Source of the DNA: Chitinophagaceae bacterium
Lineage (GTDB): Bacteria; Bacteroidota; Bacteroidia; Chitinophagales; Chitinophagaceae
Reading direction: 5' to 3'
Length of the DNA stretch: 64,000 nt
NCBI GenBank assembly: GCA_004028795.1
Contig: SAIW01000007.1
Span: forward strand, 1 to 64,000
Position numbers and translations under genes: made by a program. Below, piece after piece: positions 1-64,000 of the stretch. The notes beneath the pieces are model-generated. The model had not been told where the DNA came from and searched no databases. It was given only the letters and a program-made list of their open reading frames with translations. Position 1 is the first letter of the stretch, and every line of letters starts with the position of its first letter.

Positions 1-1140
1 TTCTTCCGTTGTTATAGCGGCCACTTAGATGCGGGTTCATATGTACTGAATGTTAGAAGCGGTAAAAAAGAACGTATCAGCCGTATTATGAAAATGTTTG
101 CTAACAAGCAAAACCCGATTGATTTTATTGAAGCAGGTGATATTGCAGCAGCAGTAGGTTTTAAAGAAATTAAAACCGGAGATACTTTATGTGATGAAAA
201 ACATCCTATCACTTTAGAAAATATGTTTATTCCTGAGCCGGTAATTGCTATTGCAGTTGAACCTAAAACTCAGGCAGACGTTGATAAAATGGGTATGGCC
301 ATTGCTAAATTGGTAGAAGAAGACCCAACTTTACGTGTAAATACTGATGAAGATACAGGTCAAACAATTTTAAGAGGCATGGGTGAGCTTCACTTAGAAA
401 TTATCATTGACCGTATGCGTCGTGAATTTAAAGTTGAAGTAAATCAGGGTGCACCTCAGGTGGCTTATAAAGAAGCTTTTGGAACTGTTGTTACACACCG
501 TGAAGTATTGAAAAAACAATCCGGTGGTCGTGGTAAATTCGCTGATATACAATTTGATTTAGGTCCTGCTGATGAAGAATGGTTAAAAGAGAACGAGGGT
601 AAACACTTCCAGTTTGTAAACGATTTATTTGGAGGTTCTATTCCTAAAGAGTTTGTTCCTGCCATTATTAAAGGTTTTGAAACCTCAATGACAACGGGTG
701 TTTTAGCGGGTTACCCTGTTAGAGATATGAAAATTCGTGTATTTGACGGTAGCTACCATGATGTGGATTCTGATGCAATGAGCTTTGAGCTTTGTGCAAG
801 AAGTGCATTCCGTGAAGCCGGTCGTAAAGCAAAACCTGTTTTATTGGAACCAATTATGAAAGTGGAAGTATTAACGCCGGATCAATACATGGGGGATGTT
901 ACAGGTGACCTTAACCGTCGTCGCGGTATGTTAGAAGGAATGGATAGCCGTGCTAACTTACAGGTAATTAAGGCTAAAGTTCCGTTGAGTGAAATGTTTG
1001 GTTATGTAACTCAATTACGTTCATTATCTTCAGGTCGTGCTACTTCTACTATGGAATTCTCTAATTACAATCCTGCACCAAATAATATTGCAGAAGAAGT
1101 AATTGCAAAGAATAAAGGAAAAGTAAAAGTTGAAGATTAA
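1..1140 (+). CDS. fusA: Elongation factor G, C-terminal part (5' end outside window)
   Basis: The reading frame is open from base 1, so the true start lies upstream; 379 codons are visible. EF-G is the GTPase that moves tRNAs and mRNA through the ribosome. The visible part lacks the G domain and covers the end of domain II, domain III (GMGELHLEI motif), domain IV ([12 protein letters not shown], the tip that enters the A site) and domain V ([17 protein letters not shown]). No disruption is seen. It ends 24 nt before a strong terminator. In most Bacteroidota fusA runs straight into rpsJ; here another gene lies between them. The family assignment is secure. Confidence 0.97.
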
Positions 1141-1163
1141 TCATTAAAATCTATCATGTATAT

Positions 1164-1195
1164 AAAACCTGTTCTGAAAATGAACAGGTTTTTTT
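1164..1195 (+). terminator. Rho-independent terminator after fusA
   Basis: An 11-bp perfect stem (1164-1174 with 1182-1192) with a 7-nt loop runs into a T tract. It closes the str-type transcript (fusA) and separates it from the ligase gene and the S10 operon. Confidence 0.85.
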
Positions 1196-1224
1196 GTTTG
1201 TAAACGAAACTGTATTTTACAACC

Positions 1225-2559
1225 ATGTTCAATAATTTCTTCATAGAAAAACTACTATTACCTATTGCTGATTTTTTTTCCGGAACCACATTTATAAAGG
1301 ATTTAGATTATTGGAGAAACGTTGTAGGTAAAATGGATGCCGATGAATTGCATGAGTTGCAAAAGCAAAGACTAAAGGCTTTATTATTACATTCAACGCA
1401 AACAATTCCTTTCTATCAAAAACAAAATATTCATTTAACTGATAATCCTTTTGAAGATGTTAAGCAATTTCCCATCATGTACAAAAGCTTAATGAAAGAA
1501 AATTTGCATGAATTGCTTATTTATGATAAAACTAAAATGGTGAGTGAAAAAAGCAGCGGTTCTTCAGGTATTCAGGGAGAAGTGTTTATGACGTTGAATG
1601 AAAACAGAAATTATCAGGCAGCACAAACATCATTATGGGAGTGGAGCGGGTATAAATTAGGAAAGCCTTTTCTGCAAACAGGCATTACGCCTAACCGAGG
1701 TGTAGTAAAATCAGTAAAAGATTTTTTATTTAATACACATTATGTAAATGCTTACAACTTAAACAATGAGCAAATAATTAAAGACCTGCAAATTGCTAAA
1801 AGCAAAGGCTGTGCGTACTTTGGCGGATATGCATCTTCATTAAATGTTTATGCCGAAACCGCATTGCAGGCGGGTATTATTCATTTGAATTTTAAAGGAG
1901 TAATTTCCTGGGGCGATAAATTATTCGAACATTATAAAAAAAATATTGCAAAAGCTTTCGGCAACCCTGTTATAACTGAGCTATATGGCACTACGGAAGG
2001 TTTTGTAATTAGTGCAACCTGTAAATATGGTAACTATCATCAGTTAACGCCGCAAACTTATGTTGAACTATTAGATAAAAACGGAAATGAAGTTAAACCC
2101 GGTGAAATAGGTTACGTGGTGGTAACAAGATTAGATGCTGTTAGTTTTCCGTTAATCAGATATTATTTAGGCGATTTGGCTATTAAAGCAAATGAAGCCG
2201 AAAAATGTAACTGTGGAAGGGCTTTTCCAATGCTTGAAAAAATTATAGGAAGAGATACTGATATTGTTCATACTCCTTCAGGCAGGGCTTTAATCGTTCA
2301 TTTTTTTACCGGCATATTTGAGCATTTTGATGAAATAAAACAATTCAGAGTTATTCAAAAAGTAAAAACTGAAATTGAAATAGAATTTATTCCTTCTGCT
2401 ACTTTCAAGAGTTCTGCATTGGAAAGAGTAACAAACAAAATATACGAAAGGGCCAAAGAAGCTTTTCCTGTAAGGTTTTCAGAGGTGTCCATTATTCCTT
2501 CAACTGCTTCCGGAAAGCCTCAAATCATTCAAAACTTAATTGCTGAAAAATTGGTTTGA
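1225..2559 (+). CDS. Phenylacetate-CoA ligase-like (PaaK/CapK family) adenylate-forming enzyme
   Basis: The 444-aa protein belongs to the PaaK/CapK branch of the ANL superfamily, which activates a carboxylic acid with ATP. Visible signatures are the P-loop-like SSGSSGIQGEV (residues 110-120), ELYGTTEG, the acceptor-site stretch FPLIRYYLGDLA, and KCNCGRAFPMLEKIIGR, like the Cys-containing segment of PaaK. The substrate cannot be read from the sequence. CapK-like members are often tied to polysaccharide or lipid modification, and no such genes lie nearby. It sits alone between the fusA terminator and the rpsJ promoter, so it probably has its own promoter. The ATG at 1225 fits the family N-terminus. 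Confidence 0.8.
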   Translation: MFNNFFIEKLLLPIADFFSGTTFIKDLDYWRNVVGKMDADELHELQKQRLKALLLHSTQTIPFYQKQNIHLTDNPFEDVKQFPIMYKSLMKENLHELLIYDKTKMVSEKSSGSSGIQGEVFMTLNENRNYQAAQTSLWEWSGYKLGKPFLQTGITPNRGVVKSVKDFLFNTHYVNAYNLNNEQIIKDLQIAKSKGCAYFGGYASSLNVYAETALQAGIIHLNFKGVISWGDKLFEHYKKNIAKAFGNPVITELYGTTEGFVISATCKYGNYHQLTPQTYVELLDKNGNEVKPGEIGYVVVTRLDAVSFPLIRYYLGDLAIKANEAEKCNCGRAFPMLEKIIGRDTDIVHTPSGRALIVHFFTGIFEHFDEIKQFRVIQKVKTEIEIEFIPSATFKSSALERVTNKIYERAKEAFPVRFSEVSIIPSTASGKPQIIQNLIAEKLV

Positions 2560-2599
2560 GAAAAAGCAGTGAAATTCTTTAAAAAAGTTTCAAAATTTC

Positions 2600-2630
2600 T
2601 TGCACAGTAAATTGCATCCCCCTACCTTTG
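2600..2630 (+). promoter_or_regulatory. Bacteroidota-type promoter of the S10-spc operon
   Basis: TTG at 2600-2602 and TACCTTTG at 2623-2630 are 20 nt apart, matching the -33/-7 consensus of the Bacteroidota housekeeping sigma factor. The rpsJ ATG at 2661 lies about 30 nt further on, leaving a short untranslated leader. Confidence 0.75.
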
Positions 2631-2660
2631 CAACCCCAACGTAAAAATTGGGTCTTGAAT

Positions 2661-2966
2661 ATGTCTCAACGAATCAGAATAAAATTACAGTCTTACGATC
2701 ACAACTTAGTAGATAAGTCTGCTGAGAAAATCGTAAAAACTGTTCGCAGCACAGGTGCCGTAGTTACAGGGCCAATTCCGCTTCCTACAAGAAAAAGAAT
2801 TTTCACTGTTCTTCGTTCACCACACGTAAACAAAAAGAGTCGTGAACAATTCCAATTATGTACGCACAAACGTTTATTGGATATCTACACTTCTTCTTCA
2901 CGTACCGTAGATGCGTTAAGCAAATTAGATTTGCCTTCTGGTGTTGAAGTTGAAATTAAAGCGTAA
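2661..2966 (+). CDS. rpsJ: 30S ribosomal protein S10
   Basis: The 101-aa protein [10 protein letters not shown]... is a full-length S10, a 30S head protein also used in transcription antitermination with NusB. Signatures are [41 protein letters not shown] and the C-terminal [11 protein letters not shown]. An in-frame ATG-less extension reaches back to 2628, but this overlaps the promoter -7 box. The ATG at 2661 matches the family start and was chosen. It is the first gene of the S10-spc operon. Confidence 0.97.
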
Positions 2967-3246
2967 GCAAAAGTTCTTAAGTCATCTGCCAATCTTACTA
3001 AGAAAAAGCAGCTCTGATATAAATATTTTAAAACTCCATGATGATGGACGATTCTCAGATTCAGAAATCATACAAAACATGGAAAAACATATAAACAGGC
3101 CCTTCGAGGTTTGTTTACTACCGGTACTTCTTCTCTCAAAATTTTGAGAAACAATAGAAAAGGTCGGCAGAAACAAAAGGATTGAATGAAGCGAATTCAT
3201 CTGCTTCATGTCCTCATACCTCAGGCGGGCATAAACCGCAAAAACG
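2967..3246 (+). other. Structured 280-nt spacer / possible RNA leader before rplC
   Basis: This is the longest gap inside the ribosomal operon and no convincing gene is present. It holds several hairpins: 3093-3101 with 3108-3116 (9 bp including two G-U pairs, 6-nt loop); the 16-nt palindrome 3134-3149; and 3186-3192 with 3203-3209, which competes with 3183-3187/3195-3199. A small GC hairpin (3225-3228/3236-3239) sits 7 nt before the rplC ATG. In E. coli, L4 controls the S10 operon through a leader RNA. A similar autoregulatory role here is inference only. Confidence 0.5.
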
Positions 3247-3864
3247 ATGAAAGGTATTATTGGAAAAAAAATCGGGATGACCAGCATCTTCGCAGCCGAT
3301 GGCAAGCAAACTGCTTGTACAATTATTGAAGCTGGTCCCAATGTTGTAACTCAGGTTAAAACTCAGGAAACTGATGGTTACACTGCACTTCAATTAGCTT
3401 TTGGCGATAAAAAAGAAAAGCATTCTGTAAAAGCTGAACTAAATCACTACGCCAAAGCAAATACTGCTCCTAAAAAATTCACCAAAGAATTTCGTAATTA
3501 TTCAATTGAAAAAGCATTAGGCGAAACTGTTACTGTTGACATTTTTGCTGAAGGCGAAACTGTTGAAGTTGTGGGTACCACAAAAGGTAAAGGTTTTCAG
3601 GGTGTTGTAAAACGCCATGGCTTTAGTGGTGTGGGTGAAGCATCTCACGGTCAGCACGATCGTCAGAGAGCACCGGGTTCTATCGGTAACTCTTCTGATG
3701 CCAGCCGTGTATTTAAAGGAATGAGAATGGCAGGAAGAATGGGTGGTGACAGAGTGAAATTGAAAGGTTTGAAAGTAGTAAAAATTTTCCCTGAAAAAAA
3801 CTATATCCTTATTAGTGGTTCAGTTCCCGGACATAACGGTTCAATTGTTTTAATTCAGAAGTAA
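3247..3864 (+). CDS. rplC: 50S ribosomal protein L3
   Basis: This 205-aa L3 is an early-assembly 50S protein that reaches toward the peptidyl transferase centre. It begins [15 protein letters not shown] and carries the diagnostic segment [30 protein letters not shown] in two adjoining parts near residues 135-165. Length is normal. It follows the long structured spacer and is 21 nt from rplD, so L3, L4 and L23 are probably expressed together from the operon promoter, with possible extra control at the spacer. Confidence 0.97.
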
Positions 3865-3885
3865 TCACAACTTAATTGAAAGAAG

Positions 3886-4515
3886 ATGCAAGTAGATGTA
3901 TTAAATATAAAGGGCGAAAAAACTGGCAGAGCAGTTGAATTACCGGAAGAAATTTTCGGAATTGAACCTAATGACCATGTTATTTATTTAGCTGTTAAAC
4001 AATATTTAGCGGCTCAACGTCAAGGTACACATAAAGTAAAAACTCGTGCAGAAGTACATGGTGCAAGCCGTAAACTTCACAAACAAAAAGGTACAGGTGG
4101 CTCCCGTAAAGGAAACATTCGTAACCCTTTATACAAAGGTGGTGGTACTATTTTCGGACCTAAACCTCACGGTTATGATTTCAAATTAAACCGTAAAGTA
4201 AAAGACTTAGCTAAAATTTCTGCTCTTAGCCATAAAGCAAAAGATGCTGCAATTGTTGTGGTTGAAGATTTAGCATTGGCGGCTCCTAAAACTAAAGAAG
4301 TTGCTAACGCAATGAAGAGTTTGAATGTTGCCGATAAGAAAACATTATTAATTATTGATAACTACAATGATAATGTTTACTTAAGCACCCGTAACATTCC
4401 GAATGTTGCCAGCACTTTATTAGCAGATATCAATACTTACGACATTATGAATGCAGATGTATTGGTAATTACAGAAAATGCAGCAAAAATTTTCGCTGAA
4501 AACGAAGCAGCATAA
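3886..4515 (+). CDS. rplD: 50S ribosomal protein L4
   Basis: The 209-aa L4 carries the conserved loop KQKGTGGSRKGNIRNP and the GGGTIFGPKPHGYDF segment that lines the exit tunnel. Domain length is normal and there are no gaps. In Proteobacteria L4 is also the repressor of the S10 operon. If that holds here, the spacer before rplC is the natural place to look for its target, but no homology to the E. coli leader was demonstrated. Confidence 0.97.
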   Translation: MQVDVLNIKGEKTGRAVELPEEIFGIEPNDHVIYLAVKQYLAAQRQGTHKVKTRAEVHGASRKLHKQKGTGGSRKGNIRNPLYKGGGTIFGPKPHGYDFKLNRKVKDLAKISALSHKAKDAAIVVVEDLALAAPKTKEVANAMKSLNVADKKTLLIIDNYNDNVYLSTRNIPNVASTLLADINTYDIMNADVLVITENAAKIFAENEAA

Positions 4516-4549
4516 GCAAAAAATTAAAAACGTTTCAACTTAATATAAA

Positions 4550-4849
4550 ATGAAACTTACAGAAGTATTAATAAAACCGATTTTAACTGAAAAGGCAAAT
4601 GCTCAACAGGAGAAATTGCGTCGTTATGCTTTTCGTGTAAACAAAAAAGCTAACAAATTAGAAATTAAAAAAGCAGTAGAAGAATTTTACGGTGTAACTG
4701 TAACAGATGTTAATACTGCTGTAGCCCCGGGTAAAAATAAAACCCGCTACACAAAAGCAGGCTTTATTCAGGGTGCAAAACCTTCTTATAAAAAAGCTTT
4801 TGTTACAGTAGCTGAAGGTGAAACGATTGATTTATACGCAAACATTTAA
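4550..4849 (+). CDS. rplW: 50S ribosomal protein L23
   Basis: The 99-aa L23 lies at the tunnel exit and is the docking site for trigger factor and SRP. Family features are VLIKPILTEKA at the N-terminus, YAFRVNKKANKLEIKKAVEEFYGV in the middle and a basic loop. It is in the usual place between rplD and rplB. Confidence 0.96.
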   Translation: MKLTEVLIKPILTEKANAQQEKLRRYAFRVNKKANKLEIKKAVEEFYGVTVTDVNTAVAPGKNKTRYTKAGFIQGAKPSYKKAFVTVAEGETIDLYANI

Positions 4850-4895
4850 CTATAGCAGGCGAAGCTGAAAATTTCGCTCATAAAAAATTAAAGAG

Positions 4896-5735
4896 ATGGC
4901 ATTAAAGAAATACAAACCAATGACAGCCGGCACACGCTGGAGAATTGGAAATGCGTATGCTGAAATTACAACATCAACTCCTGAAAAGAGTTTGTTGGAA
5001 CCATACAAAAAAACAGGTGGTCGTAATGCTCAAGGCCGTAGAGCAATGCGTTATATTGGTGGTGGTCATAAAAAGCATTACCGTATTATCGATTTCAAAC
5101 GTAATAAATATAATGTTGAAGCAACTGTAGCTTCAATTGAATACGATCCAAACCGTTCTGCATTCATTGCATTATTAAACTATGCTGATGGAGAAAAGAG
5201 ATACATTTTAGCTCCGCAAGGTTTACAGGTTGGTGCTAAAGTTATCAGTGGAGATGAGGTTGCACCTGAAATCGGTAATGCTCTTCAAATGAAGAACATG
5301 CCTTTAGGTACTATGATTCATAACATTGAAATGCAACCCGGTCAAGGTGGTAAATTAGTTAGAAGTGCCGGTGCTTCTGCTCAATTATCCAACAAAGAAG
5401 AAAAATACGCTGTTTTAAAGATGCCAAGTGGTGAGTTAAGAAAAATCTTAATTAATTGCTACGCAACAATTGGTGTTGTTTCAAACAGTGATCATAATCT
5501 GGAAACAGCCGGTAAAGCAGGTGTTAACCGTTGGAAAGGTATTCGCCCTCGTAACAGAGGTGTTGCTATGAACCCGGTTGACCATCCTATGGGTGGAGGT
5601 GAAGGTAGAGCTTCAGGAGGTCATCCACGTTCTCGTACAGGTAAATATGCCAAAGGTGAAAAAACAAGAACCAAAGGAAAAGGCAGCGATAAATTAATAA
5701 TTCAACGCCGTGATGGTAAAAAATTAACTAAGTAA
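4896..5735 (+). CDS. rplB: 50S ribosomal protein L2
   Basis: L2 (279 aa) is needed for subunit joining and peptidyl transferase activity. The protein starts [16 protein letters not shown] and holds the late conserved block [20 protein letters not shown], which contains the functionally important His. The C-terminus is the usual lysine-rich tail ([14 protein letters not shown]). Length and order are normal. Confidence 0.97.
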
Positions 5736-5791
5736 TTAATCATTGTTAAAATATTCCTGTAAAGGAAAAATAAACAACCAATAAAATAAAC

Positions 5792-6061
5792 ATGGCTCGT
5801 TCGATTAAAAAAGGACCTTACGTTGATCATAACTTAGAAGAAAAAGTTTTGGCAATAAATGAAGGAAAAGCAAAAAAAGGTGTTGTTAAAACATGGAGCA
5901 GAAGAAGCACTATCACTCCTGATTTTGTAGGACACACTTTTGCAGTGCATAACGGTAACAAATTCATTCCTGTTTATGTAACGGAATTTATGGTAGGTCA
6001 TAAATTAGGTGAGTTTGCACCAACAAGAAACTTTAAAGGACATTCAGGCAGTAAACAATAA
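5792..6061 (+). CDS. rpsS: 30S ribosomal protein S19
   Basis: The 89-aa S19 is a 30S head protein that contacts the A-site tRNA and pairs with S13. Recognised by [41 protein letters not shown] and the end [14 protein letters not shown]. It stops just before an AT-rich palindromic spacer. Confidence 0.97.
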
Positions 6062-6065
6062 TCTT

Positions 6066-6094
6066 ATTTGAAATTTCAAATTTCAAATTTCAAA
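6066..6094 (+). repeat. AATTTGAAATTTC-type palindromic spacer repeat, copy 1
   Basis: The rpsS-rplV spacer contains the perfect 16-nt palindrome ATTTGAAATTTCAAAT followed by further AAATTTC units at a 7-nt step. The same motif recurs before rplN (8258-8289) and before rpmD (12053-12083). No function can be read from the sequence. Confidence 0.7.
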
Positions 6095-6104
6095 TTAAAT
6101 ACAA

Positions 6105-6449
6105 ATGGAAGCAGTAGCTAAATTAAATAACTATCCAACAGGGCCTCGCAAAATGCGTTTACTGGCCGATGTTATACGTGGAATGGAAGTAGAGAAAGCT
6201 TTAGCTATTCTTGAGTTTCACCCGCAACACAATGCTGTTCCTTTAGCTAAATTGTTGAAAAGTGCAATAAGCAACTGGGAGCAAAAAAACAACGGTGCAA
6301 GTGCTGCAGACAGCAGTCTTGTTGTTAAAACTGTTTTTGTAGATGGTGGCAGAGTTTTAAAACGTATGCGTCCGGCACCACAAGGTCGCGGATACAGAGT
6401 TAGAAAACGCAGCAATCACGTAACATTAATTGTAGATTCTAAAAATTAA
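6105..6449 (+). CDS. rplV: 50S ribosomal protein L22
   Basis: L22 (114 aa) has a long beta hairpin lining the exit tunnel and forms part of the macrolide site. Seen: [18 protein letters not shown] near the N-terminus and the hairpin/C-terminal block [24 protein letters not shown]. Length is normal. It is 13 nt from rpsC. Confidence 0.96.
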
Positions 6450-6462
6450 TTGAAACCATAAT

Positions 6463-7224
6463 ATGGGTCAGAAAGCAAATCCAATTGGTAACAGGTTAGG
6501 TATCATCCGCGGATGGGACAGTAACTGGTTCGGCAGCAAAAACGACTTTGCTGATAAACTAATTGAAGACAATAAAATTCGTACTTATTTAAACGCACGT
6601 ATTAACAAAGGCGGTATTTCAAAAATTGTTATCGAGCGTACGTTAGGTAAGCTAATTGTTACCATTCACACTTCTAAGCCCGGCATCATTATCGGTAAAG
6701 GCGGTGGCGAGGTTGACCGTGTAAAAGAAGAGTTGAAAAAGTTAACAGGTAAGGACGATGTTCAGATTAACATCTTGGAAATCCGTCGCCCTGAATTAGA
6801 TGCAACAATTGTTGGTGATACCATTGCACGCCAGATTGAAAACCGTATCAACTTTAAACGTGCTACCAAAATGGCAATTGCTTCTACACTTCGTATGGGT
6901 GCAGAAGGGATAAAAGTTAAATTGAGCGGACGTTTAGGTGGAGCAGAAATTGCACGTAGCGAAGAATTTAAACAAGGTCGTGTGCCTTTACATACTTTCC
7001 GTATGGATATTGATTATGCAAACGTATTTGCACAAACAGTTTACGGAAAAATCGGTATTAAAGTATGGATTTGTAAAGGTGAGGTTTTAGGTAAACGTGA
7101 GTTGAATCCAAACTTTGTAAGTAAAAACGAAGGTGGCAACGATAGAAGAGAAAGAGGTGGAGACAGAAGAGATGACCGCCGTGGTGGTGGAAGAGATGAT
7201 CGCAGAGGCGGGGGAAGAAGATAA
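6463..7224 (+). CDS. rpsC: 30S ribosomal protein S3 with Arg/Gly/Asp-rich tail
   Basis: S3 (253 aa) is part of the mRNA entry tunnel and helps unwind mRNA. Residues 1-220 are the normal two-domain protein. They include the KH type 2 domain with [19 protein letters not shown] and the C-terminal S3 domain ([33 protein letters not shown]). The last 30 or so residues are a low-complexity run of R, D and G repeating DDRRGGGR. This tail goes beyond the standard S3 core. Similar basic tails occur in other Bacteroidota ribosomal proteins, and their role is unclear. Confidence 0.96.
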
Positions 7225-7248
7225 TTTTAAAATTTTCAATTTACAGAA

Positions 7249-7668
7249 ATGTTACAACCTAAAAGAAGTAAACATAGAAAGCAACAGAAAGGCCGCATAC
7301 GTGAAGTAGCAAAACGCGGTACTTCAATTTCATTCGGGTCTTATGCTATTAAAGCAATGGAACCAATCTGGTTAACAAACAGACAAATTGAAGCTGCCCG
7401 TCAGGCAATGACACGTGCAATGAAACGTGAAGGAAATGTTTGGATTCGTGTTTTCCCCGATAAAATTATTACCCGTAAACCATTAGAAGTGAGAATGGGT
7501 AAAGGTAAAGGTAACCCTGAGTTTTGGGCTGCAGTAGTAGAACCGGGTCGTATTATTTTTGAATGTGATGGTGTTTCTGAAGAAACAGCTAAAGAGGCAA
7601 TGCACCTTGCATCTCAAAAACTACCAATCAAAACAAAATTCATTGTAAGAAGAGATTTACAGGCATAA
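7249..7668 (+). CDS. rplP: 50S ribosomal protein L16
   Basis: The 139-aa L16 binds near the A-site tRNA elbow. Signatures are [16 protein letters not shown] at the start, [10 protein letters not shown]-like [36 protein letters not shown] and the end [13 protein letters not shown]. The family often carries a hydroxylated Arg in this region. Modification cannot be judged here. Confidence 0.97.
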
Positions 7669-7686
7669 ACTTACTAAACAACAGTT

Positions 7687-7896
7687 ATGGCAAACAAGAA
7701 ATTCGATTTTAATAAAAGCCTGAAAGATATGAACGAGAACGACCTGAAAGCTCGTATTCAGGAAGATCAACTTCGCTTGAAAAAGCTTGAATTTGCACAC
7801 GCAATTTCTCCATTGGAAAACCCAATGACAATTCGTGGTGTAAGAAAAGATATTGCCCGTTTACAAACGGAATTAAAAAAAAGAACATTGGCATAA
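7687..7896 (+). CDS. rpmC: 50S ribosomal protein L29
   Basis: The small 69-aa helical protein sits at the tunnel exit near L23. It shows the two-helix L29 pattern: MNENDLKARIQEDQLRLKKL, then a PLENPMTIRGVRKDIARL block and a basic end. Position between rplP and rpsQ is standard. Confidence 0.95.
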   Translation: MANKKFDFNKSLKDMNENDLKARIQEDQLRLKKLEFAHAISPLENPMTIRGVRKDIARLQTELKKRTLA

Positions 7897-7900
7897 ACCA

Positions 7901-7935
7901 AATTTGATGAAGCGATAATATCAACTCATCAAGTT
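7901..7935 (+). other. Spacer hairpin before rpsQ
   Basis: Bases 7901-7910 pair with 7926-7935 (10 bp with one G-U, 15-nt loop). It lies between the rpmC stop and the rpsQ start and has no T tract, so it is not a terminator. It may protect or space the transcript; this is inference. Confidence 0.45.
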
Positions 7936-7949
7936 TCAAATTGAAAAAA

Positions 7950-8207
7950 ATGGTTGAAAGAAATTTGCGTAAAACAAGGATTGGTGTTGTAACCAGTGAC
8001 AAAATGGCTAAAACAATTACTGTTGCTGTTGAAAGAAAAGTTAAACACCCTATCTACGGAAAATTCGTAAAGAAAACTACGAAGTTTCATGCTCACGATG
8101 AAAAAAGTGAGTGCGGAATAGGCGACGTTGTAAAGATTATGGAAACTCGCCCGTTAAGCAAAACAAAGCGTTGGAGGTTGGTAGAAGTAGTAGAAAAAGC
8201 AAAATAA
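7950..8207 (+). CDS. rpsQ: 30S ribosomal protein S17
   Basis: S17 is an OB-fold primary binding protein of 16S rRNA. The ATG at 7950 gives an 85-aa protein beginning [22 protein letters not shown], which matches the family start. A TTG three codons upstream is possible but less likely. Signatures are [25 protein letters not shown] and the end [21 protein letters not shown]. Confidence 0.95.
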
Positions 8208-8215
8208 TTATTTCT

Positions 8216-8289
8216 AATTTGAGATTTGCGATTTGTAATTCTTACCGGAATTCTAAATATCAAATCTGAAATTTCAAATTTCAAATTTT
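8216..8289 (+). repeat. Large imperfect palindrome plus AAATTTC repeat, copy 2 (rpsQ-rplN spacer)
   Basis: The arm 8216-8241 pairs with 8248-8273 at 21 of 26 positions (22 with a G-U pair) around a 6-nt loop. It is followed directly by the same AATTTCAAATTTC units seen in the rpsS-rplV and rpsE-rpmD spacers. The shape resembles a small REP-like palindrome inserted between two ribosomal genes. Confidence 0.65.
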
Positions 8290-8295
8290 AAAAAG

Positions 8296-8664
8296 ATGAT
8301 TCAGCAAGAAAGCAGGTTAAATGTAGCTGATAACAGCGGTGCCAAAGAAGTACTTTGCATTAAAGTATTAGGAAACAGTGGACAGGATTATGCAAAGATT
8401 GGTGATAAAATAGTGGTAACCGTGAAAGATGCTATACCGGCGGGTGGTATTAAAAAAGGTACAGTTTCTAAAGCAGTTATTGTACGTACAACAAATAAAC
8501 TACGTCGTAAAGATGGTTCATACATCCGTTTTGATGATAACGCTGTTGTGTTATTAAACAACGCAGATGAGCCAAGAGGTACACGTATTTTCGGACCTGT
8601 TGCGAGAGAATTGCGTGATAAAGGATACATGAAAATTATTTCATTAGCTCCTGAAGTTCTTTAG
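8296..8664 (+). CDS. rplN: 50S ribosomal protein L14
   Basis: The 122-aa L14 contacts 16S rRNA at the subunit interface. Family features: [56 protein letters not shown] and the end [18 protein letters not shown]. It is complete and of normal length. A repeat-bearing spacer follows. Confidence 0.97.
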
Positions 8665-8670
8665 TAAGTT

Positions 8671-8757
8671 AAATGCTGTAAGCTGTATGCTGAAAGCATT
8701 ATAATAAAAATATTTGAGCTAAGCGGTTGGCGTTTAGCATTAAGCTTTAAGCAAAAT
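8671..8757 (+). repeat. TTAAGC/GCTTAA-type repeat spacer (rplN-rplX)
   Basis: The 96-nt spacer is made of degenerate units of the kind AAGCTTTAAGCATT and TGCTGTAAGCTGTATGC. AATGCT (8672-8677) pairs with AGCATT (8695-8700), and a second cluster lies at 8734-8756. A closely related sequence closes the window after cysH (63947-63993), so it is a dispersed repeat type. Confidence 0.6.
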
Positions 8758-8760
8758 AAA

Positions 8761-9099
8761 ATGAGTAACAGATTTAAACCCAAATTCAACATTAAAAAAG
8801 GAGATAACGTAGTAGTTATTGCCGGTGATGATAAAGATTTAAAAAAACCTCGCAAAGTTTTAGAGGTAATTGTTGACAAAGGGAGAGTAGTAGTTGAAGG
8901 TGTAAATATTGTAACCAAACACACTAAACCTTCTGCTCAAAATACAAAAGGCGGTATTGTAAAAGTTGAAGCTCCTATTAATATTTCAAATGTAATGTTA
9001 TGGGATGCAAAAGCTAGTGCTGCCACTAAAGTAAAACGTACAAGAGAAAACGGTAAGTTGGTACGTGTATCTAAAAAATCGGGAGAAGTAATTAAGTAA
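8761..9099 (+). CDS. rplX: 50S ribosomal protein L24
   Basis: The 112-aa L24 is an assembly initiator of the 50S subunit. The KOW motif is visible at the N-terminus (IKKGDNVVVIAGDDKDLKKP), followed by VVVEGVNIVTKHTKPSAQ and GGIVKVEAPINISNVML. Length is slightly over the typical 103-105 aa because of the C-terminus. Confidence 0.95.
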   Translation: MSNRFKPKFNIKKGDNVVVIAGDDKDLKKPRKVLEVIVDKGRVVVEGVNIVTKHTKPSAQNTKGGIVKVEAPINISNVMLWDAKASAATKVKRTRENGKLVRVSKKSGEVIK

Positions 9100-9139
9100 T
9101 AAGCATGTTCCGTTGGTAATGGAACACAATTTATAAACT

Positions 9140-9709
9140 ATGAGTACAGCAAAATATTCACCAAGGTTGGCAGATAAGTACAAAAAAGAAGTTGTACCTG
9201 CACTTTTAAAAAAGTTTGCATACAAGAGTGTAATGCAAGCTCCTAAATTAGAAAAAATCTGCATCAACCGTGGAGTAAACGGAGCAGTAAACGATAAAAA
9301 ATTAATTGATGTTGCTATTGGCGAATTAGAGCAGATTACAGGTCAGAAAGCTGTACCAACATTAAGTAAAAAAGATATCTCAAACTTTAAACTACGTAAA
9401 GGAATGCCCATTGGTGCGAAAGTTACTTTGCGTGGAGATATGATGTATGAGTTTTTAGACAGATTGGTAAGTGTTGCTTTACCCCGTGTACGTGATTTTA
9501 AAGGTATCAGTGATAAAGCTTTTGATGGTCGCGGAAACTATACATTAGGTGTTACCGAGCAAATTATCTTCCCTGAAATTGATATTGACAAAGTATCAAA
9601 AATCACAGGTATGGATATCACTTTCGTTACAACTGCACAAAGCAATGAAGAAGCTTATGAGTTGTTGAAAGAGTTGGGAATGCCTTTTAAAAACATTAAA
9701 AACAATTAA
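9140..9709 (+). CDS. rplE: 50S ribosomal protein L5
   Basis: L5 (189 aa) binds 5S rRNA and P-site tRNA in the central protuberance. Recognised by [58 protein letters not shown] split over the middle, and [21 protein letters not shown] 6-bp hairpin (9106-9111/9121-9126) lies just upstream in the spacer. Confidence 0.97.
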
Positions 9710-9719
9710 TTAAAATAGC

Positions 9720-9989
9720 ATGGCAAAAAAATCAATAGTTGCCCGCCAGGCGAAACGTGAAGCATTGGTTGAGCATTTTGCTGAAAAAAGAGCAGCATTA
9801 AAAGCTGAAGGTAATTATGCAGCTTTAGACAAGCTTCCCAAAAATGCGTCACCGGTACGTTTAAAAAACCGTTGCCAATTAACAGGAAGACCTAAAGGTT
9901 ATATGAGATTCTTCGGTCTTTCAAGGGTTATGTTCCGCGATATGGCCCTTAATGGTAAAATACCGGGTGTTAAAAAAGCAAGCTGGTAA
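9720..9989 (+). CDS. rpsN: 30S ribosomal protein S14 (zinc-independent form)
   Basis: This 89-aa S14 is the long form without the CXXC zinc ribbon. Only one Cys is present ([20 protein letters not shown]). It sits in the 30S head near S10 and S19. The end [20 protein letters not shown] is the family C-terminus. Confidence 0.96.
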
Positions 9990-10005
9990 TTTTCCAACTA
10001 TAACT

Positions 10006-10021
10006 TCCCGACGTGTCGGGA
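10006..10021 (+). repeat. TCCCGAC/GTCGGGA hairpin before rpsH
   Basis: A perfect 7-bp inverted repeat with a 2-nt gap (16 nt in all) stands out as GC-rich in an AT-rich spacer. There is no T tract, so it is not a terminator. It looks like a short dispersed palindrome. Confidence 0.6.
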
Positions 10022-10063
10022 TGCATAGAAACAATATTTAGAACTGATTTTAATTATAAAAAA

Positions 10064-10462
10064 ATGGTAACTGATCCTATAGCAGATTTCTTAACAAGAC
10101 TTCGTAATGCACAAATGGCCGGACACAGAATTGTAGAAATTCCTGCATCTAACTTAAAGAAAAGGATTACTGAAATTTTGTACGAACAAGGTTATATTTT
10201 GAAATACAAATTTGAAGACGACAGCAAACAAGGTGTTATTAAAATAGCATTGAAATACGATGCTGCTACTAAACAACCTGCTATACGTTCTTTAGAAAGA
10301 GTAAGCCGTCCAGGTCTTCGTCAATATGCTAAACCGGCAGAATTGAAAAGAGTAATCAACGGTTTAGGTATTGCAATTGTAAGTACATCAAAAGGTGTAT
10401 TAACAGATAAGCAAGCAAAAGCACAGAACGTTGGTGGTGAAGTTCTTTGCTACATATCATAA
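10064..10462 (+). CDS. rpsH: 30S ribosomal protein S8
   Basis: S8 binds the central domain of 16S rRNA and in E. coli represses the spc operon. The ATG at 10064 gives 132 aa starting [20 protein letters not shown], the normal start. An in-frame extension back to 10013 would read through the spacer palindrome and was rejected. C-terminal signature: [32 protein letters not shown]. Confidence 0.96.
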
Positions 10463-10467
10463 TATTA

Positions 10468-10516
10468 ACTGATTCAGATAATTAAGCCTCTTAGTCGTGG
10501 CTGAACACAAATCAGT
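10468..10516 (+). other. Nested spacer hairpin before rplF
   Basis: ACTGATT (10468-10474) pairs with AATCAGT (10510-10516) around an inner AGCC/GGCT helix. The stem is long but partly unpaired, and no T tract follows. Its function is unknown. Confidence 0.35.
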
Positions 10517-10545
10517 ATTCAAAAAAAACAAATTTTAAATCGACT

Positions 10546-11100
10546 ATGTCACGTATAGGAAAACAACCGGTTACTATTCCAAGTGGTGTTACAGTAACAG
10601 TGGGAAGCGATAATGTAATTACTGTAAAAGGTGCGAAAGGAGAATTAAAGCAGGCTATTGACAGAGATATTACTGTTGAGGTAAAAGATAATACAGTTTT
10701 AATCAGCCGTCCAACAGATCAAATCCGTCACAGAGCAATGCACGGTTTGTACAGAGCATTGATTGCTAATTTGGTTAAAGGTGTTACTGAAGGATATAAA
10801 AAAGAATTAGAATTAGTGGGTGTGGGTTTTAAAGCTGCTAATACAGGTAACTTATTAGACTTATCATTAGGTTATTCTCATAACATTATTTTCGAGGTTC
10901 CTAAAGAATTAAAAGTGGCTACTGCTACTGAAAAAGGTAAAAATCCATTAATTACTTTAGAAGGTACAGATAAGCAATTATTAGGTCAGGTTGCAGCTAA
11001 ATTAAGAAGCCTGCGTAAACCTGAACCATACAAAGGAAAAGGTGTTAAATACACTGAAGAGGTATTAAGAAGAAAAGCAGGTAAAGCAGCAGGTAAATAA
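10546..11100 (+). CDS. rplF: 50S ribosomal protein L6
   Basis: The 184-aa L6 lies near the factor-binding stalk base. Two L6 repeats are seen; the start MSRIGKQPVTIPSGVTVTV and the C-terminal signature PEPYKGKGVKYTEEVLRRKAGK are diagnostic. Normal length. Confidence 0.97.
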   Translation: MSRIGKQPVTIPSGVTVTVGSDNVITVKGAKGELKQAIDRDITVEVKDNTVLISRPTDQIRHRAMHGLYRALIANLVKGVTEGYKKELELVGVGFKAANTGNLLDLSLGYSHNIIFEVPKELKVATATEKGKNPLITLEGTDKQLLGQVAAKLRSLRKPEPYKGKGVKYTEEVLRRKAGKAAGK

Positions 11101-11150
11101 GATTAGTAAAATTAATTTCCGGCAGAATCGGAAGTTGTAAATAATAAATA

Positions 11151-11504
11151 ATGAACACAAAGTCTCAACAAAGGCAAAAAATAAAATACCGCATTCGTAA
11201 AAAAATCAGCGGTACTTCTGCAAAACCAAGATTATCTGTTTTCAGAAGTAATGCAGAAATATATGCTCAAATTATTGATGATATTTCCGGCGTAACACTT
11301 GCCTCAGCTTCATCTAAAGATAAAGCAATTGCAGCACAGAAAGTTACCAAAGTAGAACAATCAAAATTAGTGGGAAGTGCAGTTGCTGAAAAAGCAAAAG
11401 CATTAGGATTATCAACAGTAATTTTTGATCGTAATGGTTATATCTATCATGGTCGTGTAAAAGCAGTAGCAGAAGGTGCGAGAGAGGGCGGTTTACAATT
11501 CTAA
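11151..11504 (+). CDS. rplR: 50S ribosomal protein L18
   Basis: L18 (117 aa) binds 5S rRNA together with L5. Seen: [41 protein letters not shown], and the end [20 protein letters not shown] small TTCCG/CGGAA hairpin (11117-11133) lies in the spacer before it. Confidence 0.96.
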
Positions 11505-11528
11505 TTAAAACTTATTAATTCTTAGATA

Positions 11529-12047
11529 ATGTCTAAAGTAGTTGAAAAAATTAAAGCTGGTGGCGATGTTGAATTAAAAGAAAAGGTAGTTGCCATTAAC
11601 CGTGTAGTTAAAACTACAAAAGGTGGACGTACTTTTTCGTTTTCAGCATTAGTTGTTGTTGGTAATGAAAACGGTGTTGTTGGTCAAGGTCTTGGTAAAG
11701 CAAAAGAAGTACAGGAAGCTATTACTAAAGGTATTGAAGATGCAAAAAAGAACTTGGTAAAAGTACCAGTAATGCATGGAACAATTCCTCACGAGCAATT
11801 ATCAAAAGCCGGTGCTGCAAAGGTTTTAATTAAACCTGCTGCTCATGGAGCCGGTGTAATTGCAGGTGGCAGCATGCGTGCCGTTTTAGAAAGTGCAGGT
11901 ATTACAGACGTATTAGCAAAAAGTTTAGGTTCTGCAAACCCTCATAACGTGGTAAAAGCAACTATTAAAGCTTTAACTTCTTTAAGAGAACCTGTACAGG
12001 TTGCTAAAACACGCAGCATTAAATTAAGTAAAGTATTTAACGGTTAA
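11529..12047 (+). CDS. rpsE: 30S ribosomal protein S5
   Basis: S5 (172 aa) is involved in decoding fidelity and mRNA entry. The double-stranded RNA-binding-like N-domain shows [26 protein letters not shown], then [20 protein letters not shown] and the C-domain [22 protein letters not shown]. Complete. Confidence 0.97.
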
Positions 12048-12052
12048 TTCAA

Positions 12053-12083
12053 TTTGAAATTTCAAATTTCAAATTTCAAATTC
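12053..12083 (+). repeat. AATTTGAAATTTC-type palindromic spacer repeat, copy 3
   Basis: The rpsE-rpmD spacer contains ATTTGAAATTTCAAAT and further AAATTTC units, nearly identical to the spacer before rplV. Reading through it in frame would add 12 residues to L30, so it also misleads start prediction. Confidence 0.7.
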
Positions 12084-12089
12084 ATAACA

Positions 12090-12272
12090 ATGAAGAAGAT
12101 AAAAATAACTTTAGTAAAAAGCCCGATTGACAGACCTCAACGTCAAAAATTAACGTTACAGGCATTGGGTTTAAATAAAACAAATTCTTCAAGAGAAGTA
12201 GAAGCTACTCCGCAAATTTTAGGAATGGTTAATAAAGTAAACCATTTAATAAAAGTTGAAGAATTAGCGTAA
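12090..12272 (+). CDS. rpmD: 50S ribosomal protein L30
   Basis: This is a 60-aa L30 with the normal start MKKIKITLVKSPIDRPQRQK and the motif TLQALGLNKTNSSREVEATPQILGMV divided across its middle. The ATG at 12090 was preferred over 12054, because the longer form only translates the repeat spacer. Confidence 0.94.
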   Translation: MKKIKITLVKSPIDRPQRQKLTLQALGLNKTNSSREVEATPQILGMVNKVNHLIKVEELA

Positions 12273-12327
12273 TAATTTTTAAATGCGAGGGGCGATTTCC
12301 CCGTAAGTACAAAATCAAATAGTAACA

Positions 12328-12777
12328 ATGAAACTACACACATTAAAACCTGCAGAAGGTTCTACACACAAAGAAAAAAGATTAGGTCGCGGTGAAGCAA
12401 GCGGTAAAGGTGGTACATCTACAAAAGGTAATAAAGGTAGCCAGAGCCGTGCAGGTTATCAACGTAAAAATGCACATGAAGGTGGTCAGATGCCTATTCA
12501 ACGCCGTATTCCAAAACGTGGGTTTAAAAATCCGGGAAGAGTTGAATATGTAGTTTTTAACTTAGGACAAATTGAACAATTACAGGAGAAATATGCTTTC
12601 AGTGAATTTTCTCTTGAGAACCTATATATCAATGGATTAATTAACCGTACAGCTAAAGTAAAAATATTAGCTACCGGAGAATTAAAATCTAAACTAACTT
12701 TTAAAGTAAATGCTGTAAGCGATAAAGCTAAAGCTGCTATTGAAGCAGCCGGCGGCAGTGTTGAAGTAATTAAATAA
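12328..12777 (+). CDS. rplO: 50S ribosomal protein L15
   Basis: L15 (149 aa) has the glycine- and basic-rich N-terminal extension (RLGRGEASGKGGTSTKGNKG) that threads into 23S rRNA, then PIQRRIPKRGFKN and a globular C-domain ending AIEAAGGSVEVI. It is followed by a terminator-like hairpin before secY. Confidence 0.97.
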   Translation: MKLHTLKPAEGSTHKEKRLGRGEASGKGGTSTKGNKGSQSRAGYQRKNAHEGGQMPIQRRIPKRGFKNPGRVEYVVFNLGQIEQLQEKYAFSEFSLENLYINGLINRTAKVKILATGELKSKLTFKVNAVSDKAKAAIEAAGGSVEVIK

Positions 12778-12794
12778 ATTCTGCTATATTGCAC

Positions 12795-12818
12795 GGTGCA
12801 TCAACGATGCACCTTTTT
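12795..12818 (+). terminator. Terminator or attenuator between rplO and secY
   Basis: An 8-bp perfect stem (12795-12802 with 12806-12813), a 3-nt loop and five T's form a canonical intrinsic terminator in the middle of the operon. No clear Bacteroidota promoter follows before the secY start at 12854. Partial read-through, lowering SecY relative to ribosomal proteins, is a reasonable inference. Confidence 0.7.
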
Positions 12819-12853
12819 GGTTTAATGGCATTAACTTTTTCAAAGAATAATCA

Positions 12854-14212
12854 GTGAAAAAACTAATTCAGACTTTAAAAAATATTTGGGCTATAGACGA
12901 GTTGCGTGCTAAAATTACCGTAACACTTATTTTAGTTTTAGTTTACAGATTCGGCTCTCATATTACATTGCCGGGCATTAACCCTAATTTATTAGATACC
13001 AATAAACTTAATTCATCTGATAAAGGTTTATTAGGCTTATTCAACACATTTGCAGGTGGTGCTTTTACACAGGCATCCATTTTTGCGTTAGGTATTATGC
13101 CTTATATCTCTGCTTCTATCTTTATGCAATTGATGACTATTTTAGTTCCTCAATTACAAAAAATTCAAAAAGAAGGTGAGAGCGGCAGAAAGAAAATTAA
13201 TCAATGGACACGTTATCTGACTGTTATAGTAACTGCATTTCAGGCTTCAGCTTATATAGCTTATTTAACTAACCCGCAGGGTGGTTATGCTCAGGCTATT
13301 ATGTTAGATACCGGTTTATTTACTTTTACTACAATTGTAACATTATCTGCAGGAACATTATTTGTAATGTGGTTGGGTGAAAGAATACAGGATAAAGGTT
13401 TGGGTAATGGTACATCAATCATTATCATGGTTGGTATTCTGGCACGTTTGCCACAAAGCTTAGTTCAGGAGTTTAATATTAAACAACAAAAAAGCGGCGG
13501 CGGTTTAATTATCTTTTTAATTGAAATTGCTGTTTTAGTTGCTATTATTTTAGGGTTGATAATTTTAGTACAAGGCGTTAGAAAAATACCTGTTAACTAT
13601 GCCAAACAAATTATCGGTAACAGACAATTTGGTGGTGCAAGACAATTCCTTCCTGTTAAAGTAAACAGTGCGGGTGTAATGCCCATCATCTTTGCTCAGG
13701 CAATTATGTTTTTACCAACCTTAGTTTCTTTTACTAATGTTTCTGACTCTGCCAAAGGCGGTATTGCCAGAATTTTTAACGACCATAGCAATGGTTGGTA
13801 TATGTTGATTTATTCTGTAATGGTAATCGGTTTTACATTCTTATATACTGCTTTAATTTTTAATCCTAAACAAATTGGAGAAGATTTAAAACGTAATAAC
13901 GGATTTATCCCCGGTGTTAAACCCGGTCAGCCAACTGCAGATTATATTGGAGCGATTATGGATAGAATTACTTTACCCGGTGCTATTCTTTTAGCAATAG
14001 TAGGTATTATGCCGGGCTTTGCTCAAAAGTTAGGCGTATCACAAGGTTTTAGTACATTCTTTGGCGGAACAAGCTTATTAATTATGGTTGGTGTAATTTT
14101 AGATACTTTACAGCAGATTGAAACTTATTTATTAATGCGTCAATACGATGGCTTAATGAGCAGTGGAAGAGTGCAAGGAAGACAAACAACTATGCCATCG
14201 AGTACTATTTAA
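12854..14212 (+). CDS. secY: Preprotein translocase subunit SecY
   Basis: SecY (452 aa) is the channel subunit of the Sec translocon in the inner membrane. Ten hydrophobic segments are evident. Signatures are the plug region near GLLGLFNTFAGGAFTQASIFALGIMPYISASI in two parts and the cytoplasmic loops with GESGRKKINQWTRYLT and NPKQIGEDLKRNNGFIPGVKPG. The start is GTG at 12854, the only early in-frame start. It is the last gene before the operon terminator at 14235. Confidence 0.96.
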   Translation: MKKLIQTLKNIWAIDELRAKITVTLILVLVYRFGSHITLPGINPNLLDTNKLNSSDKGLLGLFNTFAGGAFTQASIFALGIMPYISASIFMQLMTILVPQLQKIQKEGESGRKKINQWTRYLTVIVTAFQASAYIAYLTNPQGGYAQAIMLDTGLFTFTTIVTLSAGTLFVMWLGERIQDKGLGNGTSIIIMVGILARLPQSLVQEFNIKQQKSGGGLIIFLIEIAVLVAIILGLIILVQGVRKIPVNYAKQIIGNRQFGGARQFLPVKVNSAGVMPIIFAQAIMFLPTLVSFTNVSDSAKGGIARIFNDHSNGWYMLIYSVMVIGFTFLYTALIFNPKQIGEDLKRNNGFIPGVKPGQPTADYIGAIMDRITLPGAILLAIVGIMPGFAQKLGVSQGFSTFFGGTSLLIMVGVILDTLQQIETYLLMRQYDGLMSSGRVQGRQTTMPSSTI

Positions 14213-14234
14213 TTTTTGCATAAGTGCATATTAC

Positions 14235-14261
14235 AAACCTGCCTGTATTGGCAGGTTTTTT
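14235..14261 (+). terminator. Rho-independent terminator after secY
   Basis: A 9-bp stem (14235-14243 with 14250-14258), a 6-nt loop and a T run end the S10-spc transcript. map is therefore a separate unit. Confidence 0.85.
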
Positions 14262-14267
14262 AATTTG

Positions 14268-14352
14268 ATGAATAGAGAACAAAGCGTAGAAGAGTGCGAC
14301 GCAACCCAAGCTGCAAAAGGATTTGCAGCTGACAACATAATTTTTTTAATGA
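14268..14352 (+). other. Conserved-looking spacer with perfect hairpin before map
   Basis: The spacer contains a GC-richer block (14293-14306) and a perfect 9-bp hairpin with a 4-nt loop (14309-14317 with 14322-14330). Seven T's follow after a gap of about 12 nt. A 38-codon ORF (14268-14384) also runs through it and overlaps the start of map. It could be an RNA element, a weak terminator or a dispersed repeat. I do not recognise it with certainty. Confidence 0.4.
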
Positions 14353-15171
14353 ATGCGAAGACCAAACGGTATGATGATTTGTAAAACAGAAGCAGAAGTT
14401 GCTTTAATGAAAGAAGCAGCCACTTTAGTAAGTAAAACCTTAGCTGAAGTTGCTAAAGAATTAAAGCCCGGTATAACTACTATGTATATAGATACTTTGT
14501 GTGCAAAGTTTGTGAGAGATCATAAAGCAATTCCGTCTTTTTTTAATTACAGAGGCTATCCTCATAATGTTTGTGCAAGTGTAAATGATGTAATTGTGCA
14601 TGGCTTTCCAAATAATATTGCATTGAAAGAAGGAGATATTGTTTCTATTGATATGGGCGTTATTTTGAACGGTTGGCATGGAGATCATGCATATACTTTT
14701 ATTTTGGGTGAAGTAAGTGATGAAGTGAAAAGATTGGTTAGAGTAACCAAAGAAAGTTTATATAAAGGCATTGAAAAAGCAACGGTTAATAACAGGGTTG
14801 GAGACATTGCATTTGCTATTCAGGAACATACTGAACGTAAAAACGGCTATGGTGTTGTAAGAGAATTAGTTGGTCATGGTTTGGGTAGAAGTTTGCATGA
14901 AGACCCTCAGGTACCCAACTTTGGCAAACGCGGTACAGGAACAAAATTGAAAGAGAATTTAGTATTGGCTATTGAACCCATGATTAATATGGGAACAAAA
15001 GATGTATATACCGATGATGATGGCTGGACAGTAAGAACCAGAGATGGTAAGCCTTCTGTACATTTTGAACATGATGTTTGTGTAAAGAAGGATAAGGCTT
15101 TGATACTATCTGATTACAGTATTATTGAAGCTGCAGAAAAAGCAAACCCTAATTTGAATACGAATTATTAG
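14353..15171 (+). CDS. map: Type I methionine aminopeptidase
   Basis: Removes the N-terminal methionine from nascent proteins using two metal ions. The metal ligands are visible: two Asp in GDIVSIDMGVILNGWHGDHAYTF (in parts), His in ELVGHGLGRSLHEDP, Glu in VLAIEPMIN and Glu in VHFEHDV. Length is 272 aa from ATG 14353. ATG at 14371 or 14374 (MMICKTEAEVALMKE) fits the family start better and may be the real one. In many relatives map is followed by infA and the alpha operon; here a flavoprotein follows. Confidence 0.95.
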   Translation: MRRPNGMMICKTEAEVALMKEAATLVSKTLAEVAKELKPGITTMYIDTLCAKFVRDHKAIPSFFNYRGYPHNVCASVNDVIVHGFPNNIALKEGDIVSIDMGVILNGWHGDHAYTFILGEVSDEVKRLVRVTKESLYKGIEKATVNNRVGDIAFAIQEHTERKNGYGVVRELVGHGLGRSLHEDPQVPNFGKRGTGTKLKENLVLAIEPMINMGTKDVYTDDDGWTVRTRDGKPSVHFEHDVCVKKDKALILSDYSIIEAAEKANPNLNTNY

Positions 15172-15191
15172 TTGTACAAACGAATAACTGA

Positions 15192-15220
15192 AAAGTCAAA
15201 ATGTATGTTTTGACTTTTTT
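15192..15220 (+). terminator. Rho-independent terminator after map
   Basis: A 10-bp stem (15192-15201 with 15208-15217), a 6-nt loop and T's to 15220 close the map transcript. Confidence 0.85.
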
Positions 15221-15231
15221 AATTTTAAGTA

Positions 15232-16470
15232 GTGAGCGAACAAAAAACTTTAGTTGTTATTGGCGGTGGTGCAGCCGGTTTTTTTTGTGCAGTGAATGCA
15301 GCAAAAATGAACCCTAATTTAAAAGTTATTATTGTTGAGAAGCATAATAAAGTATTAAGTAAGGTAAGAGTAAGTGGCGGTGGCAGATGCAATGTAACCC
15401 ATGCCTGCTTTGATTTGCAGGAGTTGGTAAAGAAATATCCGAGAGGACAGCAATTTTTAAAGAAAGCTTTTCATTGGTTTAATACTACACATACCATTGA
15501 ATGGTTTAAAGAAAGAAATGTTGAACTTAAAACTGAAAGTGATGGCAGAATGTTTCCTGTAACTAATTCTTCTGAAACGATTATTGAATGTTTAATGAGA
15601 GAAGCAAATAAGTATAATGTTGAAATTTTGCTGAATAGAAATGTTGAACGAATTGAAATAACAGAAGCGAAGCAATTCAAATTATTATTCTCAAATTTAG
15701 AATTTATTGATTCGGATTTTCTTTGCATTGCAACAGGCGGTTATCATAAATCAACCATGTTTAATTGGTTACTGGAGTTGAAACATACTATTGCCGAACC
15801 TTTACCATCCTTATTTACTTTTAATATCCCTAATAGCACGGTTACTGAGTTAATGGGCGTAAGTGTTGATAAAGCAACAGTAAAAATTAACGGAACTAAA
15901 TTATCAAGTGAAGGGCCTGTACTGATTACACATTGGGGAATGAGTGGCCCCGCAATACTGAAATTATCTGCATTTGCTGCGAGAGAATTAGCGGGTATGA
16001 ATTATGACTTTTCTATCAATGTTAACTGGCTTTCTTCTTTTAATGAACAAACGTTAAGAAATGAGTGGCAATTACTAAGACAGCAATTCGCTTCGCAAAA
16101 AATAATTGCTAAAAACCCATTTCAATTGCCTAACCGTTTGTGGCAATATTTATTAAAAGAAAGTAATGTTAATGAAGAAGTAAGATGGAGTGATATAACA
16201 ACAGCACAACAAAACAAACTCATTCAAATCCTTACTGCACAAGTGTTTCAGGTAAAAGGTAAAACAACTTTTAAAGAAGAGTTTGTAACATGCGGTGGTA
16301 TTACATTAAGTGAAGTTGATGTAAACACTATGCAAAGTAAAATTATTCCGCATTTATTTTTTGCCGGTGAAGTATTAGATGTAGATGGAATTACGGGCGG
16401 TTTCAACTTTCAAAATGCATGGACAACAGGATACATAGCTGCTAAAACCATCGCTGCACTTGCGTTATAG
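15232..16470 (+). CDS. NAD(P)/FAD-dependent oxidoreductase, HI0933/BaiN family
   Basis: The 412-aa flavoprotein has the Rossmann dinucleotide motif GGGAAG near residues 11-16, the HI0933 signature VSGGGRCNVTH near residue 50, and the C-terminal FAD contact AGEVLDVDGITGGFNFQNAWTTG (in parts). Family members have been linked to reduction of unsaturated substrates, but the substrate here is unknown. The start is GTG at 15232, right after the map terminator. It ends 4 nt from the convergent anmK gene. Confidence 0.88.
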   Translation: MSEQKTLVVIGGGAAGFFCAVNAAKMNPNLKVIIVEKHNKVLSKVRVSGGGRCNVTHACFDLQELVKKYPRGQQFLKKAFHWFNTTHTIEWFKERNVELKTESDGRMFPVTNSSETIIECLMREANKYNVEILLNRNVERIEITEAKQFKLLFSNLEFIDSDFLCIATGGYHKSTMFNWLLELKHTIAEPLPSLFTFNIPNSTVTELMGVSVDKATVKINGTKLSSEGPVLITHWGMSGPAILKLSAFAARELAGMNYDFSINVNWLSSFNEQTLRNEWQLLRQQFASQKIIAKNPFQLPNRLWQYLLKESNVNEEVRWSDITTAQQNKLIQILTAQVFQVKGKTTFKEEFVTCGGITLSEVDVNTMQSKIIPHLFFAGEVLDVDGITGGFNFQNAWTTGYIAAKTIAALAL

Positions 16471-16474
16471 CTTA

Positions 16475-17665
16475 TTAACAGGGAAAACTTATTTTGCCCA
16501 TATTTACTGAAGGCATGTGGCTGCCATAATTTACTTTACCCCCACAAATAGTTTCATTAGCAAGAATAGCAAACAGTATGGCTTCTTTAGCATCAGGGTT
16601 AATGCCTAATTCATTAATATCTTTTATTGTGCAATTGCTTAATTGTTGATGAATGTTTTGCATTAATAAAACATTGTGTTTACCGCCGCCGCTTGCATAT
16701 AAAACAAATTGCTCATTACCAATTGCATGTTTAATGGCGTTAGCAATAGTTGTTGCAGTAAACATGTTTAATGTTGCCATCATATCATAATGATTGATGG
16801 ATGTTACACCTGCTTTTGTTTGTGCAGCAGTAACATAAGCTAAGTTGAATAACTCCGGTCCTGTCGTTTTTGGAAAAGGCTTGTCAAAAAAATTATTGTT
16901 CAATAAAGCATTTAATAAAGCCATATTAACAGTTCCTAGTTTGGCAATTAAAGAATCTTCATCATAAAACTTGTCTTCAAAATGTTTTTGAACGTAAGCA
17001 TCCATTAAAGTATTGCCCGGGCCGGTATCTGTGCTGAAAATCTTATCTGCATCTGAATTAGTTGGTAAAAAAGTAAAATTAGCAATACCGCCAATATTAA
17101 GCATGATGCGGGTTTCAGCCTTATTACTGAATAATAAATAATCTCCATACATTGCTAAAGGTGCACCTTCGCCGCCCGCTGCAATATGCTTTTGCCTGAA
17201 ATCACTGATAGTTATAATGCCTGTTTTAACAGCTAAGTGGTCGCCATCACCAATTTGTAAAGTGCCATTACCGAATACTGATTGTTGATGTAAACTTTTT
17301 GGTGCGTGATAAATAGTTTGACCATGACTTGCAATTATATCAACATCATTATTATTAATGTTATGCGTTGAAAGAAAACTATTAATCATACCGGCATGTT
17401 GTTCTGCAATCCAACTATTCAATAAACAAAGTTTTTCTAAATCAACTTGTTTCTTGCTGAACACAGATTGTATTGCTTGTTTGAATTGATGGCTATAAGG
17501 TACTGTTTCAAATTGAAGTAATTCAATATGCGTTTCAAAACCGCTTCCTGAAAATTTGCACAAAGCAATGTCTAATCCGTCTAATGAAGTACCACTCATT
17601 AAACCGATGATAATGCGTTCTTCTTTAGAAGCAATATTGTATAGTTGCTGAATGTTATTGTTCAC
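16475..17665 (-). CDS. anmK: Anhydro-N-acetylmuramic acid kinase
   Basis: Phosphorylates and opens 1,6-anhydro-MurNAc to MurNAc-6-phosphate during cell-wall recycling. The 396-aa protein shows the ATP-binding GLMSGTSLDGLDIALCKF, catalytic-region SHGQTIYH, LQIGDGDHLAVKTG, NIGGIANFTFLP, DTGPGNTLMDAY and ASGGGKHN. Its start overlaps the end of bioA by 11 nt, so the two are co-transcribed. The product is the substrate of MurQ, which is encoded 35 kb away in this window. Confidence 0.95.
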   Translation of the reverse strand: MNNNIQQLYNIASKEERIIIGLMSGTSLDGLDIALCKFSGSGFETHIELLQFETVPYSHQFKQAIQSVFSKKQVDLEKLCLLNSWIAEQHAGMINSFLSTHNINNNDVDIIASHGQTIYHAPKSLHQQSVFGNGTLQIGDGDHLAVKTGIITISDFRQKHIAAGGEGAPLAMYGDYLLFSNKAETRIMLNIGGIANFTFLPTNSDADKIFSTDTGPGNTLMDAYVQKHFEDKFYDEDSLIAKLGTVNMALLNALLNNNFFDKPFPKTTGPELFNLAYVTAAQTKAGVTSINHYDMMATLNMFTATTIANAIKHAIGNEQFVLYASGGGKHNVLLMQNIHQQLSNCTIKDINELGINPDAKEAILFAILANETICGGKVNYGSHMPSVNMGKISFPC

Positions 17666-18998
17666 TTTGCTGAATAATATTTAAAATTACTCTATACACT
17701 TTATCTAACTCATCTTCTGTTATGCAGTAGGGTGGCATTATATAAACTGTATTACCTAAAGGACGAATGTAAATACCCATCTGCATGGCTTGCTGTGTAA
17801 TTGTGGTTGAGATGCTATTGAGGTATTCATCTTTACCACTTACAATTTCAAATGCCAATATTGTTCCGAGTATTCTCAGGTTTTTAATAGTGAGTAGTGA
17901 ATGGTTGATAGTGAGTTGATGTATGAATTTTTTATGCTGTTCTGCTATCCACTTTATTTTCTGCAAACAGTCATCTTTCAATAATAAATCTAAACTTGCC
18001 AATGCTGTTGTACAGGCTAATGGATTCGCAGTAAATGAATGGCCGTGAAAAAAAGTTTTTAATTTATCATCAGTTACATAAGCATTATAAATTTCTGATG
18101 TACAAGCTGTAACTCCTAAAGCCATTGTGCCACCAGTTAAACCTTTGCTTAAACAAATTATATCAGGCTTAACATCAACATATTCGCTTGCAAATAATTT
18201 TCCTGTTCTCCCGAAGCCTGTCATCACTTCATCAGCAATGCAAATGATATTATGTTGTTTAAGTGTTGAAAGAATAGTGTTTAATAAATCTGCATCATAC
18301 ATTTTAATACCGCCTGCTCCCTGTACTAAAGGTTCGTAAATAAAAGCAGCAATTTCATTCTTGTGTTGTTGAATAACAGATTGTATTTGCTGAATATTTT
18401 CTTTTGTAGGTGTATCTATAAAAATTACTTCAAACAACAAATTATGAAAAGCTAAAGTAAAAACACTTCTATCACTAACACTCATTGCTCCAAAAGTATC
18501 ACCATGATAACTATTGTTGAAAGCAAGTATTTTAGTACGTGAATGGTGAGTAGTGAGTTGCGAGTTATTCCTTGCTTTACTTTCTATTTTCCATTTTCCA
18601 TTTTCCACTTCTCTCTTATTCCACCAATATTGAATGGCCATTTTTAATGCAACTTCGGTTGACGTACTGCCATTATCACTATAGAATATTTTAGAAAAAT
18701 TTCCGGGAAGAATAGCTAATAATCGCTCAGCTAAGTTAACAGCAGGTTCATGTGTAAAGCCTGCAAAAATTACCTGTTCAAGCTGTAATGCTTGCTGGTA
18801 CAGCTTTTCAGCAATATAAGTATTTGCATGGCCATGCAGGTTAACCCACCAACTGCTAATAGCATCAATATAGGTATTACCATTTTCATCAAACAATAAA
18901 GTATCTTTTCCTTTAGTGATGGGAACAGGAGAAAGCATATTTTTTTGTTGGGTGAATGGATGCCAGATAACTTTTTTATCTCTTTCAACTAAACTCAT
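17655..18998 (-). CDS. bioA: Adenosylmethionine-8-amino-7-oxononanoate aminotransferase, with repeat-derived insert
   Basis: PLP enzyme of biotin synthesis converting KAPA to DAPA. Seen: VIWHPFTQQKNM start, ISSWWVNLHGHAN, SDNGSTSTEVALKMA, YHGDTFGAMSVSD, IADEVMTGFGRTG, the PLP lysine in LSKGLTGGTMALG and FFHGHSFTANPLA. Residues 129-154 (18537-18614) are an extra, low-complexity stretch (ENGKWKIESKARNNSQLTTH) absent from typical BioA. Its DNA resembles dispersed repeats, and related DNA recurs at 17886-17920. All catalytic motifs stay in frame. It is the first gene of bioA-anmK. Start ATG 18998. Confidence 0.94.
   Translation of the reverse strand: MSLVERDKKVIWHPFTQQKNMLSPVPITKGKDTLLFDENGNTYIDAISSWWVNLHGHANTYIAEKLYQQALQLEQVIFAGFTHEPAVNLAERLLAILPGNFSKIFYSDNGSTSTEVALKMAIQYWWNKREVENGKWKIESKARNNSQLTTHHSRTKILAFNNSYHGDTFGAMSVSDRSVFTLAFHNLLFEVIFIDTPTKENIQQIQSVIQQHKNEIAAFIYEPLVQGAGGIKMYDADLLNTILSTLKQHNIICIADEVMTGFGRTGKLFASEYVDVKPDIICLSKGLTGGTMALGVTACTSEIYNAYVTDDKLKTFFHGHSFTANPLACTTALASLDLLLKDDCLQKIKWIAEQHKKFIHQLTINHSLLTIKNLRILGTILAFEIVSGKDEYLNSISTTITQQAMQMGIYIRPLGNTVYIMPPYCITEDELDKVYRVILNIIQQSEQ
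17886..17920. repeat. Related repeat segment inside bioA (site 2)
   Basis: The plus strand reads TAGTGAGTAGTGAATGG and then TTGATAGTGAGTTGATG, sharing TGAGTAGTGA with site 1. It encodes LTINHSLLTIK before the conserved LRILGTILAFEI block. Only a few residues are gained compared with typical BioA. Confidence 0.5.
18537..18614. repeat. Repeat-like insertion inside bioA (site 1)
   Basis: On the plus strand it reads GTGAATGGTGAGTAGTGAG followed by TTTCTATTTTCCATTTTCC-type units. It is made of two kinds of short degenerate repeat placed between two conserved BioA blocks (YWWNK and TKILAFNNSYHG). The frame is kept and 26 residues are added. Confidence 0.65.
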
Positions 18999-19014
18999 GT
19001 AACAAAAGTAAATG

Positions 19015-19539
19015 TTACAGCCCTTTTAATTTTTTATTGTCTGCAGTTTGTGCTCTTATCATTTCAGGGTAGCCCCATTGTTTTGCTAAAGCATTAACAG
19101 CCATTGCAATCCTCTTGCTTTTCGTTTCAACTGTTTTGGCACTTTCAATCCATTTGCTGAAATAGTTTTGATGTCCCTGTGTTAATGTTTTAAAGAAAGT
19201 ATAGGCTTTAGGTTCATCTTTTAAACAGTCAATAAATTCAGAATTCAATTCATACCCTTTTTTATCTTCTTCTAATTGCACTTTAATTTCATCGCCTTGT
19301 TTCTTTTTAATTCCTTTTCGCATTTCGGCATTTAATGCCATAATAAAACTGCCTTCACCCATTGGTAATAAGGCAATACCTTTTATTGAGAATGAATCAA
19401 GTTTACCTTTTACTCTGAAACTTTTTTTATTATTCGGTTTTATTTGTTGTGCAATGGCTTCGGGTATTTCAATGTATGTCCAGCCTGTTTTCTCACCTTG
19501 CTTAGCAAACTTTTTTATGATGGTTGCAAACTGAATCAT
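19015..19539 (-). CDS. DUF1905 / YdeI-like (OmdA) domain protein
   Basis: The 174-aa protein has an N-terminal DUF1905 beta-barrel-like domain (residues 1-90, with TGWTYIEIPEAIAQQIKP, FRVKGKLDSFSIKGIALLPMG) and a C-terminal YdeI/OmdA-type segment (AYTFFKTLTQGHQNYFSKWIESAKTVETKSKRI in parts). YdeI-type domains were first linked to protection against bacteriocins, but most members are uncharacterised. Its start overlaps the queG stop by 4 nt (ATGA), implying translational coupling. No functional link to queuosine is known. Confidence 0.75.
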   Translation of the reverse strand: MIQFATIIKKFAKQGEKTGWTYIEIPEAIAQQIKPNNKKSFRVKGKLDSFSIKGIALLPMGEGSFIMALNAEMRKGIKKKQGDEIKVQLEEDKKGYELNSEFIDCLKDEPKAYTFFKTLTQGHQNYFSKWIESAKTVETKSKRIAMAVNALAKQWGYPEMIRAQTADNKKLKGL

Positions 19540-20468
19540 TGTTGTTGAATAAATTTTAAATTACGTTGTATGCCTGCATATTTTGTTCTTTTTAATGGCG
19601 AATACTTAAAGATATTTTTAAAAGTTTCTTCACTCATTGCCTGCCATTCTTTAGTAGATAAATTTAAAATTTCCGGAATAGGAGTGAAGTTGATTTCGGT
19701 GTTAGGTTTACTGAATCTGTTCCATGGGCAAACATCCTGACAAACATCGCAACCAAACATCCAGTTATTAAACTTATGTTTCAGTGTGTCTGGCAATAAA
19801 GCATCTTTCAATTCAATGGTAAAATAAGAAATGCATTTACTGCCATCAATAACTTTATCAGGAAGAATAGCATCCGTCGGGCAATTATCAATACACTTTG
19901 TGCAAGAACCGCAATAATCTTTAGTATAAGGTTCATCATAAGCCAATTCAACATCAACAATTAATGTTGCAATAAAATAAAATGAACCACTCTGTTTGGT
20001 TATTAAATTGCCGTTCTTACCAATCCAGCCTAAGCCGCTTTTTACAGCCCATGTTCTCTCTAAAACAGGAGCACTATCAACAAAGCCCCTTCCGTTTATT
20101 TCGCCAATATTTTTATTCAATTCAAACAAAAGCTCATGCAGTTTATCTTTTATTACCAAATGATAATCTTTTCCGAAAGCGTATTTGGCAATATGCGGTG
20201 TATCTTTTTTCTGCTTTTGAAAAGGATAATAATTCTGCATTACTGTAATAACACTTTTTGCACCGGGTACTAATTTTTCAGGATTAATACGCAGGTCAAA
20301 ATGGTTTTCCATGTACTGCATTTTACCATGTAAACCTTGCTGCAACCAATTCTCAAGCCTTCTGGCATCATCATTTAATTGTTCAGCTTTGGCAATACCG
20401 CAATAAGTAAATCCTAATTGAGCAGCAGTTTTTTTAACTATAGAGGAGTATGAAAAAGATAATGACAA
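19536..20468 (-). CDS. queG: Epoxyqueuosine reductase
   Basis: Performs the last step of queuosine synthesis in tRNA, reducing epoxyqueuosine with cobalamin and two [4Fe-4S] clusters. The 310-aa protein shows CGSCTKCIDNCPTDAI and CDVCQDVCPWNRF, the two cluster motifs, plus SGLGWIGKNGNLI. The start is a TTG (20468). No ATG lies near the expected N-terminus, and a stop lies six codons upstream. It is transcribed divergently from the DUF3857 genes with a short shared promoter region. Confidence 0.93.
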   Translation of the reverse strand: MSLSFSYSSIVKKTAAQLGFTYCGIAKAEQLNDDARRLENWLQQGLHGKMQYMENHFDLRINPEKLVPGAKSVITVMQNYYPFQKQKKDTPHIAKYAFGKDYHLVIKDKLHELLFELNKNIGEINGRGFVDSAPVLERTWAVKSGLGWIGKNGNLITKQSGSFYFIATLIVDVELAYDEPYTKDYCGSCTKCIDNCPTDAILPDKVIDGSKCISYFTIELKDALLPDTLKHKFNNWMFGCDVCQDVCPWNRFSKPNTEINFTPIPEILNLSTKEWQAMSEETFKNIFKYSPLKRTKYAGIQRNLKFIQQQ

Positions 20469-20534
20469 TTTTATGTAAAAAATTTATTGTTGAATGTTAT
20501 AAATATTTATTTTCAGTGCACTAAACCCGGTAAC

Positions 20535-22562
20535 ATGAGAAAACTATTATTAGCTGCATTGGTTTTGCTGACAACACAAATGTATTCTTTCGCACAAAAA
20601 AATAAAGAAGTAAAGTTTGGAGATATTAAACCGTCGGATTTTACAGTTAACTCTCCCGTTGTTAAAGATGATGACCCCGCGGTTTACCTTTTTGATATAG
20701 GCTCTACAAATATTGATGGAAACAATAATGGATATTTTACTTTAATTTTTAAAAAACATGTAAAATTATTAATCAGAAATAAAAATGCTTTTGACTTAGG
20801 TACCATTAAAGAAACAATTTTTAAAGGATTACTGGTTCCTGAAGAAGAGAAATTTGAAGATTTTGAGGCGGCTACTTATAATCTTGAGAATGGCCAAATT
20901 GCCATAACAAAACTTGATAAATCTGCTATTCTTACAGAGAAAAACGATAAAATAAGGGTTACTAAGAAATTTACTTTCCCCAATTTAAAAGAAGGTAGTA
21001 TTGTTGAATATACATATACAATCAAGTCCCCTTTTATATATTTTAGAGAGTACATGCGTGGGTGGAATTTTCAAGGGAAATATCCTATTCTGTGGAGCGA
21101 ATATCAGGTTACTATACCTCCAATGTTTAACTATGCAAAATTAATGAAGGGTATTCAGCAGCAATTTGCAATTGATAGTAGTAAAACAATCTTTAAGACA
21201 TACTCAGTTGTAGAGTCTAACGGAGTTAGCAGCAGTGATTATTATCATTTTTCAGGAGACGCAGTATGGCATTTATGGGCTATTAAAGACGTACCTGCAT
21301 TTAAAACTGAAGGCTTTGTTTCTTCTTACAAAAATTATTTAACCAGAGTTCAGTTTCAGTTAATAAATATTAAGTTTTGTGAATCTTGCCGCACACAACA
21401 AATAATGAAAGGTTGGTATGATAAAGTGAATGATTTAATGAAAGATGAAAATTTTGGTTTAGAACTTACACAAGATAATAGGTGGTTGAATGATGATATT
21501 CAAAAAATTACCGGCACTACTTCCGGAGTTGAAGCTGCAAAAAAAATTTACGAGTATATAAGAGATAAGTTTACCTGTACAGACTATGACGCTACAGCAC
21601 TTTCTTCTCCCCTAAAAAAAACATACCAATCTAAAACAGGTAATGTTGCCGACATTAATATTCTTTTAACCGCTATGTTGAAGAATGCAGGTTTTGAAGC
21701 TTTACCTGCTATTTTAAGCACCAGAGACAATGGTTTTGTTGATGAAGCAATGCCTTTAATGAACCAGTATAACTATGTTTTGTGTAATGTAAAAATTGAT
21801 GATAAAAGTTATTTATTAGATGCTTCTCAAAATAAATTGGGTTTTGGTAAACTTACAGAAGACTGTTATAACGGAAGTGCCAGGTTAATAGATAAATCAT
21901 CGCCTTTATTAGTACCATTAGTTCCTGATTCTTTAATAGAACAAAAAACTACAAGTGTTTTTATTACTAATAATGATGCGGGAAAGCCGGAAGCTTCTGT
22001 TACTTCAACACTTGGCTATAATGAAAGTTTTGAAGTGAGAGATAAAATAAAAAAAATTAAACCAGATGAAATTTTTGCCGAAATAAAAAAAGCATATCCG
22101 TTTACAGTTACTTTAAACAATACTACACTTGACTCCTTAAACTCATTGGATGACCCTATTAGTATTAAGTATGAAATGAAAATGGATTTAGGTGATGAGG
22201 ATATTATTTATTTTTCTCCTATGTTGACAGAAGCAACAAGAAATAATCCGTTTAAATCTGTAGAACGGAACTACCCTGTTGAATTTCCTTATGTACAAAG
22301 AGAAAATTATATTTTAAACATGGAAATACCTAAGGGCTATAAAGTTGATGAGCTTCCGAAATCAACCAGAGTAAAGCTGAACGACAATGAAGGTATGTTT
22401 GAATACATTATAAGAGCAGAGGGAGAAAACATTCAATTAATGAGCAGATTAATTTTGAATAAAGCAACATATTCGCCGGAAGATTATGCAACCTTAAGGG
22501 ATTTTTATGCTTTTATCATAAAAAAGGAGGCCGAGCAAATTGTGTTTAAAAAAGTAAAATAG
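20535..22562 (+). CDS. DUF3857 / transglutaminase-like exported protein A (catalytic Cys absent)
   Basis: The start at ATG 20535 gives 675 aa with a clear Sec signal peptide (MRKLLLAALVLLTTQMYSFA). It consists of an N-terminal DUF3857 domain (FPNLKEGSIVEYTYTIKSPF) and a transglutaminase-like core. In the core the usual catalytic Cys position reads TGNVADINILLTAML and the His position QYNYVLCNVKID, so the triad appears lost. The C-terminal block (KGYKVDELPKSTRVKLND) is shared with the next gene. Likely periplasmic or surface exposed; function unknown. A longer ORF to 20487 was rejected because it precedes the signal peptide. Confidence 0.8.
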   Translation: MRKLLLAALVLLTTQMYSFAQKNKEVKFGDIKPSDFTVNSPVVKDDDPAVYLFDIGSTNIDGNNNGYFTLIFKKHVKLLIRNKNAFDLGTIKETIFKGLLVPEEEKFEDFEAATYNLENGQIAITKLDKSAILTEKNDKIRVTKKFTFPNLKEGSIVEYTYTIKSPFIYFREYMRGWNFQGKYPILWSEYQVTIPPMFNYAKLMKGIQQQFAIDSSKTIFKTYSVVESNGVSSSDYYHFSGDAVWHLWAIKDVPAFKTEGFVSSYKNYLTRVQFQLINIKFCESCRTQQIMKGWYDKVNDLMKDENFGLELTQDNRWLNDDIQKITGTTSGVEAAKKIYEYIRDKFTCTDYDATALSSPLKKTYQSKTGNVADINILLTAMLKNAGFEALPAILSTRDNGFVDEAMPLMNQYNYVLCNVKIDDKSYLLDASQNKLGFGKLTEDCYNGSARLIDKSSPLLVPLVPDSLIEQKTTSVFITNNDAGKPEASVTSTLGYNESFEVRDKIKKIKPDEIFAEIKKAYPFTVTLNNTTLDSLNSLDDPISIKYEMKMDLGDEDIIYFSPMLTEATRNNPFKSVERNYPVEFPYVQRENYILNMEIPKGYKVDELPKSTRVKLNDNEGMFEYIIRAEGENIQLMSRLILNKATYSPEDYATLRDFYAFIIKKEAEQIVFKKVK

Positions 22563-22568
22563 AAAATA

Positions 22569-24569
22569 ATGCTTAAATCCTTTTCGATAACTATAGTGTC
22601 ACTTTTTTTTGCATCTGTAATGAATTGCCAGGATTTAACGGAAAGAAAATTTGGAGATGTAAATAGCAACGACTTTGTTAATAACTTTCCTATAATAAAC
22701 TCAGATACTAAAGCCGTTATTTTATACAGTTCAGGTAAAATTTCATTTGTTGGTAATAGCTATGGGTTTCACTTATTAATTAAAATTCAGAAACATATCA
22801 GAATAAGAATATTGCAAAAGAGTGAAGTTGATAAATTATCTAAACTCAGTTTTATTTATATTAATCCAGGCAATAGTAAAGATAATCTTGACAGTATAAA
22901 GGCAGCAACTTATAATTATGTAAATGGAAATATTGAGAAAACTCAGATTAATAAAGCTGATTTATACACTCAAAAAAACAGTTTATTATCAGAAAAAATT
23001 TCATTTGCATTTCCTAATTTAAGAGAGGGTTCAATAATTGAATATGAAACCGAATATTACACAACTAATATTTCTAATCTCCCTGAATGGCATTTTCAAG
23101 ATTTGACTTACCCATGTTTACAAAGTAATTTTCAGTTAACCACTCCACCTTTTATAAATTATCTTGTTATAAGAAGAGGTGTAGACTCTTTAGAACAATT
23201 TACTTCATTCAATCATAACGACTCATTAATAATTTATGATAGAATGTATAAAGAGGGCTTTACAACTTATAAATGGAGTATGAAAAATATAACTTCATTT
23301 GAAAACGAGCAGTATGTTGCAAAACCTAATGATTACATCGATAAATTATCTTTTGTTGTGTATCAAATTTCTAATGGGGAAGATATTATCAATACAAAAA
23401 AGGATTGGTCGTCTATAACTAATTTACTACTAAAATCGAAGAGATTCGGGGTTGTTTTAAACAAAGAAGCTAATTCTAATTTATATAAAACCTCCGAAAG
23501 AGTTTGTAAAAATGCTGATAACAGTCTTGAATGTGCAAAAGCTATTTATCAATACTTACAAAATAACTTTAAAGTTTATAGTGATAATGATATTTTCCTT
23601 GCTGAAGAATTGTATGATATTAATAAAAGAAAAGAGGTAACCGAAGAAGAAATAAATCTGTTATTAATTGCCTTACTTAGGCAAAAAGATATTAATGCAG
23701 AACCTGTAATACTAAGTACAAAAAAATTTGGTAATCATTCCACTCAGTATCCTAATATTGAAGAGTTTAATTATGTTATTTGTAAAGTTGAACTAAATGG
23801 AGAAAAATACTATTTAGATGCTACAGACCCAAAACTTGGTTTTGGGAAACTACCCTTAAAATGTTTTAATGGTCATGCAAGAATAATCAGCGATAAAGAT
23901 AGTGGTGATGTATATTTCTTGCCGGACAGCATAGTTGAGAAAAAATCAATTTTTGTTTCACTAAAGAAAATGAATGCTGTTGATAGTTTCAGTGGCTATA
24001 CTGAAATTAATTTGGGTTATTACGAATCATTAAAGTTTAGACAAAAAAATCTTTTAAAGGGTGTTTCGATATTTGATACGAAGAATGAAATGCTCTTGGA
24101 AAATAATGTTAAGCTTGAACAAATGCATTACGATTCACTTACCAATTTTGATTATCCAATTAAGTTTACTGCTGATTTAAGCTTTCCAGTTAATGAAATT
24201 GAAAATAACATCTTATACGTTAATTGTAATGCAGTTTCATTAGTAGAGAAAAACCCATTTATTGCTCAGAAAAGAAAATTTCCAATTGAATTTGATTTTA
24301 AAACAGATGTGCTTTCAACTACAAAAATTGAAATTCCGGATGGTTTTAAAATTGATGAATTGCCTGCATCTGTTAGAGTTAAACTTAATGAAGCAGATGG
24401 GTTATTTGAGTATATTGTTTCGTCTGATAATGAAAATATTAGCATCAGAGCCAAATTAAAAATTAACAAAACAATTTTTTTGCCCGAAGACTATGATTCG
24501 ATAAGAGATTTCTACGCATTTATCATTAAAAAACAATCAGAGCAAATTGTGTTTAAAAAAATAAAATAA
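22569..24569 (+). CDS. DUF3857 / transglutaminase-like exported protein B (paralogue, catalytic Cys absent)
   Basis: The 666-aa paralogue of the preceding gene starts 6 nt after its stop. The signal peptide is MLKSFSITIVSLFFASVMNC, ending in a Cys that could make it a lipoprotein (MNCQ; not a strong lipobox). The DUF3857 block (FPNLREGSIIEYETEY) and the C-terminal KIDELPASVRVKLNEADGLFEYI and RDFYAFIIKKQSEQIVFKK match gene A closely. The catalytic region reads VTEEEINLLLIALL, without Cys. The pair is a tandem duplication. Confidence 0.8.
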   Translation: MLKSFSITIVSLFFASVMNCQDLTERKFGDVNSNDFVNNFPIINSDTKAVILYSSGKISFVGNSYGFHLLIKIQKHIRIRILQKSEVDKLSKLSFIYINPGNSKDNLDSIKAATYNYVNGNIEKTQINKADLYTQKNSLLSEKISFAFPNLREGSIIEYETEYYTTNISNLPEWHFQDLTYPCLQSNFQLTTPPFINYLVIRRGVDSLEQFTSFNHNDSLIIYDRMYKEGFTTYKWSMKNITSFENEQYVAKPNDYIDKLSFVVYQISNGEDIINTKKDWSSITNLLLKSKRFGVVLNKEANSNLYKTSERVCKNADNSLECAKAIYQYLQNNFKVYSDNDIFLAEELYDINKRKEVTEEEINLLLIALLRQKDINAEPVILSTKKFGNHSTQYPNIEEFNYVICKVELNGEKYYLDATDPKLGFGKLPLKCFNGHARIISDKDSGDVYFLPDSIVEKKSIFVSLKKMNAVDSFSGYTEINLGYYESLKFRQKNLLKGVSIFDTKNEMLLENNVKLEQMHYDSLTNFDYPIKFTADLSFPVNEIENNILYVNCNAVSLVEKNPFIAQKRKFPIEFDFKTDVLSTTKIEIPDGFKIDELPASVRVKLNEADGLFEYIVSSDNENISIRAKLKINKTIFLPEDYDSIRDFYAFIIKKQSEQIVFKKIK

Positions 24570-24574
24570 TATTT

Positions 24575-26464
24575 ATGAAATGGGTTTTGATTTTTCTTTT
24601 TATTCTTCCGTTTAAAATTTTTTCCCAGAATTATAATGTGGCTTTAATACCCGATTCATTAAAGTAGAATGCTCATTGTGTTAAACGTTATGATGAAACT
24701 TATGTGAAGATTAAAGGAATTGATAAAGCAGTTATTACGCATAAAGTTGCCTATACAGTTTTAGATGAAGCAGGAGATTATTTTGCTCGTTACGGTAATT
24801 ATTATGATAAATTTCATTCTCTTTCTGATATTTCAGGAAAGTTGTTTGATGCAGCAGGTAAGGTATTGAAAAGTATTAAGAAAAAAGATATTTCAGATGC
24901 AGCATTAAACGATGGGGAAAGCTTAATAACAGACGCCAGAATCAAACATTTTTCATTCTATTATAAAACTTACCCTTATACAGTTGAATATGAAGATGAA
25001 GTTGGATATGACGGAATCTTTGCTTTTCAGCCCTGGTACCCTTTAGATGATGAGGAAATGTCTGTAGAGTTTTGTAAGCTCACCATTGAAACACCTGCCG
25101 ATTATCAATTAAGATATAAGCAGTTTAATTATAATGGTCAGCCTGTAATTGAAGAGAATAAGAATAAAGTCTACATATGGCAGGTAAAAAATATTAAAGC
25201 TTCAGAGTCTGAAATTTATCAACCTGCAATACGTGAAGTACAAACAGCAGTGTATTATGCACCTATTGATTTTGAATATGCAGGTTATAAGGGTAATATG
25301 AAGTCTTGGCAAAATCTTGGAAACTTTTTTATTGAATTAAATAAAGGTAGAGATGTATTACCTGACAATATAAAAGCTGACGTACATCGATTAACTAATA
25401 ACATTAAAAGTGCACAGGAGAAAGTAAAAGTTTTATATGAATACATGCAATCAAATACACACTATGTGGGTATCCAGTTGGGTATTGGTGGTATGCAACC
25501 TTTTGAGGCAAAATATGTAGCAGAAAAGAAGTATGGAGATTGTAAAGCGTTGAGTAATTATATGGTTTCATTATTAAAAGAAGCGGGTATTCCTGCACAT
25601 TATGTTTTAGTTAAAGCATCAAAATTTACTAAAAGTGTTATTGAAGATTTTCCAACTGATTACTTTAATCATGTTGTAGCATGTGTACCTAATGGTAAGG
25701 ATAGTATTTGGTTAGAATGTACCAGTCAAACAGTTAGTGCAGGGTATATGGGTACATCAACGGGCAATAGAAAAGCATTATTAATTGCTGATGATGGAGG
25801 ACATATTGTAAGTACACCATCCTACAGAGCAACAGATAATCTCATGGTAAGAAAAATTGATGCAGTTGTTGATATCAACGGAAATATAATCATGGATATT
25901 AATACTAAGTTTACAGGCTTTCAACAGGAGCAAACGCATGGACTTTTATACGGTGCCACCAAAGAAGAAAAAGACAAATACCTCAACTCAAGAATTAATT
26001 TGCCTACTTATAAAGTTGAAAAGAACGATTATAAAGAAACAAAAGGAGCTATTCCGGTCATTGATGAATATTTAAAAATTACTGCCCCGAATTATGCTTC
26101 AATTACAGGCAAAAGATTATTTATCACCCCCAATTTTGTTGACAGAGAAAGAAAATTACCCGGAGATAAACCAAGAAAGTTTGACATAGAAATTACTTAT
26201 GCTTACAGAGACATAGATACTATCAACATCAAAATTCCTGATGGCTATACCGTTGAAGCATTACCTAAAGAAATTAATATTACTAATCAATTCGGAAAAT
26301 TCAGTAGTGTGGTAAAAGTGGGTAGCAATACTATTATTTTATATCGTTTATGTGAAATAAATAGTGGTTATTATCCTGCAAGTGCCTATGAAGCATTTGC
26401 TAAATTTTATGAAGAAATGGCAAAAGCGGATAACAGCAGAGTAGTATTGGTAAAGAATGAGTAA
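24575..26464 (+). pseudogene. DUF3857 / transglutaminase-like protein C, split by an in-frame amber stop
   Basis: ATG 24575 opens a signal peptide (MKWVLIFLFILPFKIFSQ) followed by NYNVALIPDSLK, then TAG at 24665-24667. The same frame continues with NAHCVKRYDETYVKIKG and 586 further codons from GTG 24704. The downstream part keeps the transglutaminase Cys (KKYGDCKALSNYM, TGT at 25541), a His (DYFNHVVACVPNG) and an acidic residue (WLECTSQ). So the one copy with a complete triad has lost its export signal unless the stop is read through or is a sequencing error. Restart at GTG 24704 would give a cytoplasmic protein. Confidence 0.7.
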
Positions 26465-26977
26465 TTAAGGGTTATGTTGCAATTGTGGCTTCTTTCTTTT
26501 TCTTACAGACTTATGTTCATAATCATTGGATAGTACAGTTATATTACCATCTACTTCTAAAATAACAAGGTCGGCATCTGCAATAGTATCAACACCATGC
26601 TCACGTACAGCCATTTCTATTTCTTCTTTGGTCAGCATCGATTTCTTTAATGCAACCTCATCTAATTTTCCGCCAACAACCAATATAATTTTTTCTCCCT
26701 GCACAATTTTACTGAACTTTTCAGAGCGTCTCAACAGCAGTTTAAAAATGTAATTACAAATAAATAAACCTAAGGCTGCAACAATGCCCCCTGCTAAGCT
26801 GCTGTCTGTTCCAACCATTGCATTTTGTACACTGTTACTTATTAAAAGTATAAACACCAAGTCAATTACAGATAACTGTGCCAGTTCTTTTTTACCGAAT
26901 ATTCTTATAGCAGCAATAATGAATAAATAAATTACGATTGATTTGCCGGCAATAATTATATAACCTGTTATATCCAT
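26465..26977 (-). CDS. DUF421 (YetF family) membrane protein
   Basis: The 170-aa protein has three N-terminal hydrophobic segments (about residues 5-25, 35-55, 60-82) and a soluble C-terminal DUF421/YetF domain (KIVQGEKIILVVGGKLDEVALKKSMLTKEEI in parts, VDTIADADLVILEVDGNITV). The molecular role of the family is unknown. Its stop directly abuts the stop of the convergent upstream gene. Confidence 0.85.
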   Translation of the reverse strand: MDITGYIIIAGKSIVIYLFIIAAIRIFGKKELAQLSVIDLVFILLISNSVQNAMVGTDSSLAGGIVAALGLFICNYIFKLLLRRSEKFSKIVQGEKIILVVGGKLDEVALKKSMLTKEEIEMAVREHGVDTIADADLVILEVDGNITVLSNDYEHKSVRKRKKPQLQHNP

Positions 26978-26981
26978 TATA

Positions 26982-28046
26982 TTAGTTTTTACAGTTTGAT
27001 GGTATTACAGCATCAATACTTGCTTTAATATCTAAATAAATATTTCTTTTTTGTTCGCCGCCTAATAATGTTTTTACAAAAATGATGCAGGCATACCCTC
27101 TGCATTTATCAATAAAAGGCCAGGTGCCGAATAACCCCGGAGAAGCTACTACTGTTGAGTTTCCGGCTGCATCTTTTTCCATAATCCATTCGCCTAAGCC
27201 ATAAGTATAACCCTTACCTGCTGCCGGTGTGTACTTAACCATATCTAAAGTAATCTGTTCTTTCTGCATTTCGTTTATTGAGGCTTCACTTAAAATTCTT
27301 TTACCGTTAAACATGCCTTTATTTAAAATCATTGTTAAAAAATTCATGTATTCATCGGCACTGCTTTTAGCACCACCACTGGGGTTAGGAGCCAGATTAA
27401 AATTATCATTCTGAAAAGTAGTACCTCTCATACCTAATGGCCTGAATAATCTTTCCAGCATTAGTTGCTGAAAGTTTTTCTTGGTAACAATTTCACAAAT
27501 CCTTCCTGCAATATTCAAGCCTGCGTTGCCATACCAAAAACCGGTACCGGCATTAAAAGCAATATCTTTCCTGCTCATAAAATCATTCACTTCTTCTTCA
27601 AGTGTGTTGAATTTTTTTCTTGAAAGAATATTCATAACACTTGCTTGTTCCTGCTCTATACCTGTTTGATGGCTCAAGCAATGTCTTATGGTAATATAGC
27701 CTTTACTGTATTTTGCAAAATCAGGAATGTATTTGGCAACTTTATCGTCTAAAGAAATTCTTCCTTCATCAACTAAAGTCATAACAACAGCTGCAGTTAA
27801 CCATTTGCTGCAACTGGCAATAGGTGCAATCGTTTTCTTGTCCATATCACCCCAATGTTTATCATACACCAATTTACCATCTTTATAAACCAATGCCACT
27901 ACATTATTACCTAATTCTTTTTTATACTGCTCAAACTTTTTATCAACTTCACTAAAATCGTATTGAGCAAAAACAGACTGAAAGAATAGCAGGAAAATGA
28001 ATACAGAACTGACTTTGATACAGGTTGGGCTTAATTTTAAGGACAT
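26982..28046 (-). CDS. Serine hydrolase, class C beta-lactamase-like
   Basis: The exported 354-aa member of the beta-lactamase/D-alanyl-peptidase fold family has the nucleophile motif SCSK (ASCSKWLTAAVVMTLVDEG), the Tyr motif WYGNAGLNIAG, and a third-motif region near ASPGLFGTWPF. The signal peptide is VSSVFIFLLFFQSVFAQ. The start was set at ATG 28046; the ORF continues to 28115 but that part translates a dispersed repeat (FPFRGLRGAN). Family members are esterases or peptidases. True beta-lactamase activity is not implied. Confidence 0.8.
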   Translation of the reverse strand: MSLKLSPTCIKVSSVFIFLLFFQSVFAQYDFSEVDKKFEQYKKELGNNVVALVYKDGKLVYDKHWGDMDKKTIAPIASCSKWLTAAVVMTLVDEGRISLDDKVAKYIPDFAKYSKGYITIRHCLSHQTGIEQEQASVMNILSRKKFNTLEEEVNDFMSRKDIAFNAGTGFWYGNAGLNIAGRICEIVTKKNFQQLMLERLFRPLGMRGTTFQNDNFNLAPNPSGGAKSSADEYMNFLTMILNKGMFNGKRILSEASINEMQKEQITLDMVKYTPAAGKGYTYGLGEWIMEKDAAGNSTVVASPGLFGTWPFIDKCRGYACIIFVKTLLGGEQKRNIYLDIKASIDAVIPSNCKN

Positions 28047-28050
28047 ATTT

Positions 28051-28079
28051 GCACCCCTTAATCCCCTGAAAGGGAAAAG
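28051..28079. repeat. CCCCTTAATCCCCTGAAAGGG-type dispersed repeat, left arm
   Basis: A GC-rich segment with an internal CCCT/AGGG hairpin lies just upstream of the serine hydrolase start. A related copy in opposite orientation lies at 28159-28183 before clpB. Confidence 0.6.
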
Positions 28080-28158
28080 AATAATTTTTGACAATATAGA
28101 AACTGTGTTAATCATGAGTATTTTGATTGATTAGCAATTTTAATTAATAAATTTTAAA

Positions 28159-28183
28159 CTCTCCCTTTAGGGAGTTGGAGGGC
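28159..28183. repeat. CTCCCTTTAGGGAG-type dispersed repeat, right arm
   Basis: Contains the perfect hairpin CTCCCT-TT-AGGGAG, then TTGGAGGGC, ending 4 nt before the clpB ATG. With the copy at 28051-28079 it frames the divergent promoter region as an inverted pair. Confidence 0.6.
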
Positions 28184-28186
28184 ATC

Positions 28187-30781
28187 ATGAACTTAAATAA
28201 CTATACAATAAAAGCACAGGAAACTATTCAGGCTGCTCAACAGGAAGCTTTCAATAATAGTAATCCTAATATTGAAACTAATCACTTACTAAAAGTGTTG
28301 TTGAAAGATGAAGATAGCCCTGTTGAATACTTATTAAAAAAGAACAATGTTAATGTTGCCTTTGTTGAAAGCAAGATTAACGAAACTATTAAAAAGCTGC
28401 CTAAGGTAAGCGGCACAGAACCTGCACAAACCATAAGCAGAGATTTAAATAATGCTTTGTTGAAAGCTAATGCTTCATTGAAACAATTTAATGATGAATT
28501 TGTAAGTGTAGAACATTTATTGTTGGGCTTATTATCAGTTAATGATGATGCAGGTAAAACTTTAAAAGATGCGGGCTTAACTGAGAAAGGTTTAGTAGCA
28601 GCAATTAAAGATTTACGTAAGGGTGATTCTATAAAATCTCAAACACAATCTCAGCAATATAATTCATTGCAGAAGTATGCAAGAAACTTAAATGAAATGG
28701 CCCGTAACGGAAAGTTAGATCCTGTTATTGGCAGAGATGAAGAAATAAGAAGAACCTTACATATACTTTCACGCCGTTCAAAAAATAATCCCATATTGGT
28801 TGGTGAGCCCGGTGTTGGTAAAACAGCTATTGCAGAAGGTTTAGCAATGCGTGTCGTAAACGGCGATGTTCCTGAAAACTTAAAATCAAAAATTATTTAT
28901 GCATTGGATATGGGGCAATTGATTGCCGGTGCAAAATATAAAGGTGAATTTGAAGAGCGTTTAAAAGCAGTTGTAAAAGAAGTAAGTGAAAGTGATGGAG
29001 AAATCATTTTATTTATTGATGAAATTCATACACTGGTTGGTGCCGGCGGCGGCGAAGGTGCTATGGATGCAGCCAATATTTTAAAACCCGCTTTGGCTCG
29101 TGGTGAGTTAAGAGCAATAGGAGCAACAACATTAAATGAGTATCAAAAATATTTTGAGAAAGACAAAGCATTAGAACGTCGCTTTCAAAAAGTAATGATT
29201 GATGAACCTACTGTTGAAGATGCTATTTCAATTTTACGTGGATTGAAAGACAGATATGAAACACACCATCATGTTCGTATAAAAGATGAAGCCATCATCG
29301 CTGCGGTTGAATTATCACATCGTTATATAACCGATAGATTTCTGCCCGATAAAGCTATTGATTTAATTGATGAAAGTGCAGCCAAGCTTAGATTAGAAAT
29401 GAATTCAATGCCGGAAGAGTTGGATTCTTTAGAACGTCAGATTCGTCAATTAGAAATTGAAAGAGAAGCTATTAAACGTGAGAATGATGATGATAAACTG
29501 AAGGAGTTAAATATCACTATCAGTAACCTTAGTGTTGAAAGAGATACCTTAAAAGCTAAATGGAAAGAAGAAAAAGAATTGGTTGAAAAAATTCAATCTG
29601 CCAAAGCTTCCATTGAAAATTTAAAATTAGAAGCAGAGCAGGCAGAACGTAATGGCGATTTTGGTAAGGTTGCCGAAATACGCTACGGCAGAATTAAAGA
29701 ACAGGAAAAAGTTATTGAATCTTTCAGTTCACAGCTTGCAACTTTAAGTGATAAGCGTTTAATGAAAGAAGAAGTTGATGCAGAAGATATTGCAGAAAAT
29801 GTGGCCAAAGCCACAGGTATTCCGGTAACAAAAATGTTGCAGAGCGATAAAGAAAAATTATTAAACCTTGAAGAGCATTTGCATGAAAGAGTAGTTGGTC
29901 AAAATGAAGCCATCAGTGCTGTTGCAGATGCGATAAGAAGAAGCAGAGCAGGTTTGCAAGATCCTAAAAAGCCCATCGGTTCATTTATATTCTTAGGAAC
30001 AACCGGTGTTGGTAAAACAGAATTAGCAAAGGCATTAGCAGAGTTTCTATTTGATGATGAAAGCATGATGACGAGGATTGATATGAGTGAATATCAGGAA
30101 AAACATACTGTAAGTAGATTAGTGGGTGCTCCTCCGGGTTATGTGGGTTATGATGAGGGCGGACAATTAACTGAAGCTGTTAGAAGAAAGCCTTATTCTG
30201 TTGTGTTATTAGATGAAATTGAAAAAGCCCATCCAGATGTATGGAATGTATTGTTGCAGGTTTTAGATGATGGTAGACTGACAGATAATAAAGGGAGAGT
30301 GGTAAATTTTAAAAATACCATTATTATTATGACGAGCAATATCGGCAGCCATTTAATTCAGGAAGCATTTGAAAAGGTGAATGAAAAAGATATTGATGAA
30401 GTGGCAGAGAAAGCTAAAGTAGAAGTAATGAATTTGCTTCGTCAAACAATTCGTCCTGAATTTTTAAATAGGGTAGATGAAATAATTATGTTTCAACCTT
30501 TATTGAAAAATGAAATCAAAGGCATCATTAAAATTCAACTCAAAAACTTACACGACTTAGTATTACAGAGCGGTATTGAGTTGAAATTCAGTGATTATTT
30601 GCTTGATTTCTTGGTTGAAAACGGTTACGACCCCACTTTTGGAGCAAGACCTTTAAAAAGGCTGATTCAAAAAGAAATCATCAACCAACTAAGTAAAAAA
30701 ATATTGGCAGGCGATATTGAAAAAAACAAACCGGTATTGGTAGATGTATTTGATAATGTGGTGGTTTTCAGGAATGATTAA
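28187..30781 (+). CDS. clpB: ATP-dependent chaperone ClpB
   Basis: The hexameric disaggregase works with DnaK to rescue aggregated proteins. The 864-aa protein starts [20 protein letters not shown]. Domains: Clp N domain (1-145), AAA1 with Walker A GEPGVGKT (about 208-215), a coiled-coil middle domain (about 400-520, [20 protein letters not shown]) and AAA2 with [14 protein letters not shown] and the ClpB C-domain ending [13 protein letters not shown] 28187 is preferred to the TTG at 28175, which lies in a repeat. Heat-shock control is expected but no operator is recognised. Confidence 0.97.
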
Positions 30782-30823
30782 GCAGGAAATGCAGGTTTTA
30801 GTCACAGTTTTCCTTAATCATAA

Positions 30824-30852
30824 TTGCAGAATGCAGAATACCATTATGTTTG
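30824..30852 (+). promoter_or_regulatory. Candidate promoter of the DsbA-like gene
   Basis: TTG at 30824-30826 and TATGTTTG at 30845-30852 are 18 nt apart and match the Bacteroidota consensus. The gene starts at 30886. Confidence 0.55.
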
Positions 30853-30885
30853 CACACTAAGAAATAAGATATTTAAAATTAAGTT

Positions 30886-31437
30886 ATGGCATTTGGTAAA
30901 GAAACCGTTGAAATTATAGAACCTAAAGATGTGTTTGTAGGCGATAAAAAGGCGGCTGTTACATTAATGGAATTTGGCGAGTACGAAAATGAAGATTGTG
31001 CAAAAGCCAATGAAGTAGTAAAACAATTGTTAGAAAAGTATGATGGTAAGATAAGATTTAATTTCCGCCATTTTCCTTTAACAAAAATTCATCAACGCAG
31101 CCAAAAAGCAGGGGAAGCTGCTATTGCAGCAGCACAGGATGGCAAATTCTGGGAAATGCACAATGCTTTATTTGCCAACAGGTTTAATTTGGGCACTACC
31201 AGCTTAAAATTGCATGCCCGAGATGCCGGTGTAACAAGAAAGCAATTATTGGAAGAATTGGTTGATTCAACTTATGGCTGGCATGTACACGATGACATTC
31301 AATACGGTAAAAAATTAGGTGTTACAGAAATACCTGCTTTTTTTGTTAACGGCGAAAGAGTAAACGGCAAAGCAACAGTTGAAAATTTAAGTAAAGCAAT
31401 TGATGAAGCTTTAAAGAAAGTAAAATCTAAGAAATAG
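30886..31437 (+). CDS. DsbA-family thioredoxin-fold protein with a single active-site Cys
   Basis: This 183-aa protein has the DsbA/FrnE-like layout: a beta-strand MEFGEYENEDC (where the CXXC should be), a helical insertion, and the cis-proline loop VTEIPAFFVNGERV. The active site keeps only one Cys (ENEDC), so a normal dithiol oxidase mechanism is unlikely. No signal peptide is present, so it is probably cytoplasmic, like NhaA-linked or 2-hydroxychromene isomerase-like relatives. Substrate unknown. It ends before a bidirectional terminator. Confidence 0.8.
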   Translation: MAFGKETVEIIEPKDVFVGDKKAAVTLMEFGEYENEDCAKANEVVKQLLEKYDGKIRFNFRHFPLTKIHQRSQKAGEAAIAAAQDGKFWEMHNALFANRFNLGTTSLKLHARDAGVTRKQLLEELVDSTYGWHVHDDIQYGKKLGVTEIPAFFVNGERVNGKATVENLSKAIDEALKKVKSKK

Positions 31438-31462
31438 GTTTAAAAGATTGAATGATACAAAT

Positions 31463-31494
31463 AAAAAACGCTTCAAATTTTTGAAGCGTTTTTT
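31463..31494. terminator. Bidirectional terminator between convergent genes
   Basis: A 15-bp stem (31463-31477 with 31480-31494) with A/T flanks on both sides serves the DsbA-like gene and the RRM gene. Its core, CGCTTCAAA/TTTGAAGCG, recurs in the two TonB-receptor terminators. Confidence 0.85.
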
Positions 31495-31513
31495 ATTTGA
31501 TAAACCAATGAAA

Positions 31514-31816
31514 TTACCAACGATTGTTATCGTTATGGCTGAAAGAACGCTTCTTGTTGAAAGAAGGTCTTTCTTCACGTGGTTTAGCTTCCATAACATT
31601 AATAGTACGGCCTTCAACCATACCACCATTTAATTCAGCAATAGCTTTTTTAGCTGCTGCGTCATCACTCATTTCAACAAAACCAAAACCACGGCTGCGG
31701 TTAGTAAGTTTGTCGATAATTACTTTAGCTGAAGTTACGGTACCGTAATCTTCAAAAAAACCTCTTAAGTCATCATCCTGTACGTTGAAGCTTAAGTTAG
31801 AAACATAAATGTTCAT
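31514..31816 (-). CDS. RRM-domain RNA-binding protein
   Basis: The 100-aa protein is a single RNA recognition motif with RNP2 (IYVSNL, residues 2-7) and RNP1 (RGFGFVEM, about 42-49) plus a basic/Asn-rich tail (NKKRSFSHNDNNRW). Such small RRM proteins are common in Bacteroidota and cyanobacteria and bind single-stranded RNA; some respond to cold. A long AT-rich upstream region of about 250 nt, shared with the divergent DUF4251 gene, could carry an extended 5' leader. Confidence 0.9.
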   Translation of the reverse strand: MNIYVSNLSFNVQDDDLRGFFEDYGTVTSAKVIIDKLTNRSRGFGFVEMSDDAAAKKAIAELNGGMVEGRTINVMEAKPREERPSFNKKRSFSHNDNNRW

Positions 31817-32067
31817 GCTTAAAAAACACTTTTAATTAAAAAATTTGAGGCAAAAGCAGAAGGTAAAGAAGACTAACTATGGGCAGAAAAATTGCTTAGC
31901 AGAAAAAATCATTCACTTACAAAGTGCTAAAAAACTCAATAACGACGCGAATGTACGGTAATATATCAGAACCACCGGTTTTTATTTAAAATTAACATAC
32001 CCGTACCAACTTTATGTAAAGTTTTTGCTGTAAGCATCTAATAACTTTATAAACGAAAAGCTTAATT

Positions 32068-32562
32068 ATGAAAAAGATTTTTTTCCTTTTTTGTGTTGTG
32101 GTTACAACAATTTCATTTGCACAAAAACAAAAAGAAGAGTTAAGTGTAAAAGATATGTTGAGTGAACGTAGATTTTGCTTTGTGGCTCAAACCATGCTTC
32201 CGCAAAGTGGTAGTTCCAGAATGATTGATTCGTATTATGATTTGAAAATTACCAAGGATAAAATTATTTGTTCATTACCTTATTTCGGCAGAGCTTATTC
32301 AGTTAATATCGGCTCTACTACAGGGCCTTTAGATTTTACCGCTACTGATTTTTCCTACGATGCAAAACCAACAAAAAAAGGTAATGCCACCGAAATAAAA
32401 ATTGTGCCTGCCAAAACTGCTAACACAGATGTAAATACAATGATATTAACTGTGTTTGATAATGGTAATGCTACTTTACAGGTTACCTTTAATAACAGGC
32501 AAGCCATTAGTTATAATGGTAATGTAAAAGCATTGAAAGCAGAAAAAAATACTGCGGATTAA
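32068..32562 (+). CDS. DUF4251 domain exported protein
   Basis: The 164-aa protein has a signal peptide (MKKIFFLFCVVVTTISFA) and the DUF4251 pattern (RRFCFVAQTMLPQSGSSR, YDLKITKDKIICSLPYFGRAYSVNIG in two parts). DUF4251 is a Bacteroidota beta-rich family of unknown function. The last 4 nt overlap the 3' end of the convergent NIPSNAP gene. Confidence 0.8.
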   Translation: MKKIFFLFCVVVTTISFAQKQKEELSVKDMLSERRFCFVAQTMLPQSGSSRMIDSYYDLKITKDKIICSLPYFGRAYSVNIGSTTGPLDFTATDFSYDAKPTKKGNATEIKIVPAKTANTDVNTMILTVFDNGNATLQVTFNNRQAISYNGNVKALKAEKNTAD

Positions 32563-33341
32563 AAGTCTGAATATTCCGTTGGGCGAAGAAAAAGAATGTC
32601 GGAATGTGAAACTGTATTCTTGTATTCAGGCAGATTTGAAATTCTTTTCCATGTAGTATCTGCACCAAAGTTTTTCCAATGCTCATCTCTTTCTGCTTTG
32701 TTATTGTGGGTAGTCATGTACATTAAATTAGGCATATGGCTGCCTGCAATAACTTCAGCATAAAAAACCGCATTAAAATTTAAATGAGAAAAAATATTTA
32801 TTTCACCTCCTTCATTAAACATTTCCACTTTTTTGTTATATAACTTTTCAGTAGCTCCTTCATAGCTTCTTAATTCATAAACCCTTTCGGCTTTAGGCGA
32901 TGTTAAATTGGGTAACTGCATTGTTTGCATAAAACGAAAAGCCTTTAATACCACTGTTTCTATGCGTTGATAAACTGCCTGATTGTATGCTGCCGTTAAA
33001 TAATTGCTTTGCTGATTGATAAATGAAGTTTCATAAAAGATTTTATCAATTGCAGCAACTTCTTCTATGTTTTTTAATGGAATAAAAACTACAATCTTTT
33101 TATCAACTGCTGTATCTGCATCAATAGCAGTAAATACACCGATGTTTTTATATCCTTTGTTGTGTAAAAGCGGAAGAAAACTTTCTTTTAAAAACTGATG
33201 AACTACTGTTAATTGTTCATTCTTATTGCAATGATAGATTTTTAACTCATACCATTGTTGTGTTGGCTTATAAGCAAATGCATTAATAAAACTGAAGCAG
33301 AGTAATACTGAAACGGATAAGTAACTGATAATTTTTTTCAT
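32559..33341 (-). CDS. Exported NIPSNAP-family protein
   Basis: The 260-aa protein has a signal peptide ending FINAFA and two ferredoxin-like NIPSNAP repeats: WYELKIYHCNKNEQ near the N-terminus and RVYELRSYEGATEKLYNKKVEMF in the second half, ending with a HWKNFGADTTWKRIS block. NIPSNAP domains resemble dimeric alpha/beta-barrel enzymes, and bacterial members are mostly uncharacterised. Confidence 0.82.
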   Translation of the reverse strand: MKKIISYLSVSVLLCFSFINAFAYKPTQQWYELKIYHCNKNEQLTVVHQFLKESFLPLLHNKGYKNIGVFTAIDADTAVDKKIVVFIPLKNIEEVAAIDKIFYETSFINQQSNYLTAAYNQAVYQRIETVVLKAFRFMQTMQLPNLTSPKAERVYELRSYEGATEKLYNKKVEMFNEGGEINIFSHLNFNAVFYAEVIAGSHMPNLMYMTTHNNKAERDEHWKNFGADTTWKRISNLPEYKNTVSHSDILFLRPTEYSDF

Positions 33342-33418
33342 GCGATAAAGATTTATTCTTTTTTCTGAATTTCAAAATTTCTGCTTGTACTGTTTCCACG
33401 TTTTTTATTAGTAAAACA

Positions 33419-33443
33419 AAAGCCCCGTATTGAGCGAGGCTTT
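33419..33443 (-). terminator. Terminator after the M1 peptidase gene
   Basis: The stem 33435-33443 with 33419-33427 (9 bp with one G-U) is followed on the minus strand by TTTG and a T-rich stretch. It lies about 20 nt beyond the M1 peptidase stop. Confidence 0.7.
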
Positions 33444-33461
33444 ACAGATTATATCAAATTT

Positions 33462-35432
33462 TTAGTTTGCTTTCCATGTGTTGTTGGCATCATTATAATC
33501 AGGAAAAACATGGTCAGGGTCTATTACAACTTTAGTTAATTCTTCTGTTGTATTAACTCTGAATTTCCATGAAGAAGTGCTTTGCCAGATTTCTACAGGC
33601 AATTTTTTTCTTTCAGTTTTACCGCTGGCTGTGGTGTATTCAACAATTACAGGCATTGCCATTTGCTCTAAATTTTCAATAGTAATTAATGCTCCGTTTT
33701 TAGCATCATTATCTACATACTCAACTTTACTTACAGCTTGGTCTAATTTATAATTATCTACAAAAAATGCCTGCCAGAACCAATTCAAATCTTCTCCAGC
33801 ACTGTTTTCTATACTGCGGAAGAAATCCCAGGGGCTTGGATGTTTATATTTCCAGTCATTAATATATTTTCTGAAAGCATAATCAAAACGAACACTGTCT
33901 AATATTTGTGTTCTTAACAATGTTAAACCATAGCCCGGTTTAGCGTATAAATTAATACCGATATTACCTTCTTTCATGGCATCGGGGGTATTCATGATAC
34001 CTTCTGATGCAGGATTGAACAGATACTTAGACATTGCATGGTAATCTGTTTTTCTTTCTTTGTACTCACCGTTATTAAAATCGTAAGAAGCCAATGTATT
34101 GATGAATGTGTTGAAGCCTTCATCCATCCAGCCATATCTTCTTTCATTACTTCCCACAATCATTGGAAACCAGGTATGACCGAATTCATGGCCAGTAACG
34201 CCAAACAAACCACCCTTGGTACTTCTTGAGCTGCAGAAAACTATGCCCGGATATTCCATACCACCAATATTGCTTGCCACATTTGATGCACATGGATAAG
34301 GAAATTCGAACCAACGTTTGCTGTAATTTTCAATACTTCCTTTGGTATATTCTGTGGCTCTGCCCCAGGCATTCGGGCCGGCACTTTCAACAGGATAAAC
34401 ACTCATTGCCAATGCTTTTTTGCCGCTTGGTAAATTCATTTTAGCAGCATCCCAAATAAAACTTTTTGATGATGCCCAAGAGAAATCTCTCGCATTGGTT
34501 ATTTTGTATTTCCAGGTACAGGTTGGCGTTTTGGGGCGTGAAGCGGGGTCTGTAACTTCTTCTTCAGTTCTGATCATAACAGTTTTATCGCTTGTCTTCG
34601 CTTCATTAAATCTCTTCAATTGTGTAGCAGTTAAAACTTCCTGCGGATTTAATAATTCTCCTGAAGCAACAACTATGTGAGAGGCAGGTACAGTAAGGCT
34701 TACATCAAAATCGCCATACTCTAAATAAAATTCACTGGCACCCAAGTAAGGTAAGGTATTCCAACCCTGTAAATCATCAAACACACATAAACGCGGATAC
34801 CATTGTGCAATGGCAAATATTTCTCCGTTTTTAGTTTTTAAAATTCCTGTTCTGTCACTTCCTTCCACCGGAACGATATAAGAATATTCAATCTTAACTT
34901 TTAAAACGCCCCCTTTAGCTGCAACAATTTCTGTAGGTTTTATCTGCATACGGGTATCGTTAATTAAATAGTTAGCTTCTTTACTTCCGTTGGCAGTAAT
35001 AATTTTTACAGATTGAATTTTATAACCGCCTTGAAAAACACTTTTAGCATCGCCGTAACGGCTTCTTCCGGTTGCAGGCATTTTAGCCTGACCGCGAGAA
35101 CTTAAATCGTATAAATTTTCGTCCAATTGCAACCATATATAAGGCAATGCAAAAGGGCTATTATTTTTATAAGTAATAGTAACTGTTCCCTTCACTTCAT
35201 GTGTTTCTTCGTTTAAATTGGCAGTAATACTATAGTCTGCTTTGTTTTGCCAATAAGCAGGTCCCGGTTCACCATTTGCACCGCGATATTCATTGCCGAA
35301 TGTTTTATAAAACAATGGAGAAAAAAGTACATGGGGGTCGTACTTAGATTTGGGTAGTGTGTCTTTGCTTTGTGCATTTACAGTGTTTAAAGAAGCACAT
35401 ACGCAAGCAAACGCCAATATTTTTTTAATCAT
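33462..35432 (-). CDS. M1-family metallopeptidase (exported)
   Basis: The 656-aa zinc aminopeptidase-like protein has a signal peptide ([16 protein letters not shown]). The HEXXH-like site is present as [16 protein letters not shown] with the downstream Glu in [15 protein letters not shown], and a [10 protein letters not shown] block replaces the GAMEN motif. N-terminal beta-sandwich and C-terminal all-helical part ([21 protein letters not shown] in parts) match Bacteroidota M1 peptidases. Likely periplasmic or surface peptide trimming. Single-gene unit with its own terminator. Confidence 0.9.
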
Positions 35433-35566
35433 AAGAAAATGTTTGCGATGAAGATATTTATTCAGATGAAATTTTAATAAATTATTTTATGAAAGTCAGT
35501 ATCAATCGTCACAAAAAGAATTAAATAACTTAAACGGTATAGCATTACTTTTATAAAAATATTCGA

Positions 35567-36055
35567 TTGCAAAATAACTTCTCCATATTCGCTCAGCAAA
35601 TAGCCAATCCTTTTAAATACAAACTGTTTCTGCTTTCTAAGTTGCCAATGGCATTTATGGCAGGGTTAAAAGTTATTGAGTTGAATGAAAGCAAAGCTGT
35701 TGTTTCTGTAAAACACAAATGGCTAAATCAAAATCCTTTCGGCTCTTTATACTTTGCTGCATTAAGCATGGCTGGTGAAATGAGTACAGGACTTTTAGGT
35801 TTCGGACAGATTTCTAAAAGAAAACCCGGTATAAGCATGTTAGTGGTAAAATTAGAAGCCGAGTTTTATAAGAAGGCAATCGGCAAAATTGTTTTTACCT
35901 GTAATGATGGTAATAGTATTAAAAACACAATTGATGATGCCATAGCAACGGGAGATGGGCAAACAATTCAATGCATTTCAACAGGTACAAATGAAATGAA
36001 TGAAATTGTGGCTGTGTTTAAAATTACATGGAGTTTGAAAGCTAAGAAGTTATAA
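35567..36055 (+). CDS. Hotdog-fold thioesterase-like protein (DUF4442)
   Basis: The 162-aa protein shows the DUF4442 hotdog pattern: PFKYKLFLLSKLPMAFMAGL, KAVVSVKHKWLNQNPFGSLYFAALSMAGEMSTG split in the middle, and a late EMNEIVAVFKITWSLK strand. These relate to acyl-CoA thioesterases, but the substrate is unknown. The start is TTG 35567; no ATG precedes the conserved N-terminal helix. It lies 41 nt before the beta-CASP gene and may be co-transcribed. Confidence 0.78.
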   Translation: MQNNFSIFAQQIANPFKYKLFLLSKLPMAFMAGLKVIELNESKAVVSVKHKWLNQNPFGSLYFAALSMAGEMSTGLLGFGQISKRKPGISMLVVKLEAEFYKKAIGKIVFTCNDGNSIKNTIDDAIATGDGQTIQCISTGTNEMNEIVAVFKITWSLKAKKL

Positions 36056-36096
36056 ATAGTAAGTATTAAATTAATAAGTTAAAACAGGAGGGCTTT

Positions 36097-37500
36097 ATGA
36101 AGATTACTTTTCATGGTGCAGCAAGAACAGTAACAGGTTCTAAGCACTTAATTACATTAAAAAGCGGTACACAGATTTTATTGGATTGTGGTATGTTTCA
36201 GGGTTTGGGAAAAGATACAGATAACTTAAATCTTCAATTTGGCTTTGAAGCAAGTAAGGTTAATTATTTAGTTTTATCTCATGCACATATTGACCATTCC
36301 GGTTTAATTCCCAGATTGGTTAATCAGGGGTTTAAAGGGAAAATATTTTGTACCCCTGCAACAAAAGATTTAACTGAAATATTGTTAGAAGATTCTGCAA
36401 CCATTCAAAGAGACGATATTAAATTCATTAATAAAAAAAGGGCTAAACAAGGGCTGCCATTTATAGAACCTTTGTATTCAATTGAAGATGCACAGAATGT
36501 TATTCCGTTAATGGAAACTGTTTCTTACAATCAATGGCATACCATTAATAATGAAGCCGAAGTAATGTTTACTGATGCAGGGCATATTATCGGTAGTGCC
36601 GCAATACACTTGCGTTTGAAGGAAGATGGCAAAACAACTGCATTAAGTTTTAGCGGCGATGTTGGAAGATATAATGATGTGATACTTCGTTCACCTGATG
36701 TATTTCCTCAGGCAGATTATATTTTAATTGAAAGTACTTACGGAGATAAATTGCATGAAGATGTTGCGAATACTGTAAGCATTTTAGAACAATGGATTAA
36801 TAAAACTTGTGTTGAGAAAAAAGGTAAGTTGGTTATTCCATCTTTCAGCGTTGGAAGAACGCAGGAATTATTATATTTTTTAAATGAATTATCGCTTCAA
36901 AACAAATTACCTAAAGTGCCTGTGTTTGTTGATAGCCCGTTAAGTTTAGAAGCCACACAGGTTGTAAAATCTCATCCGGAAGGTTTTAATAAAGCATTGA
37001 GACAATTAATAAAAGTTGATAATGACCCTTTTGACTTCGCAGGATTAACTTTTATAAAATCTGTTGATGAAAGTAAAGCCATAAATGATAATCATCAACC
37101 CATGATAATTATTTCTGCAAGCGGTATGGCAGATGCAGGCAGAATTAAACACCATATTGCTAATAATATCGGCGATAAACGAAATACTATTTTAATGGTT
37201 GGTTATTGCGAGCCATTATCTTTAGGAGGAAGATTAATGAATGGTGCGAAAGAGGTTAGAATTTTTGGTGAACAGTATAAAGTAATTGCAGAAGTGGGAA
37301 GTATGAGAAGCATGAGTGCACATGGAGACTATGATGATTTATGCCAGTTTCTTGCCTGCCAAAACCCTGAACTGATAAAGACAATTTTTATTGTACATGG
37401 CGAAGAAGAAGTGCAGTTAGAGTTTCAAAAAAGATTGCAAAAGAAAAAAATTAAAGAAGTAATTGTTCCGCATTTACATGAAAGTTTTAATTTGGATTAA
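36097..37500 (+). CDS. Beta-CASP metallo-beta-lactamase RNA-processing-type nuclease
   Basis: The 467-aa protein has the MBL motif HAHIDH (about residue 60), a later metal site GHIIGSAAI, SFSGDVGRY, and the beta-CASP and RMMBL parts (YGDKLHED, SASGMADAGRIKHH, VIAEVGSMRSMSAHGDYDDL). This is the YSH1/CPSF-73-like group, expected to cut or trim RNA in the cytoplasm. Targets in bacteria are largely unknown. Its TAA stop overlaps the ATG of the MgtC gene (TAATG). Confidence 0.88.
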   Translation: MKITFHGAARTVTGSKHLITLKSGTQILLDCGMFQGLGKDTDNLNLQFGFEASKVNYLVLSHAHIDHSGLIPRLVNQGFKGKIFCTPATKDLTEILLEDSATIQRDDIKFINKKRAKQGLPFIEPLYSIEDAQNVIPLMETVSYNQWHTINNEAEVMFTDAGHIIGSAAIHLRLKEDGKTTALSFSGDVGRYNDVILRSPDVFPQADYILIESTYGDKLHEDVANTVSILEQWINKTCVEKKGKLVIPSFSVGRTQELLYFLNELSLQNKLPKVPVFVDSPLSLEATQVVKSHPEGFNKALRQLIKVDNDPFDFAGLTFIKSVDESKAINDNHQPMIIISASGMADAGRIKHHIANNIGDKRNTILMVGYCEPLSLGGRLMNGAKEVRIFGEQYKVIAEVGSMRSMSAHGDYDDLCQFLACQNPELIKTIFIVHGEEEVQLEFQKRLQKKKIKEVIVPHLHESFNLD

Positions 37501-38129
37501 TGAGTTTTGAAGCTGAACATATTTATAAAATTTTATTTGCATTTGCAGCAGGTGCTTTACTTGGATTTGAAAGAGAATTCAGGAGTAAACCGGCGGGTTT
37601 ACGTACTATGATTTTAATCAGCGTTGGCTCTTGTTTATTTAGTATACTATCTTCTACATTTGTTACTAATAGCGATAGAATAGCATCTAATATTGTTACA
37701 GGTATTGGCTTTATTGGTGCCGGTGTAATTTTTAAAGAAGGTATCAGTATAAGGGGAATTACTTCTGCAGCAACTATTTGGATATCCGCTGCAATAGGCA
37801 TGACCATTGGGTTTGGATATTATGGCTTAGCATTAATAGTTGTTGCTTTGGTATTAACAACATTGGTTGTTTTATCTAAGTTAGAAGAGTGGTTAGATAA
37901 TGTGCATCAAAACAAATTGTATGTAATTCACATTAATGCTGAAGACTATTCAGTAGATGAATTAGAAACCGCAATGCAAAACATGAACATTTATTTTGTT
38001 CGCTATAAAGTTGTAAAAAACAACAGAGAGTTAATTATTAATTATAAGATTGAAACGAAAAGAAATAATCATGAAAAGCTGAATGAGTTTCTTATTCAGA
38101 ATAAAAAAGTTATAGCGTTTGAATTGTAG
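37500..38129 (+). CDS. MgtC/SapB-family membrane protein
   Basis: The 209-aa protein has four hydrophobic segments in the first 135 residues, with the MgtC signature LGFEREFRSKPAGLRTMILI, GIGFIGAGVIFKEGISIRGITSAATIW in parts. A soluble C-terminal ACT-like part (residues 140-209) follows. MgtC proteins are linked to Mg2+ limitation and ATP synthase control in pathogens. The 1-nt overlap with the beta-CASP gene suggests coupled translation. It ends 1 nt from the convergent ribBA. Confidence 0.88.
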   Translation: MSFEAEHIYKILFAFAAGALLGFEREFRSKPAGLRTMILISVGSCLFSILSSTFVTNSDRIASNIVTGIGFIGAGVIFKEGISIRGITSAATIWISAAIGMTIGFGYYGLALIVVALVLTTLVVLSKLEEWLDNVHQNKLYVIHINAEDYSVDELETAMQNMNIYFVRYKVVKNNRELIINYKIETKRNNHEKLNEFLIQNKKVIAFEL

Positions 38130-38130
38130 T

Positions 38131-39333
38131 TTAATCTTTCAAAATTTCGTGACCTAATTTATCCCGCTTGGTTTGTAAATATTTTTCATTGAAAGGGTTG
38201 GGTTTAATTTCAATAGGCACTATTTCAACTATTTCTAAGCCATAACCCTTTAATGCTGCACGTTTGCGGGGGTTGTTACTCATTAATTTCAATTTGGTAA
38301 CACCCAGATGCCTTAACATTTGTGCACCCACACCGTAATCTCTTTCATCCATTCCAAAACCTAAATGAATATTAGCTTCAACAGTATCTAAACCTTCTTC
38401 CTGCAATTTGTATGCTTTTAATTTATTCATTAAGCCGATACCACGTCCTTCCTGATTCATATATAATATTACACCTTTACCTTCTGCCTGTACCATTTGC
38501 ATTGCTTTGTGTAACTGCTCGCCACAATCGCAACGGAAACTTCCTAAAATATCTCCTGTAAAACAACTGCTGTGCACTCTTGTTAAAACAGATTCGTCGT
38601 TTTTCCATTCCCCTTTAATTAATGCTAAATGTTCTCCACCCGTCATTTTTTCTTTAAAGGCAACTAATTTAAAGACACCGTATTTAGTTGGCATTTCAAC
38701 ACGAACAACTTCTTCAATTAAGCTATCTTCTTTTAAACGGTATTCAATTAAATCTTTTATAGAGATAACTTTAAGATTGAATTTTTTTGCAATCTCAACC
38801 AATTGCGGAAGTCTTGCCATAGTTCCATCCTCATTCATTACTTCCACCAAAACCCCTGATGGATAAAGTCCTGCCAATCTTGGTAAATCTATTGATGCTT
38901 CTGTGTGACCCGCTCTTCTTAAAACACCTCCATTTTTTGCTTTCAATGGAAAAATATGCCCCGGCCTTCCTAAGTCTTCAGGTTTTGTATGGGGGTTGAT
39001 TAATGCTAAAACAGTTTTAGAACGATCCGGAGCTGAAATACCTGTTGTTGTTTCAGCACTAATTAAATCTACCGAAACGGTAAATGCAGTTTCGTGCCGG
39101 GAAGTATTTGATTGAACCATAGATTGTAAATCCAATTCCCTGCAACGTTCTTCTGTTAAAGCTACACAGATTAAACCACGGGCCTCTTTGCTCATAAAAT
39201 TAATTACTTCTGGCGTGGCAAATTCAGAGGCTATAATTAAATCGCCTTCATTTTCACGGTCTTCATCATCAACTACAATAATCATTTTACCGTTGCGTAT
39301 ATCCTCAATTCCTTCTTTAATAGTATGGAGCAT
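38131..39333 (-). CDS. ribBA: Bifunctional DHBP synthase / GTP cyclohydrolase II
   Basis: Makes the two precursors of riboflavin from ribulose-5-phosphate and GTP. The 400-aa protein has an N-terminal RibB domain ([31 protein letters not shown]) and a C-terminal RibA domain with the zinc site [18 protein letters not shown] and the GTP site [19 protein letters not shown]. All key motifs are intact. No FMN riboswitch is seen upstream. Confidence 0.96.
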
Positions 39334-39350
39334 AAAAATAAATTCGGCTG

Positions 39351-39358
39351 CAAAGATA
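39351..39358 (-). promoter_or_regulatory. Candidate -7 box of ribBA
   Basis: On the minus strand TATCTTTG fits TAnnTTTG and lies 17 nt before the ribBA ATG. A matching -33 TTG at proper spacing is not evident, so this is tentative. Confidence 0.4.
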
Positions 39359-39577
39359 GTTGCCGCAGCAAAGGAGTATAAAATTGCTTCAAAATGATTT
39401 TCTTTTTCGAAAAGAGGGTTTGGAGAGTTATTGATTATGAGGAAAGTAAATGTTAATAGAATGTTGCAATTTCAATTAGATAATTTACTTTATTTGCATT
39501 TTAATTCTGTAGAGTTGCAGTAAAGAGATGATTTTTTGCTCAACCGTAATTTTGAATTTTTAAAACCAAACACGCAT

Positions 39578-42500
39578 ATGAGTAAAAGACTATTAACTAT
39601 TTTATGTTTGTTGATAGCAAGTATCAGTGCAATCAAGGCACAGGAAACTACATCTGATATTCAAGGTATTGTAACAACAGATGGCAAAGCCGGTATTGCA
39701 GGTGCAAATGTTACAGCAATTCATCAACCAACTGGTACGAAATACGTAACCAGTACCCGTAAAGATGGTAGGTTTAACTTAGCTAACGTAAAAGTTGGCG
39801 GCCCGTATGTTATTACTGTTTCTTTTGTTGGGTACAAGGAAGAAAAAATTGAAAATGTATTCCTAAGTTTAGGTCAGGAGTTTAAAGCTGACTTTAAATT
39901 GATTGAAACAGCAACAGTTTTAAAAGATGTTGTTGTAAACACTACTAAAAGACAGGATAAGATTTTTAGTACAAGTCGTAATGGTACGCAGGAAGTGATT
40001 ACCAGAACTCAGATTGAACAGTTACCAACAATTAATCGTTCTATTCAGGATTTCGTAAAATTAGAGCCCACCGCTAACGGATTAAATATTGGTGGTAGAA
40101 GTAACCAATATAATAACATGACAGTAGATGGAGCTAACTTCAACAACTCATTCGGTTTATCTTCTGTTTTAGGTGGTCAAACAAACTCTCAACCAATCAG
40201 TTTAGAAGCAATTGACCAGATTCAGGTGAATGTTTCTCCTTACGATGTAAGACAAGGTGGTTTTTCAGGTACAGGTATTAATACTGTAACTAAAAGTGGT
40301 ACCAATCAGTTCAAAGGAACGGTTTATACTTATTTCAAAAACCAAAATACACAAGGTTACCACGTAGGTGATGTTGATGCTCCTAAAACAGACTTAACTT
40401 ATACAATTAAGGGGTTTTCTTTAGGTGGTGCATTTGTAAAGAATAAATTATTCTTCTATGTAAGTGCAGAACAAGTAAGACAATCTTTACCTGCAACAAG
40501 TATTGTACCTTCTGATGCAAGCCATACACCGGGCGGTAACGTATCAATTGCAAACGCAGATACATTAACAGCAATTGCTAATTTCTTAAAAAGTAAATTT
40601 AATTATGATCCGGGTGCTTTTACAGGTTATAATTTTAATACTAACAGTGATAAGCTAACTGCTAAATTAGATTGGAATATCAATACTCATAATACTTTAA
40701 CGATAAAATACAACTACCTGAAATCAAGTGCTGACCAATTTGCGAGCACCAGCAGACCAGGTGGTAGTGTAGGAGCTGTAAGTACTAAAACCGGTGGTCA
40801 GCCTGGTACTAACTCAATGCCTTTTTTCGGAAGCGGTTATGTTATAAATAATAATTTTAATATCTTTATTGCGGAATTAAATACGCGTTTTAGCAATAAA
40901 GCTTCTAACAAATTGCAAGTTGGGTACACCGCTTTAAGAGATTTTCGTGCTCCACATTCCAGTTCTTCTACGTTCCCATTGGTTGATATTTTGTATAATG
41001 GTAATATTTATACAACTTTTGGATACGAACCATTTACATACAACAACGTACTTAATACGGATGTTTATCAATTCTCAGACATTTTTACATTGTATAAAGG
41101 AGCCCATGAGATTACTTTAGGTACACAAGATTATTACAGAAAATATCAAAACGCTTTTGCTCCGGGATATCAGGGAAGCTATCAGTTTAACTCTTTAACT
41201 GAATTTTATAATAGTGTAAATAATGGTACAGCAAATACCGGTACTTATTATCTTCAATATTCTGCTTTGCCTAATGGCGAATTTCCTTGGGCATATGCAG
41301 GTTCTACAGAATTGGGCTTTTTTGCACAGGATAAATGGCGTATGACAAAAGATTTTACTTTAACTTATGGAGTAAGATTAGATTATACAATTTATAAACA
41401 GGCATTTACAGACAACCCATATTTTGATGCATTAACATTCAAAGATGGTGCAACTTATAATATTGGACAAGCTCCTAAAAATGTTCCTATCTTCTCTCCA
41501 AGAGTTGGTTTTAACTGGGATATCTTGGGAGATAAAAGCCTTCAATTACGTGGTGGTGTTGGTGTTTTCTTAGGTCCTCCGCCATTTGTATGGTTAAGTA
41601 ATCAGGCAAGTAATAACGGTATTCAATTTGGTTCTTTTACAAAAACAGGTGTTGTATTTAACCAAGATCCGAATGCTTACAGACCATCCGGTGCAAGTGC
41701 CAATACATCATACAGTGCTGCTATAACTGCATCAAATTTCAAATATCCTACGGTGTTAAAAGGAAATTTGGCTTTAGATAAGAGATTTGCGGGTAACTGG
41801 ATACTAACTGTAGAAGCTGCTTATAACAGAGATATTAACGCTGTAAACTATGCAAATATTAATTTAAATGAAAGTAATGGATATGCATTGAACAATGGTC
41901 CAGATCATAGAACCCGTTTCTTAACTACTGTTTCTACAAGTAATAAATATTATTACAGCGGTGCATCCTTAGCAAATCCTAACATCGGTAATGCTATTTT
42001 AATGAATAATAACTCATTAGGTTTTAGTGGTTATGCTACTGTAAGAATTCAAAAAACTGTAAAGAACTTTACGGGTTCATTATCTTATACTTACAGCATG
42101 GCTATGAACGCTGCTGAAGGTGGAAGTACTGCTTCTTCTTTATGGAGTGCTGTAGCCGTTAGTACACAAGACCCTAACGCTGCAAATGTTGGTTACGCTT
42201 CATACAACCAGCCACATCGTGTAACAGCTTATGCTTCTTATAAATTTAACTATGCTAAACATTTTTCAACTTCAATTGGTGGATTCTTTGAAATTGCAAA
42301 TAATGGTACAGCTTCATACGTTTATAATGGAGATTTAAATGGAGATGGTAACGCAGGTAATGATTTAATTTATATACCAAGAAATGCAAGTGAAATTAAT
42401 TTAGTAAAAGTTGGTTCTGGTGGTAACGGAACAGGAGCATCTTCCGACCCGAGAACACCTGCTCAAATCTGGAGCCAGTTGGATGCATTTATTAATAATT

Positions 42501-42880
42501 CTCCTTACTTAAAAAAACATAGAGGTGAATACGCTGAAAGAAATGCTGTAGTTCTTCCATATTATAATAAATTCGATTTGAATATTACACAAAATATTTA
42601 TTTCGGCTCAGGAAAAGATATACATACACTTCAGTTTTCAGTTGATTTGATTAATGCCGGCAACTTCTTTAATAGAAATTGGGGAATTACTCAAACAACA
42701 ACTGTAACCAACTTCTTAAAATATGAAGGTTTGGGTACAACTCCAGGTAATACTGCAACACCGGCATTCTCATTCCCTTACTTAACAGGTACTACACCAT
42801 TTGATGCACCTTTTACTAATAGTTCAGGTATAGGTTCACGTTGGCAAATGCAGTTTGGTATTAGATATTTATTTAATTAA
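39578..42880 (+). CDS. TonB-dependent receptor, Oar/CarboxypepD_reg type (copy 1)
   Basis: The 1100-aa outer-membrane protein has a signal peptide (MSKRLLTILCLLIASISAIK). A carboxypeptidase-regulatory-like domain follows at about 25-115 (VTAIHQPTGTKYVTSTRKDG), then a plug with DVRQGGFSGTGINTVTKSGT and a long beta-barrel ending in GIRYLFN. It resembles Oar-type receptors and has no SusD partner, so the substrate is unknown. ATG 39578 gives the signal peptide; the ORF begins upstream at TTG 39536. Followed by an almost identical paralogue. Confidence 0.9.
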   Translation: MSKRLLTILCLLIASISAIKAQETTSDIQGIVTTDGKAGIAGANVTAIHQPTGTKYVTSTRKDGRFNLANVKVGGPYVITVSFVGYKEEKIENVFLSLGQEFKADFKLIETATVLKDVVVNTTKRQDKIFSTSRNGTQEVITRTQIEQLPTINRSIQDFVKLEPTANGLNIGGRSNQYNNMTVDGANFNNSFGLSSVLGGQTNSQPISLEAIDQIQVNVSPYDVRQGGFSGTGINTVTKSGTNQFKGTVYTYFKNQNTQGYHVGDVDAPKTDLTYTIKGFSLGGAFVKNKLFFYVSAEQVRQSLPATSIVPSDASHTPGGNVSIANADTLTAIANFLKSKFNYDPGAFTGYNFNTNSDKLTAKLDWNINTHNTLTIKYNYLKSSADQFASTSRPGGSVGAVSTKTGGQPGTNSMPFFGSGYVINNNFNIFIAELNTRFSNKASNKLQVGYTALRDFRAPHSSSSTFPLVDILYNGNIYTTFGYEPFTYNNVLNTDVYQFSDIFTLYKGAHEITLGTQDYYRKYQNAFAPGYQGSYQFNSLTEFYNSVNNGTANTGTYYLQYSALPNGEFPWAYAGSTELGFFAQDKWRMTKDFTLTYGVRLDYTIYKQAFTDNPYFDALTFKDGATYNIGQAPKNVPIFSPRVGFNWDILGDKSLQLRGGVGVFLGPPPFVWLSNQASNNGIQFGSFTKTGVVFNQDPNAYRPSGASANTSYSAAITASNFKYPTVLKGNLALDKRFAGNWILTVEAAYNRDINAVNYANINLNESNGYALNNGPDHRTRFLTTVSTSNKYYYSGASLANPNIGNAILMNNNSLGFSGYATVRIQKTVKNFTGSLSYTYSMAMNAAEGGSTASSLWSAVAVSTQDPNAANVGYASYNQPHRVTAYASYKFNYAKHFSTSIGGFFEIANNGTASYVYNGDLNGDGNAGNDLIYIPRNASEINLVKVGSGGNGTGASSDPRTPAQIWSQLDAFINNSPYLKKHRGEYAERNAVVLPYYNKFDLNITQNIYFGSGKDIHTLQFSVDLINAGNFFNRNWGITQTTTVTNFLKYEGLGTTPGNTATPAFSFPYLTGTTPFDAPFTNSSGIGSRWQMQFGIRYLFN

Positions 42881-42900
42881 TTTAAGAATACTAAGTAAAT

Positions 42901-42935
42901 AAAAGCCGCTCCAAAATTTTGAAGCGGCTTTTTTA
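42901..42935 (+). terminator. Terminator of TonB receptor copy 1
   Basis: A 16-bp stem with one mismatch (42901-42916 with 42917-42932) has a core matching the copy-2 terminator except for that base, then T's. It separates the two receptor genes. Confidence 0.85.
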
Positions 42936-43060
42936 TTTTAACGAGCTGCTTTTGTTTGCTAAAAAAGAAGCATCTCATTTTTTAATACAAGCATAATATA
43001 AGAGTTACCGCTAAAAAGACTTAGACAGGCAACTTTGCACATTCAAAACTTAAACACATT

Positions 43061-46000
43061 ATGAGCAAAAAACTACTATCAGTCCTTGTTTTGTTAATGT
43101 TTAGTTTCAGTGTTTTTGCACAGGAAACCACATCAGACATTCAGGGTACGGTTACAGATGGCAAAAGCACAGTAACAGGTGCTATTATTACAGCCATTCA
43201 CTTACCAACAGGTACTAAGTATGTAACTACTTCACGTAAAGACGGGCGTTACAATTTACCTAACTTAAAAGTTGGCGGTCCTTATGTTATCACTGTTTCT
43301 TTTTTAGGGTATAAAGAAGAAAAACAAGAGAACGTTTTTTTAGCCTTAGGTCAAGAGTTTAAAGCTGACTTCTCTATCACTCCTAAAACAAATGATTTAA
43401 AAGAAGTTGTTGTTACAGGAACAAGACAAGACAGGGTTTTTAATAACAACAGAACAGGTAGCCAGGAAGTAGTAAACAGAACACAAATCGAAAGATTACC
43501 AACTATTAACCGTTCATTGCAAGACTTTACCAAATTAGAGCCTACTGCAAATGGTTTAAGTTTTGGTGGAAGAAGCAATCAGTATAATAACGTTACAGTT
43601 GACGGAGCTAATTTCAACAACTCATTCGGGTTGTCAGGAACATTAGGCGGTCAGACAAGTTCACAACCCATCAGTATAGATGCTATTGAGCAAATTCAGG
43701 TAAACGTTGCTCCATACGATGTTAGACAAGGTGGTTTCTCAGGTGCTGGTATTAACAGTGTTACCCGCAGCGGCACCAATCAGTTTAAAGGCTCTGTTTA
43801 TACATATTTTAAGAATGAAAATAGTCAGGGTTATAAAGTTGGTAATGTTGAACTTGCAAAAACACCACTTACCTATAATTTAAAAGGTGCAACTTTAGGT
43901 GGTGCCATTATTCAAAATAAATTATTCTTCTTTGTAAGTTATGAACAGGTAAGACAGGAATTACCGGCGACCAGCTTTATTGCTTCAGATGCAACACATC
44001 CGGTAGCTGCTGGTAGTGTATCTGCTGCAAATGCTGATACATTAACTCAGTTGGCTAATTTCTTGAAAACGAAATTCAATTACGACCCGGGTCAGTTTCA
44101 GGGTTATACTCAAAAAACAGAAAGCAATAAGTTAACAGCTAAGATTGATTGGAACATTAACCCGAAAAATACTTTAACATTAAAGTATAACTATCTTAAA
44201 TCTTTTGCTGATCAGTTCGCAAGTACCAGCAGAAATGGTTTTACAGGATTTATTTCAGGTGGTCAACCGGGTAATTTCTCTATGCCGTTTCAGGGAAGTG
44301 GTTACAGAATCAATAACAACTTCGACATTTTTATCGCTGAATTAAACACTCGTTTCAGCAACAAATGGGTTAATAAGTTTCAGGCGGGTTATACACGTTT
44401 AAGAGATTTCCGTACTTCTCAGGGTAGTTCTCAAACATTTCCATTAGTTGATATTTTAAGCGGTAATAATATTTATACAACTTTTGGGTATGAGCCGTTT
44501 ACTTATAATAACTTATTAAATACAGATGCTTACCAGATTTCTGATATTGTTACGCACTATGTAGGTAAGCATGAATTAATTTTCGGTACACAAAATTATT
44601 TCAGAAAGTATAAAAACGGATTTGCTCCGGCTTATCAGGGTATCTACCAGTTTAACTCTCTTACAGATTTTTATAACAGTGTAAATAACGGTACTTCTGC
44701 TGCAAGATATGCGGTACAATATTCTGCGTTGCCAGATGGTTCTTTTCCTTTCGCAGCTATTGGCGTGAATGAATACGGTTTTTTTGCACAAGATAAATAC
44801 AGAGTAAATAATAAGTTAACTGTTACTTATGGTTTACGTGTTGACATCTCTGCTTACAAAGGGAACTTAGATCAAAACCCATATTTCGCTGCATTAACCT
44901 TCCCTGACGGCAATAAATATGATGTAGGTAAATTGGCAAAAACAACGGCATTATTTTCTCCGAGAATTGGTTTCAACTACGATGTTTTTGGTGATAAAAC
45001 CTTACAGGTTCGTGGTGGTTCAGGTATTTTTGCTGGTCCACCTCCATTTGTATGGATTAGTAATCAGGCAAGTAACAATGGTGTGCAATTCGGTGCAAAA
45101 ATTCTTACATCAGGCGTACCTTTCAATGCCAACCCCGATGCATACAGACCAACAGCAGGAGCTGCTAATACAAGCTATGGTATTAACGTAACAGATAATA
45201 ACTTTAAAAATCCTACAGTATTAAAAAGCAGTTTAGCAATTGATAAGAAATTTAAAGGCGATTGGGTTGTAACTGTTGAAGGAACGCATACAAGAGATAT
45301 TAATGCAGTGTACTACTCAAACATTAACTTAAATGAAAATATTACTCAGGCAACTGTAATGAATGGTGGAGCAGCAAGCAATGCTACTGTTGGTGCAGAC
45401 CAACGTGTACGTTATGCTACAGCACCAGGTTCTAACAGAGCAGTATTTTATGGTGCAGGTGGTGCATCTGTTACTAACCCAAACCTTACTACTGCTATCT
45501 TAATGAAAAATACAACTAAAGGTTACAGCTATACTTTAACGGGAAGAGTACAAAAAACATATAAAGACTTCTTCTTTAGTGTAGCTTATACTTATGCTCA
45601 AAGCCAAAATACTGCTGAAGCGGGTAGCACTGCCGGTGGTTTATGGAGTGGCCGTGCAGTTAAAGGCGATCCTAATACACCAAACTTAGCTAATGCAAGC
45701 TGGTATCAACCGCACAGAATTGTAGCTTTTGCATCTTATAAACTTTCATACGCTAAATATTTTTCAACAACTTTCGGGGCATTTTATGAAGCTGCACCAA
45801 ATGGTGTTACATCTTACATGTATAGCAATGATTTTAATAACGATGGTAATATTAACGACTTGATTTATATTCCACGCAATCAAAGCGAAATTAACTTGGT
45901 TAAAGTAGGTTCCGGTGGTTTAGGTACAGGTACAAGTTCAGACCCACGTACTGCCAATCAAATCTGGGCTCAGTTAAACAATTTTATCAGCCAGGATAAA

Positions 46001-46372
46001 TATTTGAACAGCCATAGAGGACAGGTAGCAGATGCGAATGCAGTAGTTTTTCCTTTCTTCAAAAAATTGGATTTAAATATAACTGAGGATATTTCAATTA
46101 AAACCGGCAAAACAAGACATACATTGAGATTCTCTTGGGATATTTTGAACGTTGGAAATTTATTAAACAAAGATTGGGGTTTATTGAAAGTACCAACCAA
46201 AAGTAACTTCTTGACTTATGAAGGGTTAAGTGCAGATGGTAAAACACCTTCTTTCTCATTTCCTTATTTAGATGCCACAAACCAAGTTCCTGTAGTTAAC
46301 AGTTTCAGCAATAGCACAAGCATTGGTAGCCGTTGGCAAATGCAGTTTGGTTTTAAATACTTATTCAATTAA
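43061..46372 (+). CDS. TonB-dependent receptor, Oar/CarboxypepD_reg type (copy 2)
   Basis: The 1103-aa paralogue of the preceding gene has the same domain order: signal peptide ending FSVFA, CarboxypepD-like domain, plug (DVRQGGFSGAGINSVTRSGT), and a barrel ending QFGFKYLFN. Long stretches match copy 1 almost exactly (YGRRSNQYNN-like GGRSNQYNN, VDGANFNNSFGLS), while extracellular loops differ in length and sequence. This suggests tandem duplication followed by loop divergence. It has its own upstream gap and its own terminator. Confidence 0.9.
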   Translation: MSKKLLSVLVLLMFSFSVFAQETTSDIQGTVTDGKSTVTGAIITAIHLPTGTKYVTTSRKDGRYNLPNLKVGGPYVITVSFLGYKEEKQENVFLALGQEFKADFSITPKTNDLKEVVVTGTRQDRVFNNNRTGSQEVVNRTQIERLPTINRSLQDFTKLEPTANGLSFGGRSNQYNNVTVDGANFNNSFGLSGTLGGQTSSQPISIDAIEQIQVNVAPYDVRQGGFSGAGINSVTRSGTNQFKGSVYTYFKNENSQGYKVGNVELAKTPLTYNLKGATLGGAIIQNKLFFFVSYEQVRQELPATSFIASDATHPVAAGSVSAANADTLTQLANFLKTKFNYDPGQFQGYTQKTESNKLTAKIDWNINPKNTLTLKYNYLKSFADQFASTSRNGFTGFISGGQPGNFSMPFQGSGYRINNNFDIFIAELNTRFSNKWVNKFQAGYTRLRDFRTSQGSSQTFPLVDILSGNNIYTTFGYEPFTYNNLLNTDAYQISDIVTHYVGKHELIFGTQNYFRKYKNGFAPAYQGIYQFNSLTDFYNSVNNGTSAARYAVQYSALPDGSFPFAAIGVNEYGFFAQDKYRVNNKLTVTYGLRVDISAYKGNLDQNPYFAALTFPDGNKYDVGKLAKTTALFSPRIGFNYDVFGDKTLQVRGGSGIFAGPPPFVWISNQASNNGVQFGAKILTSGVPFNANPDAYRPTAGAANTSYGINVTDNNFKNPTVLKSSLAIDKKFKGDWVVTVEGTHTRDINAVYYSNINLNENITQATVMNGGAASNATVGADQRVRYATAPGSNRAVFYGAGGASVTNPNLTTAILMKNTTKGYSYTLTGRVQKTYKDFFFSVAYTYAQSQNTAEAGSTAGGLWSGRAVKGDPNTPNLANASWYQPHRIVAFASYKLSYAKYFSTTFGAFYEAAPNGVTSYMYSNDFNNDGNINDLIYIPRNQSEINLVKVGSGGLGTGTSSDPRTANQIWAQLNNFISQDKYLNSHRGQVADANAVVFPFFKKLDLNITEDISIKTGKTRHTLRFSWDILNVGNLLNKDWGLLKVPTKSNFLTYEGLSADGKTPSFSFPYLDATNQVPVVNSFSNSTSIGSRWQMQFGFKYLFN

Positions 46373-46388
46373 TTGATAGTAAGTAAAC

Positions 46389-46422
46389 AAAAGCCGCTTC
46401 AAAATTTTGAAGCGGCTTTTTT
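46389..46422. terminator. Bidirectional terminator of TonB receptor copy 2
   Basis: A perfect 32-nt palindrome (46389-46420) with flanking A and T runs lies between the receptor gene and the convergent barrel gene. It is nearly identical to the terminator at 42901. Confidence 0.88.
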
Positions 46423-46442
46423 ATTTCAACAATGTTTAAGAA

Positions 46443-47063
46443 TTATTTCCTTTTTTCATGCAGATAAAAATTAAATCCTGCTCTGAAAATTGGTAAAGCT
46501 TGATTGTTATAATCTCTGTAAGGAGAATAAATATCCGTATTCAAATCAATTAATATAGCTGTATAAAAACTACTTTGTCCAACAATTCTTTGAGTATAAC
46601 CAACACCCGCTAAGAAACTATTTGCGTTAGTAGTTAATGAAGATGATTGATTATTATTCATGTTTAAAAAATTATACTTAATCCAATTGGTTTCTAATTG
46701 ACCTTGCAGGAATAAAAAAGGAATCGGATAAACTCTTACAAATGGCCCTCCGCCATAATTAAAGCTTCTTTGTCTAACATTATTATTGTAAAAAGGGTCT
46801 GCACGCATTGAAGTATAATTAAGATTAATTGCCAAACCGGCATCTAACCAATTAGTTAATGAATAACCGACTTCAGGAGTGCCGCCTATATTAAAGCTGT
46901 AATTGCTGAAACCCAAAGCAAGGCTTCCGCCAACAAACATGCGGTTTATATCAAAGCCTTTTTTTATAGGTGTAGGCTCTTTATATGTAGGAGGTACATT
47001 TCTTTGTGCTGAAATAAAACTGACAGCAATTGAACTGACAGCAAGTAAGATTATTTTTTTCAT
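46443..47063 (-). CDS. Predicted outer-membrane beta-barrel protein
   Basis: The 206-aa protein has a signal peptide (IILLAVSSIAVSFISA) followed by alternating beta-strand-like segments rich in aromatic and Gly residues (MFVGGSLALGFSNYSFNIGG, FNYGGGPFVRVYPIPFLFLQ) and a terminal FRAGFNFYLHEKRK. This pattern fits a small eight-stranded porin-like barrel. I do not recognise a characterised family; function unknown. Confidence 0.7.
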   Translation of the reverse strand: MKKIILLAVSSIAVSFISAQRNVPPTYKEPTPIKKGFDINRMFVGGSLALGFSNYSFNIGGTPEVGYSLTNWLDAGLAINLNYTSMRADPFYNNNVRQRSFNYGGGPFVRVYPIPFLFLQGQLETNWIKYNFLNMNNNQSSSLTTNANSFLAGVGYTQRIVGQSSFYTAILIDLNTDIYSPYRDYNNQALPIFRAGFNFYLHEKRK

Positions 47064-47126
47064 ACAGTAATTTAAATAAGATTATTAAAAGATGCCAAAG
47101 CAACAATAAATAAAAGCAGCTAACTG

Positions 47127-48548
47127 TTAATTCAAATCAAAAATTTTACCTGCGTTTAAAATATTATTCGGATCGAATGATTGTTTGATGGAACGCATCA
47201 ATCTTAAATTAGCTTCTTTAAAAACAATATCCATATATGGCTTTTGAATTAAGCCAATGCCATGTTCCCCACTAATAGTTCCGCCTAAACTTTTTACTAA
47301 GTTGAATAATGCTTTTAGTGCATTCGTCATTTCTTCATTACCGTGACTGTTTTTAATAGTCGGATGATTGATACGGATATGTAAATTACCATCACCTGCA
47401 TGACCATAACACACTGCATGAAAACCATATTGTTTACCTAATTCTTTAACACCTTTAATTAATTTAGGAAGCTCTGCTCTTGGTACAACAGTATCTTCTT
47501 CAATGGTATAACCGCTGCTTTTTACAGCTTCAGCAACACGCCTTCTTAACTTCCATAATTCAGCTTTTTGGTTCGCATCATCTGCAAAGAAAACTTCACC
47601 GGCATCGTATTGCATTAATAATTCACTAATGGCTTCCATTTCACTCATTAACACGTCTATATTGTTTCCATCAACTTCAATTACTAAATGTGCAGCAATA
47701 TCATCATTAACAGGTACTGCGTGGCTGTCAACCATCTTACTTACAATTTTCAAAGCATCTATTTCAACCAATTCTAATGCACTTGGCGTAAAACCTGCAC
47801 GGAATATAGCACTCACGGCTTCGCTGGCTTTTTCTAAGTTGGAGAACGGAACCAGCATTAATAAATCGTACTTAGGAAGCGGAATTAATTTCAACACAAT
47901 TTTTGTTACTATACCTAATGTGCCTTCACTTCCTACCACTAATTGAGTAAGATTGTAACCTGTAGAATTTTTTAATACGTTACTGCCTGTCCATATAATT
48001 TCACCGGTAGGTAATACCACTTCTAAGTTTAACACATAATCTTTAACAACACCGTATTTTACTGCTTTAGGGCCGCCGCTGTTTTCAGCAATATTGCCGC
48101 CAATAAAACAACTGCCTTTGCTGCTTGGGTCGGGCGGATAAAACAAGCCTCTTTCTTTAACTGAATTCTGCAAAACTTCTGTAATTACACCGGGTTCTGT
48201 AGTAACCTGCAAGTTGCGTTCATCTATTTCTAAAATTTTATTAAAACGTTCAGTGCTTAATAAAACACCGCCTAATTGCGGTAAAGCACCACCGCTTAAA
48301 CCTGTACCGCCACCACGTGGTGTAACCGGAATTTTATACTCATTGCAATATTTTAAAATAGCACTTACTTCCTCGGTAGTGCCGGGTTTTACAACTGCAT
48401 TCGGTAAAAATAAAAGATGTTCAGTTTCATCATGGCCATAATGATTTAGGGCTTCTTCATCTGCGAAAACATATTGTTCTCCCACAATCTGTTTTAATGT
48501 TTCCAAGTCTTTTAAGGTTAATACCTGTGGTGTGGCTATTGCCTTCAT
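47127..48548 (-). CDS. FAD-linked oxidase, GlcD/D-lactate dehydrogenase family
   Basis: The 473-aa protein has an FAD_binding_4 (PCMH) domain (VTPRGGGTGLSGGALPQLGG, PPDPSSKGSCFIGGNIAENSGGPKAVKYG in parts) and an FAD-oxidase C domain ending in GEHGIGLIQK and FDPNNILNAGKIFDLN. It is expected to oxidise a 2-hydroxy acid such as glycolate or D-lactate; the exact substrate is not readable. It is divergent from pckA and shares a regulatory region with it. Confidence 0.87.
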   Translation of the reverse strand: MKAIATPQVLTLKDLETLKQIVGEQYVFADEEALNHYGHDETEHLLFLPNAVVKPGTTEEVSAILKYCNEYKIPVTPRGGGTGLSGGALPQLGGVLLSTERFNKILEIDERNLQVTTEPGVITEVLQNSVKERGLFYPPDPSSKGSCFIGGNIAENSGGPKAVKYGVVKDYVLNLEVVLPTGEIIWTGSNVLKNSTGYNLTQLVVGSEGTLGIVTKIVLKLIPLPKYDLLMLVPFSNLEKASEAVSAIFRAGFTPSALELVEIDALKIVSKMVDSHAVPVNDDIAAHLVIEVDGNNIDVLMSEMEAISELLMQYDAGEVFFADDANQKAELWKLRRRVAEAVKSSGYTIEEDTVVPRAELPKLIKGVKELGKQYGFHAVCYGHAGDGNLHIRINHPTIKNSHGNEEMTNALKALFNLVKSLGGTISGEHGIGLIQKPYMDIVFKEANLRLMRSIKQSFDPNNILNAGKIFDLN

Positions 48549-48636
48549 TATTCAATTATATTTTAACGTAAAAGTAAAGGTTGAAGCGGAGAGATTAGCT
48601 GCCTTTTAAGATTAATTTAAAGATGTAAAACATACA

Positions 48637-48673
48637 CTAACGTTTGTTAGTTTCGTTTATGCCGCTACCTTTG
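48637..48673 (+). promoter_or_regulatory. pckA promoter with overlapping palindromic operator
   Basis: TTG (48644-48646) and TACCTTTG (48666-48673) are 19 nt apart, fitting the Bacteroidota consensus. The -33 box lies inside the palindrome ACTAAC-GTTT-GTTAGT (48637-48652). A related ACTAACTAACGATTG follows at about 48678-48692. TetR-family repressors bind sites of this kind, so repression is plausible, but no regulator is identified. Confidence 0.65.
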
Positions 48674-48698
48674 TAAACTAACTAACGATTGTAAGCAT

Positions 48699-50309
48699 AT
48701 GCCTAACACAACATTATTAATGCATCCTCCTGTTGAAAAACTGATTGAATTTGGCTTTCAAAAATTAAACGAAATTCATTATCAATTATCGCCTGAAGAT
48801 TTAGTAGCACAAAGTTTACAAAGAAAAGAAGGTGTTTTAAACGATACCGGAGCATTGTGTATCAAGACGGGAGAGTTTACAGGAAGAAGCCCGCAAGATA
48901 AGTTTACAGTTAAAGATGAAATAACTGCTAATACTGTTAACTGGAACAACTTCAATCTACCAATTGAAGAAAAATATTTTTTTCAATTAAAAGAAAAAAT
49001 GATTGCTTATTTAGGTAGTAAAAATGAGTTATGGGTAAGAGATGCGTATGCCTGTGCTGCTGAAAAATATCGGTTAAATATTCGCGTAATTAATGAACAA
49101 CCTTCAGGTAACTTGTTTGCATATAATATGTTTCTTCGTCCGCATGAAGAAGCGTTAGAAGATTTTAATGCAGATTGGCATATTATTCAGGCACCGGGCT
49201 TTAAAGCTAACCCTGCTGTAGATGGAACAAGGCAACACAATTTCGCCATTATATCCTTCAAACATAAAACAATATTGATTGGTGGAACAGGCTATACAGG
49301 TGAAATGAAGAAAGGCATTTTTACCGTGTTGAACTATTTGCTACCGCACGATAAAAATGTATTAAGCATGCATTGCAGTGCCAATATGGGCGAAGAAGGA
49401 GATGTAGCAGTATTTTTTGGGTTAAGCGGAACCGGTAAAACTACTTTAAGTGCAGACCCGAACAGAAAATTAATTGGTGATGATGAACATGGCTGGACCG
49501 ATACTGAAATCTTTAATTTTGAAGGAGGCTGTTATGCCAAGCTGATAGATTTAAGTGAAGAAAAAGAACCTGAAATTTATCATGCAATCCGCCCCGGAGC
49601 CTTGGTAGAAAATGTAGTCTTTTTTGATGGAGATAATGCAATTGATTTTACCAACAAAACCATTACTGAAAATACCAGAGTAAGTTATCCATTAGATTAT
49701 ATAAGTAATGCTTTAGAACCAAGCATTAGCAGCTTACCTAAAAATATTTTCTTTTTAACCTGCGATGCTTACGGGGTATTGCCTCCTATAAGTAAACTTA
49801 CACCGGGTCAGGCAATGTATCAATTTATAAGTGGTTACACTGCAAGAGTAGCAGGAACGGAAGCGGGTGTTACAGAGCCGAAAGCTACGTTCAGTGCATG
49901 TTTCGGGGCTCCCTTTCTTCCCTTGCACCCGGGTTATTATGCAAAAATGTTAGGAGAGAAGATGAAAGAAAATAACGTAAATGTCTGGATGATTAATACA
50001 GGCTGGAGCGGTGGTGGTTATGGTGTGGGTAAACGTATGAAGTTAAGTTATACAAGAGCCATGATAACTGCAGCATTAAACGGGGCATTAAATAATGTAG
50101 CCTATGAAGCACATCAGGTGTTTGGCATGATGATTCCTAAACAATGCCCTAATGTGCCTTTAAACATATTACACCCGAGATATACTTGGGCAGATAGACA
50201 AGATTATGACATGGCAGCTAAAAATTTAGCACATCAATTTGTAGAAAACTTTAAAAAATATGCCGGTGCGGTAGATGCCGAAATTTTGGCTGCTGCTCCC
50301 AAACTTTAA
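48699..50309 (+). CDS. pckA: Phosphoenolpyruvate carboxykinase (ATP)
   Basis: Converts oxaloacetate to PEP in gluconeogenesis. The 536-aa protein shows FTGRSPQDKFTV near the N-terminus, the P-loop GLSGTGKTTLSADPNRKLIGDD split in two, GGCYAKLIDLSEEKEPEIY in parts and a C-terminal GWSGGGYGVGKRM block. All nucleotide and metal motifs are present. Single gene; a strong promoter and palindrome lie upstream. Confidence 0.96.
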   Translation: MPNTTLLMHPPVEKLIEFGFQKLNEIHYQLSPEDLVAQSLQRKEGVLNDTGALCIKTGEFTGRSPQDKFTVKDEITANTVNWNNFNLPIEEKYFFQLKEKMIAYLGSKNELWVRDAYACAAEKYRLNIRVINEQPSGNLFAYNMFLRPHEEALEDFNADWHIIQAPGFKANPAVDGTRQHNFAIISFKHKTILIGGTGYTGEMKKGIFTVLNYLLPHDKNVLSMHCSANMGEEGDVAVFFGLSGTGKTTLSADPNRKLIGDDEHGWTDTEIFNFEGGCYAKLIDLSEEKEPEIYHAIRPGALVENVVFFDGDNAIDFTNKTITENTRVSYPLDYISNALEPSISSLPKNIFFLTCDAYGVLPPISKLTPGQAMYQFISGYTARVAGTEAGVTEPKATFSACFGAPFLPLHPGYYAKMLGEKMKENNVNVWMINTGWSGGGYGVGKRMKLSYTRAMITAALNGALNNVAYEAHQVFGMMIPKQCPNVPLNILHPRYTWADRQDYDMAAKNLAHQFVENFKKYAGAVDAEILAAAPKL

Positions 50310-50358
50310 GAACCGATTTGGTTGATGCTTTGATTGGTAAGGTTGTTATTAAAATGAG

Positions 50359-50382
50359 AAACCCCACAGAAATGCGGGGTTT
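50359..50382 (+). terminator. Weak terminator after pckA
   Basis: AAACCCC (50359-50365) pairs with GGGGTTT (50376-50382) around a 10-nt loop, followed by GATCTTTTTG. The T tract is offset, so strength is uncertain. Confidence 0.5.
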
Positions 50383-50539
50383 GATCTTTTTGTTAATACT
50401 CAATTAGTTTTCAAGGACAATACAAATTTGTAACAAAACCATTTACAAAAATCACGGGCAAGCCCTCTATTTTTAAATGTGTATTTTCCATATAACTGTG
50501 TAAATTATATTGCATGCTAATCTCACACCCTCGAGGCAT

Positions 50540-51250
50540 ATGATTTCAGTTGTAGTAGTAGACGATAAGGAAAAGCACAGGAAAACTAATATAGATGTTA
50601 TTAGCTCTCTTAAAGGCTTTGAACATATTGAAAGTTTTGATGATGGGTATAAACTCATTGATTTTTGCTATAAATGCAAAGACCTGCCTGATATTATATT
50701 GATGGATGTTGAAATGAAAAAAATGGATGGCGTTACTGCATCAGACTATGTGAATGAATATTTTCCGGGAATAAAAATAATTGCAGTTTCAAGTCATGGG
50801 GAGGAAGCTGTTATTCAGGATATGCTTGCATGTGGCTGTGTAGGCTACGTATTCAGGCATAGTTTATTCGGAAAGGGCAAATCTTTTGAAGTAATATTAA
50901 AAACAGCATTGGTGCAGGTGGCTGCCAATAAAATATATATTGATGAACGTATTAATTATCAAGGACCTGGAAGAGATGAACTAATGCTTAAAAGAAGAGA
51001 AGAAAAAAAGTTAATTGAGCGTTTTGATTTCAGTAGAATTGAAAAGGAAATTATTGCATTAAATGCGGGTAATTTAAGTTACAGAGAAATGGGTGCTATT
51101 TTATCTCAATCTCCCAGAACCTTAGAAAATAAAGTAAATGAGTTGACTAAAAGATTAGATATCCCCGATGGTAAAGAGGGGCTTAAAATGTTTTCATTAA
51201 GAAACCTTTTAATAAAACTGGCAAGGTTTACGCAAACTCCTAAAGACTAA
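50540..51250 (+). CDS. Response regulator with helix-turn-helix output
   Basis: The start at ATG 50540 gives 236 aa. The receiver domain (1-120) shows the acidic pair VVVVDDKEK, the phospho-accepting Asp in IILMDVEMKKMDG and the Ser switch in IIAVSSHGEE. The C-terminal part (IEKEIIALNAGNLSYREMGAILSQSPRTLENKVNELT, in parts) is a LuxR-like HTH. No histidine kinase lies in the window, so it is an orphan here. An in-frame extension back to 50510 begins at TTG and lacks conservation. Confidence 0.85.
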   Translation: MISVVVVDDKEKHRKTNIDVISSLKGFEHIESFDDGYKLIDFCYKCKDLPDIILMDVEMKKMDGVTASDYVNEYFPGIKIIAVSSHGEEAVIQDMLACGCVGYVFRHSLFGKGKSFEVILKTALVQVAANKIYIDERINYQGPGRDELMLKRREEKKLIERFDFSRIEKEIIALNAGNLSYREMGAILSQSPRTLENKVNELTKRLDIPDGKEGLKMFSLRNLLIKLARFTQTPKD

Positions 51251-51252
51251 GC

Positions 51253-51822
51253 TCAGCTTAACCTTTTCATTAATTGGTCATCAATTTTTTTAAACAGATG
51301 ATACGGTTTGTAAGTTCTCCATTCACTTATTTCCATTAATTCAATTAAGTAATGCAGTTTTTTCTTTTTAAAATCGTACTGTGTCTGTTCAGGCATATTT
51401 AAAGCAACAACCCAACCGTTGTTATCAGTTGTTTCTTCATACCATTCTTCATAATATTCTTTATCGCTGCTGTGAAAGTTTAAAACATTTTCTGTAATAA
51501 GAATAAACTTGCTGATACCGTGTTCTTCAAATTTATCAATTACTTCACGCTTTAAATACATAATATCATTCTCTATAGCATCATTCCATTCTCCGATTAA
51601 TTCAATAATGCAAAAGTGTAATTCATAGTCTGTATAAATTACTTTTAAGTATAATGTTTTACTGCCGAACTCATCCCACTGAGGGTGTATATAATAGTTA
51701 TAAATTGTTTGTGAAAACTCAAACTCACTGTATTCTCTTCCGTAAAAGGGAGATAATTTGTCTTCTTCTGAAATATAAATATGACGCCAATTATAGAAGG
51801 GCTCTATCTCATGCATGGCCAT
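51253..51822 (-). CDS. Uncharacterised cytoplasmic protein next to murQ
   Basis: I do not recognise this family. The 189-aa protein is rich in Tyr, Trp, Glu and Asp (EYYEEWYEETTDNNGWVV), has no signal peptide or membrane segment, and has a predicted mixed alpha/beta pattern. Its start lies 14 nt inside the end of murQ, so the two are probably translated in coupling. It closes the murK-like/murQ operon. A role connected with cell-wall recycling is possible only by position. Confidence 0.7.
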   Translation of the reverse strand: MAMHEIEPFYNWRHIYISEEDKLSPFYGREYSEFEFSQTIYNYYIHPQWDEFGSKTLYLKVIYTDYELHFCIIELIGEWNDAIENDIMYLKREVIDKFEEHGISKFILITENVLNFHSSDKEYYEEWYEETTDNNGWVVALNMPEQTQYDFKKKKLHYLIELMEISEWRTYKPYHLFKKIDDQLMKRLS

Positions 51823-52639
51823 TCAGTTTAACCGCATCAACAGCTTTCTTTACGCTGCCGTGTTTTACCAATAAATCTTTTGCAGTCTCATAATTATTCA
51901 ACTGCAATTTTTCCATTACCATTTTTACGCCTCTGTCAACCAATTTAATATTAGTTAACTGCATGTTCACCATTTTGTTATCATCTACACGCCCTAATTG
52001 AATCATTGCAGAAGTACTCAACATGTTTAAAACCAATTTTTGTGCAGTACCGCTTTTCATTCTTGTACTTCCTGTAACAAATTCGGGTCCTACAATAACT
52101 TCAACAGGATAATCTGCTGCATGGCTAACAGGAGAATCAGGATTGCATGAAATACTACCTGTTGTGATGCCTCTTTTTCTGCATTCTTCTAAAGCACCGA
52201 TAACATAGGGCGTAGTACCACTTGCAGCAACACCCACAACAACATCTTTATCGCTTACAAAATGTTTCTGTAAATCTGCCCAACCCTGTTCTTTATTATC
52301 CTCAGCAAATTCTACTGCCTGTGTAATTGCTTTTTCGCCACCTGCTATAATGCCGATTACCAAACCATAAGGCACACCATAAGTAGGAGGGCATTCACTT
52401 GCATCAACAATGGCTAATCTTCCGCTGGTACCTGCACCAATGTAAAACAGTCTTCCGCCTGCCAACATTTTATCGCTTATTGCAGATGCCAATTTTTCAA
52501 TTTGCGGTATTGCTTTTTCTACGGCAGCAGGTACTAACTTATCTTCTTTATTAATATTTATTAAAATTTCTTCAACACTCATTTTTTCTAAGTGTCTGTA
52601 GTTTGATGGCTGTTCTGTAACTCTTATAATTTTTTCCAT
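51809..52639 (-). CDS. murQ: N-acetylmuramic acid 6-phosphate etherase
   Basis: Cleaves the lactyl ether of MurNAc-6-P to give GlcNAc-6-P and D-lactate in cell-wall recycling. The 276-aa protein has the SIS-fold signature GGRLFYIGAGTSGRLAIVDA with ECPPTYG, VAASGTTPYVIGALEECRKRG (in parts) and GPEFVTGSTRMKSGTAQK. Slightly shorter than typical (about 300 aa) at the C-terminus. It follows the sugar kinase by 6 nt and overlaps the unknown gene downstream. Confidence 0.95.
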   Translation of the reverse strand: MEKIIRVTEQPSNYRHLEKMSVEEILININKEDKLVPAAVEKAIPQIEKLASAISDKMLAGGRLFYIGAGTSGRLAIVDASECPPTYGVPYGLVIGIIAGGEKAITQAVEFAEDNKEQGWADLQKHFVSDKDVVVGVAASGTTPYVIGALEECRKRGITTGSISCNPDSPVSHAADYPVEVIVGPEFVTGSTRMKSGTAQKLVLNMLSTSAMIQLGRVDDNKMVNMQLTNIKLVDRGVKMVMEKLQLNNYETAKDLLVKHGSVKKAVDAVKLNGHA

Positions 52640-52645
52640 GCTATA

Positions 52646-53485
52646 TTATGAATGATATTTTATTAAGCCATCCATTGGCTTTTGCAATATTGTTCCTAAT
52701 TCAAATTCGTAACTGTGGCAAAGGTCTTTCAATACATCTTTAAAACCAAATGCAACACTGCCTATAAAATTGATTGGTAATAACCAGCTTTCTCTGTATT
52801 TACATAAATGTGTAAAGAAAAAATCATTAAGGCCATCTTCAATAATATTTTCAATCATAAAGTGGCCGCGGTTTTCAGCCAGAAAAATAGCGAATGATGC
52901 TAAGTATCTGTTGGCTAAAGGTTGCTTATAAACATGCTCTAAAATTTCAATAGAAGTGGTATTAAATTTCTTTTCGAACCTGTTATTTAAATCCTCATCA
53001 AAAGTGTTGTATAAATAGTATTGAACTACTTTCTTACCAAGATAAGCACCGCTTCCTTCATCTCCCAAAACATATCCAATACCAGGACTATTACTAACAA
53101 TCTTTTTACCGTTATAATAACATGAGTTAGAACCCGTGCCTAAAATACAGGCAATCCCTTTTTGCTTACCGCATAATGCCCTTGCAGCGGCCAGTAAATC
53201 TGTATTTGTTTCAATAATTGCTTCAGGAAATAATTTTTTTAAAGCAGCTTTTATAATTTTTATGTTATTGGCATTACTTAAACCCGTGCCGTAATAATGT
53301 ACTTCTTGTATAAAAACATCTTTACCCAGTTTAGGTAATAATTCTTTTTGTAACAGCTCAATAATTTCTGCACTATTAAGAAAATACGGGCTGATGCCTT
53401 GTGTAGCAATTCTTTTCTTCTTTCCATTACTAAGCAGGCTCCATTCACATTTGGTGGCTCCGCTGTCTGCAATCAGTTTCATCAT
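52646..53485 (-). CDS. BadF/BadG-type sugar kinase (GlcNAc/MurNAc kinase-like)
   Basis: The 279-aa ASKHA ATPase has phosphate 1 motif LIADSGATKCEWSLL, phosphate 2 LGTGSNSCYYNGKK and GIGYVLGDEGSGAYLGKKVV. Family members phosphorylate N-acetylglucosamine or related amino sugars. The operon with murQ suggests MurNAc or GlcNAc as substrate; the activity is inferred. MM at the N-terminus leaves two possible start codons, of which the first is annotated. Confidence 0.85.
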   Translation of the reverse strand: MMKLIADSGATKCEWSLLSNGKKKRIATQGISPYFLNSAEIIELLQKELLPKLGKDVFIQEVHYYGTGLSNANNIKIIKAALKKLFPEAIIETNTDLLAAARALCGKQKGIACILGTGSNSCYYNGKKIVSNSPGIGYVLGDEGSGAYLGKKVVQYYLYNTFDEDLNNRFEKKFNTTSIEILEHVYKQPLANRYLASFAIFLAENRGHFMIENIIEDGLNDFFFTHLCKYRESWLLPINFIGSVAFGFKDVLKDLCHSYEFELGTILQKPMDGLIKYHS

Positions 53486-53609
53486 TAATAAATTTTATAA
53501 TCTGCTGTTATTTTACCTTTTATCAAAACACTTAAACAAAAAAGTATAGCTTAAACTATATTGTTGATATTTGCGTTTCACGAATTAAGGTACAAAGTAG
53601 GTAAATAAC

Positions 53610-55184
53610 ATGGGAAGTAAAAAATTACAGATTGCATTGCCGGTTTTATTTGCGTTGGTAATGATAGCAGGAATGCTAATAGGTTATAAATTAAAAGAAG
53701 AAACAGGTGGTAATGGTTTTTTTAAAGCTAATAAAAGAAATACGGTACAGGAAGTATTGGATTTAGTAAAAAGTAAATACACCGATGCTGTAAATTTTGA
53801 TACATTAAATGCAACAGCTATTGATGCAGTATTAGAACAGTTAGACCCTCACTCGGCTTATATTCCACCGGTAGATGTGGCTATTTCTAATGAAGATTTA
53901 GCTGCCAATTTTGAAGGCATTGGTGTTGAGTATCAAATTATAAATGATACAGTAAGTATTACAAGAGTTATTGCCGGAGGCCCGTCTGAAAAAGCAGGCT
54001 TACAAATCGGTGATCAATTAATTGCTACTGCCGATACCAATCAATTAACAGGAAAAAGGTTAAGGTGGAATGAATTAAGAAGATACTTAAGAGGCCCGGT
54101 TGGCTCGCAGGTAAAAGTTACACTTGTAAGAGATAATCAAATTAAAAAAATAATAATTACCAGAGGAAGTATTCCTGTGCATACTGTTGATGCTGCTTAT
54201 ATGATTGACAGTTCCATTGCTTATGTACACCTTGTAAAATTTGCAGACAGAACTTATGAAGAGTTTATGCAAAGCTTAGAGAAATTGCAGGCAAACGGAA
54301 TGAAGAAATTAATTCTTGATTTGCGGGGAAATGGTGGTGGTCTCTTGCAACAGGCAGTAAATATTGCAGATGAGTTTTTAGATGAAGACAAATTAATTGT
54401 TTATACAGAAGGTTTGCATAGCGATAAGGCTGAATACAGATGCCGTAAAGAAGGTTTGTTTGAAAAAAATAAAATGGTTGTTTTAATTGATGAATTATCA
54501 GCTTCTGCAAGCGAAGTATTAAGCGGTGCTTTACAGGACTGGGACAGGGCAACTATTATTGGCAGAAGAAGTTTTGGTAAAGGGTTGGTGCAACAACAAT
54601 TTCCTTTAAGTAATGGTGGTGCGGTAAGATTAACTGTTGCTAAATATTTTACTCCTTTGGGCAGAAATATTCAAAAGCCATACAATAAAAAGAAAGATGA
54701 TTATGCAATGGAAATTATTAATCGTTTTCACGACATTGAAATTGATAAACCTGATACTGCACAACCTAAAGGGCCTGCTTATAAAACACCTGCCGGGCAT
54801 ACAGTTTATGGCGGTGGCGGTATAACACCGGATATTATGGTTCCGTTTGATACAATTGTTTATCCCGCTGCTTTTTTTAAACCATCTTTTAAAAATGCAT
54901 GTGCAGTTTTTTCAATCAAATGGTATAAAAAAAATAAAAATTATCTGGCAGCAACTTCTATAAAAGAATTTAACAGTCAATACAATTTTTCAGATAACGA
55001 TTGGAAAGAACTGGAAGCTATGATTGCATCCCCTGATATCAATTTAAAAAACATAAACAGGCAGTCTTTAACTAATTTATTAAAATCAATGATCGGCGAA
55101 TTAAACTGGGGAATGGAAGCCTATTACCTTATAAAAAACAATGAGGATAATGTGATAATAAAAGCAGTAAGTATTTTAAAATAA
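53610..55184 (+). CDS. S41 (C-terminal processing) peptidase
   Basis: The 524-aa protein has an N-terminal membrane anchor (residues 7-26), a PDZ domain (about 95-180, FEGIGVEYQIINDTVSITRV) and the S41 catalytic domain with the Ser in DELSASASEVLSGALQDW and the Lys in GRRSFGKGLVQQQF. A C-terminal extension of about 130 residues (after PDIMVPFDTIVYP) is helical. Probably periplasmic quality control or processing. Divergent from the sugar kinase. Confidence 0.92.
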   Translation: MGSKKLQIALPVLFALVMIAGMLIGYKLKEETGGNGFFKANKRNTVQEVLDLVKSKYTDAVNFDTLNATAIDAVLEQLDPHSAYIPPVDVAISNEDLAANFEGIGVEYQIINDTVSITRVIAGGPSEKAGLQIGDQLIATADTNQLTGKRLRWNELRRYLRGPVGSQVKVTLVRDNQIKKIIITRGSIPVHTVDAAYMIDSSIAYVHLVKFADRTYEEFMQSLEKLQANGMKKLILDLRGNGGGLLQQAVNIADEFLDEDKLIVYTEGLHSDKAEYRCRKEGLFEKNKMVVLIDELSASASEVLSGALQDWDRATIIGRRSFGKGLVQQQFPLSNGGAVRLTVAKYFTPLGRNIQKPYNKKKDDYAMEIINRFHDIEIDKPDTAQPKGPAYKTPAGHTVYGGGGITPDIMVPFDTIVYPAAFFKPSFKNACAVFSIKWYKKNKNYLAATSIKEFNSQYNFSDNDWKELEAMIASPDINLKNINRQSLTNLLKSMIGELNWGMEAYYLIKNNEDNVIIKAVSILK

Positions 55185-55219
55185 TATGTATTTTCGTATA
55201 CAACCCAACTGTGAACAAA

Positions 55220-55444
55220 ATGGAAATGGTATATCTGTTGAAACGTAACAAAATTATCACAGGCCCTTACAGCGTAGAAACTTTAAAACGTCGCGGCGTT
55301 AAAAGTACAGACATGGCTTGGTTTAAAGGCTTACCGGATTGGACACCTGTTACACAAATAGACTTTTTGGTTGATGTGCCTGTTATAATGCCCAACAATA
55401 CCGCTAAATCTCTTATTAAAAGAGTTTTTTCTTTTCTTAAATAA
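55220..55444 (+). CDS. GYF_2 domain small protein (DUF4339)
   Basis: The start at ATG 55220 gives 74 aa. The GYF_2 pattern is clear: YLLKRNKIITGPYSVETLKR and MAWFKGLPDWTPVTQI, normally a protein-interaction module. A short basic tail (KSLIKRVFSFLK) follows. No membrane segment. The GTG at 55211 or ATG at 55226 are alternative starts. Function unknown. Confidence 0.75.
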   Translation: MEMVYLLKRNKIITGPYSVETLKRRGVKSTDMAWFKGLPDWTPVTQIDFLVDVPVIMPNNTAKSLIKRVFSFLK

Positions 55445-55477
55445 CACCTTCAGTTTTTTCTGCTCCTTTAATTATTA

Positions 55478-55502
55478 TTGTGTTTCTTTATGGCAAACAC
55501 AA
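55478..55502 (+). promoter_or_regulatory. Inverted repeat in front of the hydroxyproline operon
   Basis: TTGTGTTT (55478-55485) and AAACACAA (55495-55502) form a perfect 8-bp inverted repeat with a 9-nt gap, ending 6 nt before the first start codon. It could be an operator for a catabolic regulator or a hairpin at the ribosome entry; no regulator gene is adjacent. Confidence 0.5.
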
Positions 55503-55508
55503 TCAGAT

Positions 55509-56429
55509 ATGTCATTTACATGGAAAGGAGTTTTTCCTGCACTTACTACAAAATTTACTGATAAAGACCAGTTAGACCTGCCATTGTTTGAAAAAAACTT
55601 ACAGGCACAATTGGCTGCCGGTATTGATGGCATTATATTAGGCGGTTCTTTAGGAGAAGCAAGTGTATTAACTCATGCCGAAAAAGAAAACTTGGTAAGG
55701 TTTGCTATTGAAAAAATTGATGGTAAAATTCCGGTGATTTTAAATATTGCAGAAGGCTCTACGAAAGTTGCCGTACAGTTGGCTGAGAATGCCAAAAAAT
55801 GGGGAGCAGAAGGTCTTATGTTATTACCGCCGATGCGTTATAAAAGTGATCACAGAGAAACAGTTACCTATTTTCAAACTGTTGCTGCATCCACAGATTT
55901 ACCAATCATGATTTATAACAACCCTGTTGATTATAAGATTGATGTAACCATTGAAATGTTTGCTGAATTAGTTTCCTATAAAAATATCAATGCCATAAAA
56001 GAATCAACAAGAGAAGTTACCAATGTTACAAAGCTCATTAATGCTTTCGGCGACAGATTTAAAATTTTATGCGGTGTAGATACTTTGGCAATGGAAGAAA
56101 TGGTGATGGGTGCAGATGGTTGGGTAGCAGGTTTGGTTTGTGCTTTTCCTGCTGAAACAGTTGCTATTTACAGATTGGTTAAAGTGGGCAGATATGAGGA
56201 AGCAAGAAAAATTCACAGATGGTTTTTGCCATTGCTTGAGTTGGATTTACATTCAAAATTAGTGCAATATATAAAACTGGCAGAAAGCAAAACAGGTATC
56301 GGTAGCGAAAATGTTCGTGCCCCCCGTTTAACATTGGTTGGTGAAGAAAGAGAACGTATTCTTAAAATTATTGAAGATGGTATTGCAACAAGGCCTGTAT
56401 TACCTGATTATCTTTCTATTCAATTGTAA
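55509..56429 (+). CDS. DHDPS/NAL-family lyase, probable 1-pyrroline-4-hydroxy-2-carboxylate deaminase
   Basis: The 306-aa TIM-barrel aldolase-type protein has the Schiff-base Lys in NINAIKESTREVTNV, the catalytic Tyr in IMIYNNPVDYKID and the substrate loop GGSLGEASVLTHAEK. DapA, NanA and pyrroline-hydroxycarboxylate deaminase share this fold. The neighbouring hydroxyproline epimerase and D-amino-acid-type dehydrogenase make the deaminase the best call. A true DapA role is possible but less likely in this context. First gene of the operon. Confidence 0.8.
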   Translation: MSFTWKGVFPALTTKFTDKDQLDLPLFEKNLQAQLAAGIDGIILGGSLGEASVLTHAEKENLVRFAIEKIDGKIPVILNIAEGSTKVAVQLAENAKKWGAEGLMLLPPMRYKSDHRETVTYFQTVAASTDLPIMIYNNPVDYKIDVTIEMFAELVSYKNINAIKESTREVTNVTKLINAFGDRFKILCGVDTLAMEEMVMGADGWVAGLVCAFPAETVAIYRLVKVGRYEEARKIHRWFLPLLELDLHSKLVQYIKLAESKTGIGSENVRAPRLTLVGEERERILKIIEDGIATRPVLPDYLSIQL

Positions 56430-56435
56430 TTTTTA

Positions 56436-57473
56436 ATGAAACATATTTTTCATTGCATAGATGCACATACCTGCGGTAACCCTGTAAGGCTTGTAAAGAA
56501 GGGTGGGCCTGTGTTGTATGGAAATGATATGAGTGAAAAACGCCAGCATTTTTTAAAAGAATACGATTGGATAAGAAAGGGTTTAATGTTTGAACCAAGA
56601 GGGCATGATATGATGAGCGGAAGTATTTTATATCCTCCGCATAACCCTGAGAATGATGTTGCTGTATTATTTATAGAAACAAGTGGCTGTTTACCTATGT
56701 GCGGTCATGGTACAATCGGTACTATTACCATTGCCATTGAAGAAGGATTAATACAACCGAAACAGGAAGGTGTGATAAGAATGGAAGCTCCGGCGGGTTT
56801 GGTAATGATTGAATATAAGAGTGAAATACGAAAGGAGAAAAGTGATGAAGGAGAAATTGATAAGAAAAAAGTATCATCTGTAAAACTTACGAATGTTCCA
56901 TCATTTCTTCATTCAACAGCACTAACTGCTGATTGTCCTGAATTGGGTGAGTTGGTTATTGATGTTGCTTATGGTGGTAATTTTTATGCTATTGTTGATG
57001 TGCAGAAAAACTTTAAAGGCATTGAGCATTACAGTGCCGATAAATTAATTGCATGGGCAAGAGAGCTGCGAAAAAATATAAATGCCAGGTATGAGTTTGT
57101 ACATCCTGAAAACCCGACTATTCATACCTGTACACATGTGTTATGGACAGGAGCCGTGTTAGATAAAAACTCAACTGCACGTAATGCAGTATTTTACGGA
57201 GACAAAGCAATTGACCGTAGCCCTTGTGGCACTGGCACTTCAGCACGTATGGCTCAATGGTATGCTAAAGGAAAATTGAAGCAAGGAGATTTATTTGTGC
57301 ATGAAAGTATAATCGGCTCAACATTTACGGGAAGAATTGAAGAAACATTAATAATTGATGGAAAGCCTGCAATTAAACCAAGTATTGAAGGCTGGGCAAG
57401 AGTGTATGGCTATAATATTATTTCAATTGATAAAGATGATGACCCTTATGCTTACGGGTTTCAAGTAATATAA
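56436..57473 (+). CDS. 4-hydroxyproline 2-epimerase (proline racemase family)
   Basis: Epimerises trans-4-hydroxy-L-proline to cis-4-hydroxy-D-proline. Both catalytic cysteines are present, in CLPMCGHGTIGT and DRSPCGTGTSARMAQW, and the N-terminal HTCGNPVRLV motif fits the epimerase. A trans-3-hydroxyproline dehydratase would have Thr in place of one Cys. The 345-aa protein has an extra charged stretch (about residues 127-146, EIRKEKSDEGEIDKKK) that may be repeat-derived. It starts 6 nt after the lyase gene. Confidence 0.9.
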   Translation: MKHIFHCIDAHTCGNPVRLVKKGGPVLYGNDMSEKRQHFLKEYDWIRKGLMFEPRGHDMMSGSILYPPHNPENDVAVLFIETSGCLPMCGHGTIGTITIAIEEGLIQPKQEGVIRMEAPAGLVMIEYKSEIRKEKSDEGEIDKKKVSSVKLTNVPSFLHSTALTADCPELGELVIDVAYGGNFYAIVDVQKNFKGIEHYSADKLIAWARELRKNINARYEFVHPENPTIHTCTHVLWTGAVLDKNSTARNAVFYGDKAIDRSPCGTGTSARMAQWYAKGKLKQGDLFVHESIIGSTFTGRIEETLIIDGKPAIKPSIEGWARVYGYNIISIDKDDDPYAYGFQVI

Positions 57474-57475
57474 AA

Positions 57476-58426
57476 ATGAAATTTCTTATCGGTATTCTTT
57501 TTATTGCAATTTGTTGTTTGATGTTTTCATTTCATATAAAAGAAAATATCAGTCAAACAGAAAAACAGTTTATACAGGTATTAGGTATTGCACAGGATGC
57601 TGGCTATCCTCAAATCGGCTGTACAAAAGAGTGCTGCAAAAAATATTGGAATGGAAAGGAAACAAAAAAACATGTTTCATCTTTAGCATTGGTTGATAAT
57701 GAAACAAATGAATACTGGTTATTTGATGCAACACCCGATATAACAGAACAATTACATCAATTACAAGCATCATTAAAAAATAAAAATCAATTTTTACCGA
57801 CAGGCGTCTTCTTAACACATGCACATATCGGGCATTATACAGGTTTAATATACTTAGGCAGAGAAGCAATCAATGCAAAAGCAATTCCTGTTTATGTAAT
57901 GCCTAAAATGAAAATATTTATAGAATCTAATGCCCCTTGGAATCAATTAATTAGTTTGAATAATATTGAATTGAAGCTTTTGCAAAATGATAGTATGATT
58001 ACTTTAAACAAACATTTTAAAGTAATGCCGGTAAAAGTTCCGCATAGAGATGAATTTTCTGAAACAGTTGGCTTTATTATCCAAAGTCAAACAAAAAAAG
58101 TATTGTTTATACCCGATATTGATAAATGGGAGAAATGGAACAGAAGTATTACAGACTTAATTAAGACTGTTGATATTACTTTTATAGATGGTACCTTTTA
58201 TAAAGACGGAGAACTGCCCGGAAGAAATATCAACGAAGTACCTCATCCTTTTGTAGAAGAGAGTATTAAAAAATTCAGTACTTTATCAAACCCCGATAAA
58301 AAGAAAGTTTATTTCATTCATTTCAATCATACTAATCCATTGTTATTAAAAACATCTGAAGAAAAAATGGAAGTTATTAAACAGGGATTTAATGTTTCAG
58401 AAGAAGGAATGATAATAAATTTATGA
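57476..58426 (+). CDS. PqqB-like metallo-beta-lactamase-fold protein
   Basis: The 316-aa protein has an N-terminal hydrophobic segment (residues 3-20, possible membrane anchor or signal), the PqqB-type motif GIAQDAGYPQIGCTKECCKK, a modified metal motif THAHIGHYTG (Asp of HXHXDH replaced by Gly), and later His/Asp sites (VPHRDEFSET, IPDIDKWEKW, IHFNHTNPL). It resembles PQQ synthesis protein B, but no other pqq genes are present, so another role is likely. It lies 2 nt after the epimerase gene, inside the operon. Confidence 0.8.
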   Translation: MKFLIGILFIAICCLMFSFHIKENISQTEKQFIQVLGIAQDAGYPQIGCTKECCKKYWNGKETKKHVSSLALVDNETNEYWLFDATPDITEQLHQLQASLKNKNQFLPTGVFLTHAHIGHYTGLIYLGREAINAKAIPVYVMPKMKIFIESNAPWNQLISLNNIELKLLQNDSMITLNKHFKVMPVKVPHRDEFSETVGFIIQSQTKKVLFIPDIDKWEKWNRSITDLIKTVDITFIDGTFYKDGELPGRNINEVPHPFVEESIKKFSTLSNPDKKKVYFIHFNHTNPLLLKTSEEKMEVIKQGFNVSEEGMIINL

Positions 58427-58472
58427 TTGCCGTATAAAAAAGTACAAACGTTAACATGAATAAAATTTTGCC

Positions 58473-60869
58473 ATGAAAAAAAAGCTGTTTATTTTTTTAC
58501 TCCTCTTATCTGTTAAGGGCTTTGCACAATTAAAACAAATGCCTGCCTATCCTTTAGCGGTGCATGATCCTTATTTCAGTATCTGGAGCACTTCTGATAA
58601 TGTGAATGAATCAACAACAAAACACTGGACAGGTACCAACAACTCTTTAGTAGCCATGTTAAGTGTAAATGGTGTATGGTATAAGTTTTTGGGTAATACT
58701 GAAAATAAATTGGAAGCATTACTTCCTGATAGTGATGTTTCTCCTTACGTTAGTAAATACACAGAAATAAAACCATCTGTTGATTGGACAAATATTAATT
58801 ATGATGATAATAGCTGGAGAACAGGAAAAGGAATATTCGGTTCAACAACAACAGGCCCGCAAACAGAATGGAACTCAAAAGATATATGGATAAGAAGAGC
58901 GTTTACTGTTGCATCAACAAGTGTGCATGAACTTTTATTAAAATTAAAGTATGATGATAATGTTGAAGTGTATTTAAACGGAGAAAAAATTTATACTGCT
59001 ACCTGCTGTTCGGCAAATAAAGAAGTTGCCTTAAACAATAGTATTCAACAAAAATTGGTTGCAGGAAAAAACATATTAGCCGTTCATTGCGAAAACACAG
59101 GTGGTCCGGGTATTATAGATGTTGGCTTATATGATAAATTACCCGTTGAAAAAATGAATAATGCTGTTCAGATTCAGAAAAATATTACTGCCACACAAAC
59201 CAATTATGAATTTAAATGCGGCGATGTAGCATTAAAACTAAATTTTACTTCACCTTTAATTGCATCAGATTTAGATTTATTATCAAGACCTGTTACCTAT
59301 ATTAATTTTCAGATTCAATCAACAAAAGAAAGCAAAGTAAAATTGGTATTGCTTTCAGCAGATGCCATTGCAAAGAACAATGCCGGTGAAGCAGTAAACA
59401 AAGAAATCGGTTCAGCACAAAATATTTCATTCATAAAAACAGGAACCGTTAAGCAACCTGTATTACAAAAAAAAGGTGATGATGTTAGAATTAACTGGGG
59501 CTATTCTTATATAGCAGTTGAAAAAGGTAATAACACCAAACAAAGCATTACTCCTGCAATCAACGGCTTTACTTCATCAGCAATGAGTGAAACAGCAATT
59601 GATTTCGGTACAGTAAAAAACAATGCAGTAACTAAAACTATTTTGTTGGGGTATGATGATTTGTATTCCATTCAATACTTTAATAAAAATTTACAGGCAT
59701 GGTGGAAGAAAAACTATACTGATATGCAAAGCTTATTGGTAAAGGCTTTTGCAGATAAACAAAGAGTGAAAACTATCTGCGATAAGTTTGATGATGACTT
59801 GTATACAAAAGCATTAGCAGCAGGTGGAGAAAAATATGCTGAGTTATGCATTGCTGCTTACCGAGAATCTTTGGCTGCACATAAATTGGTTAGAGGAGAG
59901 AACAATGAAATCTTATTTCCACAAAAAGAAAACTTTAGTAATGGTTCAATATGGACGGTTGATGTAACTTATCCATCTGCACCGCTTACACTAATTTATA
60001 ACCCTTCTTTATTAAAAGGAATGGTTGAACCAATAATGTATTACAGTGAAAGCGGTATATGGACAAAACCCTTTGCAGCACATGATTTGGGAACCTATCC
60101 CATTGCAAACGGACAAACTTATGGAGAAGATATGCCTGTTGAAGAAGCAGGAAATATGATTATACTTTCAGCAGCTATTTGTAAAGCAGAAGGCAACTAT
60201 GAATTTGCACAAAAACATTGGAAAGTATTAAGCCAATGGGTAGAATTTTTATTGAAAGATGGTTTTGACCCTTTAAATCAATTATGTACAGATGATTTTG
60301 CCGGTCACCTCGCAAGAAATACAAATCTTTCTGTTAAAGCAATAGTCGGTATTGCGGCATATGCTCAAATGGCAAATGTTTTACATTTAAATGATAAAGC
60401 AAAACAATTAAAAGACACTGCTATTGCAATGGCCAGCAGATGGCAGCAAATGGCAAATGATGGCGACCATTATGCTCTTACTTTCGATAAAAAAAATACC
60501 TGGAGCCAGAAGTATAATTTAGTGTGGGATAAGCTACTTGGTTTGAATATTTTTCCAAAATCTGTTTATGAAAAAGAAATAAAATTTTATTTAACTAAAC
60601 AAAACAAGTATGGTTTGCCTTTAGATAGCAGGAAAACTTATACTAAAAGTGATTGGATTGTTTGGACAGCCACTTTAGCAAGTAATCAAAAAGATTTTCA
60701 GGCATTGATAAATCCTGTGTATGATTATCTTTTAGAAACGCCAACACGTGTACCATTGAGCGATTGGCATGAAACAACAAATGGTAAGCAAGTAGGCTTT
60801 CAGGCAAGAAGTGTTGTAGGTGGTTATTTTATGAAGATGTTGGAACAAAAATGGAATAATAAAAAATAA
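58473..60869 (+). CDS. Secreted glutaminase-A-like protein (DUF4964/5127/4965/1793)
   Basis: The 798-aa exported protein has a signal peptide (FIFLLLLSVKGFA), then a DUF4964-like start (YPLAVHDPYFSIWSTSDNVN), an inserted galactose-binding-like beta domain (residues 105-225, DDNVEVYLNGEKIY), a DUF5127/4965 core and the helical DUF1793 C-domain (TYPIANGQTYGEDMPVEEAG, LYNPSLLKGMVEP). Fungal GtaA glutaminase shares these domains. Hydrolysis of glutamine or another amide is possible; substrate not shown. Confidence 0.82.
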   Translation: MKKKLFIFLLLLSVKGFAQLKQMPAYPLAVHDPYFSIWSTSDNVNESTTKHWTGTNNSLVAMLSVNGVWYKFLGNTENKLEALLPDSDVSPYVSKYTEIKPSVDWTNINYDDNSWRTGKGIFGSTTTGPQTEWNSKDIWIRRAFTVASTSVHELLLKLKYDDNVEVYLNGEKIYTATCCSANKEVALNNSIQQKLVAGKNILAVHCENTGGPGIIDVGLYDKLPVEKMNNAVQIQKNITATQTNYEFKCGDVALKLNFTSPLIASDLDLLSRPVTYINFQIQSTKESKVKLVLLSADAIAKNNAGEAVNKEIGSAQNISFIKTGTVKQPVLQKKGDDVRINWGYSYIAVEKGNNTKQSITPAINGFTSSAMSETAIDFGTVKNNAVTKTILLGYDDLYSIQYFNKNLQAWWKKNYTDMQSLLVKAFADKQRVKTICDKFDDDLYTKALAAGGEKYAELCIAAYRESLAAHKLVRGENNEILFPQKENFSNGSIWTVDVTYPSAPLTLIYNPSLLKGMVEPIMYYSESGIWTKPFAAHDLGTYPIANGQTYGEDMPVEEAGNMIILSAAICKAEGNYEFAQKHWKVLSQWVEFLLKDGFDPLNQLCTDDFAGHLARNTNLSVKAIVGIAAYAQMANVLHLNDKAKQLKDTAIAMASRWQQMANDGDHYALTFDKKNTWSQKYNLVWDKLLGLNIFPKSVYEKEIKFYLTKQNKYGLPLDSRKTYTKSDWIVWTATLASNQKDFQALINPVYDYLLETPTRVPLSDWHETTNGKQVGFQARSVVGGYFMKMLEQKWNNKK

Positions 60870-60877
60870 AAATTGTA

Positions 60878-62131
60878 ATGGCGAATTTTGTAATTATTGG
60901 TGGCGGTATAATAGGTTTAAGCAGTGCTTATTATTTGCAGCAAAGCGGTAATAATGTAACTGTTATTGATAAAACTGATATGAGTAATAATTGCTCTTAC
61001 GGTAATGCAGGTTATGTATGTCCCAGTCATTTTATTCCCTTGGCAACACCCGGCATTGTAAAGCAGGGATTGAAATGGATGTTTAATTCAACAAGCCCGT
61101 TTTATGTAAAACCCAGAGTAGATAAGGCTTTGATTGATTGGGGATGGAAGTTTATGAAAAGTGCGACAACTGAAAAAGTAGCAGCAGCAGCTGTTCCTTT
61201 AAGAGATATTGCATTGTTGAGTAAACAGTTGTATGAAGAATGGATTAAGCAACCGCAGTTTGCTTTTGCTTATGAACAGAAAGGTTTGCTTGAAATTTTT
61301 CAAACAGAAAAAGGATATGAGCATGCAAAACATACTGTTGAAAAAGCACATGAATTAGGGTTATCAGATACTTTATTATTAAATGCAGAAGCATTGCAAG
61401 CCTTAGAACCGCAAACAAAAATCAATGCATTGGGTGCGATACACTTTAAATGTGATGCTCATTTATATCCCAATAAATTAATGCAGCAATTAATTACACA
61501 CTTAAAAAATGCCGACGTTACAATTATAAATAATGAAGAAGTAACAGGCTTTGAAACAAATGCAAAGAATATTACAGGTGTTATAACTGATAAAAATAAA
61601 TACACCACAGATGCGGTTGTTATTGCAACAGGTTCATGGAGCAGGTCGTTAGTAAATAAACTCAACATAAAAATTCCTTTAATGCCGGGCAGAGGTTATT
61701 CTGTAACAACAGAAGATGCAAAGTATAAGATTAACTATCCTGCTGTTTTGTTAGAAGGAAGAGCAGCTTTAACACCAATGGATGGCAATAAAACACGTTT
61801 CGGTGGTACTATGGAAATTACACCAACCAATACACCGCCACGTTTAAACAGGGTGCTTGGTTTATTAAATGCAGTGAAGAGATTTTATCCTGAGTTTGAT
61901 ATTCCTTTTCCTACAGAAGATAAAATTTGGTACGGTTACAGACCATGCAGTGCCGATGGTTTGCCATACATTGGTAAGACCGATAAGTGGAATAATGTAA
62001 CCATTGCTACCGGACATTCGATGCTGGGCTTGAGTTTGGGAGCAGGTACCGGAAAATTAGTAGAAGAAATAGTCAATCAAAAACCAACTTCAATGGATAT
62101 AAAACCTTTTAAGGTTGAGCGGTTTGGGTAG
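60878..62131 (+). CDS. DadA-type FAD dehydrogenase, probable D-hydroxyproline dehydrogenase
   Basis: The 417-aa flavoprotein has the N-terminal dinucleotide motif VIIGGGIIGLSSAYYLQQSG, NCSYGNAGYVCPSH, the typical DAO family centre (MPGRGYSVTTED) and the C-terminal GHSMLGLSLGAGTGKLVEEI. In hydroxyproline catabolism this enzyme type oxidises cis-4-hydroxy-D-proline to the pyrroline substrate of the deaminase encoded first in the operon. It starts 8 nt after the preceding gene. Assignment is by family plus context. Confidence 0.85.
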   Translation: MANFVIIGGGIIGLSSAYYLQQSGNNVTVIDKTDMSNNCSYGNAGYVCPSHFIPLATPGIVKQGLKWMFNSTSPFYVKPRVDKALIDWGWKFMKSATTEKVAAAAVPLRDIALLSKQLYEEWIKQPQFAFAYEQKGLLEIFQTEKGYEHAKHTVEKAHELGLSDTLLLNAEALQALEPQTKINALGAIHFKCDAHLYPNKLMQQLITHLKNADVTIINNEEVTGFETNAKNITGVITDKNKYTTDAVVIATGSWSRSLVNKLNIKIPLMPGRGYSVTTEDAKYKINYPAVLLEGRAALTPMDGNKTRFGGTMEITPTNTPPRLNRVLGLLNAVKRFYPEFDIPFPTEDKIWYGYRPCSADGLPYIGKTDKWNNVTIATGHSMLGLSLGAGTGKLVEEIVNQKPTSMDIKPFKVERFG

Positions 62132-62158
62132 GAGCTTATTGCTGTTTTAAACTATCAA

Positions 62159-62974
62159 TTACTTATTGATTTTATCCCATGCCTCTCTAGTAATAATTGC
62201 TAAAATATTTTTCTTGCAATCCCATATCGAAATATATTTTTTCGATATAACGTAGTGTTGATTCCAAGCTGTAAACTTTTCGTAAAGCATAAGTGTACAG
62301 ATATCAGTTGCTGTTATAAAGTCTCCTGTTTGTGGCAAATGAGAATGCATTGTACCTACAGTAGAATCGCCTTTCACATTTCCAACATGAATAGAAATAA
62401 TATTAGCATGTAGCCTTTTCTTGGCAATAAAATTATTACTCTGGTCAAACGAAAGTAAATAGTCATTGCCAAAAATGACAACCCCATTTTCATTAGTACC
62501 TGTTAATATATAAACCTTTCTTTCGTCATTTACTATCAATGGAATTATATTAAGGCTTGTATTTTCATACTGCTTTAATAAGGTATCTCTGCTTATTATT
62601 TTTAAAGTAGCACTTCGAATACTATACAAATCTTTTTCGTAAGTTGAAAAAGCTCTTTCATTTAAATCTAAAAATGCGTTAGCAATTTTATAAGATGAAT
62701 CAAAAGAAATAGTGCCAATTACTTTTGGATAGGTTTCCTTTGAGAAAAAAATACACTTAGCAAAATTTCCATCTGAATAAGAAAAATAACCACCAACATT
62801 TTGCCTGTTTGAATACTTGGCTAAAAAAATATCTGTTCCATACCAAGATGCCATCTCCGATTTATAAAGTCGTAAACCTTCAGCATAAATACTATCAGAA
62901 ATTTTTCTTAAATCTTCTTGACTATTTGCTTTTAATGATGATAAGAAAATAAAAAAAATGAAAACTCTTTTCAT
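62159..62974 (-). CDS. Uncharacterised exported protein with an HSH-x-TxxD motif
   Basis: I do not recognise this family. The 271-aa protein has a signal peptide (VFIFFIFLSSLKANS) and a C-terminal segment GTMHSHLPQTGDFITATDI that resembles the JAMM metalloprotease pattern HXH...S/TXXD, with imperfect spacing. No clear catalytic Glu at the expected place was found. It is transcribed toward the hydroxyproline operon end and divergently from cysH. Likely periplasmic or surface lipid-free protein. Confidence 0.65.
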   Translation of the reverse strand: MKRVFIFFIFLSSLKANSQEDLRKISDSIYAEGLRLYKSEMASWYGTDIFLAKYSNRQNVGGYFSYSDGNFAKCIFFSKETYPKVIGTISFDSSYKIANAFLDLNERAFSTYEKDLYSIRSATLKIISRDTLLKQYENTSLNIIPLIVNDERKVYILTGTNENGVVIFGNDYLLSFDQSNNFIAKKRLHANIISIHVGNVKGDSTVGTMHSHLPQTGDFITATDICTLMLYEKFTAWNQHYVISKKYISIWDCKKNILAIITREAWDKINK

Positions 62975-63080
62975 ACTTGTTCGTTTTATGCAGCATCAAA
63001 CCAAATTGCAGCTGAATTTAATACTTTATTCTTTTCTAAACTAACAAACGCTTGTATTTCAATACCTGAATAATTTTTAC

Positions 63081-63109
63081 TTGTCCATTTGTTTTATAGA
63101 CTATATTTG
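63081..63109 (+). promoter_or_regulatory. Promoter of the cysH leader
   Basis: TTG (63081-63083) and TATATTTG (63102-63109) are 18 nt apart and fit the Bacteroidota consensus well. Transcription would start near 63116, about 18 nt before the leader ORF and about 117 nt before cysH. Confidence 0.75.
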
Positions 63110-63133
63110 CCTACTAAACAAGTAGAGTTCTGA

Positions 63134-63190
63134 ATGAGTACACGAAAAATGATAAAGCCGATGCGTTGTACGCAACCAAAGTGTTGCTGA
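63134..63190 (+). CDS. 18-codon cysteine-rich leader peptide upstream of cysH
   Basis: ATG 63134 encodes MSTRKMIKPMRCTQPKCC and stops at TGA 63188. Cys occurs at codons 12, 17 and 18; the last two directly precede the stop. Bases 63150-63158 (TGATAAAGC) are perfectly complementary to 63221-63229 (GCTTTATCA), which lie 3 nt before the cysH ATG. Two short hairpins also compete: 63162-63166/63170-63174 with the first Cys codon as its loop, and 63172-63176/63183-63187 followed by a T run (63191-63195). Together this suggests cysteine-dependent attenuation, which is inferred. Translation of the ORF is not shown. Confidence 0.6.
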   Translation: MSTRKMIKPMRCTQPKCC

Positions 63191-63229
63191 TTTTTCTGTT
63201 CAATTATTATCTTCCATTACGCTTTATCA
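63150..63229 (+). promoter_or_regulatory. Leader RNA base pairing that can mask the cysH start
   Basis: The 9-bp helix 63150-63158/63221-63229 would close the region before the cysH start codon. A ribosome held at the cysteine codons 63182-63187 would reach toward the upstream arm and could keep the helix open. The two alternative small hairpins inside the ORF give the region an attenuator-like shape. This is a structural reading by eye. Confidence 0.5.
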
Positions 63230-63232
63230 ATT

Positions 63233-63952
63233 ATGAACGCATCCTTACAAAATAAATTACCAACTTTACAAGCCAACATCAGTAATCTTTCTATTAAAAA
63301 TGCTTTGGCATTGTTAGCAGATTTTTTTCCGTGTCAGGTTACTTTCTCAACCAGCTTTAGCTATGAAGACCAGATTATAACACACGAAATAGTCAATAAC
63401 AATTTGCCGATAAAAATTTTCACTTTAGATACAGGCAGATTATTTTCTGAAACCTATTCTGTATGGAGCAGAACCAACGAATTTTATAATACTAAAATAG
63501 AAGCTTATTATCCGGATGCTATTGCTTTACAGGAGTTGGTTTCACAAAGAGGCCCGAACAGTTTTTATGAAAGTATTGAGAACAGAAAAGAATGTTGTCA
63601 TATCAGAAAAGTTGTTCCACTAAAAAATGCTTTAAAAGGAAATACCATTTGGGTTACAGGTTTACGAGCAGAACATTCACCGGCAAGACAGGATTTGCAA
63701 ATTTTGGAATGGGATGAAGGTAATCAGTTAATTAAATACAACCCCTTGCTGCATTGGAATACGGCAGAAACAATACAATTCGTTCACCAAAATAATATAC
63801 CTTACAATTCTTTGCACGATAAAGGTTTTGTAAGTATCGGTTGTGCCCCTTGTACCAGAGCCATCAAAGCAGGAGAAGATTTCAGAGCAGGGCGTTGGTG
63901 GTGGGAAGACGCCAATAAAAAAGAATGCGGGTTGCATGAGAAACAAGCTTAA
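63233..63952 (+). CDS. cysH: Adenylyl-sulfate/phosphoadenylyl-sulfate reductase
   Basis: Reduces activated sulfate to sulfite in cysteine synthesis. The 239-aa protein has the ATP-pyrophosphatase-like motif TFSTSFSYEDQ (residues 38-48) and DTGRLFSETY. Iron-sulfur ligands CC (121-122) and CXXC (204-207), together with the active-site ECGLH (231-235), point to the [4Fe-4S] APS-reductase type. It ends 48 nt before the window edge, so partner genes (sulfate adenylyltransferase) may follow outside. It is preceded by the cysteine-rich leader ORF. Confidence 0.94.
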   Translation: MNASLQNKLPTLQANISNLSIKNALALLADFFPCQVTFSTSFSYEDQIITHEIVNNNLPIKIFTLDTGRLFSETYSVWSRTNEFYNTKIEAYYPDAIALQELVSQRGPNSFYESIENRKECCHIRKVVPLKNALKGNTIWVTGLRAEHSPARQDLQILEWDEGNQLIKYNPLLHWNTAETIQFVHQNNIPYNSLHDKGFVSIGCAPCTRAIKAGEDFRAGRWWWEDANKKECGLHEKQA

Positions 63953-63993
63953 TGCAAAATGCTTAAAGCCTTATGCCTTAAGCGTTAAGCATT
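63947..63993 (+). repeat. TTAAGC/GCTTAA-type repeat after cysH
   Basis: AATGCTTAA (63958-63966) pairs with TTAAGCATT (63985-63993), with further AAGC/GCTT units inside. It is the same repeat type as the rplN-rplX spacer. There is no T tract, so it is not an obvious terminator. Confidence 0.6.
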
Positions 63994-64000
63994 CAATTAA

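Follow-up and report, generated by a model that had tools for sequence, protein, structure and literature searches.

Background

In mycobacteria, leaderless short open reading frames (ORFs) with polycysteine tracts have been described as cysteine-responsive attenuators (Canestrari et al. 2020, cited in PMC13236596 and PMC9031893), and for M. smegmatis attenuation at the level of translation has been reported (via the same two papers). Candidate leaders in which Cys codons form runs close to the stop codon, without clear terminators, were described in 2005 for actinobacterial cys/cbs operons (PMC1262725). In Rhodobacterales, the uORFC-8-2 motif upstream of cysS combines Cys codons with a terminator, and ribosome-mediated attenuation has been proposed for it (PMC8632094). 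In attenuation of the ermC type, pairing of the leader hides the next start, which a stalled ribosome opens (PMC10219788). These papers, like the others cited below by accession, were available in part only, and our statements about them are limited to those parts.

Bacteroidota do without Shine-Dalgarno sites, and data from F. johnsoniae indicate that initiation is tuned by the structure of the start region (PMC6847099). Leader-peptide control has been described in this phylum for tryptophan (RF01692) and, in general terms, for amino-acid operons of F. psychrophilum (PMC9723704); for B. thetaiotaomicron the accessible text of PMC7366714 offers general statements only, and that of PMC2965389 and PMC10219788 mentions no Bacteroidota case. 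We found no report of a Cys leader in Bacteroidota, in a literature search that left supplements and most subscription journals outside its scope.

The locus studied here lies at the end of a stretch of 64,000 nucleotides from a Chitinophagaceae bacterium, which as a whole is called the window. A first-pass annotation of the window had proposed that a short Cys-ending ORF upstream of cysH controls this gene in response to cysteine. Here we report a computational analysis of this leader, of its counterparts in other genomes and of their complementarity to the start of the gene that follows.

Results

The cysH leader of the window

The proposed ORF of 18 codons ending in Cys-Cys-stop is indeed present upstream of cysH (Table 1), with Cys at codons 12, 17 and 18, a TGA stop and 42 nt between this stop and the cysH ATG. 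The gene order in the source genome is cysH, cysD, cysN and uroporphyrinogen-III methyltransferase, and a sulfite/nitrite-reductase-like gene lies on the opposite strand. No Rfam family scored above its gathering threshold at the Cys leaders when the window end and eight loci were scanned, and a comparison of six small ORFs, five of them leaders, with NCBIfam gave only two matches, both far below the cut-off.

Table 1. Features of the cysH leader region, in window coordinates
Feature	Position	Strand	Basis or remark
Putative operator 1, TCCAT-N7-ATAGA, upstream of promoter box	63084-63100	.	Motif YCYAY-N7-RTRGR
Promoter box TATATTTG	63102-63109	+	TAnnTTTG upstream of leader ATG
Putative operator 2, CCTAC-N7-GTAGA, at inferred transcription start	63110-63126	.	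Motif YCYAY-N7-RTRGR
Leader ORF MSTRKMIKPMRCTQPKCC-stop	63134-63190	+	Window translation; like ORFs in relatives
Putative anti-start arm 1, TGATAAAGC, codons 6-9	63150-63158	+	Pairs with 63221-63229; corresponding arms in L052, L002
Putative anti-start arm 2, GATGCGTT, codons 9-12, reaching the Cys12 codon	63160-63167	+	Pairs with 63236-63243
Cys12 codon, predicted sensing codon	63167-63169	+	Ribosome-position scan
Cys17-Cys18 codons	63182-63187	+	Window sequence
Start-region arm 1, GCTTTATCA, cysH positions -12 to -4	63221-63229	+	Complementarity to 63150-63158
cysH, thioredoxin-type APS/PAPS reductase	63233-63952	+	First gene of cysH-cysD-cysN-uroporphyrinogen methyltransferase
Start-region arm 2, AACGCATC, cysH positions +3 to +10	63236-63243	+	Complementarity to 63160-63167

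The "good promoter" of the first-pass annotation held in one sense only: a sigma-70 scan gave no plus-strand site, but the leader ATG is preceded by a TAnnTTTG sequence, which we take to be the Bacteroidota promoter box. The 75 nt preceding the leader ATG contain such a box in 36 of 43 leader loci, as against 31 of 972 background windows. We infer from the position of the box, without mapping, that transcription begins near 63113-63117, about 17-21 nt ahead of the leader ATG, so that the window leader is probably not leaderless.

Two palindromes flank the promoter box. Since a tight operator pattern produced zero matches in the source genome, missing even the sites known there, a looser motif, YCYAY-N7-RTRGR, was used; it resembles Rrf2/CymR-type operators. 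Of 51 leader loci, 32 have it in the 110 nt preceding the leader, compared with 18 of 647 background stretches, and two of its four matches in the 64-kb window lie at the cysH promoter. An operator-like site is also found within 150 nt at eight cysH loci that lack a Cys leader, and the motif is present twice between sulfite-reductase-like and TonB receptor genes (L031, 9460-9578). The presence of both palindromic operators at this promoter hints at a second layer of control, acting on transcription.

Two side observations concern these sites. The sole Rrf2-family regulator found in the source genome (L314, 1498-1914) is a candidate for binding the operators; no YCYAY-N7-RTRGR site was found at its own locus. 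Beside the sulfite-reductase-like gene of L031, the TonB receptor gene is preceded by a 41-codon ORF (9612-9737; MSKQLLF...MTCPYVD, translated by eye) without an NCBIfam match.

Cys leaders upstream of cysH in other genomes

A leader was scored where a short ATG-initiated ORF with at least three Cys in eight residues lay at most 320 nt upstream of cysH. We examined 82 cysH loci of the family, in which, by a fixed rule, cysH was the first gene in 62 and internal to an operon in 20; loci L026-L030 and L098-L102 were left out of the counts. Leaders preceded 43 of the 62 first-gene loci and two of the 20 internal ones. For the 62 loci, shuffled sequences gave a mean of 2.58 and a maximum of 6 (50 runs), and the reverse strand 3. 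When at least four Cys were demanded, 32 of the 62 loci still qualified, the shuffles falling to a mean of 0.22 and the next amino acid, Leu, reaching 12. In a later sample of 60 further loci of the same family, a Cys leader was found in 37 of 57. Absence of the ORF from related genomes had been named in advance as an observation that would refute the proposal; the test has now been run and did not refute it.

The 80 named records comprise 39 first-gene and 41 internal loci; a leader was present in 12 of the former and, within 320 nt, in none of the latter. Rufibacter ruber (MVYPSHIERMRFCCCSPCCCCC), a Sediminibacterium and two Flavobacterium species are among the carriers, and some of the named loci repeat loci of the first set (e.g. 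L103/L002, L117/L064, L140/L012). A leader was lacking in 27 of the 39 first-gene loci, including all five of Chryseobacterium, and in 19 of the 62 first-gene family loci, and among 16 more distant family loci it stood close to cysH in one only (L237). The Cys leader is thus common but not universal.

The 51 non-redundant leaders have a median length of 22 and a median stop-to-start distance of 55 nt; they use TGT 188 times and TGC 86 times, and 37 of them end exactly in Cys. Clusters reach six to seven Cys in some leaders. The window leader has three and its nearest relative, L002, only two, and the relatives that share its I-K context before the Cys (L002, L003, L052, L254, L255 and L262) have two to five. 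Separately, Met was frequent just before the first Cys in the 51 leaders (13 of 102 positions, versus 29 of 555 elsewhere in the N-terminal part); internal starts, methionine sensing or RNA pairing are possible readings of this excess.

Cys leaders upstream of cysS and other genes

In the source genome a second leader, MKFFYTYCCCCCC-stop, lies 75 nt upstream of the cysteinyl-tRNA synthetase gene, cysS, and Cys leaders were found at 13 of 28 first-gene cysS loci. Pairing with the start was not significant in these cysS leaders (n=13), and terminator-like elements were found in none of the 13. A CCCC-stop pattern had nine matches in the source genome (control, one), of which only that before cysS stood in a leader context. 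CCCCCC-stop had 21 matches in 117 family genomes: six preceded cysS and one cysH, a few of the remainder preceded a possible homoserine acetyltransferase or TonB receptors, and the others were apparently unrelated or unclear (genes assigned by eye). Leaders with CCCCCC or longer runs stand before a possible homoserine acetyltransferase and TonB-dependent receptors, again judged by eye, at L250 and L251 (genomes G087 and G106) and at L187. The Cys-leader regulon may be wider than cysH and cysS.

Complementarity between leaders and gene starts

The first-pass annotation had claimed a perfect 9-bp complementarity between part of the ORF and the region just before the cysH ATG, and this is correct (arms 1 in Table 1). 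A second perfect match, of 8 bp and lying within the cysH start (arms 2), had not been reported there. Dinucleotide shuffling of both stretches produced a Watson-Crick match of at least nine in 89 of 5000 cases, so the 9-bp match is by itself only mildly unusual.

If leaders hide starts, each leader should fit the start region of its own locus better than those of other loci. We measured the best uninterrupted helix between each leader and its own or foreign starts in ten intervals, without correcting p for their number. For this set, four of the 43 leader loci were dropped: L014, L083 and L090, whose ORFs end over 200 nt before cysH and may be due to chance, and L044, a near-copy of L043. Four others took their place, namely L045 and L087 (cysH operon-internal by rule) together with L002 and L081 (which have only two Cys), and the resulting 43 loci are those of the promoter-box count; removal of L087 and L047 left 41 loci, including the window locus, for the complementarity and first folding tests. 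Own pairs stood out at -30 to 0 (z -6.1) and -20 to +10 (z -5.5), with little at -40 to -10 and 0 to +30 and no signal at -80 to -30 and +20 to +90. A second measure of complementarity gave p 5e-5 on the same loci, and without the 10 nt preceding the leader ATG z was -3.7. Most of the signal resides in the part of the leader before the Cys cluster (z -3.4), and less in the Cys part (p 0.07). No signal came from control sequences, whether taken from the spacer, from 100 nt into cysH or from 150 or 250 nt upstream.

A similarity filter removed 8 of the 41 first-set loci and 27 of 45 held-out loci. The 33 retained first-set loci gave z -4.7. The 18 held-out loci (13 fetched later and 5 named; window excluded) gave p 0.006, 0.019 and 0.012 at three start intervals, and in six other intervals none fell below 0.05 (nearest 0.068, at -60 to -30). 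All 51 non-redundant loci together gave z -5.4.

Individual helices illustrate this signal. Helix 1, TGATAAAGC/GCTTTATCA in the window, corresponds to GATAAAGC/GCTTTATC in L052 and to ATAAAGTT/AACTTTAT in L002, where a C-G pair has become U-A. Counterparts of arm 2 with changed sequence occur in L003, L254, L262 and L275, and helix 2, GATGCGTT/AACGCATC in the window, reads AAAGTGTAT/ATACACTTT in L003, TGTGTATGT/ACATACACA in L275 and, with two G-U pairs, AAGTGTATGTGTTG/TGACACATACACTT in L262. Neither helix was found in L255, a close relative of L003. At L011, L065, L071, L072 and L077 the leader start itself pairs with a stretch 7-24 nt before cysH, with varying flanks, and little or no start pairing was seen for clear Cys leaders such as L042, L046, L054 and those of the genera of L004 and L006. 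The arms shift position and were compared by eye, without a formal covariation test; read in this way, they appear to change together between genera. The leader RNA is, on this comparative evidence and without structure probing, predicted to pair with the initiation region of the gene that follows, though not in every locus. The pairing proposed for the window is thereby backed by complementarity that is specific to position across genera, a property of the set rather than of each member.

Folding models and the predicted sensing codon

For the 51 non-redundant loci, each start was folded with its own and 25 foreign leaders, with and without a ribosome. Start accessibility was 0.503 with the own leader and 0.542 with foreign ones (p 0.038), and 0.533 versus 0.569 (p 0.002) with a ribosome at the leader stop codon, which does not reopen the start (p 0.88). 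With a ribosome at the first Cys of the cluster the values were 0.568 and 0.563 (p 0.22), and the accessibility gained on stalling there was 0.065 versus 0.021 (p 0.016). The own leader lowered accessibility by at least 0.10 in only 14 of the 51 loci and raised it by 0.10 in none. The start region was taken more widely here than in an earlier test on 41 loci, whose results (p 0.12 and 0.07) were no more than suggestive. The folding models thus support the release of the start by a ribosome stalled on the leader, more weakly in the 41-locus test.

At the window locus, modelled accessibility was 0.45 in the free RNA and 0.64-0.69 with the A site on codons 5-12; with the A site at Cys12 the start region was unpaired at 0.66, and a ribosome at Cys17, Cys18 or the stop gave 0.39-0.40. 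The idea that ribosomes stalled on the Cys codons open the cysH start fits the model near codon 12, but not at Cys17 and Cys18, which leave the start closed. Cys12, and not the final Cys-Cys, should therefore be the sensing codon in this model, and Cys17-Cys18 would matter only through queuing; the first-pass annotation had made no distinction between the three Cys codons.

Hairpins and terminators

The window leader RNA is no more stable than its shuffles (z +1.0; 171 of 200 shuffles fold at least as well). Two small, mutually exclusive hairpins had been described around the Cys codons, and both can form: one at 63162-63174 (-4.5 kcal/mol), with the Cys12 codon as its loop, and one at 63172-63187 (-5.4 kcal/mol), with five pairs, inside the leader, ending at Cys18 and followed by TGATTTTTCT. 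The second is terminator-like in a pattern scan (one found versus 0.2 expected in shuffles). A stricter terminator scan was positive in 4 of 42 cysH leader loci, the window locus (L001) not among them; neither the hairpins nor the T run is apparently conserved. A terminator model for the window is set back by this hairpin of five pairs inside the leader, absent from the stricter scan.

A classical attenuator calls for an intrinsic terminator between leader and gene together with an alternative antiterminator; the window lacks this arrangement, which L025, L237, L151 and L165 have. L025 and L237, from one genus of the family and with another cysH type, have Cys leaders followed by strong terminators, and leader codons past the Cys codons (GAGAAGG, GGAAGG) match the terminator 5' arm; by its sequence, this layout is that of a putative classical attenuator. 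Flavobacterium humi (L165, 2642-2923) and F. limnosediminis (L151, 2654-2925) carry tandem Met/Cys leader ORFs before cysH (MTNQVLNMMMCMCCPNQGEVFAIR and ...CMMMMCCMRNFARGRLSYYLP in F. humi). An intrinsic terminator comes after each ORF, and its 5' arm again matches leader codons past the Cys codons; the arms of the first element are GGGGAG/CTCCCC in F. humi and GAGGAG/CTCCTC in F. limnosediminis. To judge from this arrangement, the tandem elements are a predicted double classical attenuator. A match to RF01692 (Bacteroid-trp; 67.2 bits) also lies on the minus strand of L151 (2294-2422), opposite to the Cys leaders and a few hundred bases from them.

Discussion

We consider it probable that cysH of the window is under cysteine-responsive translational attenuation, in the absence of expression, ribosome profiling or start-site data. 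Comparison establishes that Cys-coding leaders and their promoters are conserved and that the complementarity between leader and start is locus-specific; translation of the leader, ribosome stalling and the response to cysteine are inferred. Transcription would start near 63113-63117. With ample Cys-tRNA, ribosomes would traverse the 18-codon leader and leave, and the freed codons 6-12 would pair with the cysH start through either pair of arms and block initiation. When cysteine is scarce, a ribosome waiting at Cys12 would cover both anti-start arms, the start would open and cysH would be made; the remaining operon genes could follow through translational coupling or mRNA protection.

The rival that has to be weighed most carefully keeps the Cys leader and lets it act by premature termination of transcription, either intrinsic, at hairpin 63172-63187 and its T run, or Rho-dependent, with stalling preventing it. 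Such combinations of Cys leader and strong terminator exist in L025, L237, F. humi and F. limnosediminis, and the window hairpin passes the pattern scan; its weakness and position within the leader, the scarcity of terminator-like elements among cysH leader loci and a complementarity confined to the cysH start, which termination leaves unexplained, make this unlikely here. Still more doubtful is a real Cys leader that merely slows or couples translation, by re-initiation or ribosome queuing, with the complementarity as a by-product: the many leaders without start pairing, those of cysS included, would suit it, yet the complementarity is specific to locus and position and recurs in held-out loci, and a median of 55 nt from stop to start is long for re-initiation.

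Two explanations remain. If the ORF were due to chance and cysH were regulated solely by a repressor at the palindromic operators, the operators at the promoter and the similar sites at eight loci without a Cys leader would be accounted for, as would the mere three Cys of the window leader and two of L002; we hold this to be very improbable in view of an enrichment far above shuffles and above every other amino acid, its recurrence in later loci and the two to five Cys of the relatives sharing the I-K context. A function of the peptide itself, for instance in metal or thiol binding, for which clusters of up to six or seven Cys might speak, is scarcely credible: besides Cys no residue is common across genera (lists compared by eye, without formal alignment), lengths vary, and NCBIfam offers no convincing match to the five leaders compared.

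Beyond the control of cysH by start masking at this one locus, we lean, though only slightly, towards the existence of a Bacteroidota cysteine regulon that works by ribosome stalling. Its members would be cysH, cysS and probably further sulfur genes, each preceded by a fast-evolving leader of "anything plus a Cys run" whose codons serve as the antisense of the next start codon, without a Shine-Dalgarno site and under a repressor operator; in other lineages, tandem Met/Cys terminator attenuators would replace these leaders. If the codons of a Cys leader do mask the cysH start directly, this would show how translational attenuation can work in a phylum without Shine-Dalgarno sites and would provide a ready cysteine reporter for Bacteroidota. 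The switch would be kept by function, that is by Cys codons and pairing, and hardly by sequence, and libraries of conserved-RNA models can miss such elements.

Known systems provide partial parallels, drawn here from the accessible parts of the papers cited above. In the Bacteroid-trp RNA (RF01692, Rfam), Bacteroidota already possess a leader-peptide RNA for an amino acid pathway, but it serves tryptophan, and Rfam is silent at the Cys leaders of the window end and eight loci. The uORFC-8-2 motif shares with our second group of leaders the position of a Cys-codon leader before cysS, but its consensus includes a terminator, of which the Bacteroidota cysS leaders have none (0 of 13). The hiding of a start by leader pairing and its opening by a stall recall ermC; there, however, the signal is a drug and the hidden element a Shine-Dalgarno site, whereas the presumed signal of the cysH leader is a lack of Cys-tRNA. 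The mycobacterial and actinobacterial leaders likewise precede genes for cysteine or sulfur metabolism, have their runs of Cys codons close to the stop and lack a conserved terminator; the leaders described here meet the criterion of the mycobacterial type, a short ORF with clustered Cys codons before such genes. They differ in belonging to another phylum, in probably not being leaderless, at least in the window with its inferred start, and in pairing, as predicted, directly with a start region that has no Shine-Dalgarno site (the leaders themselves were not compared by sequence). We conclude that the cysteine leader is real and conserved and that its functional kind is known, whereas the phylum and the start-masking layout are new.
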